Positions 1 to 64,000 of a stretch of DNA of 64,000 bases are shown here, in pieces (position 1 is the stretch's first letter; each line of letters begins with the position of its first letter). A model generated the notes under the pieces. That model made no database searches. It saw only the letters and a program-made list of their open reading frames with translations, and was not told the origin of the DNA. Where the stretch lies: contig CALUIM010000005.1 in assembly GCA_944320725.1 (NCBI GenBank), positions 86,472-150,471 on the forward strand, in the 5' to 3' direction. Source of the DNA: an uncultured Coriobacteriaceae bacterium (GTDB taxonomy: Bacteria > Actinomycetota > Coriobacteriia > Coriobacteriales > Coriobacteriaceae). The translations under genes were made by a program, and so were the position numbers.

Positions 1-654
1 GTGCCGAGCGATCTGGCCCGTCAGGTCAACGCCGGCGAAGCAAAGTTCTCCGATTATTACCGCGAGCCGGCCGAGCGTATGCTCCAGCTGCTCGAGTACG
101 CTGAGGACGGTCCTTTCGCCTACAGCTACAACGACGCGTGCACCGCGTTCGCGCGCGGCCAGAGCGCCATGTTCCCTTGCGGTTCGTTCGCCGTGCCCCA
201 GATCCTCTCGGTCAATCCCGAGATGAACATCGGCATGTTTGCCATGCCGTCCGCCGAAAATCCCGACGATCGTATCGTCGTGTCCGGCGTCGACTTGCAG
301 TGGTGCGTTGCCGAGACCTGCGAGCACAAAGACGCCGTGTACGAGGTTATCGCCTTCTTGAATGAAGAGGCCAACGTCCAGACCTACATCGACGACCAGC
401 GTGCCATTCCCTGCACCGAGGGTAACTACACGCTCGATCCGCTCTACGACGACATCCAGCCGTTCCTCGATGAGGGTAAGGTGCTCGACTACCTCGACCA
501 TTCCTATCAGTCTTCCATGGCTTGCGACGCCCAGATTCAGACCATGCTGCTCTCGGGCGATGTCGATGCGTTCCTCGAGAAGTGGGACACCGATTGGCAA
601 CGCTACAACCGCAGCGTTATTCGCAAGGTACAGGACTACGAGAGCCAGCAGTAA
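1..654 (+). CDS. Sugar ABC transporter substrate-binding protein, C-terminal part (gene cut by window start)
   Basis: The reading frame is already open at base 1 and gives 217 residues. This corresponds to the C-terminal half of a carbohydrate-binding protein of the family-1 solute-binding type (MsmE/UgpB-like). The lipoprotein signal and first lobe must lie upstream of the window, so the GTG at base 1 is probably internal. Two permease genes of the same transporter class follow after only 12 bases, which supports the role. With the alpha-galactosidase downstream, the likely ligand is an alpha-galactoside such as raffinose or melibiose; this is inferred from context, not from binding residues. 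Confidence 0.85.
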   Translation: MPSDLARQVNAGEAKFSDYYREPAERMLQLLEYAEDGPFAYSYNDACTAFARGQSAMFPCGSFAVPQILSVNPEMNIGMFAMPSAENPDDRIVVSGVDLQWCVAETCEHKDAVYEVIAFLNEEANVQTYIDDQRAIPCTEGNYTLDPLYDDIQPFLDEGKVLDYLDHSYQSSMACDAQIQTMLLSGDVDAFLEKWDTDWQRYNRSVIRKVQDYESQQ

Positions 655-666
655 GGAGGGTGCGAC

Positions 667-1533
667 ATGGCAAGTACGGCAGCAAAGGTCGGATCGGGTC
701 GCAATAAGACCTTCATGGCGATCCTCATCCCCGTCCTGGTGCTTTTCTGCGCATTCAACACGTTCCCGCTTCTCACGGGATTCTTCTACAGCTTCACCGA
801 TTCCAAGGGATACGGTGCCTTTAACATCATCGGCATCCAGAACTACCTCGACTTGTTCAGCGACGCACGTGTGCTGAACTCGTATCTGTTCACGTTCAAG
901 GTGGCCGTGGTGGCAACGCTCGCCACCAACATCATCTCGCTCATGCTCGCCATTGGGCTTTCGAGCAAGATCAAGTTCAAGAGCGCGCTGCGCGGCATCT
1001 ACTTCGTGCCCCGCATCTTGGGCGCCTTGGTTGTTGGCTACGTGTTCAGTTACTTCTTCACCTACATCGTGCCGGCGATCACCGGCTCCGAGTCCATTCT
1101 CGCGAGCACCGAGTGGGCATGGGTAGCCATCGTGATTGTCGTGGTGTGGCAGGCATGCGCCCAGACCACCATCATCTATATCACTGGCCTCTCATCGGTA
1201 CCCGAGGATGTCTACGAAGCGGGCTCGCTCGACGGCGCCGTGGGCTGGGACAAGTTCCGCTACATCACGTTCCCGCTCATCATGCCGAGTGTCACCACGA
1301 ACATGGTGCTCGTCATGAAGGACATGCTGATGGTCTTCGACCAGATCGTCGCTATGACCAGCGGCGGCCCGGCGCAGTCCACCGAGTCCATTTCCTACCT
1401 CATCTACAACAACGGCCTGTCCGGCGGCCAGTTTGGCTACCAGTGCGCCAACGCGGTGATCTTCTTCATCCTCATCGCCGTCGTCTCCATCCTGCAGACC
1501 AAGTTCTTGAACAGTAAGGAGGAGCAGCTCTAA
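667..1533 (+). CDS. Sugar ABC transporter permease, MalF/MsmF type
   Basis: This 288-residue hydrophobic protein has about six membrane spans, the first at roughly residues 17-38. It carries the cytoplasmic EAA loop that docks the ATPase, seen as EAGSLDGAVGWDKF followed by a conserved proline, which is the MalF/UgpA-type signature. A strong AAGGAGGG ribosome site precedes the ATG. The stop codon overlaps the start of the second permease (TAATG), so the two are translationally coupled. No ATPase gene is present, so a shared MsmK/MsiK-type ATPase encoded elsewhere is expected, as is common for this family. Confidence 0.93.
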   Translation: MASTAAKVGSGRNKTFMAILIPVLVLFCAFNTFPLLTGFFYSFTDSKGYGAFNIIGIQNYLDLFSDARVLNSYLFTFKVAVVATLATNIISLMLAIGLSSKIKFKSALRGIYFVPRILGALVVGYVFSYFFTYIVPAITGSESILASTEWAWVAIVIVVVWQACAQTTIIYITGLSSVPEDVYEAGSLDGAVGWDKFRYITFPLIMPSVTTNMVLVMKDMLMVFDQIVAMTSGGPAQSTESISYLIYNNGLSGGQFGYQCANAVIFFILIAVVSILQTKFLNSKEEQL

Positions 1534-2378
1534 TGGCTAAGGATAAAGTCAAGGAGCGGGTCAACTGGCCTGTGACCATTCTTCTCATCATCGGTCTTAT
1601 CACCATCATCTTCCCGCTGTATATGGCGGTCGTCATCGCCTTCAAGGATCCCAGCGAGATGACGAACGACATCGCGGGCATCCTGTCGCTGCCCAGCACG
1701 TGGAGCCTCGATAACTTCATCGAAGCCATCCAGGTGACGGACTTCTTCCACTCGTTCATGAACTCGCTCATCATCACCGTGGTCGCTGTGGTGGTGTCGG
1801 TGCTCGTGCACAGCCTCGCTGCGTATGCCATCGGGCGCAACATGGACCATAAGCGCATCTTCAAATGGTCGTACTACTTCATCATCGCCGGTATGTACGT
1901 GCCGTTCGCGATTCTTATGATGCCGCTCGTGAAGCAGACCGCCGTCATGCATCTCGACAACATGGTGGGCGTCATGATTCTCTACGTGGTGTTCTACATG
2001 CCCATGAACATGATGCTTTACACCGGCTACCTGCGCAACGTGCCCATCGCGCTTGAGGAGGCGGCGCGCGTCGACGGTGCCAGCACCTGGACCACGTACT
2101 GGAAGGTCATCTTCCCGCTTATGAAGCCCATGCATGCCACCGTGGCCGTTATCACCGGCTTGGCAGTGTGGAACGATGTCATGACGCCGCTCGTCATCAT
2201 GGGTGGCCAGGGCGTCAACACCCTGCCGCTCGCGCAGATGAACTTCCAGACGGCATTCTCCACCAACTATAACCTGGCGTTCGCCTCGTACCTGCTTGCC
2301 ATGCTGCCTATGATCCTGTTCTATATCGTGGCGCAGAAGCAGATCATCGGTGGCGTCACCAACGGTGCTGTGAAGTAG
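1533..2378 (+). CDS. Sugar ABC transporter permease, MalG/MsmG type
   Basis: The second membrane subunit of the importer has 281 residues and about six spans. Its EAA motif reads EEAARVDGASTWTTYWKVIF, typical of MalG/UgpE-type permeases. The ATG shares its A with the stop codon of the upstream permease, implying a fixed 1:1 output. A GC-rich hairpin lies 40 bases after the stop, then the alpha-galactosidase begins in the same direction. The protein would form the heterodimeric channel for sugar taken from the binding protein. Confidence 0.93.
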   Translation: MAKDKVKERVNWPVTILLIIGLITIIFPLYMAVVIAFKDPSEMTNDIAGILSLPSTWSLDNFIEAIQVTDFFHSFMNSLIITVVAVVVSVLVHSLAAYAIGRNMDHKRIFKWSYYFIIAGMYVPFAILMMPLVKQTAVMHLDNMVGVMILYVVFYMPMNMMLYTGYLRNVPIALEEAARVDGASTWTTYWKVIFPLMKPMHATVAVITGLAVWNDVMTPLVIMGGQGVNTLPLAQMNFQTAFSTNYNLAFASYLLAMLPMILFYIVAQKQIIGGVTNGAVK

Positions 2379-2419
2379 CGGATCGCCACATACACTTCCC
2401 GCACCACGTGCTATTCTTT

Positions 2420-2452
2420 CCCTGCTCGAGCCGCCTGTTGGCTCGAGCAGGG
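2420..2452 (+). terminator. Strong hairpin between permease and alpha-galactosidase genes
   Basis: A perfect 13-bp stem (CCCTGCTCGAGCC with GGCTCGAGCAGGG) encloses a 7-base loop. The downstream side is only mildly T-rich, so this may be an attenuating hairpin or mRNA-stability element rather than a full terminator. It could lower alpha-galactosidase expression relative to the transporter, or protect the upstream message. Confidence 0.5.
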
Positions 2453-2499
2453 CTGCGTTGTTCTCGTACCTGTAACCTCAACTACGATAGGGAGCCCCC

Positions 2500-4695
2500 A
2501 TGTCTTGCGCATATGACGCCGAGAGCGGTTTGTTCACGATCCACACGCAGAACAGCACATACCAAATGGTTGCAGACGAACACCGGTATCTGCTCCATCT
2601 GTATTATGGTGCCCGCACCGAAGGTGATTTGCGCTATCTCGTAACCTATGCCGATCGCAGCGGCATGTGCGCCAGCCCGCACGACGTGCAGGACCGCACC
2701 TACTCGCTCGATGTCCTGCCACAGGAATATGCGTTCCAAGGCGGCGGCGACATGCGCAGCCCGCTGCTCGTGGTGCGCGATGCCCATGGTACGTTCGGCT
2801 GCGATTTGCGCTACGTGCGCCACGAGATTCGTGACGGCAAGTACGCGCTCAAGGGCTTGCCCGCGGTGTATTCGGATACCGAGGATGATGGGGCGCAAAC
2901 GCTTTCCATCACGCTTACCGATGCGCGTTTGGGGCTCGAGGTGGAGCTGCTCTACGGCGTACTGCCCAAGCTCGATATCATCACGCGCGCCGCGATTATC
3001 AAGAATGCGGGTGCCGAGAAAATCGTGATCAAGCGCGCTCAGACTGCGTGTCTCGATATGGTGCATGGCACGTTCGATGCCATCACCTTCTGCGGTCGCC
3101 ACGCTATGGAGCGCCGCCCGTCGCGCCGTCACGTGGGCCATGGCTCGCTGTCGGTGGGCAGCCGTCGCGGCATGTCGTCCAACCAGTACAACCCGCTCAT
3201 GATTCTCTGTGACCGTGATGCCACTGAGACTTCCGGACGCGCATGGTCGATGAGCTTTGTGTACAGCGGTGGGTTTCTCGCCGAGATTGAGATGGACCAG
3301 TTCGATCAGGTGCGCATGCAGATGGGCCTCACCGACGAGCAGTTCTCCTATCCGCTCAAGCCTGGCGAGCAGCTCATTGCGCCTGAGGTGATTCTCACCT
3401 ACTCCAATGCTGGCCTCGAGCGCATCTCGCACAACCTGCATCGCTGCATGCGCAAGCATGTGTGCCGTGGTCCATGGCGCGATCGCCCGCGTCCCATCCT
3501 TATCAACAGCTGGGAAGCCGCGTATTTCGACTTCAACGGCGATAGCCTGGCGCGCCTGGCCGATAAGGCGGCCGAGCTGGGCATCGAGATGCTCGTGATG
3601 GATGATGGCTGGTTTGGCGAGCGCAAGGACGACCTGCGCGCCCTCGGCGACTGGACGGTGAACGAGCAGAAGCTGGGCGGCCCCCTCAGGCAGCTCGCCG
3701 ATTACGTGAACTCCGTGGGCCTCAAGTTTGGTATCTGGGTGGAGCCCGAGATGGTGAGCGAGGACAGCGACCTGTTCCGTGCGCACCCCGACTGGGCGCT
3801 TTCCATTCCCGGCAAGGATCCGGTGCTCGGGCGCGATCAGCTCGTGCTCGATATGTCGCGCAAAGATGTGCGCGACAACCTGTTTGAGCAGCTGTGCGGT
3901 ATCCTCGACCAGGCGAATATCGAGTATGTGAAGTGGGATTACAACCGCAGCATTGTGGATGTGTATTCGCGTCTTGCCGAGGACCAGGGTCGCGTGCTCT
4001 ACGACTATGTGCTCGGCTTGTACGATCTCTTGGAGCGCATCATTCAGCGCTACCCCACGTTGCTCATCGAGGGCTGCTCGGCTGGTGGCGGCCGTTTCGA
4101 TGCGGGCATGCTCTACTACACCCCGCAAATCTGGACGAGCGACAACACCGATGCGCACGATCGCATGACCATTCAGTATGGAACGTCGTTTGGGTATCCG
4201 TGCTCGTCGATGGGCGCCCACGTCTCGGCGTGCCCCAACGAGATCAATGGCCGCGAGGTGCCGCTCTCCTGCCGCGGTACCGTGGCGATGGCGGGCGGCG
4301 GCTTTGGGTACGAACTCGATTTGCTCGAGCTGCCCGAGCGCGCGTGCGAGATTATCAAGGGGCAGGTCAAGCGCTATCACGAGATTGAGCATCTCGTGCG
4401 CGAGGGGCTGTACTATCGGTTATCATCGCCACTTACCGACGCCATTGCAGCGTGGGGCTATGTGGCGGAAGACGGTTCGGAGGCGCTCGTGAGCGCTGTG
4501 GTCATGAACGTTGAAGGTTACGGCGTTGCCAACTACGTGGTGCCGCGCGGCCTCACGCGCGGCGCGCTGTATCACGAGGAGTATTCCGATACGGTCTACG
4601 CGGCAGATGCCATCATGGACATGGGTATTCCGCTGCCAGTGGGCAGCGCGCCGTATATGAGCCGCATGTATCATTTCGTGCGCATCGATGGATAA
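2500..4695 (+). CDS. Alpha-galactosidase, glycoside hydrolase family 36
   Basis: This 731-residue enzyme is of the usual size for bacterial GH36 group I. The N-terminal beta-sandwich (about residues 1-320) is followed by a TIM-barrel. The predicted nucleophile is Asp480 in KWDYNR and the acid/base is Asp548 in WTSDNTDA, the hallmark GH36 pair. A DDGW motif (from about residue 367) helps bind galactose. There is no signal peptide, so it acts in the cytoplasm on sugars brought in by the adjacent importer, releasing galactose from raffinose, melibiose or stachyose. Galactose is then handled by galK and galT downstream. The ATG follows a GGGAG ribosome site. Confidence 0.95.
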   Translation: MSCAYDAESGLFTIHTQNSTYQMVADEHRYLLHLYYGARTEGDLRYLVTYADRSGMCASPHDVQDRTYSLDVLPQEYAFQGGGDMRSPLLVVRDAHGTFGCDLRYVRHEIRDGKYALKGLPAVYSDTEDDGAQTLSITLTDARLGLEVELLYGVLPKLDIITRAAIIKNAGAEKIVIKRAQTACLDMVHGTFDAITFCGRHAMERRPSRRHVGHGSLSVGSRRGMSSNQYNPLMILCDRDATETSGRAWSMSFVYSGGFLAEIEMDQFDQVRMQMGLTDEQFSYPLKPGEQLIAPEVILTYSNAGLERISHNLHRCMRKHVCRGPWRDRPRPILINSWEAAYFDFNGDSLARLADKAAELGIEMLVMDDGWFGERKDDLRALGDWTVNEQKLGGPLRQLADYVNSVGLKFGIWVEPEMVSEDSDLFRAHPDWALSIPGKDPVLGRDQLVLDMSRKDVRDNLFEQLCGILDQANIEYVKWDYNRSIVDVYSRLAEDQGRVLYDYVLGLYDLLERIIQRYPTLLIEGCSAGGGRFDAGMLYYTPQIWTSDNTDAHDRMTIQYGTSFGYPCSSMGAHVSACPNEINGREVPLSCRGTVAMAGGGFGYELDLLELPERACEIIKGQVKRYHEIEHLVREGLYYRLSSPLTDAIAAWGYVAEDGSEALVSAVVMNVEGYGVANYVVPRGLTRGALYHEEYSDTVYAADAIMDMGIPLPVGSAPYMSRMYHFVRIDG

Positions 4696-4729
4696 CGTAC
4701 ACAACATGTAGCGGATCCGCCTGGCATAT

Positions 4730-4765
4730 CCTTCGAGACGCGCGCTTCGCGGAGCGTCTCGAAGG
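4730..4765. terminator. Bidirectional hairpin between convergent alpha-galactosidase and alpha-glucosidase genes
   Basis: A perfect 12-bp inverted repeat (CCTTCGAGACGC / GCGTCTCGAAGG) has a 12-base loop and sits in the 89-base gap where two convergent genes end. It lacks a clear T-tract on either strand, so its terminator role is inferred from stem strength and location. Confidence 0.5.
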
Positions 4766-4784
4766 GATGCTGAGCGGAATTAGG

Positions 4785-6470
4785 TTACCGGGCAATCCAG
4801 GCCGCGGTGTCTTGAGGGAGCGCGCCCTGTTCGAGGGATGCGGATGCCATGATGAGTTCGCCTTGAGGCGCCTCGACGGGTGCGATGCCAAAGTTTGTGA
4901 TGCAGGTGAGCGTGCGCCCGTCGGCAAGCGGTCGCTCGTAGGCAATCGCGTCGCCGCCGTTCATAGGCGCCCATGTGAGCTCAGCTGAGCCCGAGGCTGC
5001 GATGAGCCGTGCACGCAGCGCAAGGGCATGCCGGTAATACGTGAGCATTGAGTGTGTGTCGGCCTCTTCTACGTCGGCAGCAAAGTCTGCAAACCATGCC
5101 GGTTGCGGCAGGTGTGGTGCCGCATGCTCGGCGGGTAGAGAGAACCCAAACGCTCCCGTTGGGTCTGCCGCGCGCCAGGGCAGCGGAACGCGGCACCCGT
5201 CGCGGCCTTTCAGCGCGTCGCCGTGTGCGGTCATGCGGGCCTGCGGGTCTTCGAGTGCGTCCCAAGGAAGATCGGCCACCTCAAAGAGCCCCAGCTCTTC
5301 ACCCTGATACAGATACACCGAGCCCGGCAGCGCCAACTCCATAAGCAAGGCGGCACGCGCGCGGCGCGCACCCAGTGCCCGATCCTCCACATAGGTTGTG
5401 CCGTCGCGGAGCAGCCAGTCGTTAACCAGCTGATGGTGCACGCGGGAGGGCACCTGCGGCAGGGCGAAGCGTGTGGGGTGGCGCGGCAGGTCATGGTTCG
5501 AGAGCACCCATGTTGTGGTCGACCCCGAACGCTCGGCGGCGTCGAGCCCTTCTTCGATGGCAAGCCGGAAGCTGTCGGCTGTCCAATTCGCTTTGGAGAA
5601 CTCGAAGTTGAAGACCAGGCCCAGCTCATCGGGCGAAGCATACATCCACTGATGGTCGGGGTGGACCCATGCTTCGGCCACAGCGAAGCGCGGCGGCTCG
5701 TACTCGTTGAACACCTGACGCCACGCGCGGTAGATGTCGTGCACCTCGGGCCGATCCCAGAGCGGGTTATCGCCATCGACCACGCCCTGCTCGGGATCAT
5801 CGGTCCAGGCATCGAGCGGGCGGCTCTCGAGGTCTTTGGCCAGCGCATGCGCCACGTCAACGCGGAAGCCGTCGACACCGCGATCAGACCAGAACCGCAA
5901 CGTGTGCTTGAAATCCTTTTGCACATCGGGATGCTTCCAGTTCAGGTCGGCCTGCTCTTTCGCAAACAGGTGCAAATACCAATCGCCGTCACCTACGGCC
6001 TCCCAAGCACCGCCGCCAAAGGTCGATTTCCATCCGTTGGGAGGCAGCTCGCCGGCATCGCCACGGCCAGGCCGGAAGATGTAGCGCTCGCGCTCGGGCG
6101 AGCCGGGACCGGCGGCGAGCGCAGCCTTGAACCATGTGTGCTCTGTCGAGGTGTGGTTGGGCACGATATCCACGATGACCTTGATGTGGGCTGCATGTGC
6201 GGCAGCGACCATCTCGTCAAAATCGTCGAGGGTGCCCAAGCGCGGGTCGACATTGCGGTAATCCGCCACGTCGTAGCCGCCGTCGATGAGCGGGGAGGGG
6301 TAGAACGGCGAGAGCCAGATGGCGTCGATGCCTAGTGCGTGCAGGTAATCCATGCGCTCGGTGACGCCCCGGATATCACCGAGGCCGTCGCCGTTGCTGT
6401 CGCGGAAGCTGCGCGGGTACACCTGGTACACCACAGCCTGTTTCCACCAATCGTTGTCGATGCAAGTCAT
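4785..6470 (-). CDS. Alpha-glucosidase / oligo-1,6-glucosidase, glycoside hydrolase family 13
   Basis: This 561-residue enzyme has a complete GH13 catalytic barrel. The predicted nucleophile is Asp205 in GFRVDVAH, the acid/base is Glu266 in VAEAW, and the transition-state Asp327 is in SNHD. Region I is DIVPNHTS. There is no signal peptide, so it acts on imported oligosaccharides in the cytoplasm, splitting alpha-linked glucose. It could equally act on sucrose- or isomaltose-type products, since exact linkage cannot be read from sequence alone. It lies 18 bases after the lacI gene on the same strand, with an AAGGAG site, so regulator and enzyme are co-transcribed. Confidence 0.93.
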   Translation of the reverse strand: MTCIDNDWWKQAVVYQVYPRSFRDSNGDGLGDIRGVTERMDYLHALGIDAIWLSPFYPSPLIDGGYDVADYRNVDPRLGTLDDFDEMVAAAHAAHIKVIVDIVPNHTSTEHTWFKAALAAGPGSPERERYIFRPGRGDAGELPPNGWKSTFGGGAWEAVGDGDWYLHLFAKEQADLNWKHPDVQKDFKHTLRFWSDRGVDGFRVDVAHALAKDLESRPLDAWTDDPEQGVVDGDNPLWDRPEVHDIYRAWRQVFNEYEPPRFAVAEAWVHPDHQWMYASPDELGLVFNFEFSKANWTADSFRLAIEEGLDAAERSGSTTTWVLSNHDLPRHPTRFALPQVPSRVHHQLVNDWLLRDGTTYVEDRALGARRARAALLMELALPGSVYLYQGEELGLFEVADLPWDALEDPQARMTAHGDALKGRDGCRVPLPWRAADPTGAFGFSLPAEHAAPHLPQPAWFADFAADVEEADTHSMLTYYRHALALRARLIAASGSAELTWAPMNGGDAIAYERPLADGRTLTCITNFGIAPVEAPQGELIMASASLEQGALPQDTAAWIAR

Positions 6471-6488
6471 TGTGAGCTCCTTATATCG

Positions 6489-7493
6489 CTAGCGAGCACA
6501 GACGGTTTCTTGTGCAATGAGTTCGTAGGGGACGAGTGTGTGCGCAGCTTCACCTCCCGCATCCATAAGCGAGCGCAACAGCTCGACGCTCTGTTGCGCA
6601 AGCGCCTCGGTGTCTTGCCGTACCGTTGTGATGCGCGGTATTGAGAACTGCGCGAGCGCCGTGCCGTCAAATCCCACCAAAGAAAGATCACGGGGAACCG
6701 CGAGCCCGCGGTCGACGGCGGCGCGCAGCGCACCGAACGCGATGACGTCGCCGAGCGCGAAGACCGCCGTGATATCGGGCGCGCGGTCAAGCAGGCGTAT
6801 CAGCGCGGTATAGCCGTCCTGTTCCGAGAAGCGGCACGGCTCGTAGTCGCGCGCTGCATCAAACGGCGCATTGCGGTCGCGGAGAGCCTGCTCGGCACCT
6901 TTGAGGCGCATCCCTGCGGTCTGCTCGGGCGCATTCGAGCCACCGAGCAAACCGATGCGTCGATGCCCGCGGCTCCAAAGATAGTCGATGACCTCGGCCG
7001 CCGCCGCCTCATTATCAATCGTGACGCTTGAGAGGTTGGCAAAGCCAAGACCCGCCGCCGAATTGGTAATGAGTACGCTGGGCACCTCGATCTGGTCGAA
7101 GGCTTCCCTGAAATATGTGCGCTCGCCGCCCAAAAAGAGCATGCCCTTTGGTCGGCGTGCCTGTTGGTAGGCGATGGCGGCAGCAACCTCTTGTGCATCG
7201 TCGTCAAGATACGTCACCACGAGCTCCTCACCGCTCGCTTCAAGCCGCGCCTGGATCGAGGCGAGTATGTCGCTGAACAAGCGGTTGCTCGTACCCATGA
7301 CAAACGCTGCAACGGGCGTATGCTCGCGGCGCTTGAGATAGCGTGCGTTGCTGTTTGGCTCGTAACCGCATGCTTCGACAACGGCGAGAATGCGTGAGCG
7401 TGCTTGCTCACTGACATTGGCCTGCCCGTTGATGACGCGGGAAACGGTTCCCACGCCGTATCCGGCCTTCGCAGCAACCTCTCTGATGTTCAT
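6489..7493 (-). CDS. LacI-family transcriptional repressor of the sugar locus
   Basis: The 334-residue protein has an N-terminal helix-turn-helix (residues 1-25, VAAKAGYGVGTVSRVINGQ) and hinge, followed by a periplasmic-binding-protein-like effector domain. It heads a two-gene unit with the alpha-glucosidase and is divergent from galT. Two palindromes matching LacI/CcpA-type operators lie in the 339-base divergent region, so autoregulation and control of galTK are likely. The effector is presumably a galactoside or glucoside; this is inference. Confidence 0.93.
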   Translation of the reverse strand: MNIREVAAKAGYGVGTVSRVINGQANVSEQARSRILAVVEACGYEPNSNARYLKRREHTPVAAFVMGTSNRLFSDILASIQARLEASGEELVVTYLDDDAQEVAAAIAYQQARRPKGMLFLGGERTYFREAFDQIEVPSVLITNSAAGLGFANLSSVTIDNEAAAAEVIDYLWSRGHRRIGLLGGSNAPEQTAGMRLKGAEQALRDRNAPFDAARDYEPCRFSEQDGYTALIRLLDRAPDITAVFALGDVIAFGALRAAVDRGLAVPRDLSLVGFDGTALAQFSIPRITTVRQDTEALAQQSVELLRSLMDAGGEAAHTLVPYELIAQETVCAR

Positions 7494-7539
7494 AGACCAC
7501 CTTGTTTCACGTGGATCCTCTCAGGGAACCCCCTGTATA

Positions 7540-7553
7540 TGGAAACGGTTCCA
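7540..7553. promoter_or_regulatory. LacI/CcpA-type operator, lacI-proximal
   Basis: TGGAAACGGTTCCA fits the cre consensus (TGNAANCGNTNNCA) and is a near-perfect palindrome. It lies 47 bases upstream of the lacI start on the minus strand, well placed for autorepression. Confidence 0.7.
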
Positions 7554-7592
7554 TTGAAGTGTAACGCGCTTTCGGCCGAAGGTTTCTCACCA

Positions 7593-7612
7593 TTTTGGAA
7601 ACGTTTCCAAAA
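7593..7612. promoter_or_regulatory. Perfect 20-bp LacI operator, galT-proximal
   Basis: TTTTGGAAACGTTTCCAAAA is a fully symmetric 20-bp palindrome centred on CG, the classic LacI-family operator form. It overlaps the possible -35 region of a promoter reading toward galT, so bound repressor would block that promoter. Confidence 0.8.
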
Positions 7613-7632
7613 GATTGCTGATATGGTATAAA
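7604..7632 (+). promoter_or_regulatory. Possible galTK promoter overlapped by operator
   Basis: A TATAAA -10-like hexamer at 7627-7632 lies 17 bases after a poor -35-like TTTCCA at 7604-7609, which is inside the operator palindrome. The spacing is right, but the -35 match is weak, as expected for a regulated promoter. The leader to galT would be about 190 bases. Confidence 0.35.
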
Positions 7633-7832
7633 ACCGCACGTAAACATGGAAAAATGCCGGTACCGCTAGGCTTGGAATATCGACCGTTTACCGACTGGGA
7701 ACCCTCTGGTGCACCTCGTTGCGCGCGATGTCGCGCCGCGTGCCAAAAAGGCTCGTAGGATGGTCTAAGATATCGTGTTTGGAGGGGGCAACCTCGATGG
7801 GTGAGACGAGCGCACCCGGGAAGGAGCGCATC

Positions 7833-9413
7833 ATGGCAGATTCTCAGTCCGGTGTGGTCGAGCGAGGCATCGCCGATCTGGTGGCATTTGCGCTCGGGCG
7901 CGGGCTCATTGCGGAGGATGACATCACCTTCGCCTGCAATCAGCTGTTTGATGTACTGCACTACGAGCCTACGGGTTCGTTTGTTCCAACAGCCGCCGTG
8001 CGTCACGCCTTGCACGAGAAGCCGCATCCCCCGCTCGAGCAGATACTCGCCGCACTGCTCGACGATGCTGTGGCGCGCGGTATCATCGACAACGGTATCG
8101 CCAGTCGGGATCTGCTGGACACGCGGCTCATGGGCGTGCTTACGCCGCGTCCCAGCCACGTGGTGCGCGGGTTCAAGCGGCGCTACGAGGAGTCGCCCGA
8201 GAAGGCGACCGACTATCTCTATCGCTTGGCGCTCGATTCCGACTATATTCGCACGTACCGCATTGCACGCGACCGCAAATGGGTCACACCCACGCGCTAC
8301 GGTGATCTCGACATTACCATCAACCTCTCCAAGCCCGAGAAAGACCCCAAGGCAATTGCGGCGGCGCTTGAGCGCAAGGAGGGTGCCGAGCCATACCCGC
8401 GCTGCCAGCTCTGTTACGAGAACATTGGGTACGCAGGCCGCCTCGACCATCCCGCGCGGCAAACCATCCGCCTGGTGCCGCTTACGCTGGCAGGCGAGCG
8501 GTGGTATTTGCAGTACAGCCCCTATGTGTACTACAACGAGCACTGCATTGTGCTGTCCGAGCACCATGTGCCCATGAAGATCGACCGCACCACGTTCGTG
8601 CGCCTCATGGAGTTCGTGGAGATGTTCCCGCACTACACCGTTGGCTCGAACGCCGATTTGCCCATTGTGGGCGGATCCATCCTTACGCACGAGCACTACC
8701 AGGGCGGGCGGTATACGTTTGCCATGGCGCGCGCGGGCTTGCGTGAGGAGCTTACGTTCCCCGGGTTTGAAGATGTCGCTGCCGGCATCGTGAACTGGCC
8801 GATGTCGGTCATACGACTCGACAGCCCGGATCCCGCGCGCATCGTGGAGCTTGCCGATACGATCCTGCGCGCATGGCGCGACTATAGCGATCCGTCGGTG
8901 GGTGTGCTCGCCTACAGCGGAGCTACGCCGCATAACACGATCACCCCCATCGCGCGCCGCCGCGATGGACTCTACGAGCTCGATTTGGTGCTGCGCAACA
9001 ATCGCACCACTGAGGAATTCCCCTTAGGCATATTCCATCCTCACCAAGAGCTGCACCATATCAAGAAGGAGAACATTGGCCTTATCGAGGTCATGGGCCT
9101 CGCGGTGCTGCCGGCGCGCTTGCTGGGCGAGATGGACAAGCTCAAGCATGTGATCTTGGCTGGCGAGGACCCTGCAGCGTATCCGGAGATTGCAGCGCAC
9201 GCCCCCTGGGCTGCCGAGATCATCGCGCGGCATCCTGCCTATGCGCCCGATGCGGTGGGTGCGCTGGACGAGGCGGACGCGCAGGCGCTCGATGGCATCA
9301 TCGAGCAGGAGATTGGTGCGGTGTTTGCGCAGGTGCTCGAGCAATGCGCTGTCTTTGCCGACACAGACGACGGCGCGCGGGCATTCAAGCGGTTTGTCGA
9401 CGGCGTGTGCTAG
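7833..9413 (+). CDS. galT: UTP/UDP-glucose--hexose-1-phosphate uridylyltransferase, type II GalT
   Basis: This is a GalT of the Gram-positive type II family, about 526 residues from the ATG at 7833. It has the conserved N-terminal GalT region and the HEHYQGG segment near residue 287. It exchanges UMP between UDP-glucose and galactose-1-phosphate in the Leloir pathway. The ATG at 7833 has an AAGGAG site 6 bases upstream. A second in-frame ATG at 7797 also has a good GGAGGGGG site and would add 12 residues, so the start is not fully settled. galK follows about 100 bases downstream in the same orientation. Confidence 0.93.
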   Translation: MADSQSGVVERGIADLVAFALGRGLIAEDDITFACNQLFDVLHYEPTGSFVPTAAVRHALHEKPHPPLEQILAALLDDAVARGIIDNGIASRDLLDTRLMGVLTPRPSHVVRGFKRRYEESPEKATDYLYRLALDSDYIRTYRIARDRKWVTPTRYGDLDITINLSKPEKDPKAIAAALERKEGAEPYPRCQLCYENIGYAGRLDHPARQTIRLVPLTLAGERWYLQYSPYVYYNEHCIVLSEHHVPMKIDRTTFVRLMEFVEMFPHYTVGSNADLPIVGGSILTHEHYQGGRYTFAMARAGLREELTFPGFEDVAAGIVNWPMSVIRLDSPDPARIVELADTILRAWRDYSDPSVGVLAYSGATPHNTITPIARRRDGLYELDLVLRNNRTTEEFPLGIFHPHQELHHIKKENIGLIEVMGLAVLPARLLGEMDKLKHVILAGEDPAAYPEIAAHAPWAAEIIARHPAYAPDAVGALDEADAQALDGIIEQEIGAVFAQVLEQCAVFADTDDGARAFKRFVDGVC

Positions 9414-9512
9414 GCGCGCACTACGGTGCGGGACGCCACGCTTCTTCGCGTCGAGCGCACCGAGACGGAAGAAGATACACACGCGCTGGGCGGCGCGAGA
9501 AGGGAGACAACG

Positions 9513-10754
9513 ATGGCGTTTCCAACGAATGAGCGACTGCACGAGGTCTATGGCGATGCCGCGGACGCGGCGCAGCGCCGGCTCGAGGTACTCGCCGAGC
9601 GCTATACCGCACGGTTTGGCGCAGCCGAGCTCGACTTCTTCTCTGCCCCCGGGCGCACCGAGATCATTGGTAACCACACCGACCACAATGGCGGCAAGAT
9701 TCTCGCTGCGAGCATCACGATGGATAGCGTGGGTGCCGCTGCAGCCAACGGCACGAGCGTCATCGAGATCGTGAGCGAGGGCTACGACGATCCCATCGTG
9801 GTCGACCTCGACAAGCTCGAGGAGGCGCCGCTCTGCCAGGGCAGCACCTCGCTCGTGGCGGGTATGGCGCGCGCGTTTCGCGAGCGCGGCTTTACGGTCG
9901 AGGGTTTCAACGCCGTGGCATCGTCCGAGGTTATCCCATCTGCCGGCGTGAGTTCCTCCGCGTCGTTCGAGATGCTTGTCTGCAGCATGATCAACCACCT
10001 CTTCAACAACGATGAGGTGACGGTTGCCGACTACGCGCGCATCGGGCAATACGCTGAGAACGTGTATTGGAAGAAGGCGTCTGGCCTCATGGACCAGATG
10101 GCATGCGCGGCGGGCGGCACCATCATGCTCGATTTCTCGGAGGGCGTGAACTTTGAGCAGGTGGACTTTGGCTTCGACGCGCTTGGATGCGATGTGGTGA
10201 TTGTGAACACCGGCAAGGGCCACGCCGATCTTTCGGCCGAGTATTCTTCGGTGCCCGACGAGATGCATGCTGTGGCAAAGCTGCTCGGTGTTGAGAACCT
10301 CTGCCAGACCACCGAGCAGGCCGTGCTCGATGCCCTGCCCGAGCTGCGCGAACGCGCTGGTTCAGACCGCGCCGTGCTGCGTGCGCTCCATTACTTCGAG
10401 GAGTGCAGGCGCGTTGAGGAGGCGGTGCGGGCGCTCCATGACGGCGACAAGGCGCGCGTGCTCGAGATGATTGAGGCCTCGGGCAACTCGTCGTGGAAGT
10501 GGCTGCAGAACGCCTATGTGCCGAGCGATCCTGGCGAGCAGTCCATTCCCGTGGCGCTTGCGCTCACCGAGATCTTCTTGCGTCGCATCGGCGCAGGCGT
10601 GTGCCGTCTGCACGGTGGCGGCTTCGCGGGCGTCATCATGTGTGTGGTACCGCATGAGCACACAGATGCCTACGTTGCGTACATGACCCCGTATGTGGGT
10701 GCCGAGAATATCTATCGCACCAATATTCGCCAGGTGGGGGCTGTTTGCCTGTAG
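9513..10754 (+). CDS. galK: Galactokinase
   Basis: The 413-residue GHMP kinase carries the galactokinase signature GRTEIIGNHTDHNGG near residue 45, the ATP-binding PSAGVSSSA loop near residue 150 and a C-terminal GGGFAGVI motif. It phosphorylates galactose at C1, supplying GalT. The ATG at 9513 follows AAGGGAG; an upstream in-frame GTG at 9426 lacks homology. Together with galT and the importer it completes a route from alpha-galactosides to glucose-1-phosphate, although no epimerase (galE) or mutarotase gene is visible in this window. Confidence 0.95.
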   Translation: MAFPTNERLHEVYGDAADAAQRRLEVLAERYTARFGAAELDFFSAPGRTEIIGNHTDHNGGKILAASITMDSVGAAAANGTSVIEIVSEGYDDPIVVDLDKLEEAPLCQGSTSLVAGMARAFRERGFTVEGFNAVASSEVIPSAGVSSSASFEMLVCSMINHLFNNDEVTVADYARIGQYAENVYWKKASGLMDQMACAAGGTIMLDFSEGVNFEQVDFGFDALGCDVVIVNTGKGHADLSAEYSSVPDEMHAVAKLLGVENLCQTTEQAVLDALPELRERAGSDRAVLRALHYFEECRRVEEAVRALHDGDKARVLEMIEASGNSSWKWLQNAYVPSDPGEQSIPVALALTEIFLRRIGAGVCRLHGGGFAGVIMCVVPHEHTDAYVAYMTPYVGAENIYRTNIRQVGAVCL

Positions 10755-10775
10755 CGAGCGTGTACGCTGTGGCGC

Positions 10776-11423
10776 CTAGATGCGCTCGATGGGCCAAAAC
10801 GATGTTTTTGACCGATCGGGGAGCGTTGCCTCATCGATGTCGAGCATCTGCCAGCCGCACGCATTGATGAGCGTGGTGCCGGCCGGATGCTCGCGCTTGC
10901 GCGCCACGCGGCCGTATTCCGGGTGAACGTGCCCGTGCAACAGATAGCGCGGATGCAGGCGCTCGACGAGCGTGTTGAGCGCCTCGAATCCTTGATGGGG
11001 TAGGTCGCTTAAATCGCCGTACCCGCGCACGGGCGCATGGGTCACAACGAGATCGATACCGCCGGCCGCCTGCGCCGCCAGCGTCATCTTGACGACGCGC
11101 CAGCGCATTTCCTGCTCGGTAAATCCGTAGACCGTATGGTTATAGCGTATCGAGCCGCCCAGGCCCATGATGCGCAGTCCGTGGAAATCAACGATGCGCT
11201 CCTCTGTCGAGATGCATCCTTGCGGCGCATGCTCCCGATAGGCGGTGTCGTGGTTGCCGGGTACGTAGATAAGCGGCACGTTGGCAAGCGTGACGATGTG
11301 CTCAAGGTAGCGTGCGGGAAGATCACCGCACGAGATGATGAGGTCGACGCCCGCCATGCGCTCGCGGTCGTAATGGGTGGTGAGCCACGGCTCCTCGGTA
11401 TCCGCAATCGCGAGAATCCTCAT
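10776..11423 (-). CDS. Calcineurin-like metallophosphoesterase
   Basis: The 215-residue protein has the metal-binding motifs of the calcineurin-like superfamily in order: a modified first motif ADTEE, SCGDL, PGNHD, THAP and HGHVH. The usual first D-x-H is replaced by ADTEEPW, a change seen in some YfcE-like relatives. It overlaps the upstream BMP-domain gene by 4 bases (ATGA), so the two are translationally coupled. The substrate is unknown; small phosphodiesters or nucleotides are possible. It converges on galK with a 21-base gap. Confidence 0.85.
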   Translation of the reverse strand: MRILAIADTEEPWLTTHYDRERMAGVDLIISCGDLPARYLEHIVTLANVPLIYVPGNHDTAYREHAPQGCISTEERIVDFHGLRIMGLGGSIRYNHTVYGFTEQEMRWRVVKMTLAAQAAGGIDLVVTHAPVRGYGDLSDLPHQGFEALNTLVERLHPRYLLHGHVHPEYGRVARKREHPAGTTLINACGWQMLDIDEATLPDRSKTSFWPIERI

Positions 11424-13378
11424 GAGGCGGTTCCATGATGCGGTAGCGTTGCAGGGTCGAGCGGGATGAGGCCGCTCACCTCGACCTGCTCGAGCCCGTC
11501 TTGCGAGAGTTCGCGCTGTTCCGGGAGGCGACCGATTACGTTCGCGTTGAGCCAGCGCATCCGCACAATCTCTTCGCTGGAAAGCCGGCCTTCACCGGTG
11601 TGCTGTACGGTACCGTCCTGGCTTACCAACTCGCCTGCGAACGGTTCGGCGCGTCCGGTGAGCATCGCCTGTCGGATGATCTCAACGAGCCGGCGCTGCC
11701 CGTAGGGAAGCTCCTCGGACAGCCGTACGTCGAGGATGCCCGCCGACATGCCCCACCAGTAATTCAGCGCTTGGTCGCCCATGATGTCACGCTCGCGGTT
11801 CCAGGTGTCGTTGCGTATCGACTGCACGATGAGCTCGTAATAGCGCCCCCACTTCCAGATGGGTTCGGCAAGGTGGGTGGTCGATCCATCGTGCTCGATG
11901 CGGTAGAGCCCCCATGCCTCATGGGGGAACAGCGGGTCGTGGTAGTCGCGTCCTGAGACAATGCGCACGTCTTCTTCGGCCAGCTCGCGCTTCCAGTCGT
12001 AGTCTTTCGCGGTGAACCATTTGAGGTAGATGGTGGCATGCGGGTCAATCATGGCGGCGCCAATTGCGAAGGCGTTGATCTCGGATACGCTGCCAAAGAC
12101 CGGGGTGTCGGCCACATAGCCAATTTTGTGGTTGTCGGCCATGCTTGCCGCGAGCGCGCCTAGCAGGAACTTCGCCTCATACAGACGCCCCGAGAACGTG
12201 CGCACCGCGCTGTGCGAAAGGCTGACCGAGCAGTTGATGAAGGAAATCTCGGGGTGCGCGACGGCCCCGCGCAGCGCTTGGCGCATCTGCGTTGGGGAGA
12301 CCGTCACCACAAGGTCTGCCTTCCAGCGCGCGGCTTCCTCGACCGCGAGATCGAAGTCGTCGTCATCAATGCAATCGAGAAACGCGCGGGTCGCAAGAGT
12401 CGCTCCGAGCTTCTGCTCGAGCTTTTTGCGCCCGCGATCGTGGAGCGCCGTCCAACCCGAGGTGAGCGGACCAAATTCGTAGATGAAGGCGGCGCGGAAC
12501 GGCTTGGCGCGCAGCACATCTTTGTAGACGCTTTTGAGCTCGGGGATGATCTTCGCCTTCGATGGACTGGGGTGTTCAAGGTAGGCAACCTTGCCGCCGT
12601 CGCGCGAGACCACGAACTCGTTCCATACGCGCGCAACATGCCCTGCAATCTCAGCGGGCGTAGCGTGCGCGATCTTCGAATACTGATAAATCTTGAGGAA
12701 AATGAGGAGGGCGTCGCCCGCGGTGAGGCCTAAGCGGGCGCCCCCGCGTTCGGCGAACGCGGCAGAGAACGAGTCGAACACGCTGCGCAGGTCGCGCACG
12801 TCTTCGTCTGGCCAGGGGGCGTCGAGCGATTTGTCTACCAGCGCCGCAAGTTTTGCATAGGACCCCTCTTCCGAGAACACAATGCCGTAGATGGGGGCAA
12901 CGTTGTAGAACTGCGTGAATTCCTGGTAGATGCGAAATGCCTTGGTGTCGGACGGCATGGGTACCACGCGCGTGATTTTGGCAAGGATCGTGGGCATCTT
13001 GAGGTAGCGCATCACCGAGACACGCTTGTTGCCCTCCTGCACGTAGAAGCGCTGCATAAATTCGTAGACGATGATGGGCTCATGGAGGCCCTCCACGCGT
13101 TGCGAGTCGATAAGATCGCTCCACTTGCTCGCAAACTCCGAGCTGGATTCTGGCAGAGGCATGAACTCGCGCGAAAAGGTGTTCTGTCTGCCGCGCGTCT
13201 TGGTGCCCGCGATGAGCGCGATGTCGATCTCGGCCAAGCCCATGGGAATCTCGCCCTGGTAGCCCTGCCCTTTCAAGATGTCATCGAGTGCGGGGGGATA
13301 GGGGTAGTTACCAGCGGCAACGTCACGCTGAATCTGTTTGAGTCCAAGCTTGCGCGCCTTGCGGTAATCCTCGAGCAT
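11420..13378 (-). CDS. Cytoplasmic BMP/PnrA-domain protein with ParB-like N-terminal region
   Basis: This 652-residue protein combines two parts. Residues 1-290 include a QEGNKRVSVMRYL segment resembling the ParB/sulfiredoxin-like nuclease fold. Residues from about 310 to 560 resemble the basic membrane protein (Med/PnrA) nucleoside-binding domain. Unlike ordinary BMP proteins it has no signal peptide or lipobox, so it is probably cytoplasmic and may sense a nucleoside-like ligand. The start at 13378 follows a GGGGAGG site; an upstream in-frame start would add 22 residues. It is coupled to the metallophosphoesterase. Function is not established. Confidence 0.7.
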   Translation of the reverse strand: MLEDYRKARKLGLKQIQRDVAAGNYPYPPALDDILKGQGYQGEIPMGLAEIDIALIAGTKTRGRQNTFSREFMPLPESSSEFASKWSDLIDSQRVEGLHEPIIVYEFMQRFYVQEGNKRVSVMRYLKMPTILAKITRVVPMPSDTKAFRIYQEFTQFYNVAPIYGIVFSEEGSYAKLAALVDKSLDAPWPDEDVRDLRSVFDSFSAAFAERGGARLGLTAGDALLIFLKIYQYSKIAHATPAEIAGHVARVWNEFVVSRDGGKVAYLEHPSPSKAKIIPELKSVYKDVLRAKPFRAAFIYEFGPLTSGWTALHDRGRKKLEQKLGATLATRAFLDCIDDDDFDLAVEEAARWKADLVVTVSPTQMRQALRGAVAHPEISFINCSVSLSHSAVRTFSGRLYEAKFLLGALAASMADNHKIGYVADTPVFGSVSEINAFAIGAAMIDPHATIYLKWFTAKDYDWKRELAEEDVRIVSGRDYHDPLFPHEAWGLYRIEHDGSTTHLAEPIWKWGRYYELIVQSIRNDTWNRERDIMGDQALNYWWGMSAGILDVRLSEELPYGQRRLVEIIRQAMLTGRAEPFAGELVSQDGTVQHTGEGRLSSEEIVRMRWLNANVIGRLPEQRELSQDGLEQVEVSGLIPLDPATLPHHGTAS

Positions 13379-13529
13379 GCGTCCTCCCCGTTGTGCGCGT
13401 AGGTGGTAAGAAGGTGCGCCAAGGCGTGCCAAGAACACAACCATCCATGTTTCAGTATCTATTGTTGAGGTGTTGGTTGGTATGGAAAAGTGCTACGTAC
13501 CGGCATGGCTTCGTGGTGCATGAACATGC

Positions 13530-13560
13530 AAAAAGCCCGGCTCCTGCAGGAACCGGGCTT
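13530..13560 (-). terminator. Rho-independent terminator after the tRNA-Ser pair
   Basis: Read on the minus strand, a 12-bp stem (one G-T pair) with TGCA loop ends in GGGCTT followed by TTTTT. It lies 10 bases beyond the tRNA-Ser(CGA) 3' end and closes the tRNA transcript. Confidence 0.85.
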
Positions 13561-13570
13561 ATCTATCTGC

Positions 13571-13663
13571 TGGCGGAGGAGGAGGGATTCGAACCCTCGT
13601 ACCCGGGAACACCGGATAAACGGTTTTCGAGACCGCCGCATTCAACCACTCTGCCACCCCTCC
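13571..13663 (-). tRNA. tRNA-Ser (anticodon CGA)
   Basis: The minus strand gives a 93-base tRNA including an encoded CCA. The acceptor stem GGAGGGG pairs with CTCCTCC, there is a long variable arm typical of serine tRNAs, the T-loop is TTCGAAT, and the anticodon loop CTCGAAA gives CGA, reading UCG. Confidence 0.96.
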
Positions 13664-13676
13664 GCATGGGGTGAAT

Positions 13677-13702
13677 CGGTGCGCAACAGGAGCTGCGCAC
13701 CG
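13677..13702. repeat. Hairpin between the two tRNA-Ser genes
   Basis: A perfect 9-bp inverted repeat (CGGTGCGCA / TGCGCACCG) with an 8-base loop lies between the two tRNAs. There is no T-tract, so it is more likely a processing landmark for the dicistronic precursor than a terminator. Confidence 0.5.
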
Positions 13703-13715
13703 CGTGACGTGCAAC

Positions 13716-13806
13716 TGGCGGAGAGTCAGGGATTTGAACCCTGGAGACGCTTTTGGCGCCTACACGATTTCCAATCGTGCTCCTTCGGCCACTCGGACAA
13801 CTCTCC
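13716..13806 (-). tRNA. tRNA-Ser (anticodon GGA)
   Basis: The 91-base tRNA on the minus strand includes an encoded CCA. The acceptor GGAGAGT pairs with ACTCTCC. The anticodon stem CACGA/TCGTG holds loop TTGGAAA, giving GGA for UCC/UCU codons. It is the promoter-proximal gene of the pair. Confidence 0.96.
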
Positions 13807-13823
13807 TAAAATAAGCACAGGAA

Positions 13824-13851
13824 ATTGTACCGTATATCGCGCGGTATGCAA
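13824..13851 (-). promoter_or_regulatory. Promoter of the tRNA-Ser operon
   Basis: On the minus strand TTGCAT and TACAAT are separated by 16 bases, with the -10 element 18 bases upstream of the tRNA-Ser(GGA) 5' end. Both hexamers are close to the vegetative consensus, as expected for a stable-RNA promoter. Confidence 0.7.
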
Positions 13852-14002
13852 CTGCGATTTTTTGTGTTTTCGTCTGCGGTGCTGCGCGTCGTGGCGCAAT
13901 TGCTTAATTTGCACTTATAACGCGTCGTCCGCTTTCGGTTGTCGCGCCAAGAACGTACACTCATAGAACGTGATGCCACATGAATATGGCGGAAGGACGT
14001 CC

Positions 14003-14941
14003 ATGCTATCGCGGCAGCTTGGTTTTATCTCGTCTTGGAAGATGCTCACGCGCGACAAGGGCTGGCTCAAGCCGCTGTGCGTGCTTGCCTTGGTGGGCTG
14101 GATTCCCATTGTGGGCCAGATCGTTGTGCTGGGATACGGGTTTGAATGGGCGCGGTTGACCGCGTGGGGCATCGACGCTGCGCCCAAGCAGCACGGTGTC
14201 GACTACGGCAAGGTGCTCGCAACGGGTGGCAGGGCGTTTCTTGTGTTCATGAGCATGATGATCGCACTCGCGCTCATCTTGGGCCTTGTCTTTCGCGACG
14301 TCATCGTATCCTCGATGTTGCCCATCTACATTGCCTTCCACAGCGCCGGTGTGAGCTTGCCTATTGATCTGGGTGATGGCCTGCGCGTTGGGCTGATCGA
14401 TGCCTTGATTGCTCTGGTCATCAACGGATTCGCCATGGCGGCGGTGATGCGCACCATACTTTACGACAACTTTGCGGCCGGGTGGCGGCTGGACCGAATC
14501 TGCCAGATGATCGGGCGCGACCCGGGCGGATTTTGCAAGATGCTGCTGGTATCGCTCGTTGGAGGTCTGGTGGGGTTTGTATATTCCGCGGTGATGTTTG
14601 TGCTGTCTGGCGCCGTGGTAGCAGGTGGCCTGCTGGCGTTTCTCATGGGCAGCCCCCATCTTATCGGTCATGTATCGGGCGAGTACCTCATTTCGCGCGC
14701 GCTTTCGATGGGCATCGGCCCCATCGCGCTTATCGTGGTGCTGGCCGTTGTGGTGCTTTTCATCTACGGCATCATCTCCGTTGCCATGCAGCTTGTAGCT
14801 ATGAACGCGGCCGGCCAGTGGTTCTGCCGATTCGAGGTGGGGCGTTGGGGCGTTTCGGCAGACCCGCTGCCCGACGGTGTCCCTGTGAAGGAGGTTCCCT
14901 CTTCGCAGCCGGAAGAGGGTTCGAACCCGTACAATAGATAG
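14003..14941 (+). CDS. DUF4013-type membrane protein
   Basis: This 312-residue protein has about five to six hydrophobic segments (roughly residues 22-48, 77-97, 130-150, 180-215 and 238-265), with an N-terminal SSWKMLTRDKGWLKPL segment typical of DUF4013 proteins. The ATG at 14003 has a GGAAGG site; an upstream in-frame ATG has none. Function is unknown. It stands 115 bases before purB and may share its transcript. Confidence 0.8.
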   Translation: MLSRQLGFISSWKMLTRDKGWLKPLCVLALVGWIPIVGQIVVLGYGFEWARLTAWGIDAAPKQHGVDYGKVLATGGRAFLVFMSMMIALALILGLVFRDVIVSSMLPIYIAFHSAGVSLPIDLGDGLRVGLIDALIALVINGFAMAAVMRTILYDNFAAGWRLDRICQMIGRDPGGFCKMLLVSLVGGLVGFVYSAVMFVLSGAVVAGGLLAFLMGSPHLIGHVSGEYLISRALSMGIGPIALIVVLAVVVLFIYGIISVAMQLVAMNAAGQWFCRFEVGRWGVSADPLPDGVPVKEVPSSQPEEGSNPYNR

Positions 14942-15055
14942 AGACCGCGGCGGCTGCGCGCAGGCGTCGGCGGCCAAATGGGAGTGCTACCGCGCGTCCA
15001 GCTGCGCTGCGCACCCCTATGCTACTGTCGATGCGTTTGAACAAAGGAGCCGCGC

Positions 15056-16402
15056 ATGATCGATCGCTACACCCGTCCTGAGATGGGGCATATCTTCTCG
15101 CTGGAAAACAAGTACGCCATCTGGCAGGAGATCGAGGTGCTCGCGTGCGAGGCGCAGGCAGAGATCGGCAAGATTGGCATTACCCACGAGGAGGCCGCGT
15201 GGATTCGCGAGCACGCCTCCTTCAATAAAGATGAGGTCGACGCCATCGAGGCCGTCACCAACCACGATGTCATCGCCTTCCTCACCAACATGGGCGAGTA
15301 TATCGATGCTGAGGTGCCTGCAGGCGAGCCCAAGCCCAGTCGCTGGGTTCACTTTGGTATGACGAGCTCCGACCTGGGTGATACAGCGCTCTGCTACCAG
15401 CTCGTGCAGGCTTGCGACATCATCATCGAGGACATCAAGAAGCTCGGCGCCATTTGCAAGCGCCGTGCGTTCGAGGAGCGTGAGACGCTCTGCGCCGGGC
15501 GCACGCACGGCATCCATGCCGAGCCCATGACCTTCGGCATGAAATTCGGCAGCTGGGCATGGGAGCTCAAGCGCGATCTCGACCGCATGATCGACGCGCG
15601 CGCGAACGTTGCGTTCGGCGCCATCTCCGGTGCGGTGGGCACCTATTCTTCGATTGATCCCGAGGTCGAGGAGTACGTTTGCGAGCATCTGGGCCTGGTG
15701 CACGATCCGCTGTCCACGCAGGTCATCTCCCGCGATCACCACGCCTATCTTGCCGGTGTGCTCGCCACCACGGCCGCTACCTGCGAGCGCATCGCGACCG
15801 AGATTCGCAACCTCCAGAAGACCGATACGCTCGAGGCCGAGGAGCCCTTCAAGAAGGGTCAGAAGGGCTCGAGCGCTATGCCGCACAAGCGCAATCCCAT
15901 CACCATGGAGAAGGTCTGCGGCCTCTCCCGCGTGGTGAAGGCGAACGCGCAAGTCGCCTTCGACAACGTGGCGCTGTGGCACGAGCGCGACATCTCCCAT
16001 AGCTCCGCCGAGCGCGTGGCGCAGGCCGACAGCTTCATCGCGCTTGACCATATGTTCCAGTGCCTCACCCGCGTGGTCGACGGCCTCATCCTCTATCCCG
16101 AGCAGATGAAGGCGAACCTCAACAAGACGCGCGGCCTTATCTTCTCGTCCAAGGTGCTGCTCGCGCTTGTCGAGACCGGCATCACGCGCGAGGAGGCCTA
16201 TGCCATCGTGCAGGAGAACGCTATGGCCACGTGGCGCGAGGTGCAGCAGTGCGCCGGCGGCACCACGTTCCGCGAGAAGCTCGAGGCAGATCCGCGTTGC
16301 ACGGTGAGCGCCGAGGAGCTTGACCAGATCTTTGATCCGTGGGACTTCCTGACGCGCATCGATCGCGTCTTCGATCGCTTGGAGCAGCTGAGCTTCGAGT
16401 AA
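15056..16402 (+). CDS. purB: Adenylosuccinate lyase
   Basis: This 448-residue member of the fumarase/aspartase superfamily carries the signature loop GSSAMPHKRNP with its catalytic serine. It splits SAICAR and adenylosuccinate, acting twice in purine synthesis. The length fits the family. An AAGGAG site precedes the ATG by 7 bases. purC, which makes SAICAR, lies about 12 kb further on. Confidence 0.96.
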   Translation: MIDRYTRPEMGHIFSLENKYAIWQEIEVLACEAQAEIGKIGITHEEAAWIREHASFNKDEVDAIEAVTNHDVIAFLTNMGEYIDAEVPAGEPKPSRWVHFGMTSSDLGDTALCYQLVQACDIIIEDIKKLGAICKRRAFEERETLCAGRTHGIHAEPMTFGMKFGSWAWELKRDLDRMIDARANVAFGAISGAVGTYSSIDPEVEEYVCEHLGLVHDPLSTQVISRDHHAYLAGVLATTAATCERIATEIRNLQKTDTLEAEEPFKKGQKGSSAMPHKRNPITMEKVCGLSRVVKANAQVAFDNVALWHERDISHSSAERVAQADSFIALDHMFQCLTRVVDGLILYPEQMKANLNKTRGLIFSSKVLLALVETGITREEAYAIVQENAMATWREVQQCAGGTTFREKLEADPRCTVSAEELDQIFDPWDFLTRIDRVFDRLEQLSFE

Positions 16403-16470
16403 CGGTTTCGCCGCCGTATCTATTGACGGCGTGCAGCTGCATCGGCAGCGCATGACCGGAGAAAACTGCC

Positions 16471-16517
16471 AAAGTGACCGCTAAGGACCGTATTTTGCGG
16501 CTCTTAGCGGTCACTTT
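16471..16517. terminator. Long hairpin between convergent purB and luxR genes
   Basis: A perfect 15-bp inverted repeat (AAAGTGACCGCTAAG / CTTAGCGGTCACTTT) encloses a loop with a further CCG/CGG pairing. Both arms are followed outward by A/T-rich ends, so it can work as a bidirectional terminator for purB and the LuxR gene. It may also be a dispersed palindromic repeat. Confidence 0.6.
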
Positions 16518-16605
16518 TGCATAAAACAACGTTGAGGTGGGTGGTTGGCGGCGCTGGCATGCGCGTGTGGCGGCACGGCTAACCAAATTGGAGTGACGCT
16601 CCCTG

Positions 16606-18216
16606 CTAGACACCGTACTCGGCGAGATAGTCGAGAATCTCCTGACGGGAATGCAGGTTGGTTTTGTCGTAGATGCGCTTGATGTGCGTATGCACGGTGT
16701 TTTGCGAGAGCTGCAGCTCTTCGCTTACGCGCGCTTGTGTATGGCCGAGAGCATAGAGCGTGAGCACCTCGATTTCGCGTCCCGTGAGGCCAAACTGCTG
16801 TCCCAGCGCGATAACCGACGTGGCGATGTGCACGTTCGCGGCGCCGCTGGGAAGCGTGCTCTGTCCCTCGGGGGGAACGCCCATCATGCTCATGAGCGGC
16901 AGGGCGTCTTTTTCCTCCGCCGAAGGCTGCTCGCCCGTGGTGCGATCGGCAGAATCGGCCGCGGCGTCGGCGCGCTCCCCGCGTACGGTGTCAGCACCGG
17001 TGCTGCCGCCTGGTGCGAGACTCGCTTGACGCGATGGATCGCTCAACAGCTGCGTGAAGACCACCTGTGCGCTGGCGAGCACGCACAGCCCCATGATGGC
17101 CACCACAAGCGCCGTGTTGTGAGGGGCGAGCGTTGAGAGCGCGATGCCTGCGGCGCCGCCCACCGCCTCGAGCAGGCACATCGCCACCCAAACCACCGCG
17201 GTGTAGAAGTACGGGTCGCGCGTTCCAAAGCTTAAAAACGCTACGGAGAGATACCAGGCGAACGCCTGCAGAATGAGCGAGGTGGCAAGCGTTGCCGCAC
17301 GACCTGCCAGCGCACCGCCGCCGCCGATGGCGATGAGGATCATGGCGCACGAGACCAGCAGCTCCATAACGAGCCACACGAGCGTGGTGAGCGCATGTCC
17401 CGTCGCCTTCTGCACGCGCCGCATGCCCAGGCCGGCGAGCGCAACGATGACGAGAAGCGTGAGGCAGCGTTCGGCGAAGTTGATGAACGGTGCGCTGGTG
17501 GCGGGGTCTTTGCCCAGCGGAATCGCAGTGCCCAAACCAAGCGGTACCGCCATGAAGCAAATGCCGAGTGCCGCCGCCGCAAGATATCCGCGGCTCGAAA
17601 AGCGCATCTCGCCCGTTCCGAAATAGGCTTCCGAGGCAGCAGGGTAAAAATCGCTGGGAACCTGCATCGCGCGCGACGCCTTCACGGCGGCGAACTGCAC
17701 GAACGCAAACACGAAGGCAGCTCCATAAGCCACCGTGTCCGTCCAACCGAATACGAAGACGGCTATCTCGGAGCACGCCGCAGCGGCAAGCGCCACGAGG
17801 GCAACCTCGCGCGCTGCGGTGCCGCGGAGCTTGCGGAGCCAGAAGCATGCAAGTGCCGCATTGCCTCCGGCAACGATGGCCTCGAGGAGGGCCACTACGA
17901 TACTGGGCAGCTGCGCCCCCATGATGCCGATGAGCATGAGTACGAGCGCGGCGATGCCGGCGACATGAATCGAAAGAAACGTGAGGAGCGCCACGCGCGG
18001 CTTGGGAAGGCGTCCCGCGCGCTGGGCGATGGCGCCGAGCAGGGCGATGAGCGCACAGCCGAGCACCATGGGGACAAAGTCGAGCGATGGCGCCGCACCG
18101 CCGCGATGGCCGTTGAAGAGCGTGAGGCTCAGGCAAGCAGAGGAGAGTGCAAGGCCCAGCACTGGCGGTATGAGCGAGCGCGTGCCCAGCGCATCGTCGC
18201 GAGCCTCTTCCGCCAT
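16606..18216 (-). CDS. Membrane LuxR-family regulator (multi-helix N-terminal sensor plus C-terminal HTH)
   Basis: From the ATG at 18216 (AAGGAGGTGA ribosome site) the protein has 536 residues. Roughly residues 15-380 form about 12 hydrophobic helices, followed by a polar linker. The last 65 residues are a LuxR HTH (LTGREIEVLTLYALGHTQ, then LSQNTVHTHIKRIY). Such membrane-bound LuxR proteins are abundant in Coriobacteriia and their ligands are mostly unknown. It is divergent from the 18341 gene and the redox block. A motif in its promoter region recurs upstream of the iron-sulfur gene, suggesting control of that block. Confidence 0.88.
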   Translation of the reverse strand: MAEEARDDALGTRSLIPPVLGLALSSACLSLTLFNGHRGGAAPSLDFVPMVLGCALIALLGAIAQRAGRLPKPRVALLTFLSIHVAGIAALVLMLIGIMGAQLPSIVVALLEAIVAGGNAALACFWLRKLRGTAAREVALVALAAAACSEIAVFVFGWTDTVAYGAAFVFAFVQFAAVKASRAMQVPSDFYPAASEAYFGTGEMRFSSRGYLAAAALGICFMAVPLGLGTAIPLGKDPATSAPFINFAERCLTLLVIVALAGLGMRRVQKATGHALTTLVWLVMELLVSCAMILIAIGGGGALAGRAATLATSLILQAFAWYLSVAFLSFGTRDPYFYTAVVWVAMCLLEAVGGAAGIALSTLAPHNTALVVAIMGLCVLASAQVVFTQLLSDPSRQASLAPGGSTGADTVRGERADAAADSADRTTGEQPSAEEKDALPLMSMMGVPPEGQSTLPSGAANVHIATSVIALGQQFGLTGREIEVLTLYALGHTQARVSEELQLSQNTVHTHIKRIYDKTNLHSRQEILDYLAEYGV

Positions 18217-18250
18217 GCTGTCACCTCCTTGAAGATCAGGGTGGATGCGG

Positions 18251-18281
18251 GTCACCTGTTTTAGGTCATTCCGCAGGTGAA
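18251..18281. promoter_or_regulatory. Candidate LuxR-regulator site in the divergent promoter region
   Basis: GTCACCTGTTTT (18251-18262) and GCAGGTGAA (18273-18281) form an inverted CAGGTGA pair. The same two strings, AAAACAGGTGAC and GCAGGTGAA, recur upstream of the Tat iron-sulfur gene at 19824-19890. A 12-base exact match in two promoter regions 1.6 kb apart is unlikely by chance; binding is inferred. Confidence 0.45.
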
Positions 18282-18340
18282 TAGAAGTATACCTTGTACT
18301 ACACTAGTTTTCGCAAAGAGGTGAACCGCGAGGGGGAGCG

Positions 18341-19120
18341 ATGGAAGATACGGACGCGCAGCGCGCATACGCTGAGGCTGACGTCGAGGCGATACCAGCG
18401 GATGGCGAAGACGCTGAGCGTGCGCTCACTGAGGAGAAGCGTGCGGCAATACAGGCGCGCAACGCATTCATTCGCGCGGCAGACGCGGCGCTCACCGATA
18501 TCCGCCAGCGTTCCTACGAGGGCAAGCTCACCACAACGACGCGCTGGAAGAAGCGCGCTTTTGCCCCCGTGGGCATGGATGCCAAGACGTTCACCGAGCA
18601 GCTCATGATCTACATCCAAGATCGCGATCACGCCGAGGCGAAGCCTGTGATGGGGCGTGTGGCTGCCCCGAAGCCCTTGGAGGTCGAGCTTGAAGGCGTC
18701 GAGCTTGCCGATACCGACGAGCTGCCCGACCTCGATGTGAGCGACATCGCGTTCATATTTGGCAAGAAGGGCATCTACCTGTATTCGGTGGCGTTGCTCT
18801 CGCACAGCTTTGCCCGCGCGCTGTACCTCACGGCCGAGGATAACGATATGGCGACGTTCGTCGATGTGGTGCGCACAGAATCGAGCACGTATCCGCGACC
18901 GGTAGGTATCGATGCCTTCATGAACCCGCCGTATCTCTGGCCGCGTTCCAAGACGCTTCGCGTGTTTGACGAGGTGGTTGCCACGGGCTCGTTCAACGAT
19001 ATCAAGCAGACTGCGACGTCGTTCGGCACGCCGTATTTCTACTCGGATATGTATCTCAGCGAAGCGCAGGCTGCCTCGCTGGCGCAGTGGTATGGCGTCG
19101 AGCGCGGCATGAATCCGTAA
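18341..19120 (+). CDS. Unknown soluble protein heading the redox block
   Basis: I do not recognise this 259-residue protein. It has an acidic, charged N-terminus (residues 1-60), no signal peptide and no clear membrane span. A C-terminal region rich in aromatics includes MNPPYLWPRSKTL near residue 195. The ATG follows a GGGGGAG site. The NifU-like gene begins 35 bases later on the same strand, so they are probably co-transcribed. Its position next to the LuxR regulator and before the Fe-S, AOR and cytochrome genes suggests an accessory role such as chaperone or maturation factor, but nothing in the sequence proves this. Confidence 0.75.
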   Translation: MEDTDAQRAYAEADVEAIPADGEDAERALTEEKRAAIQARNAFIRAADAALTDIRQRSYEGKLTTTTRWKKRAFAPVGMDAKTFTEQLMIYIQDRDHAEAKPVMGRVAAPKPLEVELEGVELADTDELPDLDVSDIAFIFGKKGIYLYSVALLSHSFARALYLTAEDNDMATFVDVVRTESSTYPRPVGIDAFMNPPYLWPRSKTLRVFDEVVATGSFNDIKQTATSFGTPYFYSDMYLSEAQAASLAQWYGVERGMNP

Positions 19121-19155
19121 TACCCATTTGCGTGAGACGTGGAGAAGGAGCAGCT

Positions 19156-19749
19156 ATGCCCAGACATCTTACCGAGGACGCGCCGTTTTTGCGGACGCCC
19201 GACATGTATCAGATCGAGCGCGACGCGCCCATCTCGGAATACCCCAAGCAGGCGATTGACCTGATTGCCGATGCGGTGAACGGCGGCGTGCCCGAGGGCG
19301 CCAATGCGTTCTGCAGTGTTGGCAAGGAGAAGCGCGGCACAGTGCAGATGCAGCTCTTCGCCGTCGTCGATGCGTCTGAAGATCGCTTCGTCGAGGTGGG
19401 CTTCCGAAGCCATGGGTGCCTTGCCGCCATTGCCTGCGCCACGGCGATCGCGACGCTGCTGCGGGGCAAGACGATAGCAGAGGCGCTTGAGATCACCCGT
19501 GAGGACATCACGGCGCTTACCGGCGAGCTGCCCGAGAGCCGTGCCTACACCTATATCTTTGCCCTCGAGGCCATTCGCGCGCTGGTGGGCAACTACTGCT
19601 TGAAGCAAAAGGGGTACTCGATTGCCGACCTTGATGCGTTCGCGCCCTGCCAGAAGCTCAGCGTTCCGTGCATGCTCACCGAGAACTGCTCGCTGCGCGA
19701 CGATCGCGTGGAGCAAGAGCTCAAGGAGCGTGGCGAGCTCAAGGGTTAG
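19156..19749 (+). CDS. NifU/IscU-like iron-sulfur scaffold protein
   Basis: From the ATG at 19156 (GAAGGAG site) the protein has 197 residues. The core FRSHGCLAAIACATAIATLL followed by a GKTIAEAL helix resembles the NifU N-terminal scaffold fold, with candidate cluster cysteines near residues 56 and 116 and in FCSVG. A C-terminal tail of about 60 residues holds further cysteines (PCQKLSVPCMLTENC), unlike plain IscU. It lies 260 bases before a gene for a protein with four [4Fe-4S] sites, so local cluster assembly for that protein or the AOR enzyme is plausible. Confidence 0.7.
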   Translation: MPRHLTEDAPFLRTPDMYQIERDAPISEYPKQAIDLIADAVNGGVPEGANAFCSVGKEKRGTVQMQLFAVVDASEDRFVEVGFRSHGCLAAIACATAIATLLRGKTIAEALEITREDITALTGELPESRAYTYIFALEAIRALVGNYCLKQKGYSIADLDAFAPCQKLSVPCMLTENCSLRDDRVEQELKERGELKG

Positions 19750-19823
19750 TGCGGGATTATGGAATCCGCGTGGGGTGTGCGGCATTTCTGCACCTAGACG
19801 CGGTGCGCTCAGGTGGGTACCCC

Positions 19824-19890
19824 AAAACAGGTGACAGGGCTTCTATGCTGGTAGCGACCTGAAAAGGCAAATTACCCAGAAGCAGGTGAA
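19824..19890. promoter_or_regulatory. Second copy of the LuxR-region motifs upstream of the Tat iron-sulfur gene
   Basis: AAAACAGGTGAC (19824-19835) and GCAGGTGAA (19882-19890) match the two motifs of the luxR/18341 divergent region, here in direct orientation. They stand 120-185 bases before the iron-sulfur gene, within the only sizeable gap of the redox block, and mark a likely internal promoter region. Confidence 0.45.
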
Positions 19891-19917
19891 GCCGCGTGAC
19901 CAAATAAGGTGACAATG

Positions 19918-19973
19918 GTACACGGCGGATTGCGCGTATCGCCCGCGCAGTCGTCGTACCAAGTACACGGCGG
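19918..19973 (+). repeat. Direct repeat GTACACGGCGG in the leader of the iron-sulfur gene
   Basis: The 11-base string GTACACGGCGG occurs at 19918-19928 and 19963-19973, 45 bases apart. A spacing of about four helical turns would put two bound proteins on the same face of the DNA. It may be a second regulator site. Confidence 0.4.
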
Positions 19974-20009
19974 CCACGGGACCGCCGTACGATGTAAGGG
20001 GAGGGAACT

Positions 20010-20732
20010 ATGAAAGAGAACACCGCCTTGGAGCAGGTGGGCTCCGGCGCGGATCGCCTCAACTCCTTCTTTACCCGTCGCGGGTTTGTGAAGGTGTCGG
20101 GGGCGTTCGTGGCGAGCATGGTGGCTCTCGGCCTGCTCCCGGAGCCGGCGGCGGCAGCGCCGACGAGCTCGAACGGAGCGGTTGACTACTATGCGTGCCC
20201 CACGCACGTGCTCAAGGTGAACCGTGCCCGCTGCACGGGTTGCCAGCGTTGCGAGATGAGCTGCACGCTCACCAACGACGGCGTGTCCCAGCCTGCGGCC
20301 GCCCGCATCCACGTGCGCGACGGCTTCAACTTCGGCGCCGGGCTCGACACGGCCGACGGCACCTTCTACTCGCAGGAGTGGCAGGTCCGTACGTGCCACA
20401 TGTGCAAGACCGCGCTCTGCCAGACCGCATGCCCGCATGGTGCCATCTTCACCAACGAGAACGGCGTGCGCGTGGTCGATGCCGAGAAGTGCGTCGGCTG
20501 CGGCAACTGCGTGTCTGCGTGCCCGTGGAACATGCCCGTTGTGAACACCGTGACCGGCAAGTCCTCGAAGTGCGTCGCCTGCGGTCGCTGCGTCGAGCAG
20601 TGCCCCAACGGAGCCATCGAGCTCATCGAGTGGGAGGATGTCAACCATTCCTCCGGCCCGACTCGCTTCGAGACCACGTTCCCGCTGGTGAGCGAGACGC
20701 AGGACTTCGTCGGCGGCGGCCACGTCGCGTAA
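20010..20732 (+). CDS. Tat-exported ferredoxin-like protein with four [4Fe-4S] sites
   Basis: The 240-residue protein starts with a twin-arginine signal (TRRGFVK, Arg23-Arg24, then a hydrophobic stretch and AAAA at 47-50). Four cysteine groups follow: C75/78/81/85, C129/132/137/141, C161/164/167/171 and C188/191/194/198. This is the arrangement of HybA/NrfC/YdhY-type electron-transfer subunits. The signal implies it works outside the membrane after cytoplasmic cluster insertion. The AOR-family gene begins 17 bases later, so this is its probable electron-transfer partner, comparable to the YdhY-YdhV pair of enteric bacteria. The ATG follows GGGGAGGG. Confidence 0.93.
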   Translation: MKENTALEQVGSGADRLNSFFTRRGFVKVSGAFVASMVALGLLPEPAAAAPTSSNGAVDYYACPTHVLKVNRARCTGCQRCEMSCTLTNDGVSQPAAARIHVRDGFNFGAGLDTADGTFYSQEWQVRTCHMCKTALCQTACPHGAIFTNENGVRVVDAEKCVGCGNCVSACPWNMPVVNTVTGKSSKCVACGRCVEQCPNGAIELIEWEDVNHSSGPTRFETTFPLVSETQDFVGGGHVA

Positions 20733-20749
20733 GGTAAGGAGTAACTTAA

Positions 20750-23002
20750 ATGGCTGATACTGCCACTTTCGGTTCTTACGGTTGGATGGGCCAGATCGCC
20801 CGTGTCAACCTCTCGACCGGCGAGATCACGGTCGAGTCCGACGAGGCCATGCAGAAGGACTACATCGGCGGCATGGGCTTCGCCAACAAGATCATGTACG
20901 ACGAGGTGCCCGCTGGCACCGCGTGGGACGCCCCCGAGAACAAGGCTGTTCTCGCCGTGGGCCCGCTCACCGCTTCCGGCGTGCCCCTGGCTGGTCGCTC
21001 CACGTGGGCGACGCTGTCCACCTTCTCGAAGGACTTCCTCATCGTCGACGCGCACTGCGGCGGCAACCTGGGCGCCCAGCTCAAGTTCTCGGGTCATGAC
21101 GGCCTCATCATCGAGGGCGCCTCCGAGACCCCGTGCTACATCCTGATCGACGATGACAAGATCTCGATCGAGGACGCCTCCGCCGTCTGGGGCAAGGGTA
21201 CCCGCGAGACCACCGAGGCGCTCTGCCAGAAGCACGGTCTCGAGGCTTGCGTGGCCGCCATCGGTCCCGCGGGCGAGAACCTGCTCCCCTATGCGTGCGT
21301 CATGAACACCCGCAGCCACTCCGCGGGCGCTGGCCTGGGCGCCGTGCTCGGTTCCAAGAAGTGCAAGGCCGTTGTGGTCAAGGGCACCAAGGCTGTCAAC
21401 GTTGCCGACCCGCAGATGGTCTCCGACCTCTCCGATTACATGATCGCCGAGGTCCTGGGATCCAACAACAACCATGTTGTGCCGTCGACCCAGCAGTCCT
21501 GGGCCGAGTACTACGACGCTGGTTCGCGTTGGACCGCCAAGAAGGGCCTGTACTGGGCAGCTGCCGAGGGCGGCCCCATCGAGACCGGCGAACCCAAGCC
21601 CTTCGAGCCCAACACCATGGGCTATCGCTGCATGAAGTCCACCAAGGACATGGGTCCCGAGGCCGAGAAGTACACCGTCAAGATGGCCGGCTGCCACGGC
21701 TGCCCCGTGCGCTGCTACTCGATGATTCGCGACCCGCGCGTCCTCGAGGCCACCGGCTACGCTTCTTCGGGCAACACCTGCGTGCCGAACTTCCCGTTCT
21801 CCACGTACATGCAGCCCATCATGAAGGCTCAGGGCATCATGAACGACGAGGTCAAGACCGATACCTCCGTCTTCTATGACCAGCTCATCTCCGCCACGGT
21901 CGATGACCTTGGTCTGTGGTGCAACTACGCGCAGCTCTACCGCGACATCGCCTGGACCTATGCCCAGGGCATCCTCGCCGAGCACGTGCCGGCCGAGCAG
22001 ATGGCCGAGTACAACTTCGACGCCATCGTGAACAACGGCGACCCCACCTCCTTCATCAAGATCCTGGTGGACATCGCCTCCAACGACGTCGAGAACAAGC
22101 CCATCGCGCTGCTGGGTCACGGCCCGATGGTGTGGTGCAAGGAATGGAACCACATGGAGTGGTTCGACACCACCGCCTCCACCCTCATCAACTACCGCGG
22201 CTGGCCCGTGCACCACGCGCACGAGTGCTTCGGCCAGGTGGGCGCGCTCTACAACATGGTCTTCAACCGCGACGACATGATTCACTCCGCGGTGAACTTC
22301 CAGGGCTGCGGCCTGCCCATCGACCTCAAGAAGGAGATGGCCGAGGAGATGTGGGGCTCGGCGGACGCGGTCGACCCCAACAAGGACTACACGCCCATGA
22401 ACGAGGCCAAGGCCGAGTTCTGCTGGTGGTCCATCGTCACCGACGTGCTGCATGACTGCCTGACGCTGTGCAACTGGGTGTGGCCCATGGCCATGGCGCC
22501 CGCCAAGGAGCGCAGCTACCGCGGCGACCTCGACCTCGAGGCCCAGTTCTACACCGCGGTCACCGGCCAGGAGATCACGATCGACGATCTCTACAAGGCC
22601 GCCGAGCGCGTCATGACCCTCCAGCGCGCCAACACCGCGCGCGGCATGACTGACGCCGATGGCAACATGGGTTGCAACGACTTCCGCAACATCCATGACA
22701 CCATTACCGAGTGGCCCTTCACCAAGGATCCGGACATCGAGCCCTTCACCGCCGGCACCGACAAGATGGAGAAAGAGGACTGGCAGACGGCCCTCACCAT
22801 GCTGTACAAGCGTTTCGGCTGGGACGAGGAGCTGGGCTGCCCCACCAAGGAGTGCCTCGAGGACCTCGGTCTCGACGACGTTGCCTCCGACCTCGAGGAG
22901 CTCGGTCTCCTTACTGAGGGCGGCGCCGCGTACGACGATCGTACCCGCACCTACGCTGGTTGCCTTGCCGAGTACTGCGGCGACAACCCGGCGCTGGCCT
23001 AG
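20750..23002 (+). CDS. Aldehyde:ferredoxin oxidoreductase (AOR)-family tungstoenzyme
   Basis: The 750-residue protein has the AOR N-terminal domain (GPLTASGVPLAGR near residues 71-83). The cluster ligands are Cys315, Cys318 and Cys322 (CHGCPVRC), with a fourth, Cys574, in a D-x4-C motif. This matches the AOR pattern that binds one [4Fe-4S] next to a tungsto-bispterin. It is longer than archaeal AOR (about 600) and nearer YdhV. It has no signal peptide although its neighbour has a Tat signal, so it may be exported as a passenger or stay cytoplasmic. Codon use is strongly biased (Lys almost always AAG, Asn AAC), suggesting high expression. Substrate unknown. Confidence 0.92.
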   Translation: MADTATFGSYGWMGQIARVNLSTGEITVESDEAMQKDYIGGMGFANKIMYDEVPAGTAWDAPENKAVLAVGPLTASGVPLAGRSTWATLSTFSKDFLIVDAHCGGNLGAQLKFSGHDGLIIEGASETPCYILIDDDKISIEDASAVWGKGTRETTEALCQKHGLEACVAAIGPAGENLLPYACVMNTRSHSAGAGLGAVLGSKKCKAVVVKGTKAVNVADPQMVSDLSDYMIAEVLGSNNNHVVPSTQQSWAEYYDAGSRWTAKKGLYWAAAEGGPIETGEPKPFEPNTMGYRCMKSTKDMGPEAEKYTVKMAGCHGCPVRCYSMIRDPRVLEATGYASSGNTCVPNFPFSTYMQPIMKAQGIMNDEVKTDTSVFYDQLISATVDDLGLWCNYAQLYRDIAWTYAQGILAEHVPAEQMAEYNFDAIVNNGDPTSFIKILVDIASNDVENKPIALLGHGPMVWCKEWNHMEWFDTTASTLINYRGWPVHHAHECFGQVGALYNMVFNRDDMIHSAVNFQGCGLPIDLKKEMAEEMWGSADAVDPNKDYTPMNEAKAEFCWWSIVTDVLHDCLTLCNWVWPMAMAPAKERSYRGDLDLEAQFYTAVTGQEITIDDLYKAAERVMTLQRANTARGMTDADGNMGCNDFRNIHDTITEWPFTKDPDIEPFTAGTDKMEKEDWQTALTMLYKRFGWDEELGCPTKECLEDLGLDDVASDLEELGLLTEGGAAYDDRTRTYAGCLAEYCGDNPALA

Positions 23003-23022
23003 TTGCCTGAGAGGAGATAGCA

Positions 23023-23691
23023 ATGGCTGACGAGAAGAAGGAGACCACGGGTACCACCGAGGCCGCTCCTAAGAAGAAGAATTGGAAGGCGAAGCGCCTG
23101 CCCATCGTGATCGCCGCCGTCGTGGTTGTCACGGTGCTGGGCGTCGCCGGCTGGGCCTGGCGCGCCACGCCCGAGTACTGCGACTCCATGTGCCACAGCA
23201 CCATGGGCAAGTACTACAACTCCTACATGAACGACACCGAGTCGCTCGCCTATGCGCACAAGGGCGTTGTCGAGGGCGACTGCCTGGGCTGCCACGAGCA
23301 GACCCTCTCGCAGATGGGCAGCCAGATCTCGGCGCAGCTCTCCGGTAGCCACGAGACCCCGCTTGCCAAGGAGACCTACTCCAACGAGTTCTGCCTGCAG
23401 AGTGGTTGCCACGCGGGCGCCGGTGTGATGCCGGGTGCCTCTGAGTCGTCCACGGCCGACCTCAGCTTCGATCCGCACAGCGATTACCACGGCGTGCAGC
23501 AGTGCAACTCCTGCCACCGCTTCCATGACCAGAGCGTCTTCACTTGCGCTACCTGCCACCAGGTTGGCGCCTGGGAGGGCGAGGGCGGCGTGCCTGAGGG
23601 CTGGACCGTCCAGGATCTTGGTTACGGCAAGGAGGGCGCTGTGCCCGACGGCTGGACCACCCCCGACCTGTTCGAGACCGCGTCCGAGTAG
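23023..23691 (+). CDS. Membrane-anchored multiheme cytochrome c, NapC/NrfH-like
   Basis: The 222-residue protein has one N-terminal anchor (about residues 26-47) followed by five heme-type motifs: C53-x3-C57-H58, C87-x2-C90-H91, C124-x4-C129-H130, C161-x2-C164-H165 and C175-x2-C178-H179. Two have expanded spacing. The first, followed by STM, resembles the membrane-proximal heme of NapC/NrfH quinol dehydrogenases. It would link the menaquinone pool to the Tat iron-sulfur subunit and the AOR enzyme. The tail holds a short repeat, VPxGWTxxDL, at 190-199 and 207-216. It starts 20 bases after the AOR gene. Confidence 0.9.
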   Translation: MADEKKETTGTTEAAPKKKNWKAKRLPIVIAAVVVVTVLGVAGWAWRATPEYCDSMCHSTMGKYYNSYMNDTESLAYAHKGVVEGDCLGCHEQTLSQMGSQISAQLSGSHETPLAKETYSNEFCLQSGCHAGAGVMPGASESSTADLSFDPHSDYHGVQQCNSCHRFHDQSVFTCATCHQVGAWEGEGGVPEGWTVQDLGYGKEGAVPDGWTTPDLFETASE

Positions 23692-23730
23692 CAGGACACG
23701 GGTCTTGATCTAAGCTCATACGAGCGCCTT

Positions 23731-23767
23731 CGATGTCCCGAGCGGACGTGTTCTGCTCGGGGCATCG
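23731..23767 (+). terminator. Hairpin closing the AOR-cytochrome operon
   Basis: A 13-bp stem with one G-T pair (CGATGTCCCGAGC / GCTCGGGGCATCG) and an 11-base loop lies 39 bases after the cytochrome stop. The following sequence is only moderately T-rich. Confidence 0.55.
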
Positions 23768-23876
23768 TTACATGTATATCGTGTGCGCGGCGCGCGGTCT
23801 GGGCTGCAAACGGGGATAATGGCTAGGACCAACTCGATATATCGGCCGCGCGCTGCGCGCGGGCAGGGGAGGACCT

Positions 23877-24143
23877 ATGGTTTCGATCGATTTCACGCCG
23901 CGCGGGGTGTGCTCGCGCAGCATCCATGTTGACCTGGACGATGCGGGCCAAGTTGTCGAGGGCTGCTCGTTTGTGGGCGGCTGCAACGGTAACCTTAAGG
24001 CTATCTCGAAGCTCGTGAAGGGTATGCCGGTTGAGCAGGTTATCGCTGTGCTCGATGGCAACACCTGCGGTGCTAAGCCCACCTCGTGCGCCGATCAGCT
24101 GTGTCGCGCCCTCGAGGCGGCACGCGCGCAGGCGCAGGCATAA
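23877..24143 (+). CDS. Small TSCPD-domain protein, TIGR03905-like
   Basis: The 88-residue protein matches the four-cysteine TSCPD family in size and pattern: a start FTPRGVCSR, a central GGCNGN and a C-terminal CGAKPTSCADQLC. The family is widespread in anaerobes, often near redox or vitamin B12-type genes, and has no proven function; a metal or cluster site is plausible from the cysteines. The ATG follows GGGGAGG. It is 20 bases before the Tat lipoprotein gene and probably co-transcribed with it. Confidence 0.8.
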   Translation: MVSIDFTPRGVCSRSIHVDLDDAGQVVEGCSFVGGCNGNLKAISKLVKGMPVEQVIAVLDGNTCGAKPTSCADQLCRALEAARAQAQA

Positions 24144-24163
24144 CAAGGCGGTAGCAACCACCC

Positions 24164-25423
24164 ATGTTCGGACGCAGACGGGACAACCAGCGACAGGGTA
24201 CGGGCGCCGCCGCAGCGGCAGATGGGCGCGGTATCACGCGGCGTCGTTTCGCGACGGGCACCGCGCTCGCCATCGGCGCCGGCATTGCGACGATCAGCCT
24301 GACGTCGTGCGGTAACGACAAGAAGAAGCAGACAACGGGCGAGCCCCAGGTGGTGACCGATGATTCGCAGGTCATCTCGGTGCTCGACGGCGACTATGCC
24401 AACGTCGATAACCCGCTGGTGGAGTCTGGCAGCTGGACGCTCCCCTTAGGCACGCTGCTGTTTCACACCGGCGGCACGTGGGCAGCGGCGATGCTCACGC
24501 CCGAATCGTCGCTCCATATCAATACGCTGGGAACGCTCAGCCTCTCGAGCGGGAATATGGTCACGCTGCTCGAATCGCCGGCGCAGGGGCGCGGCTTTGA
24601 CTTCTTCGACGTGCGCTGCTCGGACGAGGTCTATGCGTGGGTCGAGATCAACTACACCGATCGTTCATGGGCGCTCTTGGGTCAGGGATTTTCTTCCGGC
24701 AGCCTCACCGGCGACCCCGTTCAGCTCGATTCAGGCGATGTCGATTGGGAGCCGCCGCGCTTCACGGTGTGGGGCTCGAGCGTGATCTGGCAGAAGATGC
24801 CGCTTGCAACTGGCGAGGCGTCGTCTGAAGACTCGCATTGCTATCGCTGGACGCTCGGCGATACCGAAGGTTCCGATCTGTGGACGTCGCACGGGCGCTT
24901 TGCCACAAGCCCGCGCGTCTCGAACGGAATTCTCACCATTGCCCCGCGCGTGCGCGGCGATGAGGGCGTGTACTACGGCATGACCGCCATCGACCTTACC
25001 GATGACAACAACACGCAGGTCGACCAGCTCGTATTGCCACGCACCGTGGCGCCATTTACGGCCGACTATATGAACGAGTCGTTCGTCTTCTCCATCGAGG
25101 CAAGCTACAACGGCTTAGGGAGCCTAGGCAACATGGGCACCTTCGTGGGACGCGAGGGCGGGCCCTACACCTATGTGCGCCGAGAGCCGCTCTCGGCCGC
25201 GGTGGGCAACGGGTCGCGGCTGCTTGTTAAGGCGCAGGCCTCGAATTTCGTCATCGACCTCGAGGAGCATACGTACGCTACCCTTCACGCCCCCGATCGA
25301 TCGCTCGATTTTGGTGAGTGGCCGGCAACCGAGGGTGCCAGCGAGCGCTTCCTTTCGTATGCCACCGTGCGCAACGACCAAGGCGTTCCCGAGAGCGTGG
25401 TGGCGCGCGTCTTCAGTATCTAA
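24164..25423 (+). CDS. Tat-signal lipoprotein of unknown function
   Basis: The 419-residue protein has a twin-arginine motif (TRRRFA at 25-30), a hydrophobic stretch and a lipobox LTSC with Cys49. It is therefore predicted to be exported by Tat and lipid-anchored outside the membrane. The rest has repeated aromatic and aspartate-rich blades that could form a beta-propeller, but I recognise no family. Tat use suggests folding, or a cofactor, before export. It lies next to the redox block and may belong to it functionally. Confidence 0.75.
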   Translation: MFGRRRDNQRQGTGAAAAADGRGITRRRFATGTALAIGAGIATISLTSCGNDKKKQTTGEPQVVTDDSQVISVLDGDYANVDNPLVESGSWTLPLGTLLFHTGGTWAAAMLTPESSLHINTLGTLSLSSGNMVTLLESPAQGRGFDFFDVRCSDEVYAWVEINYTDRSWALLGQGFSSGSLTGDPVQLDSGDVDWEPPRFTVWGSSVIWQKMPLATGEASSEDSHCYRWTLGDTEGSDLWTSHGRFATSPRVSNGILTIAPRVRGDEGVYYGMTAIDLTDDNNTQVDQLVLPRTVAPFTADYMNESFVFSIEASYNGLGSLGNMGTFVGREGGPYTYVRREPLSAAVGNGSRLLVKAQASNFVIDLEEHTYATLHAPDRSLDFGEWPATEGASERFLSYATVRNDQGVPESVVARVFSI

Positions 25424-25519
25424 TTGATGCGCCTTGGAAGAAATTCCGGCAACTGGGAATAATGAGAGACAGTAGGCGCCGGCGCGCTGTCTTGGCATGC
25501 GTCGACCGCCTGCCGCTCT

Positions 25520-25551
25520 TTGCATCATGAATGTGTTGCATGCGGTACAAT
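25520..25551 (+). promoter_or_regulatory. Possible promoter of the two-component operon with TTGCAT repeats
   Basis: TACAAT at 25546-25551 is a good -10 element. TTGCAT occurs at 25520 and 25536, and TTGCAA at 25559. The first copy is 20 bases from the -10, longer than optimal, so an activator site is likely and the repeats may be the response regulator's own boxes. Confidence 0.35.
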
Positions 25552-25586
25552 ATTCGAGTTGCAAGCGGTAGATGAGGAGGCCGACT

Positions 25587-26324
25587 ATGGCTTCAGACGC
25601 AAGAAGCATTCTGCTCGTAGAAGACGAGAAGGCAATCCGCGATGCCGTCGCGGCGTACCTCGATCGCGAAGGTTATTGGGTCGTGGGCGTGGGAGACGGC
25701 CAGTCGGCGGTCGAGGAGTTCGAGAAGCACCACTTCGACCTTGTGATTCTCGATTTGATGCTGCCCAAGCTTTCCGGCGAGCGTGTCTGCCGCGCTATCC
25801 GCGACAAGACCTCTGCGGTGCCCATCATCATGCTTACCGCTAAGGGCGAGGTTGAGGATCGCATCATTGGTTTCGAGCTTGGCGCCGACGATTATATCGT
25901 CAAGCCGTTCTCGCCGCGCGAGCTGGTGGCGCGTGTGCGCGCCATGTTCCGCCGCGCGCAGCGTGCCGAGGAGCCGCAGGTCGAGGTTCTCGACTTTGGC
26001 GATCTGGTTATCGATATCTCCGGACATAAAATTCTCGTTGAGGGCAAGCAGGTTGATCTCACGGCGTCCGAGTTCAAGTTGCTCGCAACGCTCGCGCGCC
26101 ATCCCGGCCGCGTGTACAACCGCATGGAGCTCGTCGAGAAGGTTCTGGGATACGATTTCGAGGGCTATGAGCGCACCATTGACTCCCATGTCAAGAATCT
26201 GCGCGCCAAGCTTGGCGACGATCCCAAGAACCCCAAGTGGCTCTACACCGTCCACGGCGTGGGCTATCGTTTCGAGGCGCCCGCCGCAGACGACGCCAAG
26301 GGTACGGGAGCAAGCGAGGGATAG
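25587..26324 (+). CDS. OmpR/PhoB-family response regulator
   Basis: The 245-residue protein has a receiver domain with phosphoacceptor Asp56 (DLVILD) and acidic pocket VEDE, with the conserved Lys in YIVKPFS. A winged-helix DNA-binding domain follows (LTASEFKLLATLARHPGRVYNR ... DSHVKNLRAKLG). It is followed within 3 bases by its histidine kinase. The ATG at 25587 has a GAGGAGG site 6 bases upstream. The regulon is not evident from the window. Confidence 0.95.
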   Translation: MASDARSILLVEDEKAIRDAVAAYLDREGYWVVGVGDGQSAVEEFEKHHFDLVILDLMLPKLSGERVCRAIRDKTSAVPIIMLTAKGEVEDRIIGFELGADDYIVKPFSPRELVARVRAMFRRAQRAEEPQVEVLDFGDLVIDISGHKILVEGKQVDLTASEFKLLATLARHPGRVYNRMELVEKVLGYDFEGYERTIDSHVKNLRAKLGDDPKNPKWLYTVHGVGYRFEAPAADDAKGTGASEG

Positions 26325-26327
26325 TGC

Positions 26328-27929
26328 ATGCAGCCCGCTCGATTCGAAATAGGGCGCAAGCATAAGCAAGCAGGCGAGACGAGTTCGCGCGCAAGCTGGA
26401 ACACGCCGCGCAAAGATGCGCGCGGCGGGATGAGCTATGCCTCGCGCATGGCTATCGCCTTCGCGCTCACGTCGCTTATGACCGTGCTCATCTTGGTGGG
26501 CGTCGTCACCGTGGTGTGGAGCGGCGTGTTCACCGACTACACCCGTGCGAACATCCAGGATATGGCGGGCTTTACCGCGCAGCGTCTGGCGCTTTCCTAT
26601 GAAGAGGATGGTCCTTGGACAACCGAGTTTATCGCGCAGGTTGCCGAGTCGAGCCTGGAAGACGATATCGGACTGCAGGTCATGGACCGCGGCGGCACCA
26701 TCATCTATGACGATACCTGGCCGGCTGCCGGTGCTGCTGCCGAGGCGCAGCGCAGCGATCGGGCGCAGGGTACCACGGCGGAGCAATCTGCGGGGTCGTC
26801 TGCTTCGGGCAGCTCGTCGCGCACGATGAGCTCGCATGCGCTTACGTCAACGGCGCCCACCGGCACCGAGGCCTCGGTAACCCAGGAGATCACCACGTCA
26901 GACGGTACCAAAGTGGGTACCGTGCGCGTATGGGTGATTGGCTCGGACGTGCTGCTCAGCAGGGCAGACCAGACGTTTCGCGACCGCACCTTCAACGCCA
27001 TGATGCTCGCCGCGCTCATTGCGATTTGCGTATCCGTGATCGTGGGCTTTTTGGTTTCGCGCATGCTCACCAACCCCATCCGCCGGATTACCTCCACCGC
27101 AAAGCAGATTCGTGATGGTGACTGGTCGGCACGCACCGGCATGAAGGGCGACGACGAGATCGATCGTCTTGGCGAAACCTTCGACGAGATGACCACCTCG
27201 CTCGAGCGTGACCTCAAGCATGAGAAGCGTATCACCTCCGACGTGGCGCACGAGCTGCGCACCCCGCTCATGGGCATGCTCGCCACGGTTGAGGCCATGC
27301 AAGATGGTGTGATGGAGCCCGACGAGGAGCATCTCGAGACAGTTGCCTCCGAGACACGCCGCTTGGCACGCTTGGTGCAGCAGATGCTCGATCTGTCCCG
27401 CATGGAGACGCGTACCACACCGTTGCATATCGAAGAAGTCGAGATGGTGCCGTTTGTGCAGCGTATCGTGTCCGGCCAGCAGCAGCTGTTCCAGGACCAC
27501 GATTTGAGGCTGCGCTTCGTCGACGACACGCAGGGGCGCTCGTCCACCGTTGAGTGTGATCCCGATATGATTACGCAGGCGATCATCAACATCATGAGCA
27601 ACGCCATGCGCTACACGCCGGAAGGCGGTTGGGTTGTGGTGTCGGTGCTCGCCGATCGCAAGGAGGTCATGATCTCCATCTCGGATACGGGTATCGGCAT
27701 CGCAAAAGATGACCTCGCGCGCATCTTCAGCCGATTCTGGCGCGCCGATGCGAGCCGTGCGCGTGAAGCCGGCGGCCTCGGCGTGGGCCTTTCGCTCACC
27801 AAGCACATCGTCGAGCGGCACAAAGGCTACATCGCCGTTGAGTCGGAACTTGAAAAGGGTACGACTTTTACGATTCATCTGCCGCGGGAGCACACGCCAG
27901 AAGCTTCATCATCTACAATGAACAATTAG
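26328..27929 (+). CDS. Sensor histidine kinase
   Basis: The 533-residue kinase has two membrane helices (about 41-66 and 223-246) flanking an extracellular sensor region, then a HAMP domain (244-297). The phosphoacceptor is His308 in SDVAHELRTP, and the ATPase has the N box (NIMSNAMRYTP) and DTGIGIA/GGLGVGLSL motifs. Residues 133-185 of the sensor are low-complexity Ala/Ser/Thr/Gly, probably a flexible insertion. It forms a pair with the upstream response regulator. The signal is unknown. Confidence 0.94.
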   Translation: MQPARFEIGRKHKQAGETSSRASWNTPRKDARGGMSYASRMAIAFALTSLMTVLILVGVVTVVWSGVFTDYTRANIQDMAGFTAQRLALSYEEDGPWTTEFIAQVAESSLEDDIGLQVMDRGGTIIYDDTWPAAGAAAEAQRSDRAQGTTAEQSAGSSASGSSSRTMSSHALTSTAPTGTEASVTQEITTSDGTKVGTVRVWVIGSDVLLSRADQTFRDRTFNAMMLAALIAICVSVIVGFLVSRMLTNPIRRITSTAKQIRDGDWSARTGMKGDDEIDRLGETFDEMTTSLERDLKHEKRITSDVAHELRTPLMGMLATVEAMQDGVMEPDEEHLETVASETRRLARLVQQMLDLSRMETRTTPLHIEEVEMVPFVQRIVSGQQQLFQDHDLRLRFVDDTQGRSSTVECDPDMITQAIINIMSNAMRYTPEGGWVVVSVLADRKEVMISISDTGIGIAKDDLARIFSRFWRADASRAREAGGLGVGLSLTKHIVERHKGYIAVESELEKGTTFTIHLPREHTPEASSSTMNN

Positions 27930-27966
27930 TCTCATTGCAGCGCTACGGCATAAGGAGTTGACTCAC

Positions 27967-28851
27967 GTGGCAACTATGGAGCGTCGTCCCGATTCTCAGG
28001 GCAAGGTCCGCGACATCTACCAGGCAGGAGACAACCTGCTCATGGTTGCGACCGATCGTATTTCGGCATTCGATTACATCCTGCCCGACGAGATCCCCTT
28101 CAAGGGCGAGGTCCTGAACCGCATCTCTGAGTTCTGGTTCAAGAAGTTCGCCGATATGGTGCCCAACCATCTCGTCTCGATTGACGTCAACGAGTTCCCG
28201 GCAGAGTTTGCCGAGTACAAGGATTACCTTGCCGGCCGCTCGATGCTCGTGCGCCGCGCCGAGACGCTGCCTATTGAGTGCATCGTGCGCGGGTATCTTA
28301 CCGGTTCGGGCAAGAAAACCTACGACGAGGACGGGACCGTCTGCGGCATCAAGCTGCCCGCTGGGCTCACCGAGGCGTCCAAGCTTCCCGAGCCCATCTT
28401 TACGCCGTCCACCAAGGCGGCCATTGGCGATCACGACGAGAACATCTCGTTTGAGCGCTGCGCCGATATCGTGGGCACCGAGATTACCGAGCAGCTTCGC
28501 GACCTCTCGCTCAAGATTTACACCGCTGCCGCTGAGTATGCGGCAACCCGCGGCATCATCATCGCCGATACGAAGTTCGAATTTGGCATCATCGATGGGA
28601 AGGTCTCGCTGATCGACGAGTGCCTGACCCCCGATTCGAGCCGTTTCTGGCCCGCCGACACCTACGAGGAGGGCAAGGTCCAGCCGAGCTACGACAAGCA
28701 GTATGTCCGCAATTGGCTTAAGGCCAACTGGGATATGACCGGCGAGCCGCCGCATCTTCCGGCCGAGGTGGTCGAGGGTACGTCTGCGCGCTACCGCGAG
28801 GCGTATCAGATCATTACCGGCACCGATTTCGTGAGCATGAAGGAGAACTAG
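27967..28851 (+). CDS. purC: Phosphoribosylaminoimidazole-succinocarboxamide (SAICAR) synthase
   Basis: The 294-residue enzyme joins aspartate to CAIR using ATP in purine synthesis. It has the family motifs GKVRDIY near the N-terminus, the VRGYLTGSGKK segment, and EFGI and IDECLTPDSSRFW near residue 215. Its start is a GTG with AAGGAG 9 bases upstream; an earlier in-frame TTG abuts the ribosome site and cannot be used. Its product is split by PurB, encoded 12 kb upstream. Confidence 0.95.
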   Translation: MATMERRPDSQGKVRDIYQAGDNLLMVATDRISAFDYILPDEIPFKGEVLNRISEFWFKKFADMVPNHLVSIDVNEFPAEFAEYKDYLAGRSMLVRRAETLPIECIVRGYLTGSGKKTYDEDGTVCGIKLPAGLTEASKLPEPIFTPSTKAAIGDHDENISFERCADIVGTEITEQLRDLSLKIYTAAAEYAATRGIIIADTKFEFGIIDGKVSLIDECLTPDSSRFWPADTYEEGKVQPSYDKQYVRNWLKANWDMTGEPPHLPAEVVEGTSARYREAYQIITGTDFVSMKEN

Positions 28852-28854
28852 TAC

Positions 28855-29514
28855 ATGAGCATGCGCAGTGCTACCAACAAGCGCACGCAGAACCGTGAGT
28901 ATGCGGGTGCGACGCGCAAGTCCGCCGCATCGGCGAAGCCCGCCCGCGCGGCAGCAGGTTCCGTACGCGTCGTTCCGGCGTCTGCCAAGGAGCGCCGCCG
29001 CGAGGCGGAGCGTGGGGAGTCGCTCGAGGGTCTTTCGCGCGAGGAGAAGAAGGCTCGCAAGCGCGAAGCGCGCATTCGCGAGGACCGGCTGTACTCCGTG
29101 GCGTCGATCATGATGAAGGACGACCCCGACTACAAGCGTTTGCGCCGTGTGTTCTGGGTGCTGCTGGCGCTCGGCATGGTTGCCATCCTCGTGATTTGGG
29201 TTTTGCTGTTTGGCTTGTCGGACTCCACCGGTGAGATGACGTCTGCTGCGCAGCTTGCTGGTGTTGTCGTTGCGTATGCCCTTGTCATCGGCGCGTTCGT
29301 GTACGACTTCGTGAAGATTCGTCCGCTGCGCAACTACTATCGCGCGCAGGCTGAGGGCATGACCGACCGTAAGCTCGTTGAGATCATCGAGCGCGATGCC
29401 GCCAAGCGCGACAAGAAGGACGCTAAGAAGGACGAAGCTGCCACGGCTCCCGTTGCCGAGAGCGCAAAGCCCGCAAAGAAGAAAAAGTACAAGAACAATC
29501 GCTCGCGCCACTAG
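28855..29514 (+). CDS. Small two-span membrane protein with charged tails
   Basis: The 219-residue protein has a highly basic N-terminal region (residues 1-80), two membrane helices (about 99-121 and 130-152) and a lysine/alanine-rich C-terminal tail. I do not recognise a characterised family. It starts 3 bases after purC with AAGGAG inside the end of purC, so it shares the transcript. The charged cytoplasmic tails could bind nucleic acid or ribosomes, but that is a guess. Confidence 0.75.
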   Translation: MSMRSATNKRTQNREYAGATRKSAASAKPARAAAGSVRVVPASAKERRREAERGESLEGLSREEKKARKREARIREDRLYSVASIMMKDDPDYKRLRRVFWVLLALGMVAILVIWVLLFGLSDSTGEMTSAAQLAGVVVAYALVIGAFVYDFVKIRPLRNYYRAQAEGMTDRKLVEIIERDAAKRDKKDAKKDEAATAPVAESAKPAKKKKYKNNRSRH

Positions 29515-29563
29515 CGCGCACTTGTCGCAGATGGGGTTCTCAGCCACCTGCATCAGTAATGTG

Positions 29564-29590
29564 AAGGGCCCCGCGCAAGGGGCCCTTTCC
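29564..29590 (+). terminator. Rho-independent terminator of the purC operon
   Basis: AAGGGCCCC, loop GCGCAA and GGGGCCCTT form a 9-bp GC-rich stem ending in a short T run, 50 bases after the small membrane protein gene. Confidence 0.8.
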
Positions 29591-29637
29591 ATGTGGCGGT
29601 AACGAATGCCGTCATCGAACCAGAACAGGATGAGCAC

Positions 29638-30918
29638 ATGATTCGAGCAGCATTGACCGTGGAAGACGCGCGTGCCGGCATGCGCGCGCTCGCGCCTCAG
29701 ATCGAGCGCTACGCAAAGTTAATCGTCGAGAAGGGCGTGAACGTGAAGCCAGGGCAGGAGCTCGTGATTAATGCTCCTGTTGAGAGCGCGGCGTTCGTGC
29801 GGCTGCTTGTTCGGTGCGGCTACGAGGCCGGTGCGGGGCATGTGACCGTTATCTGGTCGGACGATCAGGTTGGTCGTCTAACCTATGAGCATGTAGACAC
29901 CGCGTATTTCGAGACTACGCCCGAGTGGCAGCGTGTGCAGCTTGATTCGCTCGCTCAGATGGGCGCGTGCTTTGTGTTTCTTGAGGGAGCCGATCCCGAG
30001 GCGTTGCGCGGCATCGATCCGGCGAAGCCCGCCGCGGCGTCGCGGGCGCGCAATACGCAGTGCAAGGATTTCAGGCGAGGACTCGATTTCAATCTCAATC
30101 CGTGGTGCATTGCCGGCGCACCCATTGCTGCGTGGGCGCGCCATGTGTTCCCCGGAGTCGACGATGAGGTGGCAATCTACCAGCTCTGGTGCGCCATCCT
30201 TTCGACCGCCCGTGCCAACGGCGAAGATCCCGAGAGCGATTGGGAGTTGCATGACGCGACGTCCGACAAGAATCTGCGCTTCTTGAACGAGCACCATTTC
30301 GATGCGCTGCGCTATACCGCGTCGAATGGCACCGATTTCGTGGTAGGCATGACCGACCGTCATGTGTGGGCCGGCGGCAAGAGCGAAACGCCCGATGGAC
30401 ATCCGTTCTTCCCCAACATTCCCACCGAGGAGGTCTTTACCTCGCCCGATTGCCGGCGCGTTGATGGCGTGGTGCACTCCGCCATGCCACTCATTCACCA
30501 TGGCAACAAGGTAGATGGATTCTGGCTCAAGTTTGAGGGCGGCGCTGTGGTCGACTACGGAGCGCAAGTGGGGCTCGATACGCTGCGCAGCATTATCGAG
30601 ACCGATGAGGGCGCGCGCCGCTTGGGCGAGGTCGCACTCATTTCCAAGAACACGCCGATCCGCGAGAGTGAGATTCTTTTCTACGATACGTTGTACGACG
30701 AGAACGCAAGCTGCCACTTGGCGCTGGGCGTTGGCTTTCCGGAGTGCTATGAGGGCGGTGCCGATATGGCGCCCGAGGAGCTGCTCGAGCACGGTGTCAA
30801 CATGTCGAGCACCCATGTCGACTTCATGATTGGCTCAGATGATCTCGACATCACCGGCATCATGGCAGACGGCACCGAGGTTCCCGTGTTTACCAACGGT
30901 CAGTGGTGCTGGGAGTAG
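29638..30918 (+). CDS. M29-family aminopeptidase (AmpS/PepS-type)
   Basis: The 426-residue metallopeptidase has the conserved two-metal ligands in the family order: PTEEVFTSPD, GEVALI, NASCHLALG and HVDFMIG. M29 enzymes remove N-terminal residues from peptides in the cytoplasm using two metal ions. The ATG at 29638 follows AGGATGAG; an upstream in-frame GTG falls in the purC operon terminator and is rejected. It is monocistronic. Confidence 0.92.
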   Translation: MIRAALTVEDARAGMRALAPQIERYAKLIVEKGVNVKPGQELVINAPVESAAFVRLLVRCGYEAGAGHVTVIWSDDQVGRLTYEHVDTAYFETTPEWQRVQLDSLAQMGACFVFLEGADPEALRGIDPAKPAAASRARNTQCKDFRRGLDFNLNPWCIAGAPIAAWARHVFPGVDDEVAIYQLWCAILSTARANGEDPESDWELHDATSDKNLRFLNEHHFDALRYTASNGTDFVVGMTDRHVWAGGKSETPDGHPFFPNIPTEEVFTSPDCRRVDGVVHSAMPLIHHGNKVDGFWLKFEGGAVVDYGAQVGLDTLRSIIETDEGARRLGEVALISKNTPIRESEILFYDTLYDENASCHLALGVGFPECYEGGADMAPEELLEHGVNMSSTHVDFMIGSDDLDITGIMADGTEVPVFTNGQWCWE

Positions 30919-30973
30919 TGATGCCTGCGTCGCGTTGTCTTGGGCTCTGCTGGCATACGGCTGACCTATTCGG

Positions 30974-31699
30974 TTAGTCGGTGTTGTTGGTCCTCCAGCG
31001 ATTCAGGGCGAGGTCGATCGGCTCGTTGATAGTTTCTCGTGGGCAACCGAGTCCATCGAGGAACGCGACGATGTCTTCCTCGTACACGTCTGCAAGTCCG
31101 AAGAGATCCGCGTTTTCGCCCACCTGCCCGTCTGTCTTATCGACGATGCTCTTGACGATGTTGCGGCGGTCCTCCCACGTGACATCATGGAACGTGAAAT
31201 CGCGTACAGCCCCTTCGCTGGTGGCGACAATCCAGGCGGTGTGCTCCTTTTCGTGGTAGAGCACCTTAATCGAGCCAAGCTGGGCGGCAGAGACTTCCAT
31301 GTCGCCCAGATCTTCGCTGTCGGGTGTTTCGAACTCGTATTTCACCCATGCAGCATGGAGCACGTAGCCGCCGTACACCATGATGCAGCCGGGCGTGGAT
31401 TGCTTGCAGTGCTTGAGGTGCACCGCGCGGGCGATGAGCAGCAGGATGCCGACGATGAGGAGCGGCAACATCGTAAATGCAAGCATGAAGGGAGGCGTAT
31501 CGGGTCGCATGATCTGCTCGAATGGCGTGGTAATGCAGGTCCAGATGCCGCATCCCGCAATAATAAGGAAGGTTACGGCAAAAGCGACGATACCCATGAC
31601 GGTGCTGTCGCGCAGCCAGCTCTTCCGCGCGAGCCGATAGCGCTTTTCTTCATCAATGGCGAGCTCACGTATGCGATCCTGAGTATGGTTCGGCAACAT
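30974..31699 (-). CDS. Two-span membrane protein of unknown function
   Basis: The 241-residue protein has two membrane helices (about 33-55 and 70-92) followed by a soluble C-terminal domain of about 145 residues ending in a charged tail. I recognise no family. The layout, with a short N-terminal cytoplasmic stretch and a C-terminal domain on the same side, resembles PH-like membrane proteins. It is convergent with the M29 peptidase gene and upstream of tRNA-Lys on the other strand. Confidence 0.7.
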   Translation of the reverse strand: MLPNHTQDRIRELAIDEEKRYRLARKSWLRDSTVMGIVAFAVTFLIIAGCGIWTCITTPFEQIMRPDTPPFMLAFTMLPLLIVGILLLIARAVHLKHCKQSTPGCIMVYGGYVLHAAWVKYEFETPDSEDLGDMEVSAAQLGSIKVLYHEKEHTAWIVATSEGAVRDFTFHDVTWEDRRNIVKSIVDKTDGQVGENADLFGLADVYEEDIVAFLDGLGCPRETINEPIDLALNRWRTNNTD

Positions 31700-31849
31700 G
31701 CTTACTCCTCGTATCCGCGCCCCCTCCTAAAACCTATGGTACGCCAACGGGCATCATGAGACCGTGGCGTATAGGTTGGATGCGAGGTTGTGCTCAAAGT
31801 GGGGTATAGGGTACGCATTGTTGCGGCGAACTGCTACAATAGCTCGCAC

Positions 31850-31925
31850 GGGCCGTTAGCTCAGCTGGCAGAGCAGGGGACTTTTAATCCCAAGGTCTAG
31901 GGTTCGAACCCCTAACGGCCCACCA
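31850..31925 (+). tRNA. tRNA-Lys (anticodon TTT)
   Basis: The 76-base tRNA includes an encoded CCA. The acceptor GGGCCGT pairs with ACGGCCC, the D arm is GCTC/GAGC, the anticodon loop CTTTTAA gives TTT, and the T arm is TAGGGTTCGAACCCCTA. A TACAAT -10 element lies 10 bases upstream (31835-31840). Confidence 0.98.
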
Positions 31926-31937
31926 CTGTTTACCTGC

Positions 31938-31965
31938 GGGAATGTCGAAAGACGTTCCCTTTTTT
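31938..31965 (+). terminator. Rho-independent terminator of tRNA-Lys
   Basis: GGGAATGTC, loop GAAA and GACGTTCCC form a 9-bp stem, followed by six T. It lies 12 bases after the tRNA and is the clearest terminator in the window. Confidence 0.9.
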
Positions 31966-32016
31966 AGTGCCGATAACCCGAAATTTGGCAAATATGTAGC
32001 TGCTGTTTTCTTCTAG

Positions 32017-32036
32017 TAACCTGTTATAACCTGTTA
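32017..32036 (+). repeat. Tandem 10-base repeat TAACCTGTTA
   Basis: TAACCTGTTA is present twice with no gap. The unit lies in a gene-free, A/T-rich stretch between tRNA-Lys and pgm. Two copies are too few for a CRISPR array and there is no cas gene nearby. Confidence 0.6.
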
Positions 32037-32044
32037 TGAAAAGA

Positions 32045-32070
32045 TGCATAAGGGTTAACTCCCTTATGCA
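32045..32070. repeat. Perfect 10-bp hairpin TGCATAAGGG / CCCTTATGCA
   Basis: A perfect inverted repeat with a TTAACT loop sits 9 bases after the tandem repeat. There is no T-tract. It may be part of the same repeat-rich insertion. Confidence 0.5.
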
Positions 32071-32093
32071 ATTGCGCCCATTTGGGGGGTGCG

Positions 32094-32124
32094 CGCCATG
32101 ATGAACATGGCGATCATCATGGCG
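32094..32124. repeat. Inverted repeat CGCCATGATG / CATCATGGCG
   Basis: A perfect 10-bp inverted repeat with an 11-base loop lies just upstream of the 192-bp inverted-repeat element. Confidence 0.5.
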
Positions 32125-32158
32125 TGATGCGAGTTTTCCTGCGTTTCGAGACAAAAAT

Positions 32159-32350
32159 TGTCATTTAGTTCAGATTCCGGAGCGTTTGCCGCTTTCGAAG
32201 GGGCTGGGAAGCATCGATTTGGCGTCTTGACCATTGTCCGAAGTCGTAAAAATCAATAATACATAGACTATTGAGCGCTTTTTAGCGCGTTGAGATGTTG
32301 CGAGAGACCTCGGATCAGCAGGCGTGCTCCGGAATCTGAACTAAATGACA
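32159..32350. mobile_element. 192-bp element with perfect 25-bp terminal inverted repeats (MITE-like or invertible segment)
   Basis: Bases 32159-32183, beginning TGTCATTTAGTTC, are the exact reverse complement of 32326-32350. The 142-base interior has no gene and is A/T-rich, with a GCGCTTTTTAGCGC hairpin and a possible promoter toward pgm (TTGTCC at 32234, TAATAC at 32257, 17 bases apart). Size and ends fit a MITE mobilised by an unlinked transposase. The same structure also fits an invertible promoter. No target duplication is visible and no recombinase or transposase gene of matching type is in the window. It starts 233 bases after tRNA-Lys. Confidence 0.65.
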
Positions 32351-32620
32351 CATAACGCGGATAATTCTAAAAAAATTTTCAAACCGATGCGCTGCCGCAT
32401 GTGTTGCCGGCGCATGAGCACCGCGAAGGCATGCCGTGGAAAGCATCTGTCCATACGGTTACGCCGCGTCCTACCTTTCTTTCCCATACGCTTACCGGTA
32501 AGTCGCGTCCGAGTGCCCATGTTTGCCGTATGATGCACATAACATGACGCTTCGGCGTTCCCTTGCCCCTGCCGCGCGGTGGTGGCAATGACCTGCAGGT
32601 TCGATAGAAAGGCAACACAG

Positions 32621-34315
32621 ATGGCAGACGTACATGAGCTCCTCGACACATGGCTTGCCAACGTTAAGGACGAAGACCTTCTGACCGAGCTCAAGGCGAT
32701 GAAGGAGGCTGGTGACGAGGACGCTATCACCGACGCGTTCTTCCAGGATCTCGAGTTTGGTACCGCAGGTCTTCGCGGCACGCTTGGCGCTGGTACCAAT
32801 CGCATGAACATCTACACTGTCGGCCGTGCCACGCAGGGATTTGCCGAGTATCTCGTGAAGAACTTCGAGAATCCCACGGTTGCCATCGCGCGCGATAGCC
32901 GCAACAACGGTGAGCTGTTCGTCAAGACCGCCGCAGCGATTTTCGCTGCCAACGGTGTTGTTGCCAAGGTGTATCCCAAGATTTCCCCGGTGCCTACGCT
33001 CTCGTGGGCCGTTCGCGACCTGAAGTGCTCCGGCGGCGTGTGCGTGACCGCCTCGCACAATCCGGCGCAGTACAACGGCTATAAGGCCTATGGTCCCGAC
33101 GGATGCCAGATTGCGTCCGAGGTAGCCGACGCTATCTCTGCTGCCATCGCCGGCGTTGACACCTGGAACGGCATCAAGACGATGGACTTCGACGAGGCAT
33201 TGGCTGCAGGGAAGATCGAGTGGATCGGCGATGACTGCCTCGATCGTTACTACGACGCGGTTGCCGACAAGTCGGTGAGCAACCTGACCCCCGAGCAGGT
33301 CGCCGAGGCGCCGCTCAAGCTCGTCTACACCCCGCTCAACGGTACTGGTCTCATCCCGGTAACCACCGTGCTCAACAAGGTGGGCGTTACCGACATCACC
33401 ATCGTGCCCGAGCAGAAGGATCCGGACGGCAACTTCCCCACGTGCCCGTATCCTAACCCCGAGATCCGCGAGGCCATGCAGAAGGGCATCGACCTGTGCG
33501 AGCAGGTTCATCCCGACCTTTTGCTCACAACCGACCCCGATGCCGACCGCGTAGGCGTTGCCTGCAAGGACGGCGACGACTACACGCTGCTCACCGGCAA
33601 CGAGATGGGCGTGCTGCTGCTCGACTACATCTGCAAGATGCGCGCCGAGCGCGGTGAGAACCTTGCCGAGAAGGTCGCGGTGACCACCATTGTGTCCTCT
33701 GCTATGGTTGACGCGCTTGCCGCCGAGTACGGGTTCGAGATGCGCCGCTGCCTCACCGGCTTCAAGTACATCGGTGACATCATCACGTCGCTTTCCGATG
33801 CCGGCCAGGTTGACCGCTTCATCTTCGGTTTCGAGGAGTCTTATGGCTACCTCTCTGGCGACCACGTGCGCGACAAGGATGCCGTGAACGCCTCCATGCT
33901 CATCTGCCAGATGGCGCAGTACTACAAGCTGCAGGGCAAGAACCTCGCCCAGGCCATGAGCGACCTGTACGAGAAGTATGGGTACTACCACAACAAGACC
34001 ATCTCGCTGTCCTACCCCGGCGCCGACGGTGCCGCGAAGATGGCGGGCATTATGGCCGGGCTGCGTGAGACCGCGCCTGCAGAGATTGCCGGCAGCAAGG
34101 TTGAGGCTGTGCTCGATTACAAGGACGGCGTAAACGGCCTGCCCAGGGCCAACGTCATCGAGTTCGATCTCGAGGGCGGCAACAAGGCAATTGTGCGCCC
34201 CTCTGGTACCGAGCCCAAGATCAAGCTCTACATCTTCGCTAAGGGCGAGGATGCTGCTTCGGCCGATGCCCTCATGGACAAGATCGAGGAGGATGGTCGC
34301 AAGCTGCTCTCGTAG
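32621..34315 (+). CDS. pgm: Phosphoglucomutase / phosphomannomutase (alpha-D-phosphohexomutase)
   Basis: The 564-residue enzyme has all four domain signatures: the phosphoserine loop TASHNP, metal loop DPDADR, sugar loop GFEES and phosphate loop RPSGTEPK. It interconverts glucose-1- and glucose-6-phosphate, feeding glucose-1-phosphate from the galactose route into glycolysis. The ATG at 32621 has GAAAGG 9 bases upstream; an in-frame GTG at 32579 adds 14 unconserved residues. The inverted-repeat element lies 270 bases upstream. A second, divergent mutase lies at 62177. Confidence 0.95.
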   Translation: MADVHELLDTWLANVKDEDLLTELKAMKEAGDEDAITDAFFQDLEFGTAGLRGTLGAGTNRMNIYTVGRATQGFAEYLVKNFENPTVAIARDSRNNGELFVKTAAAIFAANGVVAKVYPKISPVPTLSWAVRDLKCSGGVCVTASHNPAQYNGYKAYGPDGCQIASEVADAISAAIAGVDTWNGIKTMDFDEALAAGKIEWIGDDCLDRYYDAVADKSVSNLTPEQVAEAPLKLVYTPLNGTGLIPVTTVLNKVGVTDITIVPEQKDPDGNFPTCPYPNPEIREAMQKGIDLCEQVHPDLLLTTDPDADRVGVACKDGDDYTLLTGNEMGVLLLDYICKMRAERGENLAEKVAVTTIVSSAMVDALAAEYGFEMRRCLTGFKYIGDIITSLSDAGQVDRFIFGFEESYGYLSGDHVRDKDAVNASMLICQMAQYYKLQGKNLAQAMSDLYEKYGYYHNKTISLSYPGADGAAKMAGIMAGLRETAPAEIAGSKVEAVLDYKDGVNGLPRANVIEFDLEGGNKAIVRPSGTEPKIKLYIFAKGEDAASADALMDKIEEDGRKLLS

Positions 34316-34345
34316 CTTCTGCGCCACATAGGCTGTTGCATGAAC

Positions 34346-34369
34346 GGGCCCCGCAGTGATGCGGGGCCC
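34346..34369 (+). terminator. GC-rich terminator hairpin after pgm
   Basis: GGGCCCCGCA, loop GTGA and TGCGGGGCCC form a perfect 10-bp stem with a stable tetraloop, 30 bases after the pgm stop. The T-tract is weak. Confidence 0.7.
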
Positions 34370-34461
34370 TGCTGGTGTGCGCCACGTTACGGCAGCGTGC
34401 ATTTGCTACACTCAGAACGAGCGTGCTCCTGTTCAGCATCTCGGCATGAGGGGGTGGCGTT

Positions 34462-34941
34462 GTGGGAGGCATGTTGAGACGTTGCATAATCGGCGTGGTG
34501 GCGCTTGTCGTCGCCGTGATGCTTTCTGCTTGTGGCGGGCCTCCTGTATGGCTCGACGTCCAGTCGCCGCTTACCACGCGTGATATCGAGGTCGCTAAAT
34601 CGCTCGCAACAGACTCGCTCACATGGGATGCAACCGATGTCGCCGAGGTGCAAGAGCTGCAAGAACAAGGCAGCAGCCCGCGCGATCTTGGATCGTTTGG
34701 ACATGCCATTCGCGGTGCCGAGGCAGCCGAGGATTACCTTGCCGCGCGCTACGGCGAGCAGTTTCGTGCCATAGCATTTTCTACGCCCTACGAATCGGCA
34801 ATCGCGCCTGCATGGGGCGTTACGACGTGCGTCGTGGAATCGGGTCCGTATGAGGGCGAAACGTGCAAGGCGTCATATCGCCTGAAAGGCGCGATGACGT
34901 GGAAGGACGATTACGGCTCCATCTATCTGGGCGATGAGTAA
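34462..34941 (+). CDS. Small predicted lipoprotein of unknown function
   Basis: The 159-residue protein has a lipoprotein signal (hydrophobic residues 8-22 ending in LSAC, Cys24). The mature part has two cysteines near residues 122 and 135 that could form a disulfide. No family is recognised. The GTG start at 34462 has GAGGGGG 7 bases upstream; the ATG at 34471 is too near its ribosome site. It converges on the cysteine desulfurase gene with a 20-base gap. Confidence 0.7.
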   Translation: MGGMLRRCIIGVVALVVAVMLSACGGPPVWLDVQSPLTTRDIEVAKSLATDSLTWDATDVAEVQELQEQGSSPRDLGSFGHAIRGAEAAEDYLAARYGEQFRAIAFSTPYESAIAPAWGVTTCVVESGPYEGETCKASYRLKGAMTWKDDYGSIYLGDE

Positions 34942-34961
34942 AACAGTATCCTTGGTATCAG

Positions 34962-36227
34962 TTAGATCGCGGCGCTGAGGCTGCGCGCGCGGCGGATGGC
35001 TTCGGGGACGCGAGCGGCTAGTAGGTCGATATCCTTGGCACGCACATCATCGGCAAGCGAAAGACGCAGGCTGCCGCGCGCCCAGCGCGGATCGGTTATA
35101 CCGAGCGCGGTGATGACATGCGAAGGCCCGGTCTCGCCTGTGGAGCAGGCTGAGCCCGTGGCGGCGGCAACACCTGCGCGGTCGAGCAGCACCACAAGTA
35201 GCTCGCCATCCACGTCTTTGCAAAGGAGCGAAGCAATGCCCGGTAGGCGACGGTCGGCATGGGGGTCGCCGGTTGCGCGCACGTCGGGAACAGTAGTAAC
35301 AATGCGTTCGATGAGCTCGTCGCGAAGATGCGCCACGCGTTCCATGCGCGCTGCTTGATCATTGAGCTCCTGCTCAAGTGCGGTCGCCATGCCAACGGCA
35401 CCTGCGACGTTTTCGGTGCCGGCACGCATGCCGCGCTCCTGAGCGCCCCCTTGGATAAGGGGCGGAATGGAGAACCCTTCGCGCAGGTAGAGCGCGCCGG
35501 TTCCGCGCGGTCCGTGGAACTTGTGCGCCGAGAGCGAGAGCGCGTCCACGTCAAGCTCCTGCACGTTTACCGGGATATGTCCTACCGCCTGCACCGCATC
35601 GGTGTGGAAGGGCACGTCATGCGCGTGTGTTATCTGAGCGAGCTGAGAGACCGGTTGGATTGTGCCCACTTCGTTGTTGGCGAGCATAATCGATACCAGC
35701 GCAGCAGGGGGAGCGTCGATCCCATCGGCATCGTTGCGCTGCTGTAGCTGCGCAAGCGTTTTTGCGAGCGTTTCCGGCGCTACGTGGCATTGCGCATCGA
35801 CGGGCAGGTAGATGGTCTCCACGCCGCTGCGTGCGAGTGCCTCGCAGGTATGGAGCACCGCATGGTGCTCGACAGCGCTGGTAATCAGGCGAACGGGAGC
35901 ATCCGCTCCGTAGAGATCGCGAAACCGCTGCACGGCCCCGGTAAGCACCCATACATCAGATTCCGATCCACCGCTCGTGAAATAGATTTCGCGCGGCAAC
36001 ACCGCGCCAAGGCATGAGGCGATGCGCGAGCGCGCCGCCTCGAGTGCCTCCGCAGCTTCCCGCGAAATGCGATGGATGCCGCTCGGGTTGCCGTAGGCGG
36101 AGGTGAGATACGGCATCATGGCATCGAGCGCCGCGGGCGCAAGCGGTGTGGTGGCGGCATTATCTGCGTAGATGTAGGGCATATCGGCGGCGTGCGCCGC
36201 TGCTTCATGCGGTGTAGATTCGTTCAT
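34962..36227 (-). CDS. Cysteine desulfurase, NifS/IscS type
   Basis: The 421-residue PLP enzyme has the N-terminal DNAATTPLAP segment, the PLP lysine in LSAHKFHGPRG and the catalytic loop ATGSACSTGE, whose cysteine carries the persulfide. It supplies sulfur for iron-sulfur clusters or thiolated tRNA. The ATG at 36227 has a GAGGAG site. It lies 26 bases after a small membrane-protein gene. The NifU-like protein of the redox block is about 15 kb away; no IscU or thiI gene is adjacent here. Confidence 0.93.
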   Translation of the reverse strand: MNESTPHEAAAHAADMPYIYADNAATTPLAPAALDAMMPYLTSAYGNPSGIHRISREAAEALEAARSRIASCLGAVLPREIYFTSGGSESDVWVLTGAVQRFRDLYGADAPVRLITSAVEHHAVLHTCEALARSGVETIYLPVDAQCHVAPETLAKTLAQLQQRNDADGIDAPPAALVSIMLANNEVGTIQPVSQLAQITHAHDVPFHTDAVQAVGHIPVNVQELDVDALSLSAHKFHGPRGTGALYLREGFSIPPLIQGGAQERGMRAGTENVAGAVGMATALEQELNDQAARMERVAHLRDELIERIVTTVPDVRATGDPHADRRLPGIASLLCKDVDGELLVVLLDRAGVAAATGSACSTGETGPSHVITALGITDPRWARGSLRLSLADDVRAKDIDLLAARVPEAIRRARSLSAAI

Positions 36228-36253
36228 GATGGCTCCTCGCGACACCGAAGAGC

Positions 36254-36742
36254 TTACCGCAGAATGAAGAACCAAGCCACGACAGCGATGATAACTAGCA
36301 GCGCGACAAGCAGCACGATATGCGCGACGTGCCGGCGCGCTCGCGCCTGCCGTGCGGTGAAAATCGCCTTGCCGGGCTTGGGCGTTTGGAGGTAGCGCTC
36401 GTAATGAAGCGGCGCGTGTTGAGGTTGACCGTCTGGTCCCGCGGTGCGCTGCTGGCGTGGATGGGCAGGATGCGTGGGCCGTGTGCGGGGCAGATATTGC
36501 GGGTCGGAGGTGGCGACGCCCATATGCTTGCGGCCACTGGGAGCATCTACGTGCACCTGGTCGTCTTGAATGGGCTCTTGGGTGACATGCTGTCGCGGTC
36601 GTTGGTACGGGGCGCTCGACGACGTATATCGTGGGGTGTCCGCATGCGATGCGTGCGCAACATCGTGCAAGGGCGCACGCATTGCGTCAACGCCCTGCTC
36701 GCGTAGATAGCGCGATGCGTTGCTGTTATTGGTGCCGGCCAT
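36254..36742 (-). CDS. Small C-tail-anchored membrane protein
   Basis: From the ATG at 36742 (AGAAGGA site) the protein has 162 residues: a long proline/glutamine/histidine-rich hydrophilic region with basic end, then one C-terminal hydrophobic segment of about 20 residues. It appears tail-anchored with a disordered cytoplasmic part. It is upstream of the cysteine desulfurase on the same strand. I recognise no family. Confidence 0.6.
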   Translation of the reverse strand: MAGTNNSNASRYLREQGVDAMRAPLHDVAHASHADTPRYTSSSAPYQRPRQHVTQEPIQDDQVHVDAPSGRKHMGVATSDPQYLPRTRPTHPAHPRQQRTAGPDGQPQHAPLHYERYLQTPKPGKAIFTARQARARRHVAHIVLLVALLVIIAVVAWFFILR

Positions 36743-36919
36743 GGTGTCCTTCTCTGGAAATTGCCCGGAACGCATCCATTGTACGATGAAGTGAGGGGCC
36801 TGCAGAAGTGTTAGAGAAAATGCGAAGGCAATCATGGGCATTCCACAGGGGGCACGTGGTGCACCTGCTCGTTGGGGCGGCTCGGATGACCGAGCGAAGC
36901 AGCGCAAGGCGCGTACGCT

Positions 36920-36946
36920 AAATCTAAGTCTTGGCAACTTAGATTT
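36920..36946. promoter_or_regulatory. HAIR-like operator upstream of hsp20
   Basis: AAATCTAAGT and ACTTAGATTT form a perfect 10-bp inverted repeat with a 7-base spacer (CTTGGCA). HspR sites in actinobacteria (HAIR) are CTTGAGT-N7-ACTCAAG; here the inner arms read CTAAGT-N7-ACTTAG, with the same spacing and a related sequence. It lies 131 bases before hsp20. HspR binding is inferred; no hspR gene is in the window. Confidence 0.55.
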
Positions 36947-37077
36947 GATGATACTGTGACGCTTAAAAAATCTGAATTAGTCCGTTTAGCGAATCGCGAG
37001 CGGGGCATAACAGAGATGTCCAACGAAGTCCCGGGTTCCACCACGAACGCCGGGCAATCACGAAGGAGTGATTTTTT

Positions 37078-37506
37078 ATGGCAAGCATGATTCCGTATCG
37101 TTCCGTTTTTGGTCTCCGTCCTACCACCAGCGCCCTGTTCGACGCGTTCGACGACATGATGGATTTCGCCAACAACTCGGTTGCCAAGGCGTTCCCCATG
37201 GATGTCGAGGACACCGGCGAGGGCTATGAGGTCAAGGCGTACCTCACGGGCGTGAATAAGGACGACATCGACGTTGAGCTCAACGAGGGCCGTCTCTCCA
37301 TTTCGGTGAACGTTGAGGAGAAGGAGGAGGACAAGGGCAAGAACTACCTGCAGAAGGAGTTCAGCGCCTACAGCGCAACCCGCGGTGTCTACCTCAAGGA
37401 CGCGGCAAGCGAGGGCCTTTCCGCTCGCTATGCCGACGGCGTGCTCACCGTTACGGTGCCTAAGATCCAGGAGAAGAGCAACGTCACCAAGATCGCGATC
37501 GACTAG
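37078..37506 (+). CDS. Small heat-shock protein, Hsp20/alpha-crystallin family
   Basis: The 142-residue protein has an alpha-crystallin domain (about 38-135) with the family features YEVKAYLTGVNKDDIDVEL and a C-terminal ADGVLTVTVPK. Such proteins hold unfolding proteins until refolding and act in the cytoplasm. The ATG has GAAGGAG 8 bases upstream. It stands alone with its own promoter region carrying the HAIR-like site. Confidence 0.94.
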   Translation: MASMIPYRSVFGLRPTTSALFDAFDDMMDFANNSVAKAFPMDVEDTGEGYEVKAYLTGVNKDDIDVELNEGRLSISVNVEEKEEDKGKNYLQKEFSAYSATRGVYLKDAASEGLSARYADGVLTVTVPKIQEKSNVTKIAID

Positions 37507-37603
37507 GGGAGCGATTCCAGAACATAGGCCGCCTCAACAAGGCGTGCTAGACAGGGCGGCGCTCGGGCAAGATGGCTCGGGCGCTGCCCTCATGCGTACT
37601 GTG

Positions 37604-38422
37604 TTACCAGCAGCTGATGGGGCGATTCTGCCCAGCGGCACGGATATGCAGCGCAGGCGCGCCTGCTCCGCGCACAAGCGTGGCACTTGAGCCAAGTTCA
37701 TTGTCGAGTGAGGCTCCGAGCGCTTCGGCGAGGGCGCGCACGGCAAGGCTCGGGCGATTGTTTTCCTGCGAGATGTGCATGGCGACAAGCTGCTCGGTAC
37801 GCGCGGTTACCAGCTTGGGAACAGCTTCGGCCGCCTGCGCGTTCGAGAGGTGCCCGCGTTCCGAGATGATGCGATCTTGCAAGAACCGCGGGTAGGGGCC
37901 CGTGCGCAGCGTGGGAACATCATGGTTGCTCTCGAGCGCTAAAATGCGGCAATCGCGCAAAAGCTTCATCGCGCCAGGCGTGAGGACACCGGTGTCGGTG
38001 GCGAATCCAATGGCATCGCCGGCGCAGGTGAAGCGGTATCCAACGGGGTTTACCACATCGTGCGACGTGGGGAAGCTCTCCACGCGCACACCGGCGACCT
38101 CGAACACGGCGCCGGGGGCAAACGAAGTGAATGGCAGGCAGGCGAGATATGTTTTCGTATCGGCCGTCCCCAAGCTGGCGAAGAGCTCGCCTTCAAAACG
38201 TCGGCACCATACGGTGACGCCGCTTACGTGGTCGCCGTGCTCGTGTGTGAGCAAGAGCGCTCGAACCTTGTTCTCGTCGAGGTCAAGCTCGTGCATACGC
38301 GCGATCACCTCGCGACGCGAGAAGCCGTTGTCGATCATGATGAGCCCTTCGGGGCCCTCGACAAGCGCGCAGTTGCCCTTCGAGCCACTGCCGAGGATGT
38401 GAAGGTGAAGCGCGTGGGTCAA
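37604..38422 (-). CDS. MBL-fold metallohydrolase, YycJ/WalJ-like
   Basis: The 272-residue protein opens with LHLHILGSGSKGN and has the metallo-beta-lactamase motif HEHGDH near residue 61, plus SHDVV and the ATDTG loop, as in WalJ/YycJ proteins tied to DNA replication and repair. The only start with proper position is a TTG at 38422, with an AAAGGA site about 9 bases upstream. It diverges from tilS with a 55-base gap. Confidence 0.9.
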   Translation of the reverse strand: MTHALHLHILGSGSKGNCALVEGPEGLIMIDNGFSRREVIARMHELDLDENKVRALLLTHEHGDHVSGVTVWCRRFEGELFASLGTADTKTYLACLPFTSFAPGAVFEVAGVRVESFPTSHDVVNPVGYRFTCAGDAIGFATDTGVLTPGAMKLLRDCRILALESNHDVPTLRTGPYPRFLQDRIISERGHLSNAQAAEAVPKLVTARTEQLVAMHISQENNRPSLAVRALAEALGASLDNELGSSATLVRGAGAPALHIRAAGQNRPISCW

Positions 38423-38477
38423 TGTGGCCAGGTCCTTTCGAACGACTACAATGTCTACAGGTTTGAGGAGGTTGTCG

Positions 38478-40055
38478 ATGCCAACGGTCGCCCAGCATTA
38501 TATCCAGCGCCATCCGTCCGCCGCACCGGCGGGCGCCTCGCGGCACGAAGGTCCTGCGGCGCCCGTCGTTCTCATGGTATCAGGCGGTGCGGACTCAACG
38601 GCGCTGCTCGTTATGGCGTGCTTGTCGAAGCTCGATATCGCCGATGGCCGCGGCGAGGCGCGCATCGCGCGTGAGCGCATCCACGTGCTGCACGTGAACC
38701 ACCATCTGCGCGGCGCGGCCTCCGACGCCGATGAGGCGTTTGTGCGCCAGCTATGCGAACAGTTTGGCGTGCCCGTGTGCGTGGAGCACGCCGCGTTCGG
38801 CGACCTTCAAGGCCAGAATCTCGAAGGTGCTGCGCGCGAGGTGCGCTACCATGCCGCGCGCCGGTATGTGCGGGAACTGTGCCGCGAGGCGGGTTGTCCC
38901 CGCGCCTCGGCGCGTATCCTCACGGCTCATACGGCAAGCGATCGCGCCGAAACCTTTTTCATGAACGCAATCAAAGGTGCCGGTCTCGCCGGGCTCTCAA
39001 GCATTCCGCGCCGCCGCAACATCATCGTGCGACCGCTCATTGGCTTTACGCATGAGGAGCTCTGTCGGTATCTCGAGGTGGCGGGCTACATGTGGCGCGA
39101 GGACGAAAGCAATCAAGATACCGCCTACCTGCGCAACTTTGTCCGGCACCAGATTGTGCCTGTAGCGCGCGAGCGCAATGGGAATCTCGACAAAACCATC
39201 AGCGCTACCTGCGATATTTTATGTGACGAGGATGCCTTCATGGAGCATCTTGCTGCGAATGCTCTGCGCAGCTGCACGCGGCGTCGCGAGGAAGGGCTCG
39301 TGGTTCTCGACGCGACGCGTCTTGCTGCGGCCGAGATAGCCATTGCGCGGCGCATGGTGCGCCTGGCTGTGAAGGCGCTCGATCCCGATGTGCGCCTTGA
39401 GATGCGTCATGTCGAGGCGGTGCTTGCGCTTGTGGCGGCGGGTTCTGGCTCGCTCACGCTACCTGCCGGCATCGATGTGCGCATGGAGTTTGGCACCTGC
39501 GCGTTGCGCACGCCCGATGCACGTGAATCGCTTGTTGCCGGCTGGCTCACCGTTCCCGGCACGATGGCGCTTCCCGCCGGTGCGGTGCTTGAGGCAACGC
39601 TCGCGGTGGTGCCCGCGGGCGCCGATCCCGTGACGCTGGCACGCGAGGCGTCGCGCGACGACGGTGCCGGTGCGAGCACCGTGCTGGTGGATGCGGCGGC
39701 GCTGGGGTATGCCGAGCGCGATCTCATACGCTTGAAGGAAACCGCTTCGGGTCTGCCTGCCGAGGCGTTTTCGGCGCGCTTGTGGGTCGATGCCCCACAG
39801 CCCGGCGACCTCTTATGCCCGCTGGGGATGCACGGGCGTTCCAAGAAGCTTTCTGATTTGCTGGGCGAGGAGCATATTCCCGTTGCCGATCGTAGGCTTG
39901 TTCCCGTGGTGCGCACCGCGCCCGCCGGCGCCGTTGTGTGGGTTGGCGGAATTCGCCTCGATGACCGGTTTAAGTGCACGTCCACAACAAGAGTGCTGGT
40001 AAAATTACATATCCGCCCCGTAGGCGCCGCGTTAGACGGCTCTCTTGTGGGGTAA
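38478..40055 (+). CDS. tilS: tRNA(Ile)-lysidine synthase
   Basis: The 525-residue protein has a PP-loop ATPase motif, SGGADST, near residue 36, a LHVNHHLRG segment and the AHTASDRAETFFMN motif typical of TilS. It makes lysidine at position 34 of tRNA-Ile so AUA is read correctly. The C-terminal half contains the substrate-binding and tRNA-docking regions. The ATG at 38478 has GAGGAGG 7 bases upstream. tilS-hpt-ftsH is a long-conserved gene order. Confidence 0.94.
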   Translation: MPTVAQHYIQRHPSAAPAGASRHEGPAAPVVLMVSGGADSTALLVMACLSKLDIADGRGEARIARERIHVLHVNHHLRGAASDADEAFVRQLCEQFGVPVCVEHAAFGDLQGQNLEGAAREVRYHAARRYVRELCREAGCPRASARILTAHTASDRAETFFMNAIKGAGLAGLSSIPRRRNIIVRPLIGFTHEELCRYLEVAGYMWREDESNQDTAYLRNFVRHQIVPVARERNGNLDKTISATCDILCDEDAFMEHLAANALRSCTRRREEGLVVLDATRLAAAEIAIARRMVRLAVKALDPDVRLEMRHVEAVLALVAAGSGSLTLPAGIDVRMEFGTCALRTPDARESLVAGWLTVPGTMALPAGAVLEATLAVVPAGADPVTLAREASRDDGAGASTVLVDAAALGYAERDLIRLKETASGLPAEAFSARLWVDAPQPGDLLCPLGMHGRSKKLSDLLGEEHIPVADRRLVPVVRTAPAGAVVWVGGIRLDDRFKCTSTTRVLVKLHIRPVGAALDGSLVG

Positions 40056-40089
40056 GCTGCCGTAAGGTCCTAATTTGAGGAGGGTTCCC

Positions 40090-40638
40090 GTGTCCGAGCT
40101 GCATCCCGACATCGAAAAGGTTTTGTTCGACGAGGAGGAGATTGCGTCCATCGTGAAGCGTATGGGCGAGCAGATCTCGCGCGACTACGCGGGCAAGGAC
40201 CTGGTGCTCATCGCCGTGCTGCGCGGTGCCGTGGTGTTCATGGGCGACCTTATGCGTGCCATCGACGTGCCCCTCGCCATCGACTTCATGGCGGTATCGA
40301 GCTACGGCGCCAATGCCAAGAGCTCGGGCGTTGTGCGCATCGTCAAGGACCTCGACATGGATATCAAGGGTCGTGACGTGCTTATTGTCGAGGATATTCT
40401 CGATTCCGGCCTCACGCTCAAGTATCTCATGAAGAACCTATCCAACCGCGGGCCTGCATCGCTCGAGGTGGCGGCGTTCCTTTGGAAGGACATCGAAGGC
40501 AAGCAGGCAGCCATCAACCCCAAGTACGTGGGCACGCATTGCCCCGACGCCTTTGTGGTGGGCTACGGCCTCGACTTCGCCGAGCGCTACCGCAACCTCC
40601 CGTATGTGGGAATTCTTAAACCGGAGGTCTACTCATAG
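40090..40638 (+). CDS. hpt: Hypoxanthine phosphoribosyltransferase
   Basis: The 182-residue enzyme has the PRPP-binding motif VLIVEDILDSGLTL near residue 100 and the MAVSSYG segment. It salvages hypoxanthine and guanine to nucleotides. The start is a GTG at 40090 with GAGGAGGG 5-6 bases upstream; an upstream TTG overlaps the ribosome site and is rejected. Its stop overlaps the GTG of ftsH (TAGTG), showing coupling. Confidence 0.95.
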   Translation: MSELHPDIEKVLFDEEEIASIVKRMGEQISRDYAGKDLVLIAVLRGAVVFMGDLMRAIDVPLAIDFMAVSSYGANAKSSGVVRIVKDLDMDIKGRDVLIVEDILDSGLTLKYLMKNLSNRGPASLEVAAFLWKDIEGKQAAINPKYVGTHCPDAFVVGYGLDFAERYRNLPYVGILKPEVYS

Positions 40639-42923
40639 TGTTTTTCCGTTCCAACCAAAACGATTGCGTGACAGACATCGCCCTTCTCGCGGAGGGCGAT
40701 GCGCCCGATAATGCCCCGCGCGACGGCCAGCACGATGCCGGTGATGGCAAGAGCGGTCCGCAGCAGGACCGCGAGGACGGCGGCAACACCCGTCCGGACC
40801 GCGAGCAGCATCGCGACGAGTCCAGCCTCTTCGATCGGATGTTTCCCGAGGATGCCAAGTTTGGCGGGCGCCTGCAGGGCCCCAATCAGGGGCCATCGCG
40901 TTCCAACTGGCTTTATTTCCTGCTCGCATGCGCGCTGTTGGCCTACATGTTCTTCCAGATGGGCCCAACGCTTGGCGGCGGCACGACAACCGAGGAGCTT
41001 GCCACCAACGAGCTGGTAACCGCCATCAAGGAGAATCGCGTCGATTCGCTCACCTATACGGTGGTCGACGGCTCGGTGAGCGGCACGTACTGGGCCGATG
41101 CCAAAGATCGCGGCAAGGAGTCCAAGCTCGAGCACTTCACCTCGAACTACGTGGGATCGGATTCGCTGTCCGAGCTTATGGCCGCGCATCCCGAGACGGA
41201 ATACGTGGTTGATACCAGCGACCCCAACTTCTGGAGCAACCTCATTGTGAGCGCACTGCCCACGCTGGTACTGCTGGCGCTCATGGTGTACTTCATGCGC
41301 CAGATGATGGGTGCCAACAGCAAGACCATGCAGTTTGGCAAGACCAACGCAAAGACAAGCGAGGCCACGCGCCCCAAGGTGAAGTTCAAGGACGTCGCCG
41401 GCATCGATGAGGCGGTCGAGGAGCTCGAGGAGGTCCGCGACTTCCTTGCGTCGCCCGAGCGCTATCGCAAGCTCGGCGCCAAGATTCCGCGCGGCGTGCT
41501 GCTGGTAGGCCCTCCGGGCACTGGCAAGACGCTTCTGGCCAAGGCCGTTGCCGGCGAGGCAGGTGTGCCGTTCTTCTCCATCTCGGGTTCCGACTTCGTT
41601 GAGATGTTCGTGGGCGTGGGCGCAAGCCGCGTGCGCGACCTCTTCAAAGAGGCGAAGGCGCAGGCTCCTTCGATCATCTTCATCGACGAGATCGATGCCG
41701 TTGGCCGCCAGCGCGGCGCCGGTTTGGGCGGCGGCCACGACGAGCGCGAGCAGACCTTAAACCAGCTGCTCGTTGAGATGGACGGCTTCGAGGAGAACGA
41801 GAGCGTCATCCTCATCGCCGCCACCAACCGCCCCGACATCCTCGACCCGGCGCTGTTGCGCCCCGGGCGTTTCGACCGCCAAATCACCGTCGACCGCCCC
41901 GACGTGAAGGGCCGCGAGGCAATCCTTAAGGTGCACGCCGAGAACAAGCCGCTCGACGACGGCGTCAAGTTCGACAAGCTCGCACAGCTTACGGTGGGCT
42001 TCACGGGTGCCGACCTCATGAACCTCATGAACGAGGCCGCGCTGCTTGCGGCCCGTCGCAAGAAGAACCTCATTTCCATGGACGAGATCGAGGAGTCCAT
42101 GGAGCGCGTTATTGCCGGTCCCGCCAAGAAGGCCCGCGTTATGACCGAGAAAGAGCGCGCTACCATCGCCTACCACGAGAGCGGTCACGCCCTTGTGGGG
42201 CATATCCTCGAGCACTCCGACCCGGTGCACAAGATCTCGATTGTCTCTCGCGGTCAGGCGCTGGGCTATACGCTGCAGCTTCCTGCCGAGGATCACTTCC
42301 TCAAGACGAAAAACGAGATGCTCGACGAGCTCGCCGTCTTTCTGGGTGGCCGCGTCGCCGAGGAGCTCATGTGCGACGACATCACCTCCGGCGCCAGCAA
42401 CGACCTCGAGCGCGCCACGAAGATGGCTCGCGAGATGGTGACGCGTCTGGGTATGAGCGAGGAGCTGGGCACGCAGGTCTTTGGCGAGGCGCAGCATCAG
42501 GTGTTCTTGGGACGCGATTACGCCGATCACCAGGATTATTCCGAGGAAACGGCGCGGCGCATCGATATCGAGGTCCAGCGCATCATGCGCGAGGCGCATC
42601 GTCGCGCCGAGGCGATTCTCGAAGCGCGTCGCGATCAGCTCGAGCTCATGGCACATGTACTGCTGGAGCGCGAGACCGTCGAAGGCGAGGCCGTCGAGGC
42701 GCTGCTCGACAACGAGTGGGATGCCTACCTCGCCCGCGAGGCGGCCGCTTCGGATGCGTCGGCACCTCAGGCGGACGGCACCAAGCCCAAGGCACCCCGT
42801 ATGACCCAGGAGGAGCTCGAGGAGGATGCCGCTCGCTATGCCGAGGCGGCCATCGCGGCCGAGGATGAGGCGCTGCGCGAGCAGGCCATCTCCGAGAGCG
42901 AACGGAGCGCCACGGAGGAATAG
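40638..42923 (+). CDS. ftsH: ATP-dependent zinc metalloprotease FtsH
   Basis: The 761-residue protein has two membrane helices (about 90-108 and 203-225), an AAA+ module with Walker A GPPGTGKT and Walker B IIFIDEID, the second-region [22 protein letters not shown], and the zinc motif HESGH. It degrades membrane and cytoplasmic proteins. The N-terminus is extended: residues 1-65 are a polar Asp/Gln/Arg-rich segment before the first helix, longer than in most FtsH proteins. The C-terminus is an acidic tail. The GTG start overlaps the hpt stop. Confidence 0.95.
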
Positions 42924-42943
42924 CGCGTACGAAGGGGATGCTC

Positions 42944-44140
42944 ATGCTGAACGAGACCATGTATGCCTACGGCGTTGAGTCGTCGGTGATTCGCGAGATC
43001 TTCACCTATGCAAACGAGCGCAAGGCGCAGATTGGGGCAGAGCGTGTGTTCGACTTCAGCTTGGGCAACCCGAGCGTGCCGGCGCCCGATGCCGTGCGGG
43101 CCTCTATCGAGCGCTCGCTTGCCGAGCTCACGCCCGCCGAGTTGCACGGGTACACGCCGGCACCGGGGCTTCCTGCGGCACGTGAGGCGGTGGCGGCATC
43201 GCTTAACCGGCGTTTTGGCACCGCGTATACGGCAGCCGACGTGTTAATGACGGTAGGCGCTGCGGCATCGGTCTCCTGCACGCTTCATGCCGTTACGTGC
43301 CCGGGTGACGAGGTCATCGTTATCGCTCCGTTCTTCCCCGAATATCGCGTGTGGATCGAAATGGCGGGCGCTACCTGTATTGAGGTTCCCGCACATCAAG
43401 AAACCTTCCAGGTCGATGTCGAGGCAATCCGTCGCGCCATCACGCCGCGTACGGCGGCGATCATCATCGACTCGCCTAACAATCCAACCGGCGTGGTATA
43501 TCCGCGCGCGGTGCTCGAGGAGCTTGCGGCAGTGCTTGAAGCGGTGAATCGCACGCGCGCCGCAGAGCTCGGCCATCCGCAGCCCATCGTGCTCATCTCC
43601 GATGAGCCCTATCGCGAGATTGCCTACGGCGTCGAGGTCCCCTGGATTCCTGCGCTTTATGAGCACACGGTGGTGTGCTACTCCTACTCAAAATCGCTTT
43701 CGCTGCCTGGAGAGCGCGTGGGCTGGGTGCTTGTGCCACAGGTGAGCGAGGGTGCGCGCCGGGTGATGGCAGCAGTTGCCGGCGCCGCGCGCGCCCTGGG
43801 TTATGTGTGCGCTCCTGCGCTCTTCCAACGCGTGGTGGCAGACTGTGCCGATGTGCCGAGCGACGTTGCGGCATACGCGCGCAACCGCGATATGCTCACG
43901 CGGGCGCTGGCGCGTTTTGGGTACACCTATGTGGAGCCCGACGGAGCGTTCTACCTGTGGGTGCGTGCGCTCGAGGACGACGCGGAGGCATTCTGTGAGC
44001 GGGCGCGAGCCTTCGAGCTGCTGCCCGTTCCCTCGAACAGCTTCGGCGTGACCGGATGGGTGCGCGTGGGCTATTGCGTGGACGCGAGCGTCATCGAGTG
44101 CTCGCTACCGGCGTGGGAGCAGCTCGCCCAGACGTACTGA
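42944..44140 (+). CDS. Pyridoxal-phosphate aminotransferase, class I/II
   Basis: The 398-residue enzyme (from the ATG at 42944, GAAGGGG site) has the class I signature: the DSPNNPTGV cofactor segment and the PLP lysine in SYSKSLSLPGERVGW. It probably transaminates aspartate, alanine or an aromatic amino acid; the substrate cannot be told from sequence. An ATG 6 bases earlier overlaps the ribosome site. It precedes a PHP-phosphatase and an FmdE-like gene, which may share its transcript. Confidence 0.92.
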   Translation: MLNETMYAYGVESSVIREIFTYANERKAQIGAERVFDFSLGNPSVPAPDAVRASIERSLAELTPAELHGYTPAPGLPAAREAVAASLNRRFGTAYTAADVLMTVGAAASVSCTLHAVTCPGDEVIVIAPFFPEYRVWIEMAGATCIEVPAHQETFQVDVEAIRRAITPRTAAIIIDSPNNPTGVVYPRAVLEELAAVLEAVNRTRAAELGHPQPIVLISDEPYREIAYGVEVPWIPALYEHTVVCYSYSKSLSLPGERVGWVLVPQVSEGARRVMAAVAGAARALGYVCAPALFQRVVADCADVPSDVAAYARNRDMLTRALARFGYTYVEPDGAFYLWVRALEDDAEAFCERARAFELLPVPSNSFGVTGWVRVGYCVDASVIECSLPAWEQLAQTY

Positions 44141-44180
44141 CGCGGTTCAACCTGTCCCACGTATTTGAGAGGTGGTCTTC

Positions 44181-45011
44181 ATGTCATACACCATTGCAAG
44201 CGACATCCATACGCACACGCTCTATACGCGCCACGCCTACTCGACGCTTGCCGAGAACGTCGCGGCGGCGCGTGCGGCGGGGCTCGAAGTGTTGGGCTCG
44301 GCTGATCATTTTAGTTGCATGATCTACCCGGGCCATGATCTGCGCAACTACCAGTTCTTCCTCAATCAATCCATTTGGCCGCGCACGTGGGACGGCGTAA
44401 CGCTGCTGCGCGGCGCCGAGGCCGATATCGTTGGTCTGCATGGCGAGCTGTTTGGCCAGGACGTGGATGCCAACCTCACCATCGTGGGTTATCCCTATCG
44501 TGATGAAAAGACGCTGTTCGAGCGCGTGACCGAGGGACTCGATTATGTGGTGGCGAGCGTTCACGATAGCTCCTTTACCCGCGACGCCTCGCTTGCCCAA
44601 ACCACCGAGATGTATCTCGGCGCGTTGGAGCACCCCAAGGTGCTCGTGCTGGGCCATACGGGCCGCTCGGGCGTGCCGTTTGATATGGACGAGGTGCTCC
44701 TGCGTGCCAAGGAGCTCGGCAAGCTCATCGAGCTGAACGACCATAGCCTTGAAGTCGACGCGCGGGGGAAGTATCACGGAGCGTGCTCGGCCATCGCGCA
44801 GCGCTGCGCGGAGCTGGGTGTGCAGGTGAGCGTTTCGAGCGATGCACATCTGGCCATGTATATCGGGCGCTATCCCCATATCGAGCAGATGCTCGAGGAG
44901 ATTCATTTCCCCGAGGAGCTCATCGCCAACCGCAGCCGCGCCTCGCTGCTCGAGGCGATGGCGACCGCGGGCGTTTGCGATCTGCGCAATCTCATGAACG
45001 AGGAGGCCTAA
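44181..45011 (+). CDS. PHP-domain phosphatase
   Basis: The 276-residue protein has the PHP metal-binding motifs in order: DIHTHT (residue 7 on), ADHF near residue 38, GAEAD, the ASVHDSS segment and SSDAH near residue 222. It resembles YcdX-type phosphoesterases that bind three metals. The ATG has a GAGAGG site. The stop (TAA) abuts the next gene's GTG, so it is coupled to the FmdE-like gene. The substrate is unknown. Confidence 0.9.
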   Translation: MSYTIASDIHTHTLYTRHAYSTLAENVAAARAAGLEVLGSADHFSCMIYPGHDLRNYQFFLNQSIWPRTWDGVTLLRGAEADIVGLHGELFGQDVDANLTIVGYPYRDEKTLFERVTEGLDYVVASVHDSSFTRDASLAQTTEMYLGALEHPKVLVLGHTGRSGVPFDMDEVLLRAKELGKLIELNDHSLEVDARGKYHGACSAIAQRCAELGVQVSVSSDAHLAMYIGRYPHIEQMLEEIHFPEELIANRSRASLLEAMATAGVCDLRNLMNEEA

Positions 45012-45608
45012 GTGCTCAAGCGAACATTCGACGAGGATCTCGACCGCGCCGTGGCGTTTCACGGCCATCTGTGCGGCGGGCAGGTCATCGGCACGCGCAT
45101 GTCGCGGCTTGCGCTCACGTATTTCCACATCGACGATCCCGATACCTACCGCGATCTCATCGCGTTTGTTGAGTGCGATCGGTGCTTGGCAGATGCGGTG
45201 ATCTCGGTTGCCAACTGTCATTTGGGTCGTCGCCGGCTCAAGTGGTACGACTACGGCATCATGTCGGCGAGCTTTTACGATATTGCGAGCGACCGTGCCA
45301 TTCGCATCTCGCAGCGCTCCGATGCGCCGCGCTGCCCGCATGGCGAGGATCTGCGTGCATTCTTTGCGCGCTTGAGCGATGATGAGCTGTTCTACGTGCA
45401 CGAGATTGAACTGCCCGATCTCGGGGAGTTCGACCTTCCCGGCAAGCCGCGCAAGACCGAGATTTGCGCTAAATGCGGTGAGCGCATCCATGACGGGCGC
45501 GGCATCGAGCGTGGCGACAAGGTGTATTGTCGCCGGTGCGCTGGCGAGCGCGTCTACTACATCGAGGGCCGTCGTCTCAATATGGACGACGTTGCCGCTG
45601 GCGTGTAG
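45012..45608 (+). CDS. FmdE-like protein with C-terminal zinc ribbon
   Basis: The 198-residue protein has an FmdE-type core with His17 and His19 and the CGGQ motif (Cys21) in FHGHLCGGQVIGTRM, plus further cysteines near 55, 58 and 69. The C-terminus adds a zinc ribbon with Cys152/155 and Cys173/176. FmdE proteins were named from formylmethanofuran dehydrogenase operons, but this organism is no methanogen; a role in molybdenum/tungsten cofactor or metal handling is possible. It begins right at the stop of the PHP gene. Confidence 0.85.
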   Translation: MLKRTFDEDLDRAVAFHGHLCGGQVIGTRMSRLALTYFHIDDPDTYRDLIAFVECDRCLADAVISVANCHLGRRRLKWYDYGIMSASFYDIASDRAIRISQRSDAPRCPHGEDLRAFFARLSDDELFYVHEIELPDLGEFDLPGKPRKTEICAKCGERIHDGRGIERGDKVYCRRCAGERVYYIEGRRLNMDDVAAGV

Positions 45609-45617
45609 GTAGGCAGG

Positions 45618-46922
45618 CTAGCGGCGCTCGAGGACGGCAACCGTCTCGACATGTTCCGTATGCGGGAACATGTCCACTGGTGTGAGCTGTACCAACCGAT
45701 AACCCGCGCGGGCAAGATGCTCGAAGTCGCGCGCTTGCGTAACGGGATTGCAGCTGATGTAGACGATGCGACGCGGCTGCATGGCGGCGGCTGCCGCAAG
45801 AAACGCGGGCGTCGATCCAGCGCGCGGGGGATCAAGCACCATCACATCGACGTGTCCCCCATGTGATGCGGCGTCGGTAAGATACGCGGTGGCATCGGCT
45901 GCTTCGAAGCGCGCGGCCCCATCGAGGTGGTTGATCTGCGCGTTGCGGCGGGCATCGGCCACGCCGGCAGGATTACGCTCGATACCAAGGAGCTGTATCG
46001 CTATGCCCTGTGCCGCCGCGGTATGCGCTGCTGCAAGGCCGATGGTGCCGCTGCCGCAGTAGGCGTCTACCACCGTGTCGCCCGCCTCGAGCGCCATGCC
46101 CTCAATAGCGAGGCGATAGAGCACCTCGGTTTGCGCCGGGTTGGTTTGATAAAACGCCGTAGGGGAGATTTCGAAGGTGCAGCCAAGCAGTTCGTCGCGC
46201 ATAGCGGGCGCGCCGGTCGCAATGCGGGTGTTCGCGCCCAGTATGGCATTGTCGGTACGCGCGTTGATATTGTGCGCAACCGATACGATGCGCGGATCGA
46301 TGTCGATGAGCGCCTGGAAAAACTCGTCCGCGTGCGGAAGATCGCGATTGCGCGTGACCACGGTGAGCATGCCCTCGTCTGAGCGCCACCCCAAGCGCAG
46401 CACCGCATAGCGCAGCAGGCCCGTGCGGGCATCCTCGTTGTAGGCGGGAATCTTGAACGGCTGTGCGATCTCGGCGACGCGCGTGAGGATGCGTCGCGCC
46501 CCTGGTGCCTCGACCGGGCAGTCGTCAACGGGCACGATGCGATGCGTCCCCTGGGCATAAAAGCCGCAGCGCACCGTCCCTTGAGGACCGGGCGCAAATG
46601 GTGTGGCCGCCTTATAGCGAAACGCGCGCGGCGCCGGCAACGCTTCGGTGCTTTGCGAGGTGCCGCCCATGCCACGCACCGGATCGATGGGCACATCCCA
46701 GCCAAATCGTTCGCATACCGGGGCGAAAAGGTCCTCCATGGCACGCTGCTTGCGTTTGAGTTGCTTTTTGTAGGGCACGCCAATCCACGCGCAGCCCCCG
46801 CACGCGTGCATGACAGGGCAGGGGCCCGCCGCAGCCTTGCGCGCGCGCCTGAGCTGCGTGTTGCTGGGATGTTGGTGACCATGCCCATGGTTTGATTGTT
46901 TGGTGCGCCGCATTTGTGTCAT
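45618..46922 (-). CDS. 23S rRNA (uracil-5-)-methyltransferase, RumA/RlmD-like
   Basis: The 434-residue enzyme has the N-terminal cysteine cluster CPVMHACGGCAW that would hold an iron-sulfur cluster, a SAM-binding region (DAYCGSGTIGLAAA), the DPPRAG motif and the catalytic cysteine in SCNPVTQ. The last segment, HTEHVETVAVLERR, is typical of TrmA/RumA. It methylates uridine in rRNA or tRNA. The ribosome site before the ATG is weak. It converges on the FmdE-like gene with a 9-base gap. Confidence 0.92.
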   Translation of the reverse strand: MTQMRRTKQSNHGHGHQHPSNTQLRRARKAAAGPCPVMHACGGCAWIGVPYKKQLKRKQRAMEDLFAPVCERFGWDVPIDPVRGMGGTSQSTEALPAPRAFRYKAATPFAPGPQGTVRCGFYAQGTHRIVPVDDCPVEAPGARRILTRVAEIAQPFKIPAYNEDARTGLLRYAVLRLGWRSDEGMLTVVTRNRDLPHADEFFQALIDIDPRIVSVAHNINARTDNAILGANTRIATGAPAMRDELLGCTFEISPTAFYQTNPAQTEVLYRLAIEGMALEAGDTVVDAYCGSGTIGLAAAHTAAAQGIAIQLLGIERNPAGVADARRNAQINHLDGAARFEAADATAYLTDAASHGGHVDVMVLDPPRAGSTPAFLAAAAAMQPRRIVYISCNPVTQARDFEHLARAGYRLVQLTPVDMFPHTEHVETVAVLERR

Positions 46923-47311
46923 AGGGGGTCCAACTTCTATAGCGTTCGAGACCTTTCAAGTATATCCATGGTGAACAGGGTGATAAAGATATGGAGAAAC
47001 CGTGGATAGCCCTCGTATCGTTGGGAAACATCGTGCAAATCACCCCCTATGAATATGGCCTCATAGAGCGGTTGATGATAGACGATAAGCTCGACGGATA
47101 GGGGCTCAAAATATATACGCCCATGACATAAAGCGAGCTTTGCCCCCTCCGCACTCCTCCCGCGAGTAAGCTTTTTTTACATGTTTTGGCGAAGAGCATG
47201 GCGCAATCTTTCATAAATATGCAGATAATGAGGGTTGTACATGTGCCTGCCCGCCGTGCTGCGAGGTGGCGGCACGGCAGCATCGAATCAGAAGTTCACA
47301 GGGGAGGCATC
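46923..47311. other. A/T-rich gene-free stretch upstream of the IS3-derived gene
   Basis: The region is visibly richer in A/T than its neighbours. It holds a T-run at 47171-47178, a 7-bp GCCGTGC/GCACGGC inverted repeat near 47250-47275, and a possible TTGGCG/CATAAA promoter with a spacer too long to be convincing. It looks like remnant or flanking sequence of an old insertion. No gene is supported. Confidence 0.4.
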
Positions 47312-47818
47312 ATGGCACATCGGGGTTTCACCGATGAAGAGCGTGCGTATCTGGAGTCGCTTCCGGCGGTTGCAGGCGTTTCGGGCGGTATGATCCGCTA
47401 CACCGATGAGTTCCGAGATTCATGCATGGAGCGCTACCTGAGCGGCGCGTCGCCAGTTCGCATCTTTCGCGAGGCAGGGCTCGACCCCGAGCTCATTGGT
47501 CATAAGCGCATCGAGCGCTGTATCGCGCGCTGGCGCCCGCGCGACATCGATGAGGGCACGGGCGGCAGGAATTGCGACCTCGCCAAGCAGAATCAGCTGT
47601 TGAAGACGAGAATCGCGGTGCTCGAGGAGCTCGTGGAGCTCGCGCACGCGCGGAGCAACCGCGTGGTCAGCAAGTCGAAGCGTTTCGCCCTCATCGAGCG
47701 CATGCGCGACGAGCAGCCGGAGTTTTCGATTTCAGAGGCGTGCCATGCGCTGGGTGTCTCGGTTGCCGGCTACTACCACTGGCGCTCTACGCAGGCAAAA
47801 CGAGCACGGGAAGCGTAA
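47312..47818 (+). CDS. IS3-derived HTH protein without catalytic core
   Basis: The 168-residue protein has a helix-turn-helix similar to IS3 OrfA (YTDEFRDSCMERYLSGASPV) and a coiled leucine/glutamate segment. It ends in SVAGYYHW, which resembles the start of IS3 OrfB. The DDE integrase core is absent and the frame closes cleanly. No flanking IS ends are visible. It is either a decayed insertion sequence or a domesticated DNA-binding protein; related copies are common in Coriobacteriia. The ATG at 47312 follows GGGGAGG, arguing that it is still translated. Confidence 0.7.
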   Translation: MAHRGFTDEERAYLESLPAVAGVSGGMIRYTDEFRDSCMERYLSGASPVRIFREAGLDPELIGHKRIERCIARWRPRDIDEGTGGRNCDLAKQNQLLKTRIAVLEELVELAHARSNRVVSKSKRFALIERMRDEQPEFSISEACHALGVSVAGYYHWRSTQAKRAREA

Positions 47819-47906
47819 GGGGCTTTTGCCGGCTTTCCGCATGTCGATTTGGGTACCATGTGTGAAGGCGTATCGCCCGCACATATAGCAAGCAAAGAGG
47901 TACCCT

Positions 47907-50564
47907 GTGCTCGAGCTCAAAGGCATCACCAAAGACTATCCTTCGGGCGACTCGGTCGTCCATGCCCTCAAGGGCATTTCCGTCACGTTTCGCAACCAGG
48001 AGTTTGTGAGCATCCTGGGCCAATCGGGCTGCGGCAAGACCACGCTGCTCAACATCATCGGCGGTCTCGATCAATACACCCGCGGCGACCTTGTTATCAA
48101 CGGTCGTTCCACGAAAAGCTACCTCGATCGCGATTGGGATACCTACCGCAATCACTCGGTAGGCTTCGTATTCCAGAGCTATAACCTCATTCCGCACCAA
48201 ACGGTTATCGCCAATGTCGAGATGGCGCTGGTGCTTTCGGGTACGCCTAAGGCCGAGCGTCGTCGCCGCGCCGAGGAGGCGCTCAAGCGCGTTGGTTTGG
48301 GCGAGCACCTGAAAAAGAAGCCCAATCAGCTCTCCGGTGGCCAGATGCAGCGTGTGGCCATTGCGCGCGCCATCGTGAACGATCCCGAGATCATCTTGGC
48401 AGACGAGCCCACAGGAGCGCTCGACACCGAGACCTCCGTCGAGGTCATGGAGATCTTAAAAGAACTCTCGCGCGATCGCCTCGTGGTGATGGTGACGCAC
48501 AACCCGCAGCTCGCCGAGGAGTATTCCGATCGCATCGTGCGCATCTCGGACGGTCTCATCACCAGCGATACGCGACCGGTCGAACAGGACCGCGAGGCGC
48601 TCACGTCTGAGCAGATTCAAGCGCATGCGGTTGCCGATGCGCGCAAGGGCAAGCGGTCGATGAGCTTTGTCTCAGCGCTATCACTTTCATTCAATAATCT
48701 CATGACCAAAAAAGGGCGCACGTTCCTCACGGCGTTCGCCGGCTCGATTGGCATTATCGGCATCGCGCTCATCCTGTCGCTTTCCGACGGCACGCAAAAC
48801 TACATTGCCGAAACCGAGCAATCCACCATGGGCAGCTACCCGCTTACCATCAACGAGACGAGCGTCGACATGGCGAGCATGATGACCTCGATGATGGGTT
48901 CGGCGGCAGATACCGCAGCCGAGGCGGTAGCAGACGGGACCGTTGCCTCCAAGGACTTGGTGAGCGACATGGTGACGGGTGTGTCGGACGGCGCCAACGA
49001 GAACGATATGCCCGCCATCAAAGCATGGCTCGACAGCAATCCCGACCATATCGACGAGATCACCACGGCGATCGAGTACACCTACAGCGTGCCCATCAAT
49101 GTGTATGCCAGCGACACCTCGAAAGGCCCCGTGCAGGTGAACCCGCAGACCGTGATGGAGGCGCTGGGCATTTCGATGGGCGAGACACAAACCGAGATGC
49201 TCTCGTCCATGGGGTCAAGCTATGACGTCTTTACCGAGCTGCTGCCTGCGCGCGACACGTGGGAACGCGACTACGACGTGGTGGCTGGGCGCATGCCCGA
49301 GCGCTGGGACGAGGTGGTGATCTATGTCGACGAGCATGATCGCATCTCCGATTACACGCTCTACGCGCTGGGCTTGCTCGACCAGCGTGATCTGCGCGGC
49401 ATGATGGCCGACGTGATTGCGGGTCGTACCGTCGAGAAGGCCGAGGGCGTCTCGTATACCTACGATGAGCTCATGGGGCTCACCTTCAAGCTCGTACCTG
49501 AGGCGGCGAAATACGCCGAGCAGGACGACGGCACCTGGGCGGATATGAGCGACGACGATGCCTATCTGAGCGATGTAATCGATCAGGCCGAGGAGCTCCA
49601 TGTGGTGGGCATCGTGCGTCCCAGCGAGGAGAACGATGTGACGAACTGGGGCTCGGTGCTCTATACGCCCGAGCTCGTGGAGCATGTCATCGAATTGGGC
49701 GATGCGAGCGCGGCGGTCGAGGCGCAGGAGGCAGACCCCACTACCGACATCTTCACGGGCCTGCCGTTCGAGGAAAGTGCCACTGGCCTCACCATGGATG
49801 CCATCGAGCTCATGATCGAGCAGCTTGGGGGAGACCAGGCGGCGCAGCTTCAGGGCTATATTGACGAGCTGCGCGCTGAGGGGCTTTCGGATGACGAGAT
49901 TGCCGAGGCGTTCTCGGCGCAGATGGCGAGTCAGACCGATAACGCCACCTACGAGGGGAATTTGGAGTTGCTGGGCAAGGGGGATCTCGACAGCCCCTCG
50001 TCGATCAGCATCTACCCGATTGATTTTGAGGCCAAAGCGCAGATCGACGAGCTCATCGACGCGTACAACGAGGATATTCGCGCCGATGGATCGGGCACCG
50101 AGATCCAGTACACCGACATCGTCGGCACGCTTATGTCGAGCGTTACCGACATCGTGAACTCCCTCACCTATATCCTGATTGCCTTCGTGGCCATCTCGCT
50201 CGTGGTGAGCTCGATCATGATCGGCATCATCACCTATATTTCGGTGCTCGAGCGCACCAAGGAGATTGGCATCCTACGCGCTATCGGTGCGAGCAAGCGC
50301 GACGTGAGCCGCATCTTTACCGCCGAGACCTTTATCATCGGGCTTGTTTCTGGTGTGCTCGGCATCGCGCTCACGGTGGCGTTGGATATCCCCGTGAACA
50401 TGATCATCTACCAGGTGGCAGGCGTAGAGAACCTCGCCGCCGTGCCGGTGGGCGCGGGTATCACGCTCGTGGTGATTTCGGTGGTGCTCTCGCTTGTTGC
50501 AGGTCTCGCGCCCAGTCGCATGGCGGCCAAGAAGGATCCCGTCACCGCGCTGCGTACCGAATAA
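47907..50564 (+). CDS. MacB-like ABC transporter, fused ATPase and permease
   Basis: The 885-residue protein joins an ATPase (Walker A GQSGCGKT at 38-45, LSGGQ near 147, Walker B LADEPTGALD) to a permease. One helix (about 270-293) is followed by a large extracellular domain of about 450 residues. Three more helices (about 748-782, 808-835 and 848-870) form the FtsX-like end. Such proteins usually export peptides or toxins, or act on lipoproteins, by mechanotransmission. The fusion and domain size are unusual for the family. The GTG start has an AAAGAGG site. Confidence 0.9.
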   Translation: MLELKGITKDYPSGDSVVHALKGISVTFRNQEFVSILGQSGCGKTTLLNIIGGLDQYTRGDLVINGRSTKSYLDRDWDTYRNHSVGFVFQSYNLIPHQTVIANVEMALVLSGTPKAERRRRAEEALKRVGLGEHLKKKPNQLSGGQMQRVAIARAIVNDPEIILADEPTGALDTETSVEVMEILKELSRDRLVVMVTHNPQLAEEYSDRIVRISDGLITSDTRPVEQDREALTSEQIQAHAVADARKGKRSMSFVSALSLSFNNLMTKKGRTFLTAFAGSIGIIGIALILSLSDGTQNYIAETEQSTMGSYPLTINETSVDMASMMTSMMGSAADTAAEAVADGTVASKDLVSDMVTGVSDGANENDMPAIKAWLDSNPDHIDEITTAIEYTYSVPINVYASDTSKGPVQVNPQTVMEALGISMGETQTEMLSSMGSSYDVFTELLPARDTWERDYDVVAGRMPERWDEVVIYVDEHDRISDYTLYALGLLDQRDLRGMMADVIAGRTVEKAEGVSYTYDELMGLTFKLVPEAAKYAEQDDGTWADMSDDDAYLSDVIDQAEELHVVGIVRPSEENDVTNWGSVLYTPELVEHVIELGDASAAVEAQEADPTTDIFTGLPFEESATGLTMDAIELMIEQLGGDQAAQLQGYIDELRAEGLSDDEIAEAFSAQMASQTDNATYEGNLELLGKGDLDSPSSISIYPIDFEAKAQIDELIDAYNEDIRADGSGTEIQYTDIVGTLMSSVTDIVNSLTYILIAFVAISLVVSSIMIGIITYISVLERTKEIGILRAIGASKRDVSRIFTAETFIIGLVSGVLGIALTVALDIPVNMIIYQVAGVENLAAVPVGAGITLVVISVVLSLVAGLAPSRMAAKKDPVTALRTE

Positions 50565-50968
50565 CGCAGTCGCTTCATCATGGTTTGAGCACGACACCTC
50601 GTTTCGCGGGGTGCCGTGTGCGTTCGTGCGCCCTTTACCGCAGCAGCGTGCTCATTGGGCGAAAGGATGCGCATGCGCCCCGCGCGTTGGGGTAGGCTCA
50701 CCACATAGGACAAGGACCGCGCCAGCGCGTCCGGTGTCTCGCACGTTTGATGTGTCGTCAGCCGGTGGCGATATACCACCGTACTCGCGTAGCGTCGGAC
50801 AGCCCGCGACTCGGCATCAGCGAGCTGTCCGACTGCCCATGTTGCCCTGTGCATGCAGCGGCAACGCACATGTTGCCGATACCATCAAAGTTGCTGCGCC
50901 TGCGCCCGGTGCGTCCAAACGATCTCCGTTGCTGCCCTTGTGGGCGCGCGGGCGTAAAGGAGGCAGCT
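50565..50968. other. Leader with several hairpins upstream of the EF-G-like gene
   Basis: No gene is seen in these 404 bases. An imperfect CACGACACC/GGTGCCGTG hairpin near 50590-50620 could end the ABC transcript. Three clear stems follow: CGGTGG/CCACCG (50763-50781), GTCGGACAGC/GCTGTCCGAC (50794-50833, 20-base loop) and CGGCAAC/GTTGCCG (50860-50879). The series of stems before a translation-factor gene could be a regulatory leader. Confidence 0.4.
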
Positions 50969-53038
50969 ATGGGTGCTCCCAAAACCTGCAATGTGAGGAA
51001 CGTCGTCTTGGTTGGCCAGGGAGGAGTAGGAAAGACCTCCCTGGCAGAAGCGATGTTGCATCTTTCAGGCAAGACCACCCGCTTAGGTGGTCACGCGGGC
51101 ACGAAGCCCACACTCGACTACGACACCGAAGAAGTGAAGCGCGGTGTCTCCATCTCGACCTCCATTGCCCCCATCGATTGGAAGGGCTATCGCATCAACG
51201 TGCTCGATGCACCGTGCTATCCCGACTTTATTGGCGATGCCTATGCGGCCATGAGCGTGTGCGAGACGGCGCTCTTTGTGGTCGATGCCGCCGAGGGTCC
51301 TCAGCCCACAACCGTGAAGCTCTGGTATGCCGCCGAGGATCTGCGTCTGGCGCGCGCCGTCTTCATCAACCGTTTTGACAAAGAAAACGCCGACTACGAC
51401 GGCACCATGGCGACGCTGCGCGAGCGCTTTGGCATGCGTCTGGGCGCCGTGACCCTGCCGTGGGGCACCGGCGACGACTTCGAGGGCGTTATCGACATCG
51501 TGCGCATGAAGGCCCGCCACTGCGAGGGCACGACGCAAACCGAGTTCGACATCCCCGAGGAGTATCGCGCGGCGGCCGATGAGGCACGCGAGACCCTGTG
51601 TGAGCTCGTAGCCGAGGCCGACGACGATCTCATGGAGAAGTACCTCGAGGGCGAGGCGCTCACGCAGGAAGAGATTGAGAGCCTGCTGGGCAAGGCCATC
51701 GCCCAGCGTCTGTTCGTGCCGGTTTTCGCCGGATCGTGCAACAAGGAGCTTGGCGTCCATTCCGTCATGGACGACATCGTTACCTACTTCCCCAGCCCCA
51801 CCGATTACGGCGAGATGCCGCTGGTCGATGGCGACGAGCTGAAGATCTCCTCCGAGGACGAGCGTCCCGTCGCCTTCGTATTCAAGACACTCAACGATCC
51901 TTCACAGGGTCGCATCTCCTTCCTCAAGGTGCTCACCGGCACGCTTACACCCGGCATCGAGCTCGTTAATGCGCGCACGCGTAAGGGCGAGCGCCTGGCG
52001 CATCTCTATGTGATGTGCGGCCGCGAGATGAACGAAGTGGGCAAGGCCGAGGCGGGCGATATCATCGCCACCACCAAGATCGCCGCCGAGACGGGCGACA
52101 CCCTCTCTGTCTCCGGCAAGGTCGAAGCCGCTGCCTTCCAGTTCCCCAACAGCCAGTACCGCATCGCCATCGAGGCCGAGAATCGCGGCGACGAGGAGAA
52201 GCTCTACACCTTCGTCGAGCGTGCATGCGACGCCGATCCCACCATGAAGATCGAGCGCGACGAGGAGACCGGTCAGACCATCATCTCCGCCGTTGGCGAG
52301 GCTCAGGTATCCGTGCTGCTCAATCGCTTGGAGGAGCGCACGAAGGTCACCGCGAAGAGCGTGCCCATCAAGATTCCGTATCGCGAGACCATCCGTCGCG
52401 TGGCAAGCGCCCAGGGTCGCCACAAGAAGCAGACCGGTGGCGCCGGTCAGTTTGGCGACTGCTACCTGCGCGTCGAGCCGCTCACCGACGGCGGCGACTA
52501 CGAGTTTGTGGATGAGGTCGTAGGCGGCCATATTCCGCGTTCGCTCATCCCTGCGGTCGACAAGGGCGTCCAGGAGACCATGAAGGGCGGCGTTATCGCC
52601 GGCTTCCCGCTCACCGGCATTCGCGTTGCGTGCTACGACGGTTCGTATCATCCGGTCGACTCCAACGAGATGGCGTTCCGCGCCGCTGCGCGCATTGGCC
52701 TGCAGAAGGCGTGCGCCGAGGCCAACCCCGTGGTGCTTGAGCCCATGGAGAACATCACCGTCACGATTCCCGAGAGCTACGCGGGCGCGGTGATGGGCGA
52801 CGTGAGCGCTTCGCGCGGTCGCGTGACCGGCATGAGCACCAACGATCGCGGCGAGACGGTGGTCACCGCCACTGTGCCCTATGCCGAGCTGACCGATTAC
52901 GCCACGCGTCTGCGCTCGCTTTCGCGCGGTACCGGCGACTTCACGATGGAGCCCGCCGGCTACGAGCAGGTTCCGCATGACGTGCAGGAGCGCTTGGTGA
53001 AGGAGTATCAGGAGGCGCGCGCCGCCGGCAACAAGTAA
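50969..53038 (+). CDS. Elongation factor G-like GTPase (EF-G2 type)
   Basis: The 689-residue protein has the full EF-G domain order: G domain, domains II-V. Its P-loop is GQGGVGKTS. The switch region is altered: the DxPGH motif reads DAPCYPDF (Cys83, Tyr84), and NKxD reads NRFD (134-137). The histidine that triggers GTP hydrolysis is thus a tyrosine, as in EF-G2 paralogs of unknown role. It is not the main translocase. The ATG at 50969 follows GGAGG. Long hairpin-rich leader upstream. Confidence 0.92.
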   Translation: MGAPKTCNVRNVVLVGQGGVGKTSLAEAMLHLSGKTTRLGGHAGTKPTLDYDTEEVKRGVSISTSIAPIDWKGYRINVLDAPCYPDFIGDAYAAMSVCETALFVVDAAEGPQPTTVKLWYAAEDLRLARAVFINRFDKENADYDGTMATLRERFGMRLGAVTLPWGTGDDFEGVIDIVRMKARHCEGTTQTEFDIPEEYRAAADEARETLCELVAEADDDLMEKYLEGEALTQEEIESLLGKAIAQRLFVPVFAGSCNKELGVHSVMDDIVTYFPSPTDYGEMPLVDGDELKISSEDERPVAFVFKTLNDPSQGRISFLKVLTGTLTPGIELVNARTRKGERLAHLYVMCGREMNEVGKAEAGDIIATTKIAAETGDTLSVSGKVEAAAFQFPNSQYRIAIEAENRGDEEKLYTFVERACDADPTMKIERDEETGQTIISAVGEAQVSVLLNRLEERTKVTAKSVPIKIPYRETIRRVASAQGRHKKQTGGAGQFGDCYLRVEPLTDGGDYEFVDEVVGGHIPRSLIPAVDKGVQETMKGGVIAGFPLTGIRVACYDGSYHPVDSNEMAFRAAARIGLQKACAEANPVVLEPMENITVTIPESYAGAVMGDVSASRGRVTGMSTNDRGETVVTATVPYAELTDYATRLRSLSRGTGDFTMEPAGYEQVPHDVQERLVKEYQEARAAGNK

Positions 53039-53064
53039 CGCCGACAGCTCGTTTCGAGCTCAGC

Positions 53065-53967
53065 TCATTGCGATGAGGCGGGCGGTCCCTTGGGGTCGCC
53101 CGCCTTGTTCATGGCGCCCCGCTGATAGTGTGTGATGAACGGAGACACGGGGTAATGCGCGATACGCTCCAGTGCTTGGCGAATGTCATCGCGAAGGAGC
53201 ATATCGGGATGAGCGGAGCCTGTCGCGGCGAGCTGGACAAGATCCTCGGGGGCCGCGGCGAGCGCCACGGCCCCCGAAACGAGCTGGGCGCGCACCTGCC
53301 GGGCGCCGAGTTCGTACAGATATGCCTCGCACGCTCGTACCGTTGCAAGCTTTTCGGGCGTGAGCACCTCGCCAGACGGGACGCGGGTTGCGAGACACGC
53401 CCCCGCCGGGAGGTTCCACAGGTCATATCCCCAAGCGCGCAAGACTAAGCGCTCCTCATCTTTGTGCCAACCGGTTTCCATGAGAGGGGAGCGAACGCCC
53501 AACTCCCTCAAGGCGCGCATGCCAGGACGATCGGTGGCAACGGCGTCATCGGCATTGCTGCCGTCAACCACGGTGCTGCAGCCGTATTCACGTGCCACCT
53601 CGATGATGCGGGCAAATCCTGCACGCTTGCACCAATAACAGCGATCGGAATCGTTGCGTGTGATGGCGGGGTTGGCGAGGGGATCGAAGACTATCTCGCA
53701 CGGCGGCAGGCGAGCAAGTTCTCCGCTGGAACGCAGCGCTGTGACCGATGCGCCTTCCTGTACGGTCGCAAACGGCGTTGCAAGGCGCACGAGCAACGTG
53801 CGCTCGGGGATAGCACGCAGACAGGCGGCCGCCAGCAACGTGCTATCGACCCCGCCCGAGAACCCAACAGCGACCCCTGCGTGCGCCTTGAGCCATGAGT
53901 AGAGGCGCTCAAGCTTGTGCACCAGGGGCGCATCCAGCGCATTTGTGGTATCGGAGTCGATATTCAT
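53065..53967 (-). CDS. larE: LarE-like ATP-dependent sacrificial sulfur transferase
   Basis: The 300-residue protein has the PP-loop SGGVDST (37-43), which adenylates its substrate. Cys191 in PAGACLATR aligns with the cysteine that LarE gives up as sulfur donor for the nickel-pincer cofactor of lactate racemase. Further cysteines (Cys110, Cys113) form a CYWC pair. No larA, larB or larC is adjacent, so the cofactor genes must be elsewhere or the protein has another thiolation role. The ATG at 53967 has GAAGGGG upstream. It converges on the EF-G-like gene. Confidence 0.88.
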   Translation of the reverse strand: MNIDSDTTNALDAPLVHKLERLYSWLKAHAGVAVGFSGGVDSTLLAAACLRAIPERTLLVRLATPFATVQEGASVTALRSSGELARLPPCEIVFDPLANPAITRNDSDRCYWCKRAGFARIIEVAREYGCSTVVDGSNADDAVATDRPGMRALRELGVRSPLMETGWHKDEERLVLRAWGYDLWNLPAGACLATRVPSGEVLTPEKLATVRACEAYLYELGARQVRAQLVSGAVALAAAPEDLVQLAATGSAHPDMLLRDDIRQALERIAHYPVSPFITHYQRGAMNKAGDPKGPPASSQ

Positions 53968-54096
53968 GCAAAGGGCCCCTTCGTTGCAGCTCGTGCGCAC
54001 GTGTTCTGGCACAATGCTACAAGGCTAAAACCGTATGCACAACGGGTGCGCGGAGGGCCGAAGGTGTGTACCATGCGCGAAACAGGGGAGCGTGCA

Positions 54097-54762
54097 ATGA
54101 TCAAGGCTGCGATTTACGACATGGATGGGACGCTCGTCGATACCGAGCATCTGGGCCTGGTGGCTTGGGATAAGGCTGCCGAGCAGCTGGGCGCGGATGT
54201 TCCGCGCGAGCTCGCGAAACAGTTCATTGGCCGCGCACGCCCGTCGGTTGTGGACATGCTGGTCGAGCACCTTGGATCGCGGCCGCTTTCTGAAGCGGTG
54301 TACGACCTGCATCGCGACATCCAATTCGAGCTCTCCAAGGAACAACTCGACACCAAACCCGGTGCCATTGAGTCGCTGCGCACGCTTCATGAGGAGGGCT
54401 ATCGCATCGCCCTTGCCACCTCGTCGCGGCGCCAGACGGTGGACTACAACCTCAACCGTTTTGGCATCATGGATTTGTTTGAGGTCATTACCTGCGGTGA
54501 CGAGATGGAGCGCGGCAAGCCTCATCCCGATATCTACCTGCTTACCGCCGAGCGCCTGGGCATCGATCCTGTTGAATGTGCCGTTATCGAGGACTCTGCC
54601 AACGGCGTGAAGGCGGGCCATGCCGCGGGCATGCATGTGTACATGGTGCCCGATGTGCTCGCGCCCACCGATGAGCTCATCGCATTGTGCGATCGCGTAT
54701 TGAAGGATCTGTTCGAGTTGCCGGGCGCGCTCCGCGAGGACGGGGGCATTGCCCGCGCATGA
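54097..54762 (+). CDS. HAD-superfamily phosphatase, beta-phosphoglucomutase-like
   Basis: The 222-residue protein has the HAD motif I DMDGTLVDTE (nucleophile Asp9), motif II LATSSRRQT, motif III lysine in GKPHPDIY and motif IV EDSANG. A helical cap sits between motifs I and II, as in beta-PGM-like enzymes. It would dephosphorylate or isomerise a sugar phosphate. The ATG at 54097 follows AGGGGAG. Its TGA overlaps the start of the membrane protein gene (ATGA), so they are coupled. Confidence 0.9.
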   Translation: MIKAAIYDMDGTLVDTEHLGLVAWDKAAEQLGADVPRELAKQFIGRARPSVVDMLVEHLGSRPLSEAVYDLHRDIQFELSKEQLDTKPGAIESLRTLHEEGYRIALATSSRRQTVDYNLNRFGIMDLFEVITCGDEMERGKPHPDIYLLTAERLGIDPVECAVIEDSANGVKAGHAAGMHVYMVPDVLAPTDELIALCDRVLKDLFELPGALREDGGIARA

Positions 54763-56084
54763 GCACCTATCTTTCCAACGTCCACACGGCGGTGCTGCTC
54801 TTCCCGCTGATCGCCGCAGCGCTTTCCGTTCCCTACGCCATCTACCAGTACCGCAAATTCGGCAGCATCTCGCTGTGGAAGACGTTTTTAGTCTTCTCGT
54901 TCATCTTCTACCTGCTGTGCGCGTACTTCATGGTCATCCTGCCCCTGCCGGCCGATCGCGACATCCTCATTCCAGCGGCACAGACGCCGCAGCTCCAACC
55001 GTTCTTTTTCTTGGACGGTATGCTTGCTGCCGCAAGCCGTATCGAGCTAAGCTCACCGGCATCGTGGATTGCGTTTTTGCGCAACCCCGGCGTGTATACA
55101 ACGCTGTTTAACGTGCTGCTCACGCTCCCGTTTGGCGTGTATCTGCGCTATCTCTTCCAGTGTCGTTGGTGGCAGGCCATCCTGTTTGGCTTCATGCTCT
55201 CCGCGTTCTATGAGATATCGCAGTTCAGCGGTCTGTTTGGGCTGTATGCACATCCGTACCGCCTCTTCGATGTCGACGACCTCATCACCAACACCACAGG
55301 ATCGCTTCTTGGTTTCTGGTGCGCCATACCGCTGTGCCACTTCCTGCCCGATATCGATGATGTCGAGGAGCTCGCTGCGCTGCGCGGTGCCACGCACACG
55401 TCTGCCTCGCGTCGTCTGCTCGCGTTTGCCATCGATGCGGCGGCTACCGTGGTGGCGCTTACGGTACTGCGCATTGCCATGCCTGGACTTACGGATTCCG
55501 GCTTTGGCCTCATCGGCGGGCTCATGTGTGCCACGGGCATCACGTTCATGCTCATCCCGGTGATTACGCGTGGCCAGACCATTGGCCATATGGTGGTGCG
55601 CTTGCGGGTGGTGCGTCCAGATGGCTCGCGTGCCAGCGGGTTTTCCATCGCGACGCGCTACTGCTTGCTGTTCTGGGCCTTTTTGCTCGCACCTTTGTGG
55701 GTGAGCACGCTCTTCCCGGTTACGTATGGCAACATCCAGAATCGTCTCGACGAGGCGGCGGTTGGTGCCGAGGGCATCTGGCTGGTGCTTGCGTGCGTGT
55801 ACGGCATCTGGCTGGTGTCGCTTGCCATCCGCGCGTTGCTCTCCGCGTTCAGGCATCCCTTCGTCATGCTCAACGGCCTCATCACCAACACGCGCGTGAT
55901 GTCGGTAACGCAGGTGGACCGTTTGCGCGCCGCGCGCTTTGATCCCAGCATGGAAGAAGAACTCACCGAGCTTGATGTCGATCCGTTGGGAACCGATTTG
56001 GACGATGCGTTCGATGCATCGTTCGATACCACGAGCGCCGACGAGGGGACCTCGTTCGACGCCGAGGAGCAGGGGCACATCTAG
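54759..56084 (+). CDS. VanZ-RDD fusion membrane protein
   Basis: The 441-residue protein joins two membrane modules. Residues 1-200 form a VanZ-like region, with the conserved YEISQ and DVDDLITNTTG segment near 155-185. Residues about 220-390 form an RDD-family module with SASRRLLAFAIDAA and the GQTIGHMVVRL helix. A polar tail rich in Asp/Glu/Ser follows. VanZ-RDD fusions occur in actinobacteria; teicoplanin-type resistance or membrane roles are proposed, but this copy has no van genes nearby. The ATG shares bases with the HAD stop. Confidence 0.88.
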   Translation: MSTYLSNVHTAVLLFPLIAAALSVPYAIYQYRKFGSISLWKTFLVFSFIFYLLCAYFMVILPLPADRDILIPAAQTPQLQPFFFLDGMLAAASRIELSSPASWIAFLRNPGVYTTLFNVLLTLPFGVYLRYLFQCRWWQAILFGFMLSAFYEISQFSGLFGLYAHPYRLFDVDDLITNTTGSLLGFWCAIPLCHFLPDIDDVEELAALRGATHTSASRRLLAFAIDAAATVVALTVLRIAMPGLTDSGFGLIGGLMCATGITFMLIPVITRGQTIGHMVVRLRVVRPDGSRASGFSIATRYCLLFWAFLLAPLWVSTLFPVTYGNIQNRLDEAAVGAEGIWLVLACVYGIWLVSLAIRALLSAFRHPFVMLNGLITNTRVMSVTQVDRLRAARFDPSMEEELTELDVDPLGTDLDDAFDASFDTTSADEGTSFDAEEQGHI

Positions 56085-56101
56085 TACCGCGTGCGAGCGT
56101 C

Positions 56102-57190
56102 TTACAGATACGCACCCATATTGAATTCGGGAATCGAAAGCGCGCGGTTCTCAACCGTGGTGAGGCCACCTGTTGGTGCAGCACCGGTGCTGGCACGGGG
56201 AAGCAGGAAGGGGCGCACAACCTCTTCGCGGCGCTCGTGCGCCTCGTGAGGCAGCGCGTCTTGTGTGGCGATGCGCTCGAGCAGCAGCTGGATGCCTTTG
56301 CGTCCAATCTCGTAACCAGCAGGCGAGCAGGTGGTGAGGGCAACCGGTCCACTCCATGCGAGCGGGTTGCCGTCGCAGCCCGCCACGAGCAGGTCGTCGG
56401 GCACGTGAGCACCGGCAGACAGGGCGCCTGCGATGGCGCCGGCGGCGAGCACATCGGTGAGGCCGATGATGACATCCGGTCGCTCGTGCGATGCGCGCTG
56501 CATGAGACTCACGCCCAGGCTGTAGCCGTCACCCGAGACGTTCCATTCGCCGGCGTCGAGGACTTCGAGCACGATATCGGGATGGGCGGAAAGCACGTCT
56601 TGGATGCCCGTGAGGCGCAGCTTCATCTGTTGGGATGAGGTGCGCCCAATGACCGCGATATGCGTGGCGCCGTGTGTCACGAGGTGGCGTGCGATGAGCG
56701 CGCCTTGGCCCATGTTGTCTGCCGAGACATAGTAACCCGGCGAGCCGCTGCGCACATCGAGGTAGATCACGGGCACCGCGTGCATGGCGGCGGGTTCCCA
56801 TTCAAGGGACTGCACGGGCTGCACGAGGATGCCATCGACCTGCATGCCCATGAGGTAGCGCGCCGAGCGCTCCGAGAGCGCGCCGTCGTCGTTGGCGTTC
56901 GCCATGATGAGGTTGTAGCCATGGCGCCGAGCCTCGGTGAGCGCGCCATTTGCGATCTGCAAGCTCGACCCATGGTTAAGGCGGGGCAGGACAAGGCCCA
57001 GCACGTTGCTCTGGCCGCCGGCGAGCATGCGCGCGCTTTGGTTGGGAAGATAGCCCAGCCGCTCGATGGTTTCGTTGATGACGCGGCGCGTTTCGGGCCG
57101 CACCTTCTCGGGATGGTTGAGCGCGTTGGAAACGGTACCCAGCGAGACCCCTGCTTCGCGCGCCACATCTCCAATACGTACGCGTGCCAT
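56102..57190 (-). CDS. LacI-family transcriptional regulator, second copy
   Basis: The 362-residue protein starts with an HTH (GDVAREAGVSLGTVSNALNH) and hinge, followed by a ligand-binding domain. The ATG at 57190 has GGAGGA 6 bases upstream. No sugar enzymes or transporter are adjacent. A perfect palindrome lies in its own promoter region, so it probably autoregulates and may act on distant genes. It converges on the VanZ-RDD gene with a 17-base gap. Confidence 0.92.
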   Translation of the reverse strand: MARVRIGDVAREAGVSLGTVSNALNHPEKVRPETRRVINETIERLGYLPNQSARMLAGGQSNVLGLVLPRLNHGSSLQIANGALTEARRHGYNLIMANANDDGALSERSARYLMGMQVDGILVQPVQSLEWEPAAMHAVPVIYLDVRSGSPGYYVSADNMGQGALIARHLVTHGATHIAVIGRTSSQQMKLRLTGIQDVLSAHPDIVLEVLDAGEWNVSGDGYSLGVSLMQRASHERPDVIIGLTDVLAAGAIAGALSAGAHVPDDLLVAGCDGNPLAWSGPVALTTCSPAGYEIGRKGIQLLLERIATQDALPHEAHERREEVVRPFLLPRASTGAAPTGGLTTVENRALSIPEFNMGAYL

Positions 57191-57246
57191 GCTATCCTCC
57201 CAGCTGGCCTTTTGCATCTCATGTTCTGCCAGCATAGCACATACTT

Positions 57247-57260
57247 AAAACGTTTTAATG
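57247..57260. promoter_or_regulatory. Palindromic LacI operator TTAAAACGTTTTAA
   Basis: A perfect 14-bp palindrome centred on CG lies 57 bases upstream of the second lacI start. LacI-family operators share this form, with the central CG and A/T outer arms differing from the cre-like sites at 7540 and 7593. It fits autoregulation. Confidence 0.65.
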
Positions 57261-57406
57261 ACGTTTGCGGGCACGGTTCTATGGAGACTCTGCTGGTATT
57301 CGAAATTCGTAACCAGTTGGCAACATAGCATCACGCCCCCGGGGGTACTATAGTGACCAGGCCCGCTGGGGCTTTTGTTTTGTCACGAGCAACAAGGAGA
57401 CCAGCT

Positions 57407-59251
57407 ATGTGCGGCATCGTGGGATATACCGGAACTGAGGCGGCCAAGGACATTCTGATCTCTGGCCTGAAGCGCCTTGAATACCGCGGCTATGACTCGG
57501 CGGGTGTTGCGCTCGAGCGCACGAGCGCGCACGAGACGGTTGTCGATGTCATACGCCGTGTGGGCAAGGTTGCAGGACTCGAGTCCGAGCTCGCGAACGT
57601 AGATGCCGAGGCCGCCTGCGGCATCGGGCATACGCGCTGGGCCACGCACGGGCGCCCGAGTACGGTGAACGCGCATCCGCATGTTTCGTGCGATGGCCGC
57701 ATCGCCATCGTCCACAACGGCATCATCGAAAACTTCGCCGAACTGCGTTCAGAGCTCGAGGGCCGCGGTCACACGTTTGCCAGCGAGACGGACACCGAGG
57801 TGTTTGCACATCTCATCGAAGAGGCATACGCCCGCGAGCACGATCTGCTCGGTGCGCTGCGCGAGGCGTGTACGCATGTGGTGGGCGCCTACGGCATCGC
57901 TGCGGTATGCGCCGATGAGCCGGGTGTGATCGCGGTGGCGCGCAAGGATTCTCCCATCATCATCGGACGTGGTGAGCACGGTAGCTACGTGGCATCCGAC
58001 ATGATTGCGGTCATCGACTCCACGCGCGATGTCGTGGTGCTCGAGGATGGGCAGTTCGCGCGGCTCACGCCTGAGGGCATCTCCTACACCGATGCGCAAG
58101 GTGAGCCCATCGAACCTCCCGTGACGCATGTCGACTGGAATATCGACATGGCAGAGAAGGCCGGCTATCCCGACTTCATGCTCAAAGAGATTTGCGAGCA
58201 GCCGCGCGTGGTGCGCGATACCCTTGTGGGTCGTATGACGGGCGGGGAGCTTTCCATCGACGAGCTCGGCCTTTCGCTCGAGGAGCTCAACCTCATCGAC
58301 CGCGTATACGTAATCGCGTGCGGCACGAGCTACCACGCCGGTCTTATCGCGAAAAACCTGATCGAGATGTGGGCGCGCATCCCGTGCGAGGTCGAGGCGG
58401 CGAGCGAGTTTCGCTACCGCGATCCCATCATCACCCCGTCGACGCTCGTGGTGGCCGTGAGTCAATCGGGCGAGACGGCAGACACGCTTGCCGCCATCCG
58501 CGATGCACGCATCAAGGGCGCCAAGGTGTTCGGTATCACCAACGTGGTGGGTAGCCCCGTAGCGCGCGAGAGCGACGGCGTCATCTACACCAAGGCAAAC
58601 AAAGAGATTGCGGTTGCCTCCACCAAGAGCTTCATTGGCCAGGTGGTGTCGCTCACGTTGCTGGCGCTGCTGTTGGCGCAGGTGAAGTACCGTCTTACGG
58701 TGGGGCAGGTCCGCATGCTCTTCCGCGAGCTTGGCGATACAGCCGAGCAGATCCAGTGGATTTTCGAAACGCAGAAAGACGCGATTCACGAGGCTGCGCT
58801 TGCCTGCAAGGACGCGCATTCGGCGCTCTTTGTGGGCCGCGGCATGGGCGCCGCCATCGCGAACGAGGGCGCCCTCAAGCTGAAGGAGATCAGCTACCTG
58901 CACGCCGAGGCATACGCCGCTGGCGAGATGAAGCACGGTCCCATCGCCCTTATCGACCCGGGGTTCCCGGTCATTGCGATCGCCACCAAGAGCCCCGTGT
59001 ACGACAAGACCGTCTCCAACCTGAAAGAATGCGAGGCGCGCGGTGCCAAGATCATCGTTGTGGCAACTGAGGGCGATGAGGATATCCGCGAGATTGCCGA
59101 CCATGTGATCTACATCCCGCGGGTGCGCGATGCGTTCTGCGCCATTACGGCAACCGTGCCGTTGCAGCTGCTTGCACGCGAGGTTGCCTTGATGCGCGGC
59201 TGCGACGTAGACCAACCGCGCAACCTCGCCAAAAGCGTTACGGTGGAGTAA
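57407..59251 (+). CDS. glmS: Glutamine--fructose-6-phosphate aminotransferase (isomerizing)
   Basis: The 614-residue enzyme starts with Cys2 (after Met removal) of MCGIVGY, the nucleophile of the glutaminase domain (1-240). Two SIS sugar-isomerase modules follow, with CGTSYHAG and VSQSGETADT, ending in AKSVTVE. It makes glucosamine-6-phosphate for the cell wall. The ATG has AAGGAG 8 bases upstream. No glmS ribozyme is evident; the 216 bases before it hold the second LacI operator and no typical core. Confidence 0.95.
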   Translation: MCGIVGYTGTEAAKDILISGLKRLEYRGYDSAGVALERTSAHETVVDVIRRVGKVAGLESELANVDAEAACGIGHTRWATHGRPSTVNAHPHVSCDGRIAIVHNGIIENFAELRSELEGRGHTFASETDTEVFAHLIEEAYAREHDLLGALREACTHVVGAYGIAAVCADEPGVIAVARKDSPIIIGRGEHGSYVASDMIAVIDSTRDVVVLEDGQFARLTPEGISYTDAQGEPIEPPVTHVDWNIDMAEKAGYPDFMLKEICEQPRVVRDTLVGRMTGGELSIDELGLSLEELNLIDRVYVIACGTSYHAGLIAKNLIEMWARIPCEVEAASEFRYRDPIITPSTLVVAVSQSGETADTLAAIRDARIKGAKVFGITNVVGSPVARESDGVIYTKANKEIAVASTKSFIGQVVSLTLLALLLAQVKYRLTVGQVRMLFRELGDTAEQIQWIFETQKDAIHEAALACKDAHSALFVGRGMGAAIANEGALKLKEISYLHAEAYAAGEMKHGPIALIDPGFPVIAIATKSPVYDKTVSNLKECEARGAKIIVVATEGDEDIREIADHVIYIPRVRDAFCAITATVPLQLLAREVALMRGCDVDQPRNLAKSVTVE

Positions 59252-59257
59252 TTGCAA

Positions 59258-59289
59258 GCGGGGACGGTGCGTTGCACCGCCGTCCCCGC
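59258..59289. terminator. Bidirectional terminator between glmS and pepT
   Basis: GCGGGGACG and CGTCCCCGC form a 9-bp stem extended by an inner TGC/GCA pair. It lies 7 bases after glmS and before the convergent pepT end. Neither side has a long T-run. Confidence 0.6.
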
Positions 59290-59310
59290 CGAGATGCATG
59301 AGCGCCGTGG

Positions 59311-60564
59311 TTACGCGAAGCGCGCAACGAGCTCCTGCAGGACGTCGACCATCTTCTCGAGGGCGCGCACAGGGATAAACTCGTTGACGCCATGGAAGCA
59401 ATAGCCGCCCGTCGAGAGGTTGGGGCAGGGGAGCCCGCGGAACGAAAGCTGGGCGCCATCGGTGCCGCCGCGGATGGGCAGCACGCGCGGCTCGACGTCC
59501 GTGGCAGCAAAGGCGTCTTTGGCGGTATCGATGAGCTCGGGATAGTTGGCAACAATCTCGGCCATATTGCGGTACTGCTGCTTAATGGCAACGCTCACGC
59601 AGTCGGTGCCCTGCGCGGCATTGACAAACGCCGCAGCGCGCTCGATGAGGGCGATCTTCGCGTCGAATTGTGCCGCATCATGATCGCGCACGATATAGCG
59701 GGCGGTGGCGTGCTCGCAGGTTGCCGAGACGCCCTCGAGATGAATGAAACCGTCGTATCCCTCGGTGTGCTCGGGGCGCATGTGCTCGGGTAGCAGCGCA
59801 TGGAATGCGGCGAACAGGTTGCCCGCGTTGATCATGCGATCCTTGGCATCGCCGGGGTGGATGGAGTATCCCTGGAAGCGCACGGTCGCCTCGCAGGCAT
59901 TGAAGCACTCCCACTCAATCTCGCCGAGCGGGCCGCCGTCTACCGTGTAGGCATAGGTGCAGTCGAAGGCATCAAGATCGAGCAGCTCCGCGCCGTGGCC
60001 GATCTCCTCGTCGGGGCAGAAGCAAATGCCCAGCGGGGGATGGGGAAGCTCCGGATGCGCCGCGAGACGCGCCACAAGCGACATGATCTCGGCCACGCCC
60101 GCCTTGTCGTCGGCGCCAAGCAGCGTGGTGCCATCGGAGCAGACAAGGTCTTGGTTCACCAGGTCGTTGAGGGCAGGAAGCTTATCGGGGCTTATCTGCA
60201 CCGGCGTGCCGTTAACCTCGCCGCTCACCAGCGGGCCGTCCTCATAGTGCACGATATGCGGCTTCACATCGAAGCCCGAGACCACCTCGGTGGTGTCGAG
60301 ATGGGCAATAAGCCCCAAGCGTGGCTGATGTTCGGACCCCGCACTCGCGGGGATGTGTGCACAAACATAGGCGTGGTCGGTCACCTGTACGTCTTGGGCG
60401 CCCAGTTCACGCAGCTCGTCGGCGAGCAGGCGCGCAAGGTCGAACTGGATGTCCGACGAGGGAACCTGATCGCAGTGCTCGTCTGAGGATTGCGTGGGAA
60501 CCTGAACATAGCGCCAAAAGCGCTCGAGTACATCGGATGCAGCGGCAAGCGGAAGATCTGCCAT
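59311..60564 (-). CDS. pepT: Tripeptide aminopeptidase (peptidase T)
   Basis: The 417-residue M20-family enzyme has the two-zinc motifs: LIAHLDTTEVVSG, GADDKAG and FCPDEEIGHG. The length fits PepT. It removes the N-terminal residue of tripeptides in the cytoplasm. The ATG at 60564 has AAAGGAG 6 bases upstream; an upstream in-frame start adds 24 unconserved residues. It diverges from the DtxR-type gene with a 138-base gap. Confidence 0.94.
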   Translation of the reverse strand: MADLPLAAASDVLERFWRYVQVPTQSSDEHCDQVPSSDIQFDLARLLADELRELGAQDVQVTDHAYVCAHIPASAGSEHQPRLGLIAHLDTTEVVSGFDVKPHIVHYEDGPLVSGEVNGTPVQISPDKLPALNDLVNQDLVCSDGTTLLGADDKAGVAEIMSLVARLAAHPELPHPPLGICFCPDEEIGHGAELLDLDAFDCTYAYTVDGGPLGEIEWECFNACEATVRFQGYSIHPGDAKDRMINAGNLFAAFHALLPEHMRPEHTEGYDGFIHLEGVSATCEHATARYIVRDHDAAQFDAKIALIERAAAFVNAAQGTDCVSVAIKQQYRNMAEIVANYPELIDTAKDAFAATDVEPRVLPIRGGTDGAQLSFRGLPCPNLSTGGYCFHGVNEFIPVRALEKMVDVLQELVARFA

Positions 60565-60702
60565 GGTCACTCCTTTATGGTGGGTGTGCACGTACAGCTC
60601 ACACTCTAGCACGCGATGTGGGGTAGAATCAGACAAGGCGAACTATATCGGGCGCGTTGCAGGTTGCAACGAGGTGCCTGAGGCGCGCGAAGGGAAGGCC
60701 CC

Positions 60703-61128
60703 ATGGAGACAACCGCGACATCGGGTGAGCTGCATCTCACCATGGCAAACGAGGACTACCTCGAGTGCATGGTGAGAATCGAGCGGGAAGATGGCGAGGA
60801 GAGCGGCGTGCGCTCGGTCGATATCGCCAATCGTCTCGGGGTTTCCAAGGCATCGGTGAACAAGGCGGTCTCTGTGCTCAAGGGGCAAGGACTCGTTGAG
60901 CAATCGCATTACGGTCGCGTGATGCTTACCGCCCGCGGCAGAGAGATTGGCTCAGCCATCTGGTATCGTCACCGGCTCATCCGGACCTTCCTTATCCAGG
61001 AGCTGGGCGTTGCCTTCGAGCGCGCCGATAACGAGGCATGCCAGATGGAGCATGCTCTTTCCGAGGACACGATGCAGCGCTGGATGGCCTATCTCGAACG
61101 CGAGGGCATCGTGGTTGTGGACGACTAG
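60703..61128 (+). CDS. DtxR/MntR-type metal-dependent regulator
   Basis: The 141-residue protein has a winged HTH of the DtxR family (DYLECMVRIE ... VDIANRLGVSKASVNKAVSVLKGQGLV) and a dimer/metal-binding domain with the CQMEH segment (Cys-Gln-Met-Glu-His) near residue 110. The SH3-like third domain is missing, as in MntR. It would repress metal-uptake genes when manganese or iron is bound. It is followed 9 bases later by a methyltransferase gene. The ATG at 60703 follows GGGAAGG. Confidence 0.9.
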   Translation: METTATSGELHLTMANEDYLECMVRIEREDGEESGVRSVDIANRLGVSKASVNKAVSVLKGQGLVEQSHYGRVMLTARGREIGSAIWYRHRLIRTFLIQELGVAFERADNEACQMEHALSEDTMQRWMAYLEREGIVVVDD

Positions 61129-61137
61129 CGGCTGCAC

Positions 61138-62082
61138 ATGAGTGAGGACGTGGGCGCGGCGGCCTATCTGCCGGATACAACGTATTACAACCGCACGGGA
61201 GCCGTGGAGTTCATGGCGCGCCTCGAGCGTGAACCGCTGCTTGTGCAGGGCCCTATGGGGAGCGTGCTGATGGCCGATGCCGGTGCGCGTGACGTGCCCG
61301 CTGCCTTTTGGAACCTGGCTGAACCCCAGACGGTCATGCGCATCCATCGCTTGTACGAGGCCGCGGGGGCGCAGATTCTGCTTACCAATACCTTCCAGGC
61401 GAGTCGGCCTGCGCTTGAGCGCGATGAGATTATGCCGTCTATGGCCGAGGTAAACCGCGCTGCGGTCGATAACGCGCGCGCGGCGCACCCGCAGGTGCTC
61501 GTGGGATCGATGGGTCCGTGCGGCATCGACTGGACGCTGCCCGATTCGCCTGAATTCCGTGCTGCCCGCGATGCCTATCGCGCTCAGGCACACGCGCTGC
61601 TTGCCGCCGGTGTCGACGCTCTGCTGCTCGAGACGTTCACCTCGATTCGCGACGTTGAGCCTGCAATCAAAGGCGCGTGCGATGCCGCCGACGGCATGCC
61701 TGTGCTGGTGAGCTTTTCCATTGGGGAAGACACAAACCTCTTGGGCGATGGCCTCACCATCGAGGGCGCGGTGCTCTATGCCGAGAAACACGGCGCGCGA
61801 GCTGTTGGGGTGAACTGCTGCTCGATGGAGGCAGCGACCGCTGCGGTGCCACGCATGGTGCGCGCCGCGCGCACGCCCGTTATGGTGCGGCCCAATGCCG
61901 GCAACCCCGTCGAGGCAGAGGACGGATCGCTTGTGTGGGATGAGCGTCCCGAGCGCTTTGCACGTGCCTGCGCGGAGTGGCTGCAGGCGGGGGCACGTAT
62001 GGTGGGCAGTTGCTGTGGCACCACGGCGCGCACGACATCGGCACTCGCCGATGTGCTGGTCGCGCGCACAAGTTATGAATGA
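61138..62082 (+). CDS. Homocysteine S-methyltransferase family protein
   Basis: The 314-residue protein has the zinc motifs of the homocysteine-binding domain: GVNCCS near residue 223 and GSCCGTT near 290. It matches the N-terminal half of methionine synthase or MmuM-type enzymes, moving a methyl group to homocysteine. No cobalamin domain is present. The ribosome site before the ATG is poor; it may depend on read-through from the regulator gene just upstream. Confidence 0.9.
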   Translation: MSEDVGAAAYLPDTTYYNRTGAVEFMARLEREPLLVQGPMGSVLMADAGARDVPAAFWNLAEPQTVMRIHRLYEAAGAQILLTNTFQASRPALERDEIMPSMAEVNRAAVDNARAAHPQVLVGSMGPCGIDWTLPDSPEFRAARDAYRAQAHALLAAGVDALLLETFTSIRDVEPAIKGACDAADGMPVLVSFSIGEDTNLLGDGLTIEGAVLYAEKHGARAVGVNCCSMEAATAAVPRMVRAARTPVMVRPNAGNPVEAEDGSLVWDERPERFARACAEWLQAGARMVGSCCGTTARTTSALADVLVARTSYE

Positions 62083-62176
62083 GCTGCGTACCGTGCGACG
62101 CCACCGGTAGAAGCGAGCCCCCGCTGGGTATATCTCCCACGTATGTTTGATAGTGACATGAGAGGTGTTACTCGTC

Positions 62177-63580
62177 GTGGGAACGATTATCCGATTTGGG
62201 ACCGATGGCTGGCGCGCCCGCGTGGACGGCGACTTCAGCGAGGAGAACCTCGTGCGCGTTGCCGACGCGGTGGGTCGCGTGTGGGCGCAGGAGATGCCGG
62301 GTGCCATCGTGTACGTAGGATATGACACGCGCCCTGGCGCAGAGCACTTCGCGTGCTTGGCGGGTAGAGTGCTGGCATCGCATGGGCTGGTTGCCAAGGT
62401 GAGCGACCGCTACGTGCCAACCCCGGCGCTCTCATGGGCCACGGCGCACGACGTGCGCGCGTGCGGTGGGTTTCAGGTAACCGGCTCGCACCATCCCCAC
62501 GATTATCTTGGCGTGAAGCTTCGTTCGGCCAAAGGCGGCACATTGTCTGGCGATGCTGTGCGCGACATCGAGGACGTCATCGACCCCGATCCCACCGATC
62601 GTCGTGGTGCCATCGAGCGCTGTGACTATGTCACCCCGTACTTCGATTATCTGTGCACCTCGGTGGTGGATGCAGACATCATTTCGCAGGCAAAGCTTCG
62701 CGTGCTCTATGATCCGCTGTATGGATCGGCGCGCGGCTACGTGCCGCTTGCGATGGGCTCGCTGGGCATCGAGACCATCGAGATCCACGGCGCGCCAGAC
62801 GATGAGTATGAGGAGCTGCATCCCGATTGCATGGAGCCATGGATCGACGCATGCGAGCAAGCGGTGGTGAATACCGGGGTGAGCGCCGGTTTGATTAACG
62901 ACGGCGATGCCGATCGGGTGGGCGCTGTCGACGAGCATGGCCGCTTCATAAGCACGCATCGCATCATCGCGTTGCTCATCGGGCATCTGGTGAAGCATCG
63001 TGGCATGACGGGGCGCGTGGTGCTCAACCAGTCGACCTCGATGCTCACGCGGCGCGTTGCGCGCGATCTGGGTTGTCGTGTGACGGTCAAGCCGGTGGGG
63101 TTCAAGCATATCTATGAGGAGTCGCGTAAAGGCGATGTGTTGATTGGCGGCGAGGAAGCAGGCGGCGTGGGCATTCCGGCGTTTTGCCCCGAGCGCGATG
63201 GCATTTTGGTAACGATGCTGCTGTGCGAGCTCATGGCCATGACGGGCAAATCGCTCGGCACGCTTTCCGACGAGCTGACCGAAGCCTACGGAACAACAAG
63301 CTATGGGCGGCGCGATTTGCGCTTGCAAACCGAGGTCGTCGAGATGTTCCGGACGTTGTTGCCCGGGTTGAACCCGCAAAGCGTTGCAGGGCGAACGCCG
63401 GTAGCGGTGAGTCATATGGACGGCTTGCGGCTGGAGTTTGAGGACGAATCGTGGCTGCTCATGCGTCCGGCGGGTACCGAGCCGGTTGTGCGCGTGTATG
63501 CCGAGGCCCCGACCGTCCAGGCGCGTGACGAGCTTCTCGAGGCGGGATGCGACATCGCGAAGGGCGAACTCGGCATCTAG
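62177..63580 (+). CDS. Second phosphohexomutase with atypical phosphoserine loop
   Basis: The 467-residue protein has the mutase order: a phosphoserine loop TGSHHPHDYLGVK, metal loop NDGDADR, sugar loop GGEEAGG and phosphate loop RPAGTEP. The loop is unusual: the common TASHNP has Asn, here His. Substrate may be glucosamine-, mannose- or glucose-phosphate. The GTG at 62177 has GAGAGGTG upstream; an earlier GTG overlaps that site. It is separated from the methyltransferase gene by 94 bases. Confidence 0.9.
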   Translation: MGTIIRFGTDGWRARVDGDFSEENLVRVADAVGRVWAQEMPGAIVYVGYDTRPGAEHFACLAGRVLASHGLVAKVSDRYVPTPALSWATAHDVRACGGFQVTGSHHPHDYLGVKLRSAKGGTLSGDAVRDIEDVIDPDPTDRRGAIERCDYVTPYFDYLCTSVVDADIISQAKLRVLYDPLYGSARGYVPLAMGSLGIETIEIHGAPDDEYEELHPDCMEPWIDACEQAVVNTGVSAGLINDGDADRVGAVDEHGRFISTHRIIALLIGHLVKHRGMTGRVVLNQSTSMLTRRVARDLGCRVTVKPVGFKHIYEESRKGDVLIGGEEAGGVGIPAFCPERDGILVTMLLCELMAMTGKSLGTLSDELTEAYGTTSYGRRDLRLQTEVVEMFRTLLPGLNPQSVAGRTPVAVSHMDGLRLEFEDESWLLMRPAGTEPVVRVYAEAPTVQARDELLEAGCDIAKGELGI

Positions 63581-63595
63581 GCGCTACGGAGATCT

Positions 63596-63611
63596 CACTA
63601 TATATATAGTG
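63596..63611. repeat. Palindrome CACTATATATATAGTG, copy 1
   Basis: A perfect 16-bp palindrome lies just after the second mutase gene. A shorter version recurs 115-131 bases downstream, before the predicted rRNA leader. The pair looks like regulator half-sites or a looping element. Confidence 0.5.
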
Positions 63612-63726
63612 TGCGTAAGCACTACCGGATGCGCTTGAGATGCCACAGCGATATAGACGAAAGTTGCCAGTTGTGGCTTTCACTGTCGGTGGGCGGTTGA
63701 TTCTAGTGGATGAGCGTATTCAAAAC

Positions 63727-63738
63727 ACTATATATAGT
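63727..63738. repeat. Palindrome ACTATATATAGT, copy 2
   Basis: A perfect 12-bp palindrome contained in CACTATATATAGTAGTG, two bases shorter in its TA core than copy 1. It stands about 60 bases upstream of the predicted rRNA promoter. Confidence 0.5.
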
Positions 63739-63796
63739 AGTGAAATGAGCGAAATATAAGCCAAATGTGAAGGAATCGTGAACATCCCGGACGCCC

Positions 63797-63826
63797 TTGC
63801 GCGGGCGGGCCGGGGCTGGCAATATA
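63797..63826 (+). promoter_or_regulatory. Possible rRNA promoter
   Basis: TTGCGC (63797-63802) is followed after 17-18 bases by a CAATAT/AATATA-type -10, then a GC-rich discriminator (CTCCTTGCCGCGCGG). The arrangement fits a stringently controlled rRNA promoter, but the hexamers are not strong. Confidence 0.3.
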
Positions 63827-63829
63827 TCT

Positions 63830-64000
63830 CCTTGCCGCGCGGCCCGGTGCGAACCGGACGGACCGCGGCGGGCACCTTGAGAACCGGATATCGCGGACCG
63901 ATGGACGGCCCCGGAGGGGCGCGTCCACGGTGACGGACAGACACCATTCTCGAAAGATGTCGGAGGAAGAGGTTCACACGAACCCCGTCCTCCCAGGCTA
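63830..64000 (+). other. Predicted leader of an rRNA operon, cut by window end
   Basis: CACCTTGAGAACCGGATA at 63872-63889 resembles the conserved leader/spacer sequence that precedes 16S or 23S rRNA genes in Gram-positive bacteria, where it serves antitermination. The region is GC-rich with hairpins (GGCAA/TTGCC) and has no open frame. No 16S sequence is yet visible, so the rRNA gene should begin just beyond the window. Confidence 0.5.

Follow-up and report, generated by a model that had tools for sequence, protein, structure and literature searches.

What does an enzyme of the AOR family do when it is encoded between an iron-sulfur protein with a Tat motif and a multihaem cytochrome c, and why should a NifU-like protein stand close by? 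The window analysed here (the whole stretch of DNA, 64,000 nucleotides) raises this question through five plus-strand genes between positions 18341 and 23691, which encode, in this order, a YdhW-like protein, a NifU_N-fold protein, a YdhY-like protein, a YdhV-type AOR and a multihaem cytochrome (Table 1). The host is a gut bacterium whose genome (2.07 Mb, 99.5% complete) has one AFOR_N match; named records close to it come from an uncultured Coriobacteriaceae bacterium (97%), from “Candidatus Coprousia avicola” (Coriobacteriaceae; 91%), and from a Collinsella sp. (89%). The answer that we put forward with moderate confidence, reading it from the genes, is that this Ydh-type (Class V) AOR would be a terminal reductase on the outer face, receiving electrons, likely from menaquinol, through the cytochrome and the four-cluster subunit. 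Its maturation would fall to a cytoplasmic pair, the NifU-like and the YdhW-like protein.

Table 1. Genes and sequence motifs of the ydh-type locus, with positions counted along the window.
Feature	Position	Strand	Evidence
Candidate substrate-responsive activator: LuxR-type regulator, 12 hydrophobic segments	16606..18255	−	PF00196 GerE, E 1.9e-13
YdhW-like protein	18341..19120	+	NF007411, identity to E. coli YdhW, structure model
Protein with the NifU_N fold (197 aa); predicted to deliver Fe-S/sulfur to the AOR	19156..19749	+	PF01592, IscU model match, co-occurrence with AOR
C-terminal C-x6-C-x5-C motif (Cys 165, 172, 178), then SLR	19648..19689	+	Invariant in 42/42 and 68/68 rows
AGGTGA/TTACCC boxes between the NifU-like and Tat genes (possible operator for a further transcription unit)	19829..19914	+	Sequence positions
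Tat Fe-S subunit of the YdhY/WorS type, predicted to bind four [4Fe-4S] clusters	20010..20732	+	NF007382, likeness to AOR small subunits
YdhV/WorL-type AOR-family Mo/W-pterin catalytic subunit, 750 aa	20750..23002	+	NF007354, PF02730, PF01314
CHGCPVRC, residues 315-322 (C315, C318, C322)	21692..21715	+	Invariant in 26/26 YdhV sequences
C344, equivalent to E. coli YdhV C336	21779..21781	+	Alignment; invariant in 26/26 YdhV
C574, presumed fourth Fe-S ligand (family knowledge)	22469..22471	+	Invariant in 26/26 aligned YdhV
Cgr1-like multihaem cytochrome c with a membrane anchor and five C-Xn-CH motifs	23023..23691	+	PF14537, NF051471

Because a YdhV orthologue is found together with YdhY-like and YdhW-like genes, the cluster is, by its gene content, of the E. 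coli ydh kind. The catalytic subunit exceeds the cut-off of the NCBIfam YdhV equivalog NF007354 (965 bits vs. 868), is 51–52% identical to E. coli YdhV, and carries the AFOR_N and AFOR_C domains (PF02730, 209.5 bits; PF01314, 110.9 bits) that are also a trait of WorL in Class V WOR; its placement in clade 41 with E. coli YdhV follows from this score and not from a tree among the other 91 clades. The initial annotation was right that the enzyme has CHGCPVRC and no signal peptide: we found no in-frame ATG, GTG, or TTG upstream of 20750 and, with a simple hydropathy count, no hydrophobic segment in the protein. From knowledge of the AOR family, we take C315, C318, C322, and C574 to be the [4Fe-4S] ligands. 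In E. coli YdhV, Cys336 is a metal ligand, like Cys322 of BamB (PMC12096430), and since C344 is invariant and equivalent to C336, the enzyme has, as judged by alignment, a metal site of the YdhV/BamB type and not of the aldehyde oxidoreductase type; this Cys ligand is a further trait of Class V WOR. The word “tungstoenzyme” used at first is not established: the metal may be Mo, as the genome has a ModA over cut-off, E. coli YdhV prefers Mo, and the relative from C. somerae prefers W (PMC13328260).

The YdhY-like protein had also been recognized correctly as carrying a Tat motif (TRRGFVK, judged by eye) and four [4Fe-4S] sites, each with a four-Cys motif. All 16 Cys are invariant in 82/82 rows, and the twin Arg is kept in 81 of them, the exception being E. 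coli. The protein is 40% identical to E. coli YdhY, matches NF007382 below its cut-off (171 bits vs. 213; E 2.6e-50), and resembles the solved AOR small subunits 9mqx_E, 8c0z_C, and 6x1o_B; its four cluster motifs and its Tat signal, the latter seen by eye, are those of a Class V WorS.

The cytochrome gene lies directly 3' of the YdhV gene, and its product is a candidate for the further subunit of Class V WOR. Its product combines a Lys-rich start and one hydrophobic segment with five successive motifs (CX3CH, CX2CH, CX4CH, CX2CH, and CX2CH), whose ten Cys are invariant in 27/27 rows. The sole family over its cut-off is PF14537 (E 2e-8); the Cgr1 model NF051471 gives 88 bits (E 5e-25) and does not reach its cut-off of 340, hence the name Cgr1-like and not Cgr1. 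A single-span, NapC/NrfH-like cytochrome had been proposed: the single segment and the haem motifs are there, but the family is another one, as no match to Cytochrom_NNT, which we take to be the Pfam name for NapC/NrfH, was found among families with E up to 0.01, and PF14537 was found instead. Only 51 relatives were retrieved among 5.8 billion proteins (E up to 0.001) by a search that depends on shared 5-residue words and similar length.

On the other side of the cluster, the LuxR-type regulator is divergent, as first described; its segments were counted by simple hydropathy, a LuxR match above 90 bits occurs in 59/84 rows, and 12-TM LuxR activators are known in E. lenta (PMC9734109). The regulator would induce the unit formed by the YdhY, YdhV, and cytochrome genes, which are contiguous in the window (gaps of 17 and 20 bp). 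TCACCT at 18252 and AGGTGA at 18275 lie between the LuxR and YdhW genes, and at least one AGGTGA/TTACCC box is present in 19 of the 23 related upstream stretches, a raw count, uncorrected for chance; the 8-base AGGTGACA is not enriched within the window. It is doubtful that the cluster forms one operon, as had been supposed: a gap of 260 bp with such boxes lies between the NifU-like and the Tat gene, and in some Collinsella-type loci the YdhW–NifU pair is divergent or lies outside the fetched stretch. Third-position GC is highest for the YdhY, YdhV, and cytochrome genes among the frames listed in the window (0.88–0.90), which suggests strong expression of these three.

To place this arrangement among its relatives, we scanned contigs and kept as loci 79 of 190 stretches encoding a relative; those kept, which may not reach the more distant carriers, bear Coriobacteriia names, except three titled “bacterium” (L079, L098, and L113). 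One has to bear in mind that row counts include duplicates, namely the window (WIN, again as Q in alignments) and the pairs L022/L053 and L019/L109. The Collinsella-type order is LuxR, YdhW, NifU-like, YdhY, YdhV, and cytochrome. The cytochrome is present in 26/84 YdhV rows; a full-length YdhV is found in 25 of these, in all 25 with YdhY beside it (the window and one duplicate among them), so that the expected co-occurrence of the trio holds within the Collinsella lineage and breaks down outside it, where the cytochrome is missing from the loci. In a tree of 84 tips rooted on E. coli (duplicates kept, fragment L069 left out), the 26 cytochrome tips form one clade with a support of 1.0, and a single gain of the cytochrome would therefore fit.

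What stands at this place in the other loci is a different module. Relatives of both the DMSO-reductase-family and the NrfD-like gene of L072 (E up to 1e-10; PhsA/QrcB-like, NrfC-like, and NrfD-like by NCBIfam) were found in 50/57 non-cytochrome rows, E. coli excluded, vs. 0/26 cytochrome rows; in the seven non-cytochrome rows without the module (L066, L071, L073, L088, L102, L105, and L116), the stretch ends within about 1.8 kb of YdhY or YdhV on that side. In non-Collinsella loci, YdhY is encoded on the strand opposite to YdhV. The constant core is thus, as gene order indicates, YdhY–YdhV with YdhW and the NifU-like protein, joined by an exchangeable quinone-side module that is of the NrfD type, YdhXU (E. 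coli), or the cytochrome (Collinsella). The presence of a Cgr1-like cytochrome in the Collinsella lineage, where other Coriobacteriia loci have the DMSO-reductase/NrfD module, is new.

The initial annotation had a NifU-like and an “unknown” protein preceding the trio; both are present, the second being YdhW-like, and the pair is a conserved accessory in relatives. The YdhW-like protein matches NF007411 below its cut-off (E 3e-30; 106 bits vs. 203), shares 26% identity with its E. coli counterpart YdhW across 173 aa, and yields a model with winged-helix-like parts (pLDDT 91.7). In the NifU-like protein, PF01592 (NifU_N, E 1.3e-16) and a model (pLDDT 89.7) that matches IscU 2z7e with a TM of 0.84 by target length indicate that the NifU_N fold, a trait of IscU/NifU scaffolds, is present. 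The cluster site is another matter. At the positions that we took as the IscU ligands (three Cys and one His), the window protein has Arg, Cys, Tyr, and Thr, so the IscU ligand set is absent from it. Across 68 rows, representing 65 distinct sequences, the first position is Arg in 58, His in 7, Lys in 2, Ser in 1, and Cys in none; the second is Cys in 63, the third His in 12, and the fourth Cys in a single row and lost in the 67 others. Together with the C-terminal motif, this leads us to predict a four-Cys site made of one Cys of the fold (C88) and three C-terminal Cys.

The genomic distribution ties this protein to the enzyme. In the family Coriobacteriaceae, YdhV and the NifU-like protein (at least 278 bits) occur in the same 30 of 65 genomes, all other matches listed in the family reaching at most 24 bits, and in four of these genomes (G013, G017, G021, and G024) the NifU-like gene is on another contig than YdhV. 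Among the 296 genomes of the class, YdhV over cut-off was found in 78 and a NifU-like match of at least 100 bits in 77, the two coinciding in 76; YdhV occurs without the NifU-like protein in G194 and G273, and G034 has the NifU-like protein with YdhV in two pieces. Moreover, YdhW is fused to the NifU-like protein in 12/67 loci, and the NifU-like gene is followed, with an overlap of about 87 bp, by a NifS-type gene in two loci, those of Slackia isoflavoniconvertens (L060) and S. exigua (L110). The pairing is not universal, since the E. coli operon has YdhW and YdhV and no NifU-like gene and since no NifU-like match of 100 bits was obtained in three genomes of the class that lie outside the order and whose YdhV-like matches fall short of the cut-off (G161, 769 bits; G145, 534; G123, 412, in pieces). 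In the open-licence literature, we found no paper linking a NifU-like protein to YdhV. We thus regard as new this tie between a NifU-like protein and an AOR across the family and the class, along with the YdhW fusion, the NifS neighbour, and the invariant three-Cys motif.

On these grounds, it is reasonably probable that the NifU-like and YdhW proteins are a cytoplasmic maturation pair of the YdhV enzyme, the former delivering Fe-S to YdhV/YdhY by means of its fold Cys and its three C-terminal Cys. Compared with system-specific molybdoenzyme chaperones, which bind a single apoenzyme and are required to insert its cofactor, the points of contact here are co-occurrence, fusion, and gene neighbourhood. 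We consider it unlikely that the two are regulators or structural subunits instead: the net charge of the YdhW-like protein (−14) is unlike that of a typical DNA binder, and cofactor work is suggested by the NifU fold, by the fusion to YdhW, and by the NifS gene next door in two loci. Carrying the maturation pair one step further, we tentatively suggest, with rather less than even confidence, that a metallocentre factory serving a single respiratory enzyme arose in Coriobacteriia. In this view, a protein with the IscU fold would have given up the IscU site for a new four-Cys site (one fold Cys plus C-x6-C-x5-C-SLR), would be paired with or fused to YdhW, and, ahead of export by Tat, would load YdhV/YdhY with Fe-S or with the sulfur for the Mo/W centre, the whole c-type cytochrome pathway being kept for the enzyme in the Collinsella lineage. 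If true, the AOR superfamily would have here its first Fe-S maturase specific to one system.

Co-inheritance extends to the making of cytochromes and of the pterin cofactor. In the family, YdhV and c-type cytochrome making go together, an association that is likewise new, since the cytochrome c assembly domain PF01578 is present in 29/30 YdhV genomes vs. 0/35 genomes without YdhV; the exception (G007) is 81% complete, and within genus g3 alone some members have both YdhV and PF01578 and others neither. As genomes within a family are related and not independent, such k-of-n counts overstate the number of independent events. In the host genome, the PF01578 gene is clustered with CcmE-like and CcmF/NrfE-like genes; no C-Xn-CH gene was found near this cluster, and the assembly genes may serve more than the cytochrome described here.

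As for the pterin, moaA is over cut-off in 53 of the 65 family genomes, PF00384 is found in 21, and PF02738 in 39. Fifteen YdhV genomes have neither PF00384 nor PF02738, and 14 of them have moaA over cut-off, G002 giving a partial match of 259 bits; where YdhV, PF00384, and PF02738 are all missing, moaA is over cut-off in 0/10 genomes, and where only PF00384/PF02738 are present it is found in 24 of 25, the miss (G070) being 72% complete. No Mo/W-pterin enzyme of PF00384 or PF02738 was found in the host genome, which has YdhV only (sulfite-oxidase-type enzymes lie outside these families) and keeps moaA and modA; this, too, is a new observation. The stretch with ModA also holds ModBC, MogA, and MoeA, as read by eye, and the gene after MoaA combines MoaC and MobB parts. 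The distribution of ModA does not follow that of the AOR as such: it is present in 53/65 genomes and missing in the AOR genome G019.

How would such an enzyme work? The YdhV–YdhY pair would assemble and be exported jointly by Tat, a step suggested by the Tat signal of YdhY and by the complexes of AOR large and small subunits in the PDB. We place the AOR subunit outside the cytoplasm by inference from the Tat motif of YdhY, from the haem motifs that follow one segment with a Lys-rich start, and from the likeness of YdhY to AOR small subunits. Electrons would then pass from menaquinol to the haems, to the four [4Fe-4S] clusters of YdhY, to the [4Fe-4S] cluster of YdhV, and to the Mo/W centre, which would reduce an acceptor outside. 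The respiratory link is drawn from the co-inheritance with PF01578 and from the place of the cytochrome, which stands where other loci have a quinone-side, NrfD-type module. All in all, we lean towards a reductase at the outer face that the cytochrome supplies with electrons from menaquinol, a reading that we hold to be somewhat more likely than not.

Multihaem cytochromes can work in both directions, and the enzyme might run in reverse, oxidizing an outside donor and sending the electrons through the Fe-S clusters and haems into menaquinone. This is unlikely in our view: most characterized AOR relatives do oxidize aldehydes (PMC12096430), but the extra metal-binding Cys, conserved here, and the missing AOR second-shell residues of the YdhV clade speak against aldehyde oxidation (PMC12096430), and a member of the clade was inactive on 46 aldehydes (PMC13328260). 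Furthermore, the closest model for the cytochrome, Cgr1, was proposed to donate electrons to a Tat-exported reductase (PMC5953540), and it is by this analogy that we take the flow to be toward reduction.

The location of the catalytic subunit invites another reading, in which YdhV is cytoplasmic with another partner, and some other exported enzyme is the one that YdhY and the cytochrome work for. The lack of a signal of its own would suit this, as would the non-Collinsella loci, with their opposite YdhY and YdhV genes and their frequent DMSO-reductase-family and NrfD-like neighbours. We nevertheless find it quite improbable, as the three genes are contiguous in Collinsella-type loci, a DMSO-reductase gene is absent from all 26 cytochrome-bearing stretches, the host genome yielded no PF00384 or PF02738 enzyme, and YdhY is homologous to AOR small subunits. 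That an ordinary soluble tungsten aldehyde:ferredoxin oxidoreductase lies next to respiratory genes by chance is strongly disfavoured, its AFOR_N and AFOR_C domains notwithstanding, by the YdhV equivalog score, the extra Cys ligand, and the conserved partners.

The cluster points to candidate components of a functional enzyme, namely a specific cytochrome donor and the maturation pair, which may bear on why the recombinant L subunit from C. somerae was inactive and was obtained without S. The co-inheritance pattern lends itself to direct genetic testing in gut bacteria; the host genome, with YdhV as the sole detected Mo/W-pterin user of the tested families, is a simple background in which to find the metal and the substrate.

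The central idea of the initial annotation, a membrane-side respiratory AOR with a Tat partner, is not new, since both Class V WOR clade 41 (PMC13328260) and a periplasmic Ydh (PMC4257093) had already been proposed. In PMC13328260 (June 2026), Class V WOR consists of clade 41 only and is given a WorS with a Tat signal and/or transmembrane part, membrane association, and a suggested respiratory role, Collinsella is named, and the clade-41 enzymes are described as having no known activity. According to the same paper, CsWOR41L of C. somerae contains W, was inactive on 46 aldehydes, and was recovered without its S subunit; during purification, IscS came along with a recombinant clade-41 L subunit, and the authors described it as unrelated or incidental. 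This co-purification deserves a second look, given the NifU-fold protein now tied to the enzyme. Ydh was itself predicted to be a reductase, periplasmic in E. coli, with a cytoplasmic YdhV in two Eggerthellaceae (PMC4257093).

Compared with E. coli ydhYVWXUT, whose YdhV is a bis-MPT molybdoenzyme, our cluster shares homologues of YdhY, YdhV, and YdhW, a Tat-like Fe-S partner, and the C336/C344 position, but no YdhX, YdhU, or YdhT was found in it, and genes for a NifU-like protein and for a multihaem cytochrome c are there instead. With Class V WOR clade 41 as described in PMC13328260, it has in common a Tat WorS, a WorL, a predicted membrane association, a proposed respiratory role, and a Collinsella carrier; the Coriobacteria of that paper's main text, to which a transmembrane subunit and a pyranopterin subunit of unknown kind are ascribed, fit the DMSO-reductase/NrfD loci and not the window, and the words NifU and heme are absent from this main text, whereas both kinds of gene are in our cluster. 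Cgr1–Cgr2 of Eggerthella lenta and NrfH/NapC likewise set a one-span multihaem cytochrome beside a Tat-exported redox partner, with PF14537 in common; here, the catalytic part is a Mo/W enzyme and not a flavoprotein, and the five haem-like motifs include CX3CH and CX4CH. Finally, the NifU-like protein shares with IscU/NifU scaffolds the fold and one cluster Cys (in 63/68 rows), and differs from them in being tied to one enzyme system, in its new C-terminal three-Cys motif, and, in some loci, in its fusion to YdhW.

The gene immediately 3' of the cytochrome gene in almost every Collinsella-type locus encodes a TSCPD protein (TIGR03905; in the window, a profile match of 108.6 bits against a cut-off of 67.7), a placement that possibly reflects mere synteny. 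Also kept across these loci, adjoining a response-regulator gene, is a 419-aa protein without any match in the Pfam profile search; its start resembles that of a Tat-lipoprotein. A frame judged by eye to resemble a cysteine desulfurase lies 11–12 kb 3' of the cluster, without link to it. AGGTGA/TCACCT boxes occur in two places and are a candidate LuxR operator.

Positions of the features discussed (window coordinates unless a locus or genome is named)
Feature	Position	Strand
Boxes, LuxR-YdhW interval	18252-18280	
Boxes, 5' of Tat gene	19829-19914	
TSCPD protein	23877-24143	
419-aa protein	24164-25423	
Cysteine desulfurase-like frame	34962-36275	-
DMSO-reductase-family gene	L072:5603-7810	-
PF00384 frame (example)	G041:C1:420264-421553	

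Two YdhV-like frames, each >1000 bits, share a single locus in Parvibacter caecicola (L105) and in an Eggerthellaceae MAG (L090). PF00384 frames that match a formate dehydrogenase in size and contain a single in-frame TGA, which may encode selenocysteine, occur among family genomes without YdhV.

In the non-cytochrome locus L072, a DMSO-reductase-family gene adjoins YdhY, and its relatives are present in 50 of the 57 non-cytochrome loci; because a QrcB match (E 8e-33) spans most of its length, it may be a non-catalytic relative.
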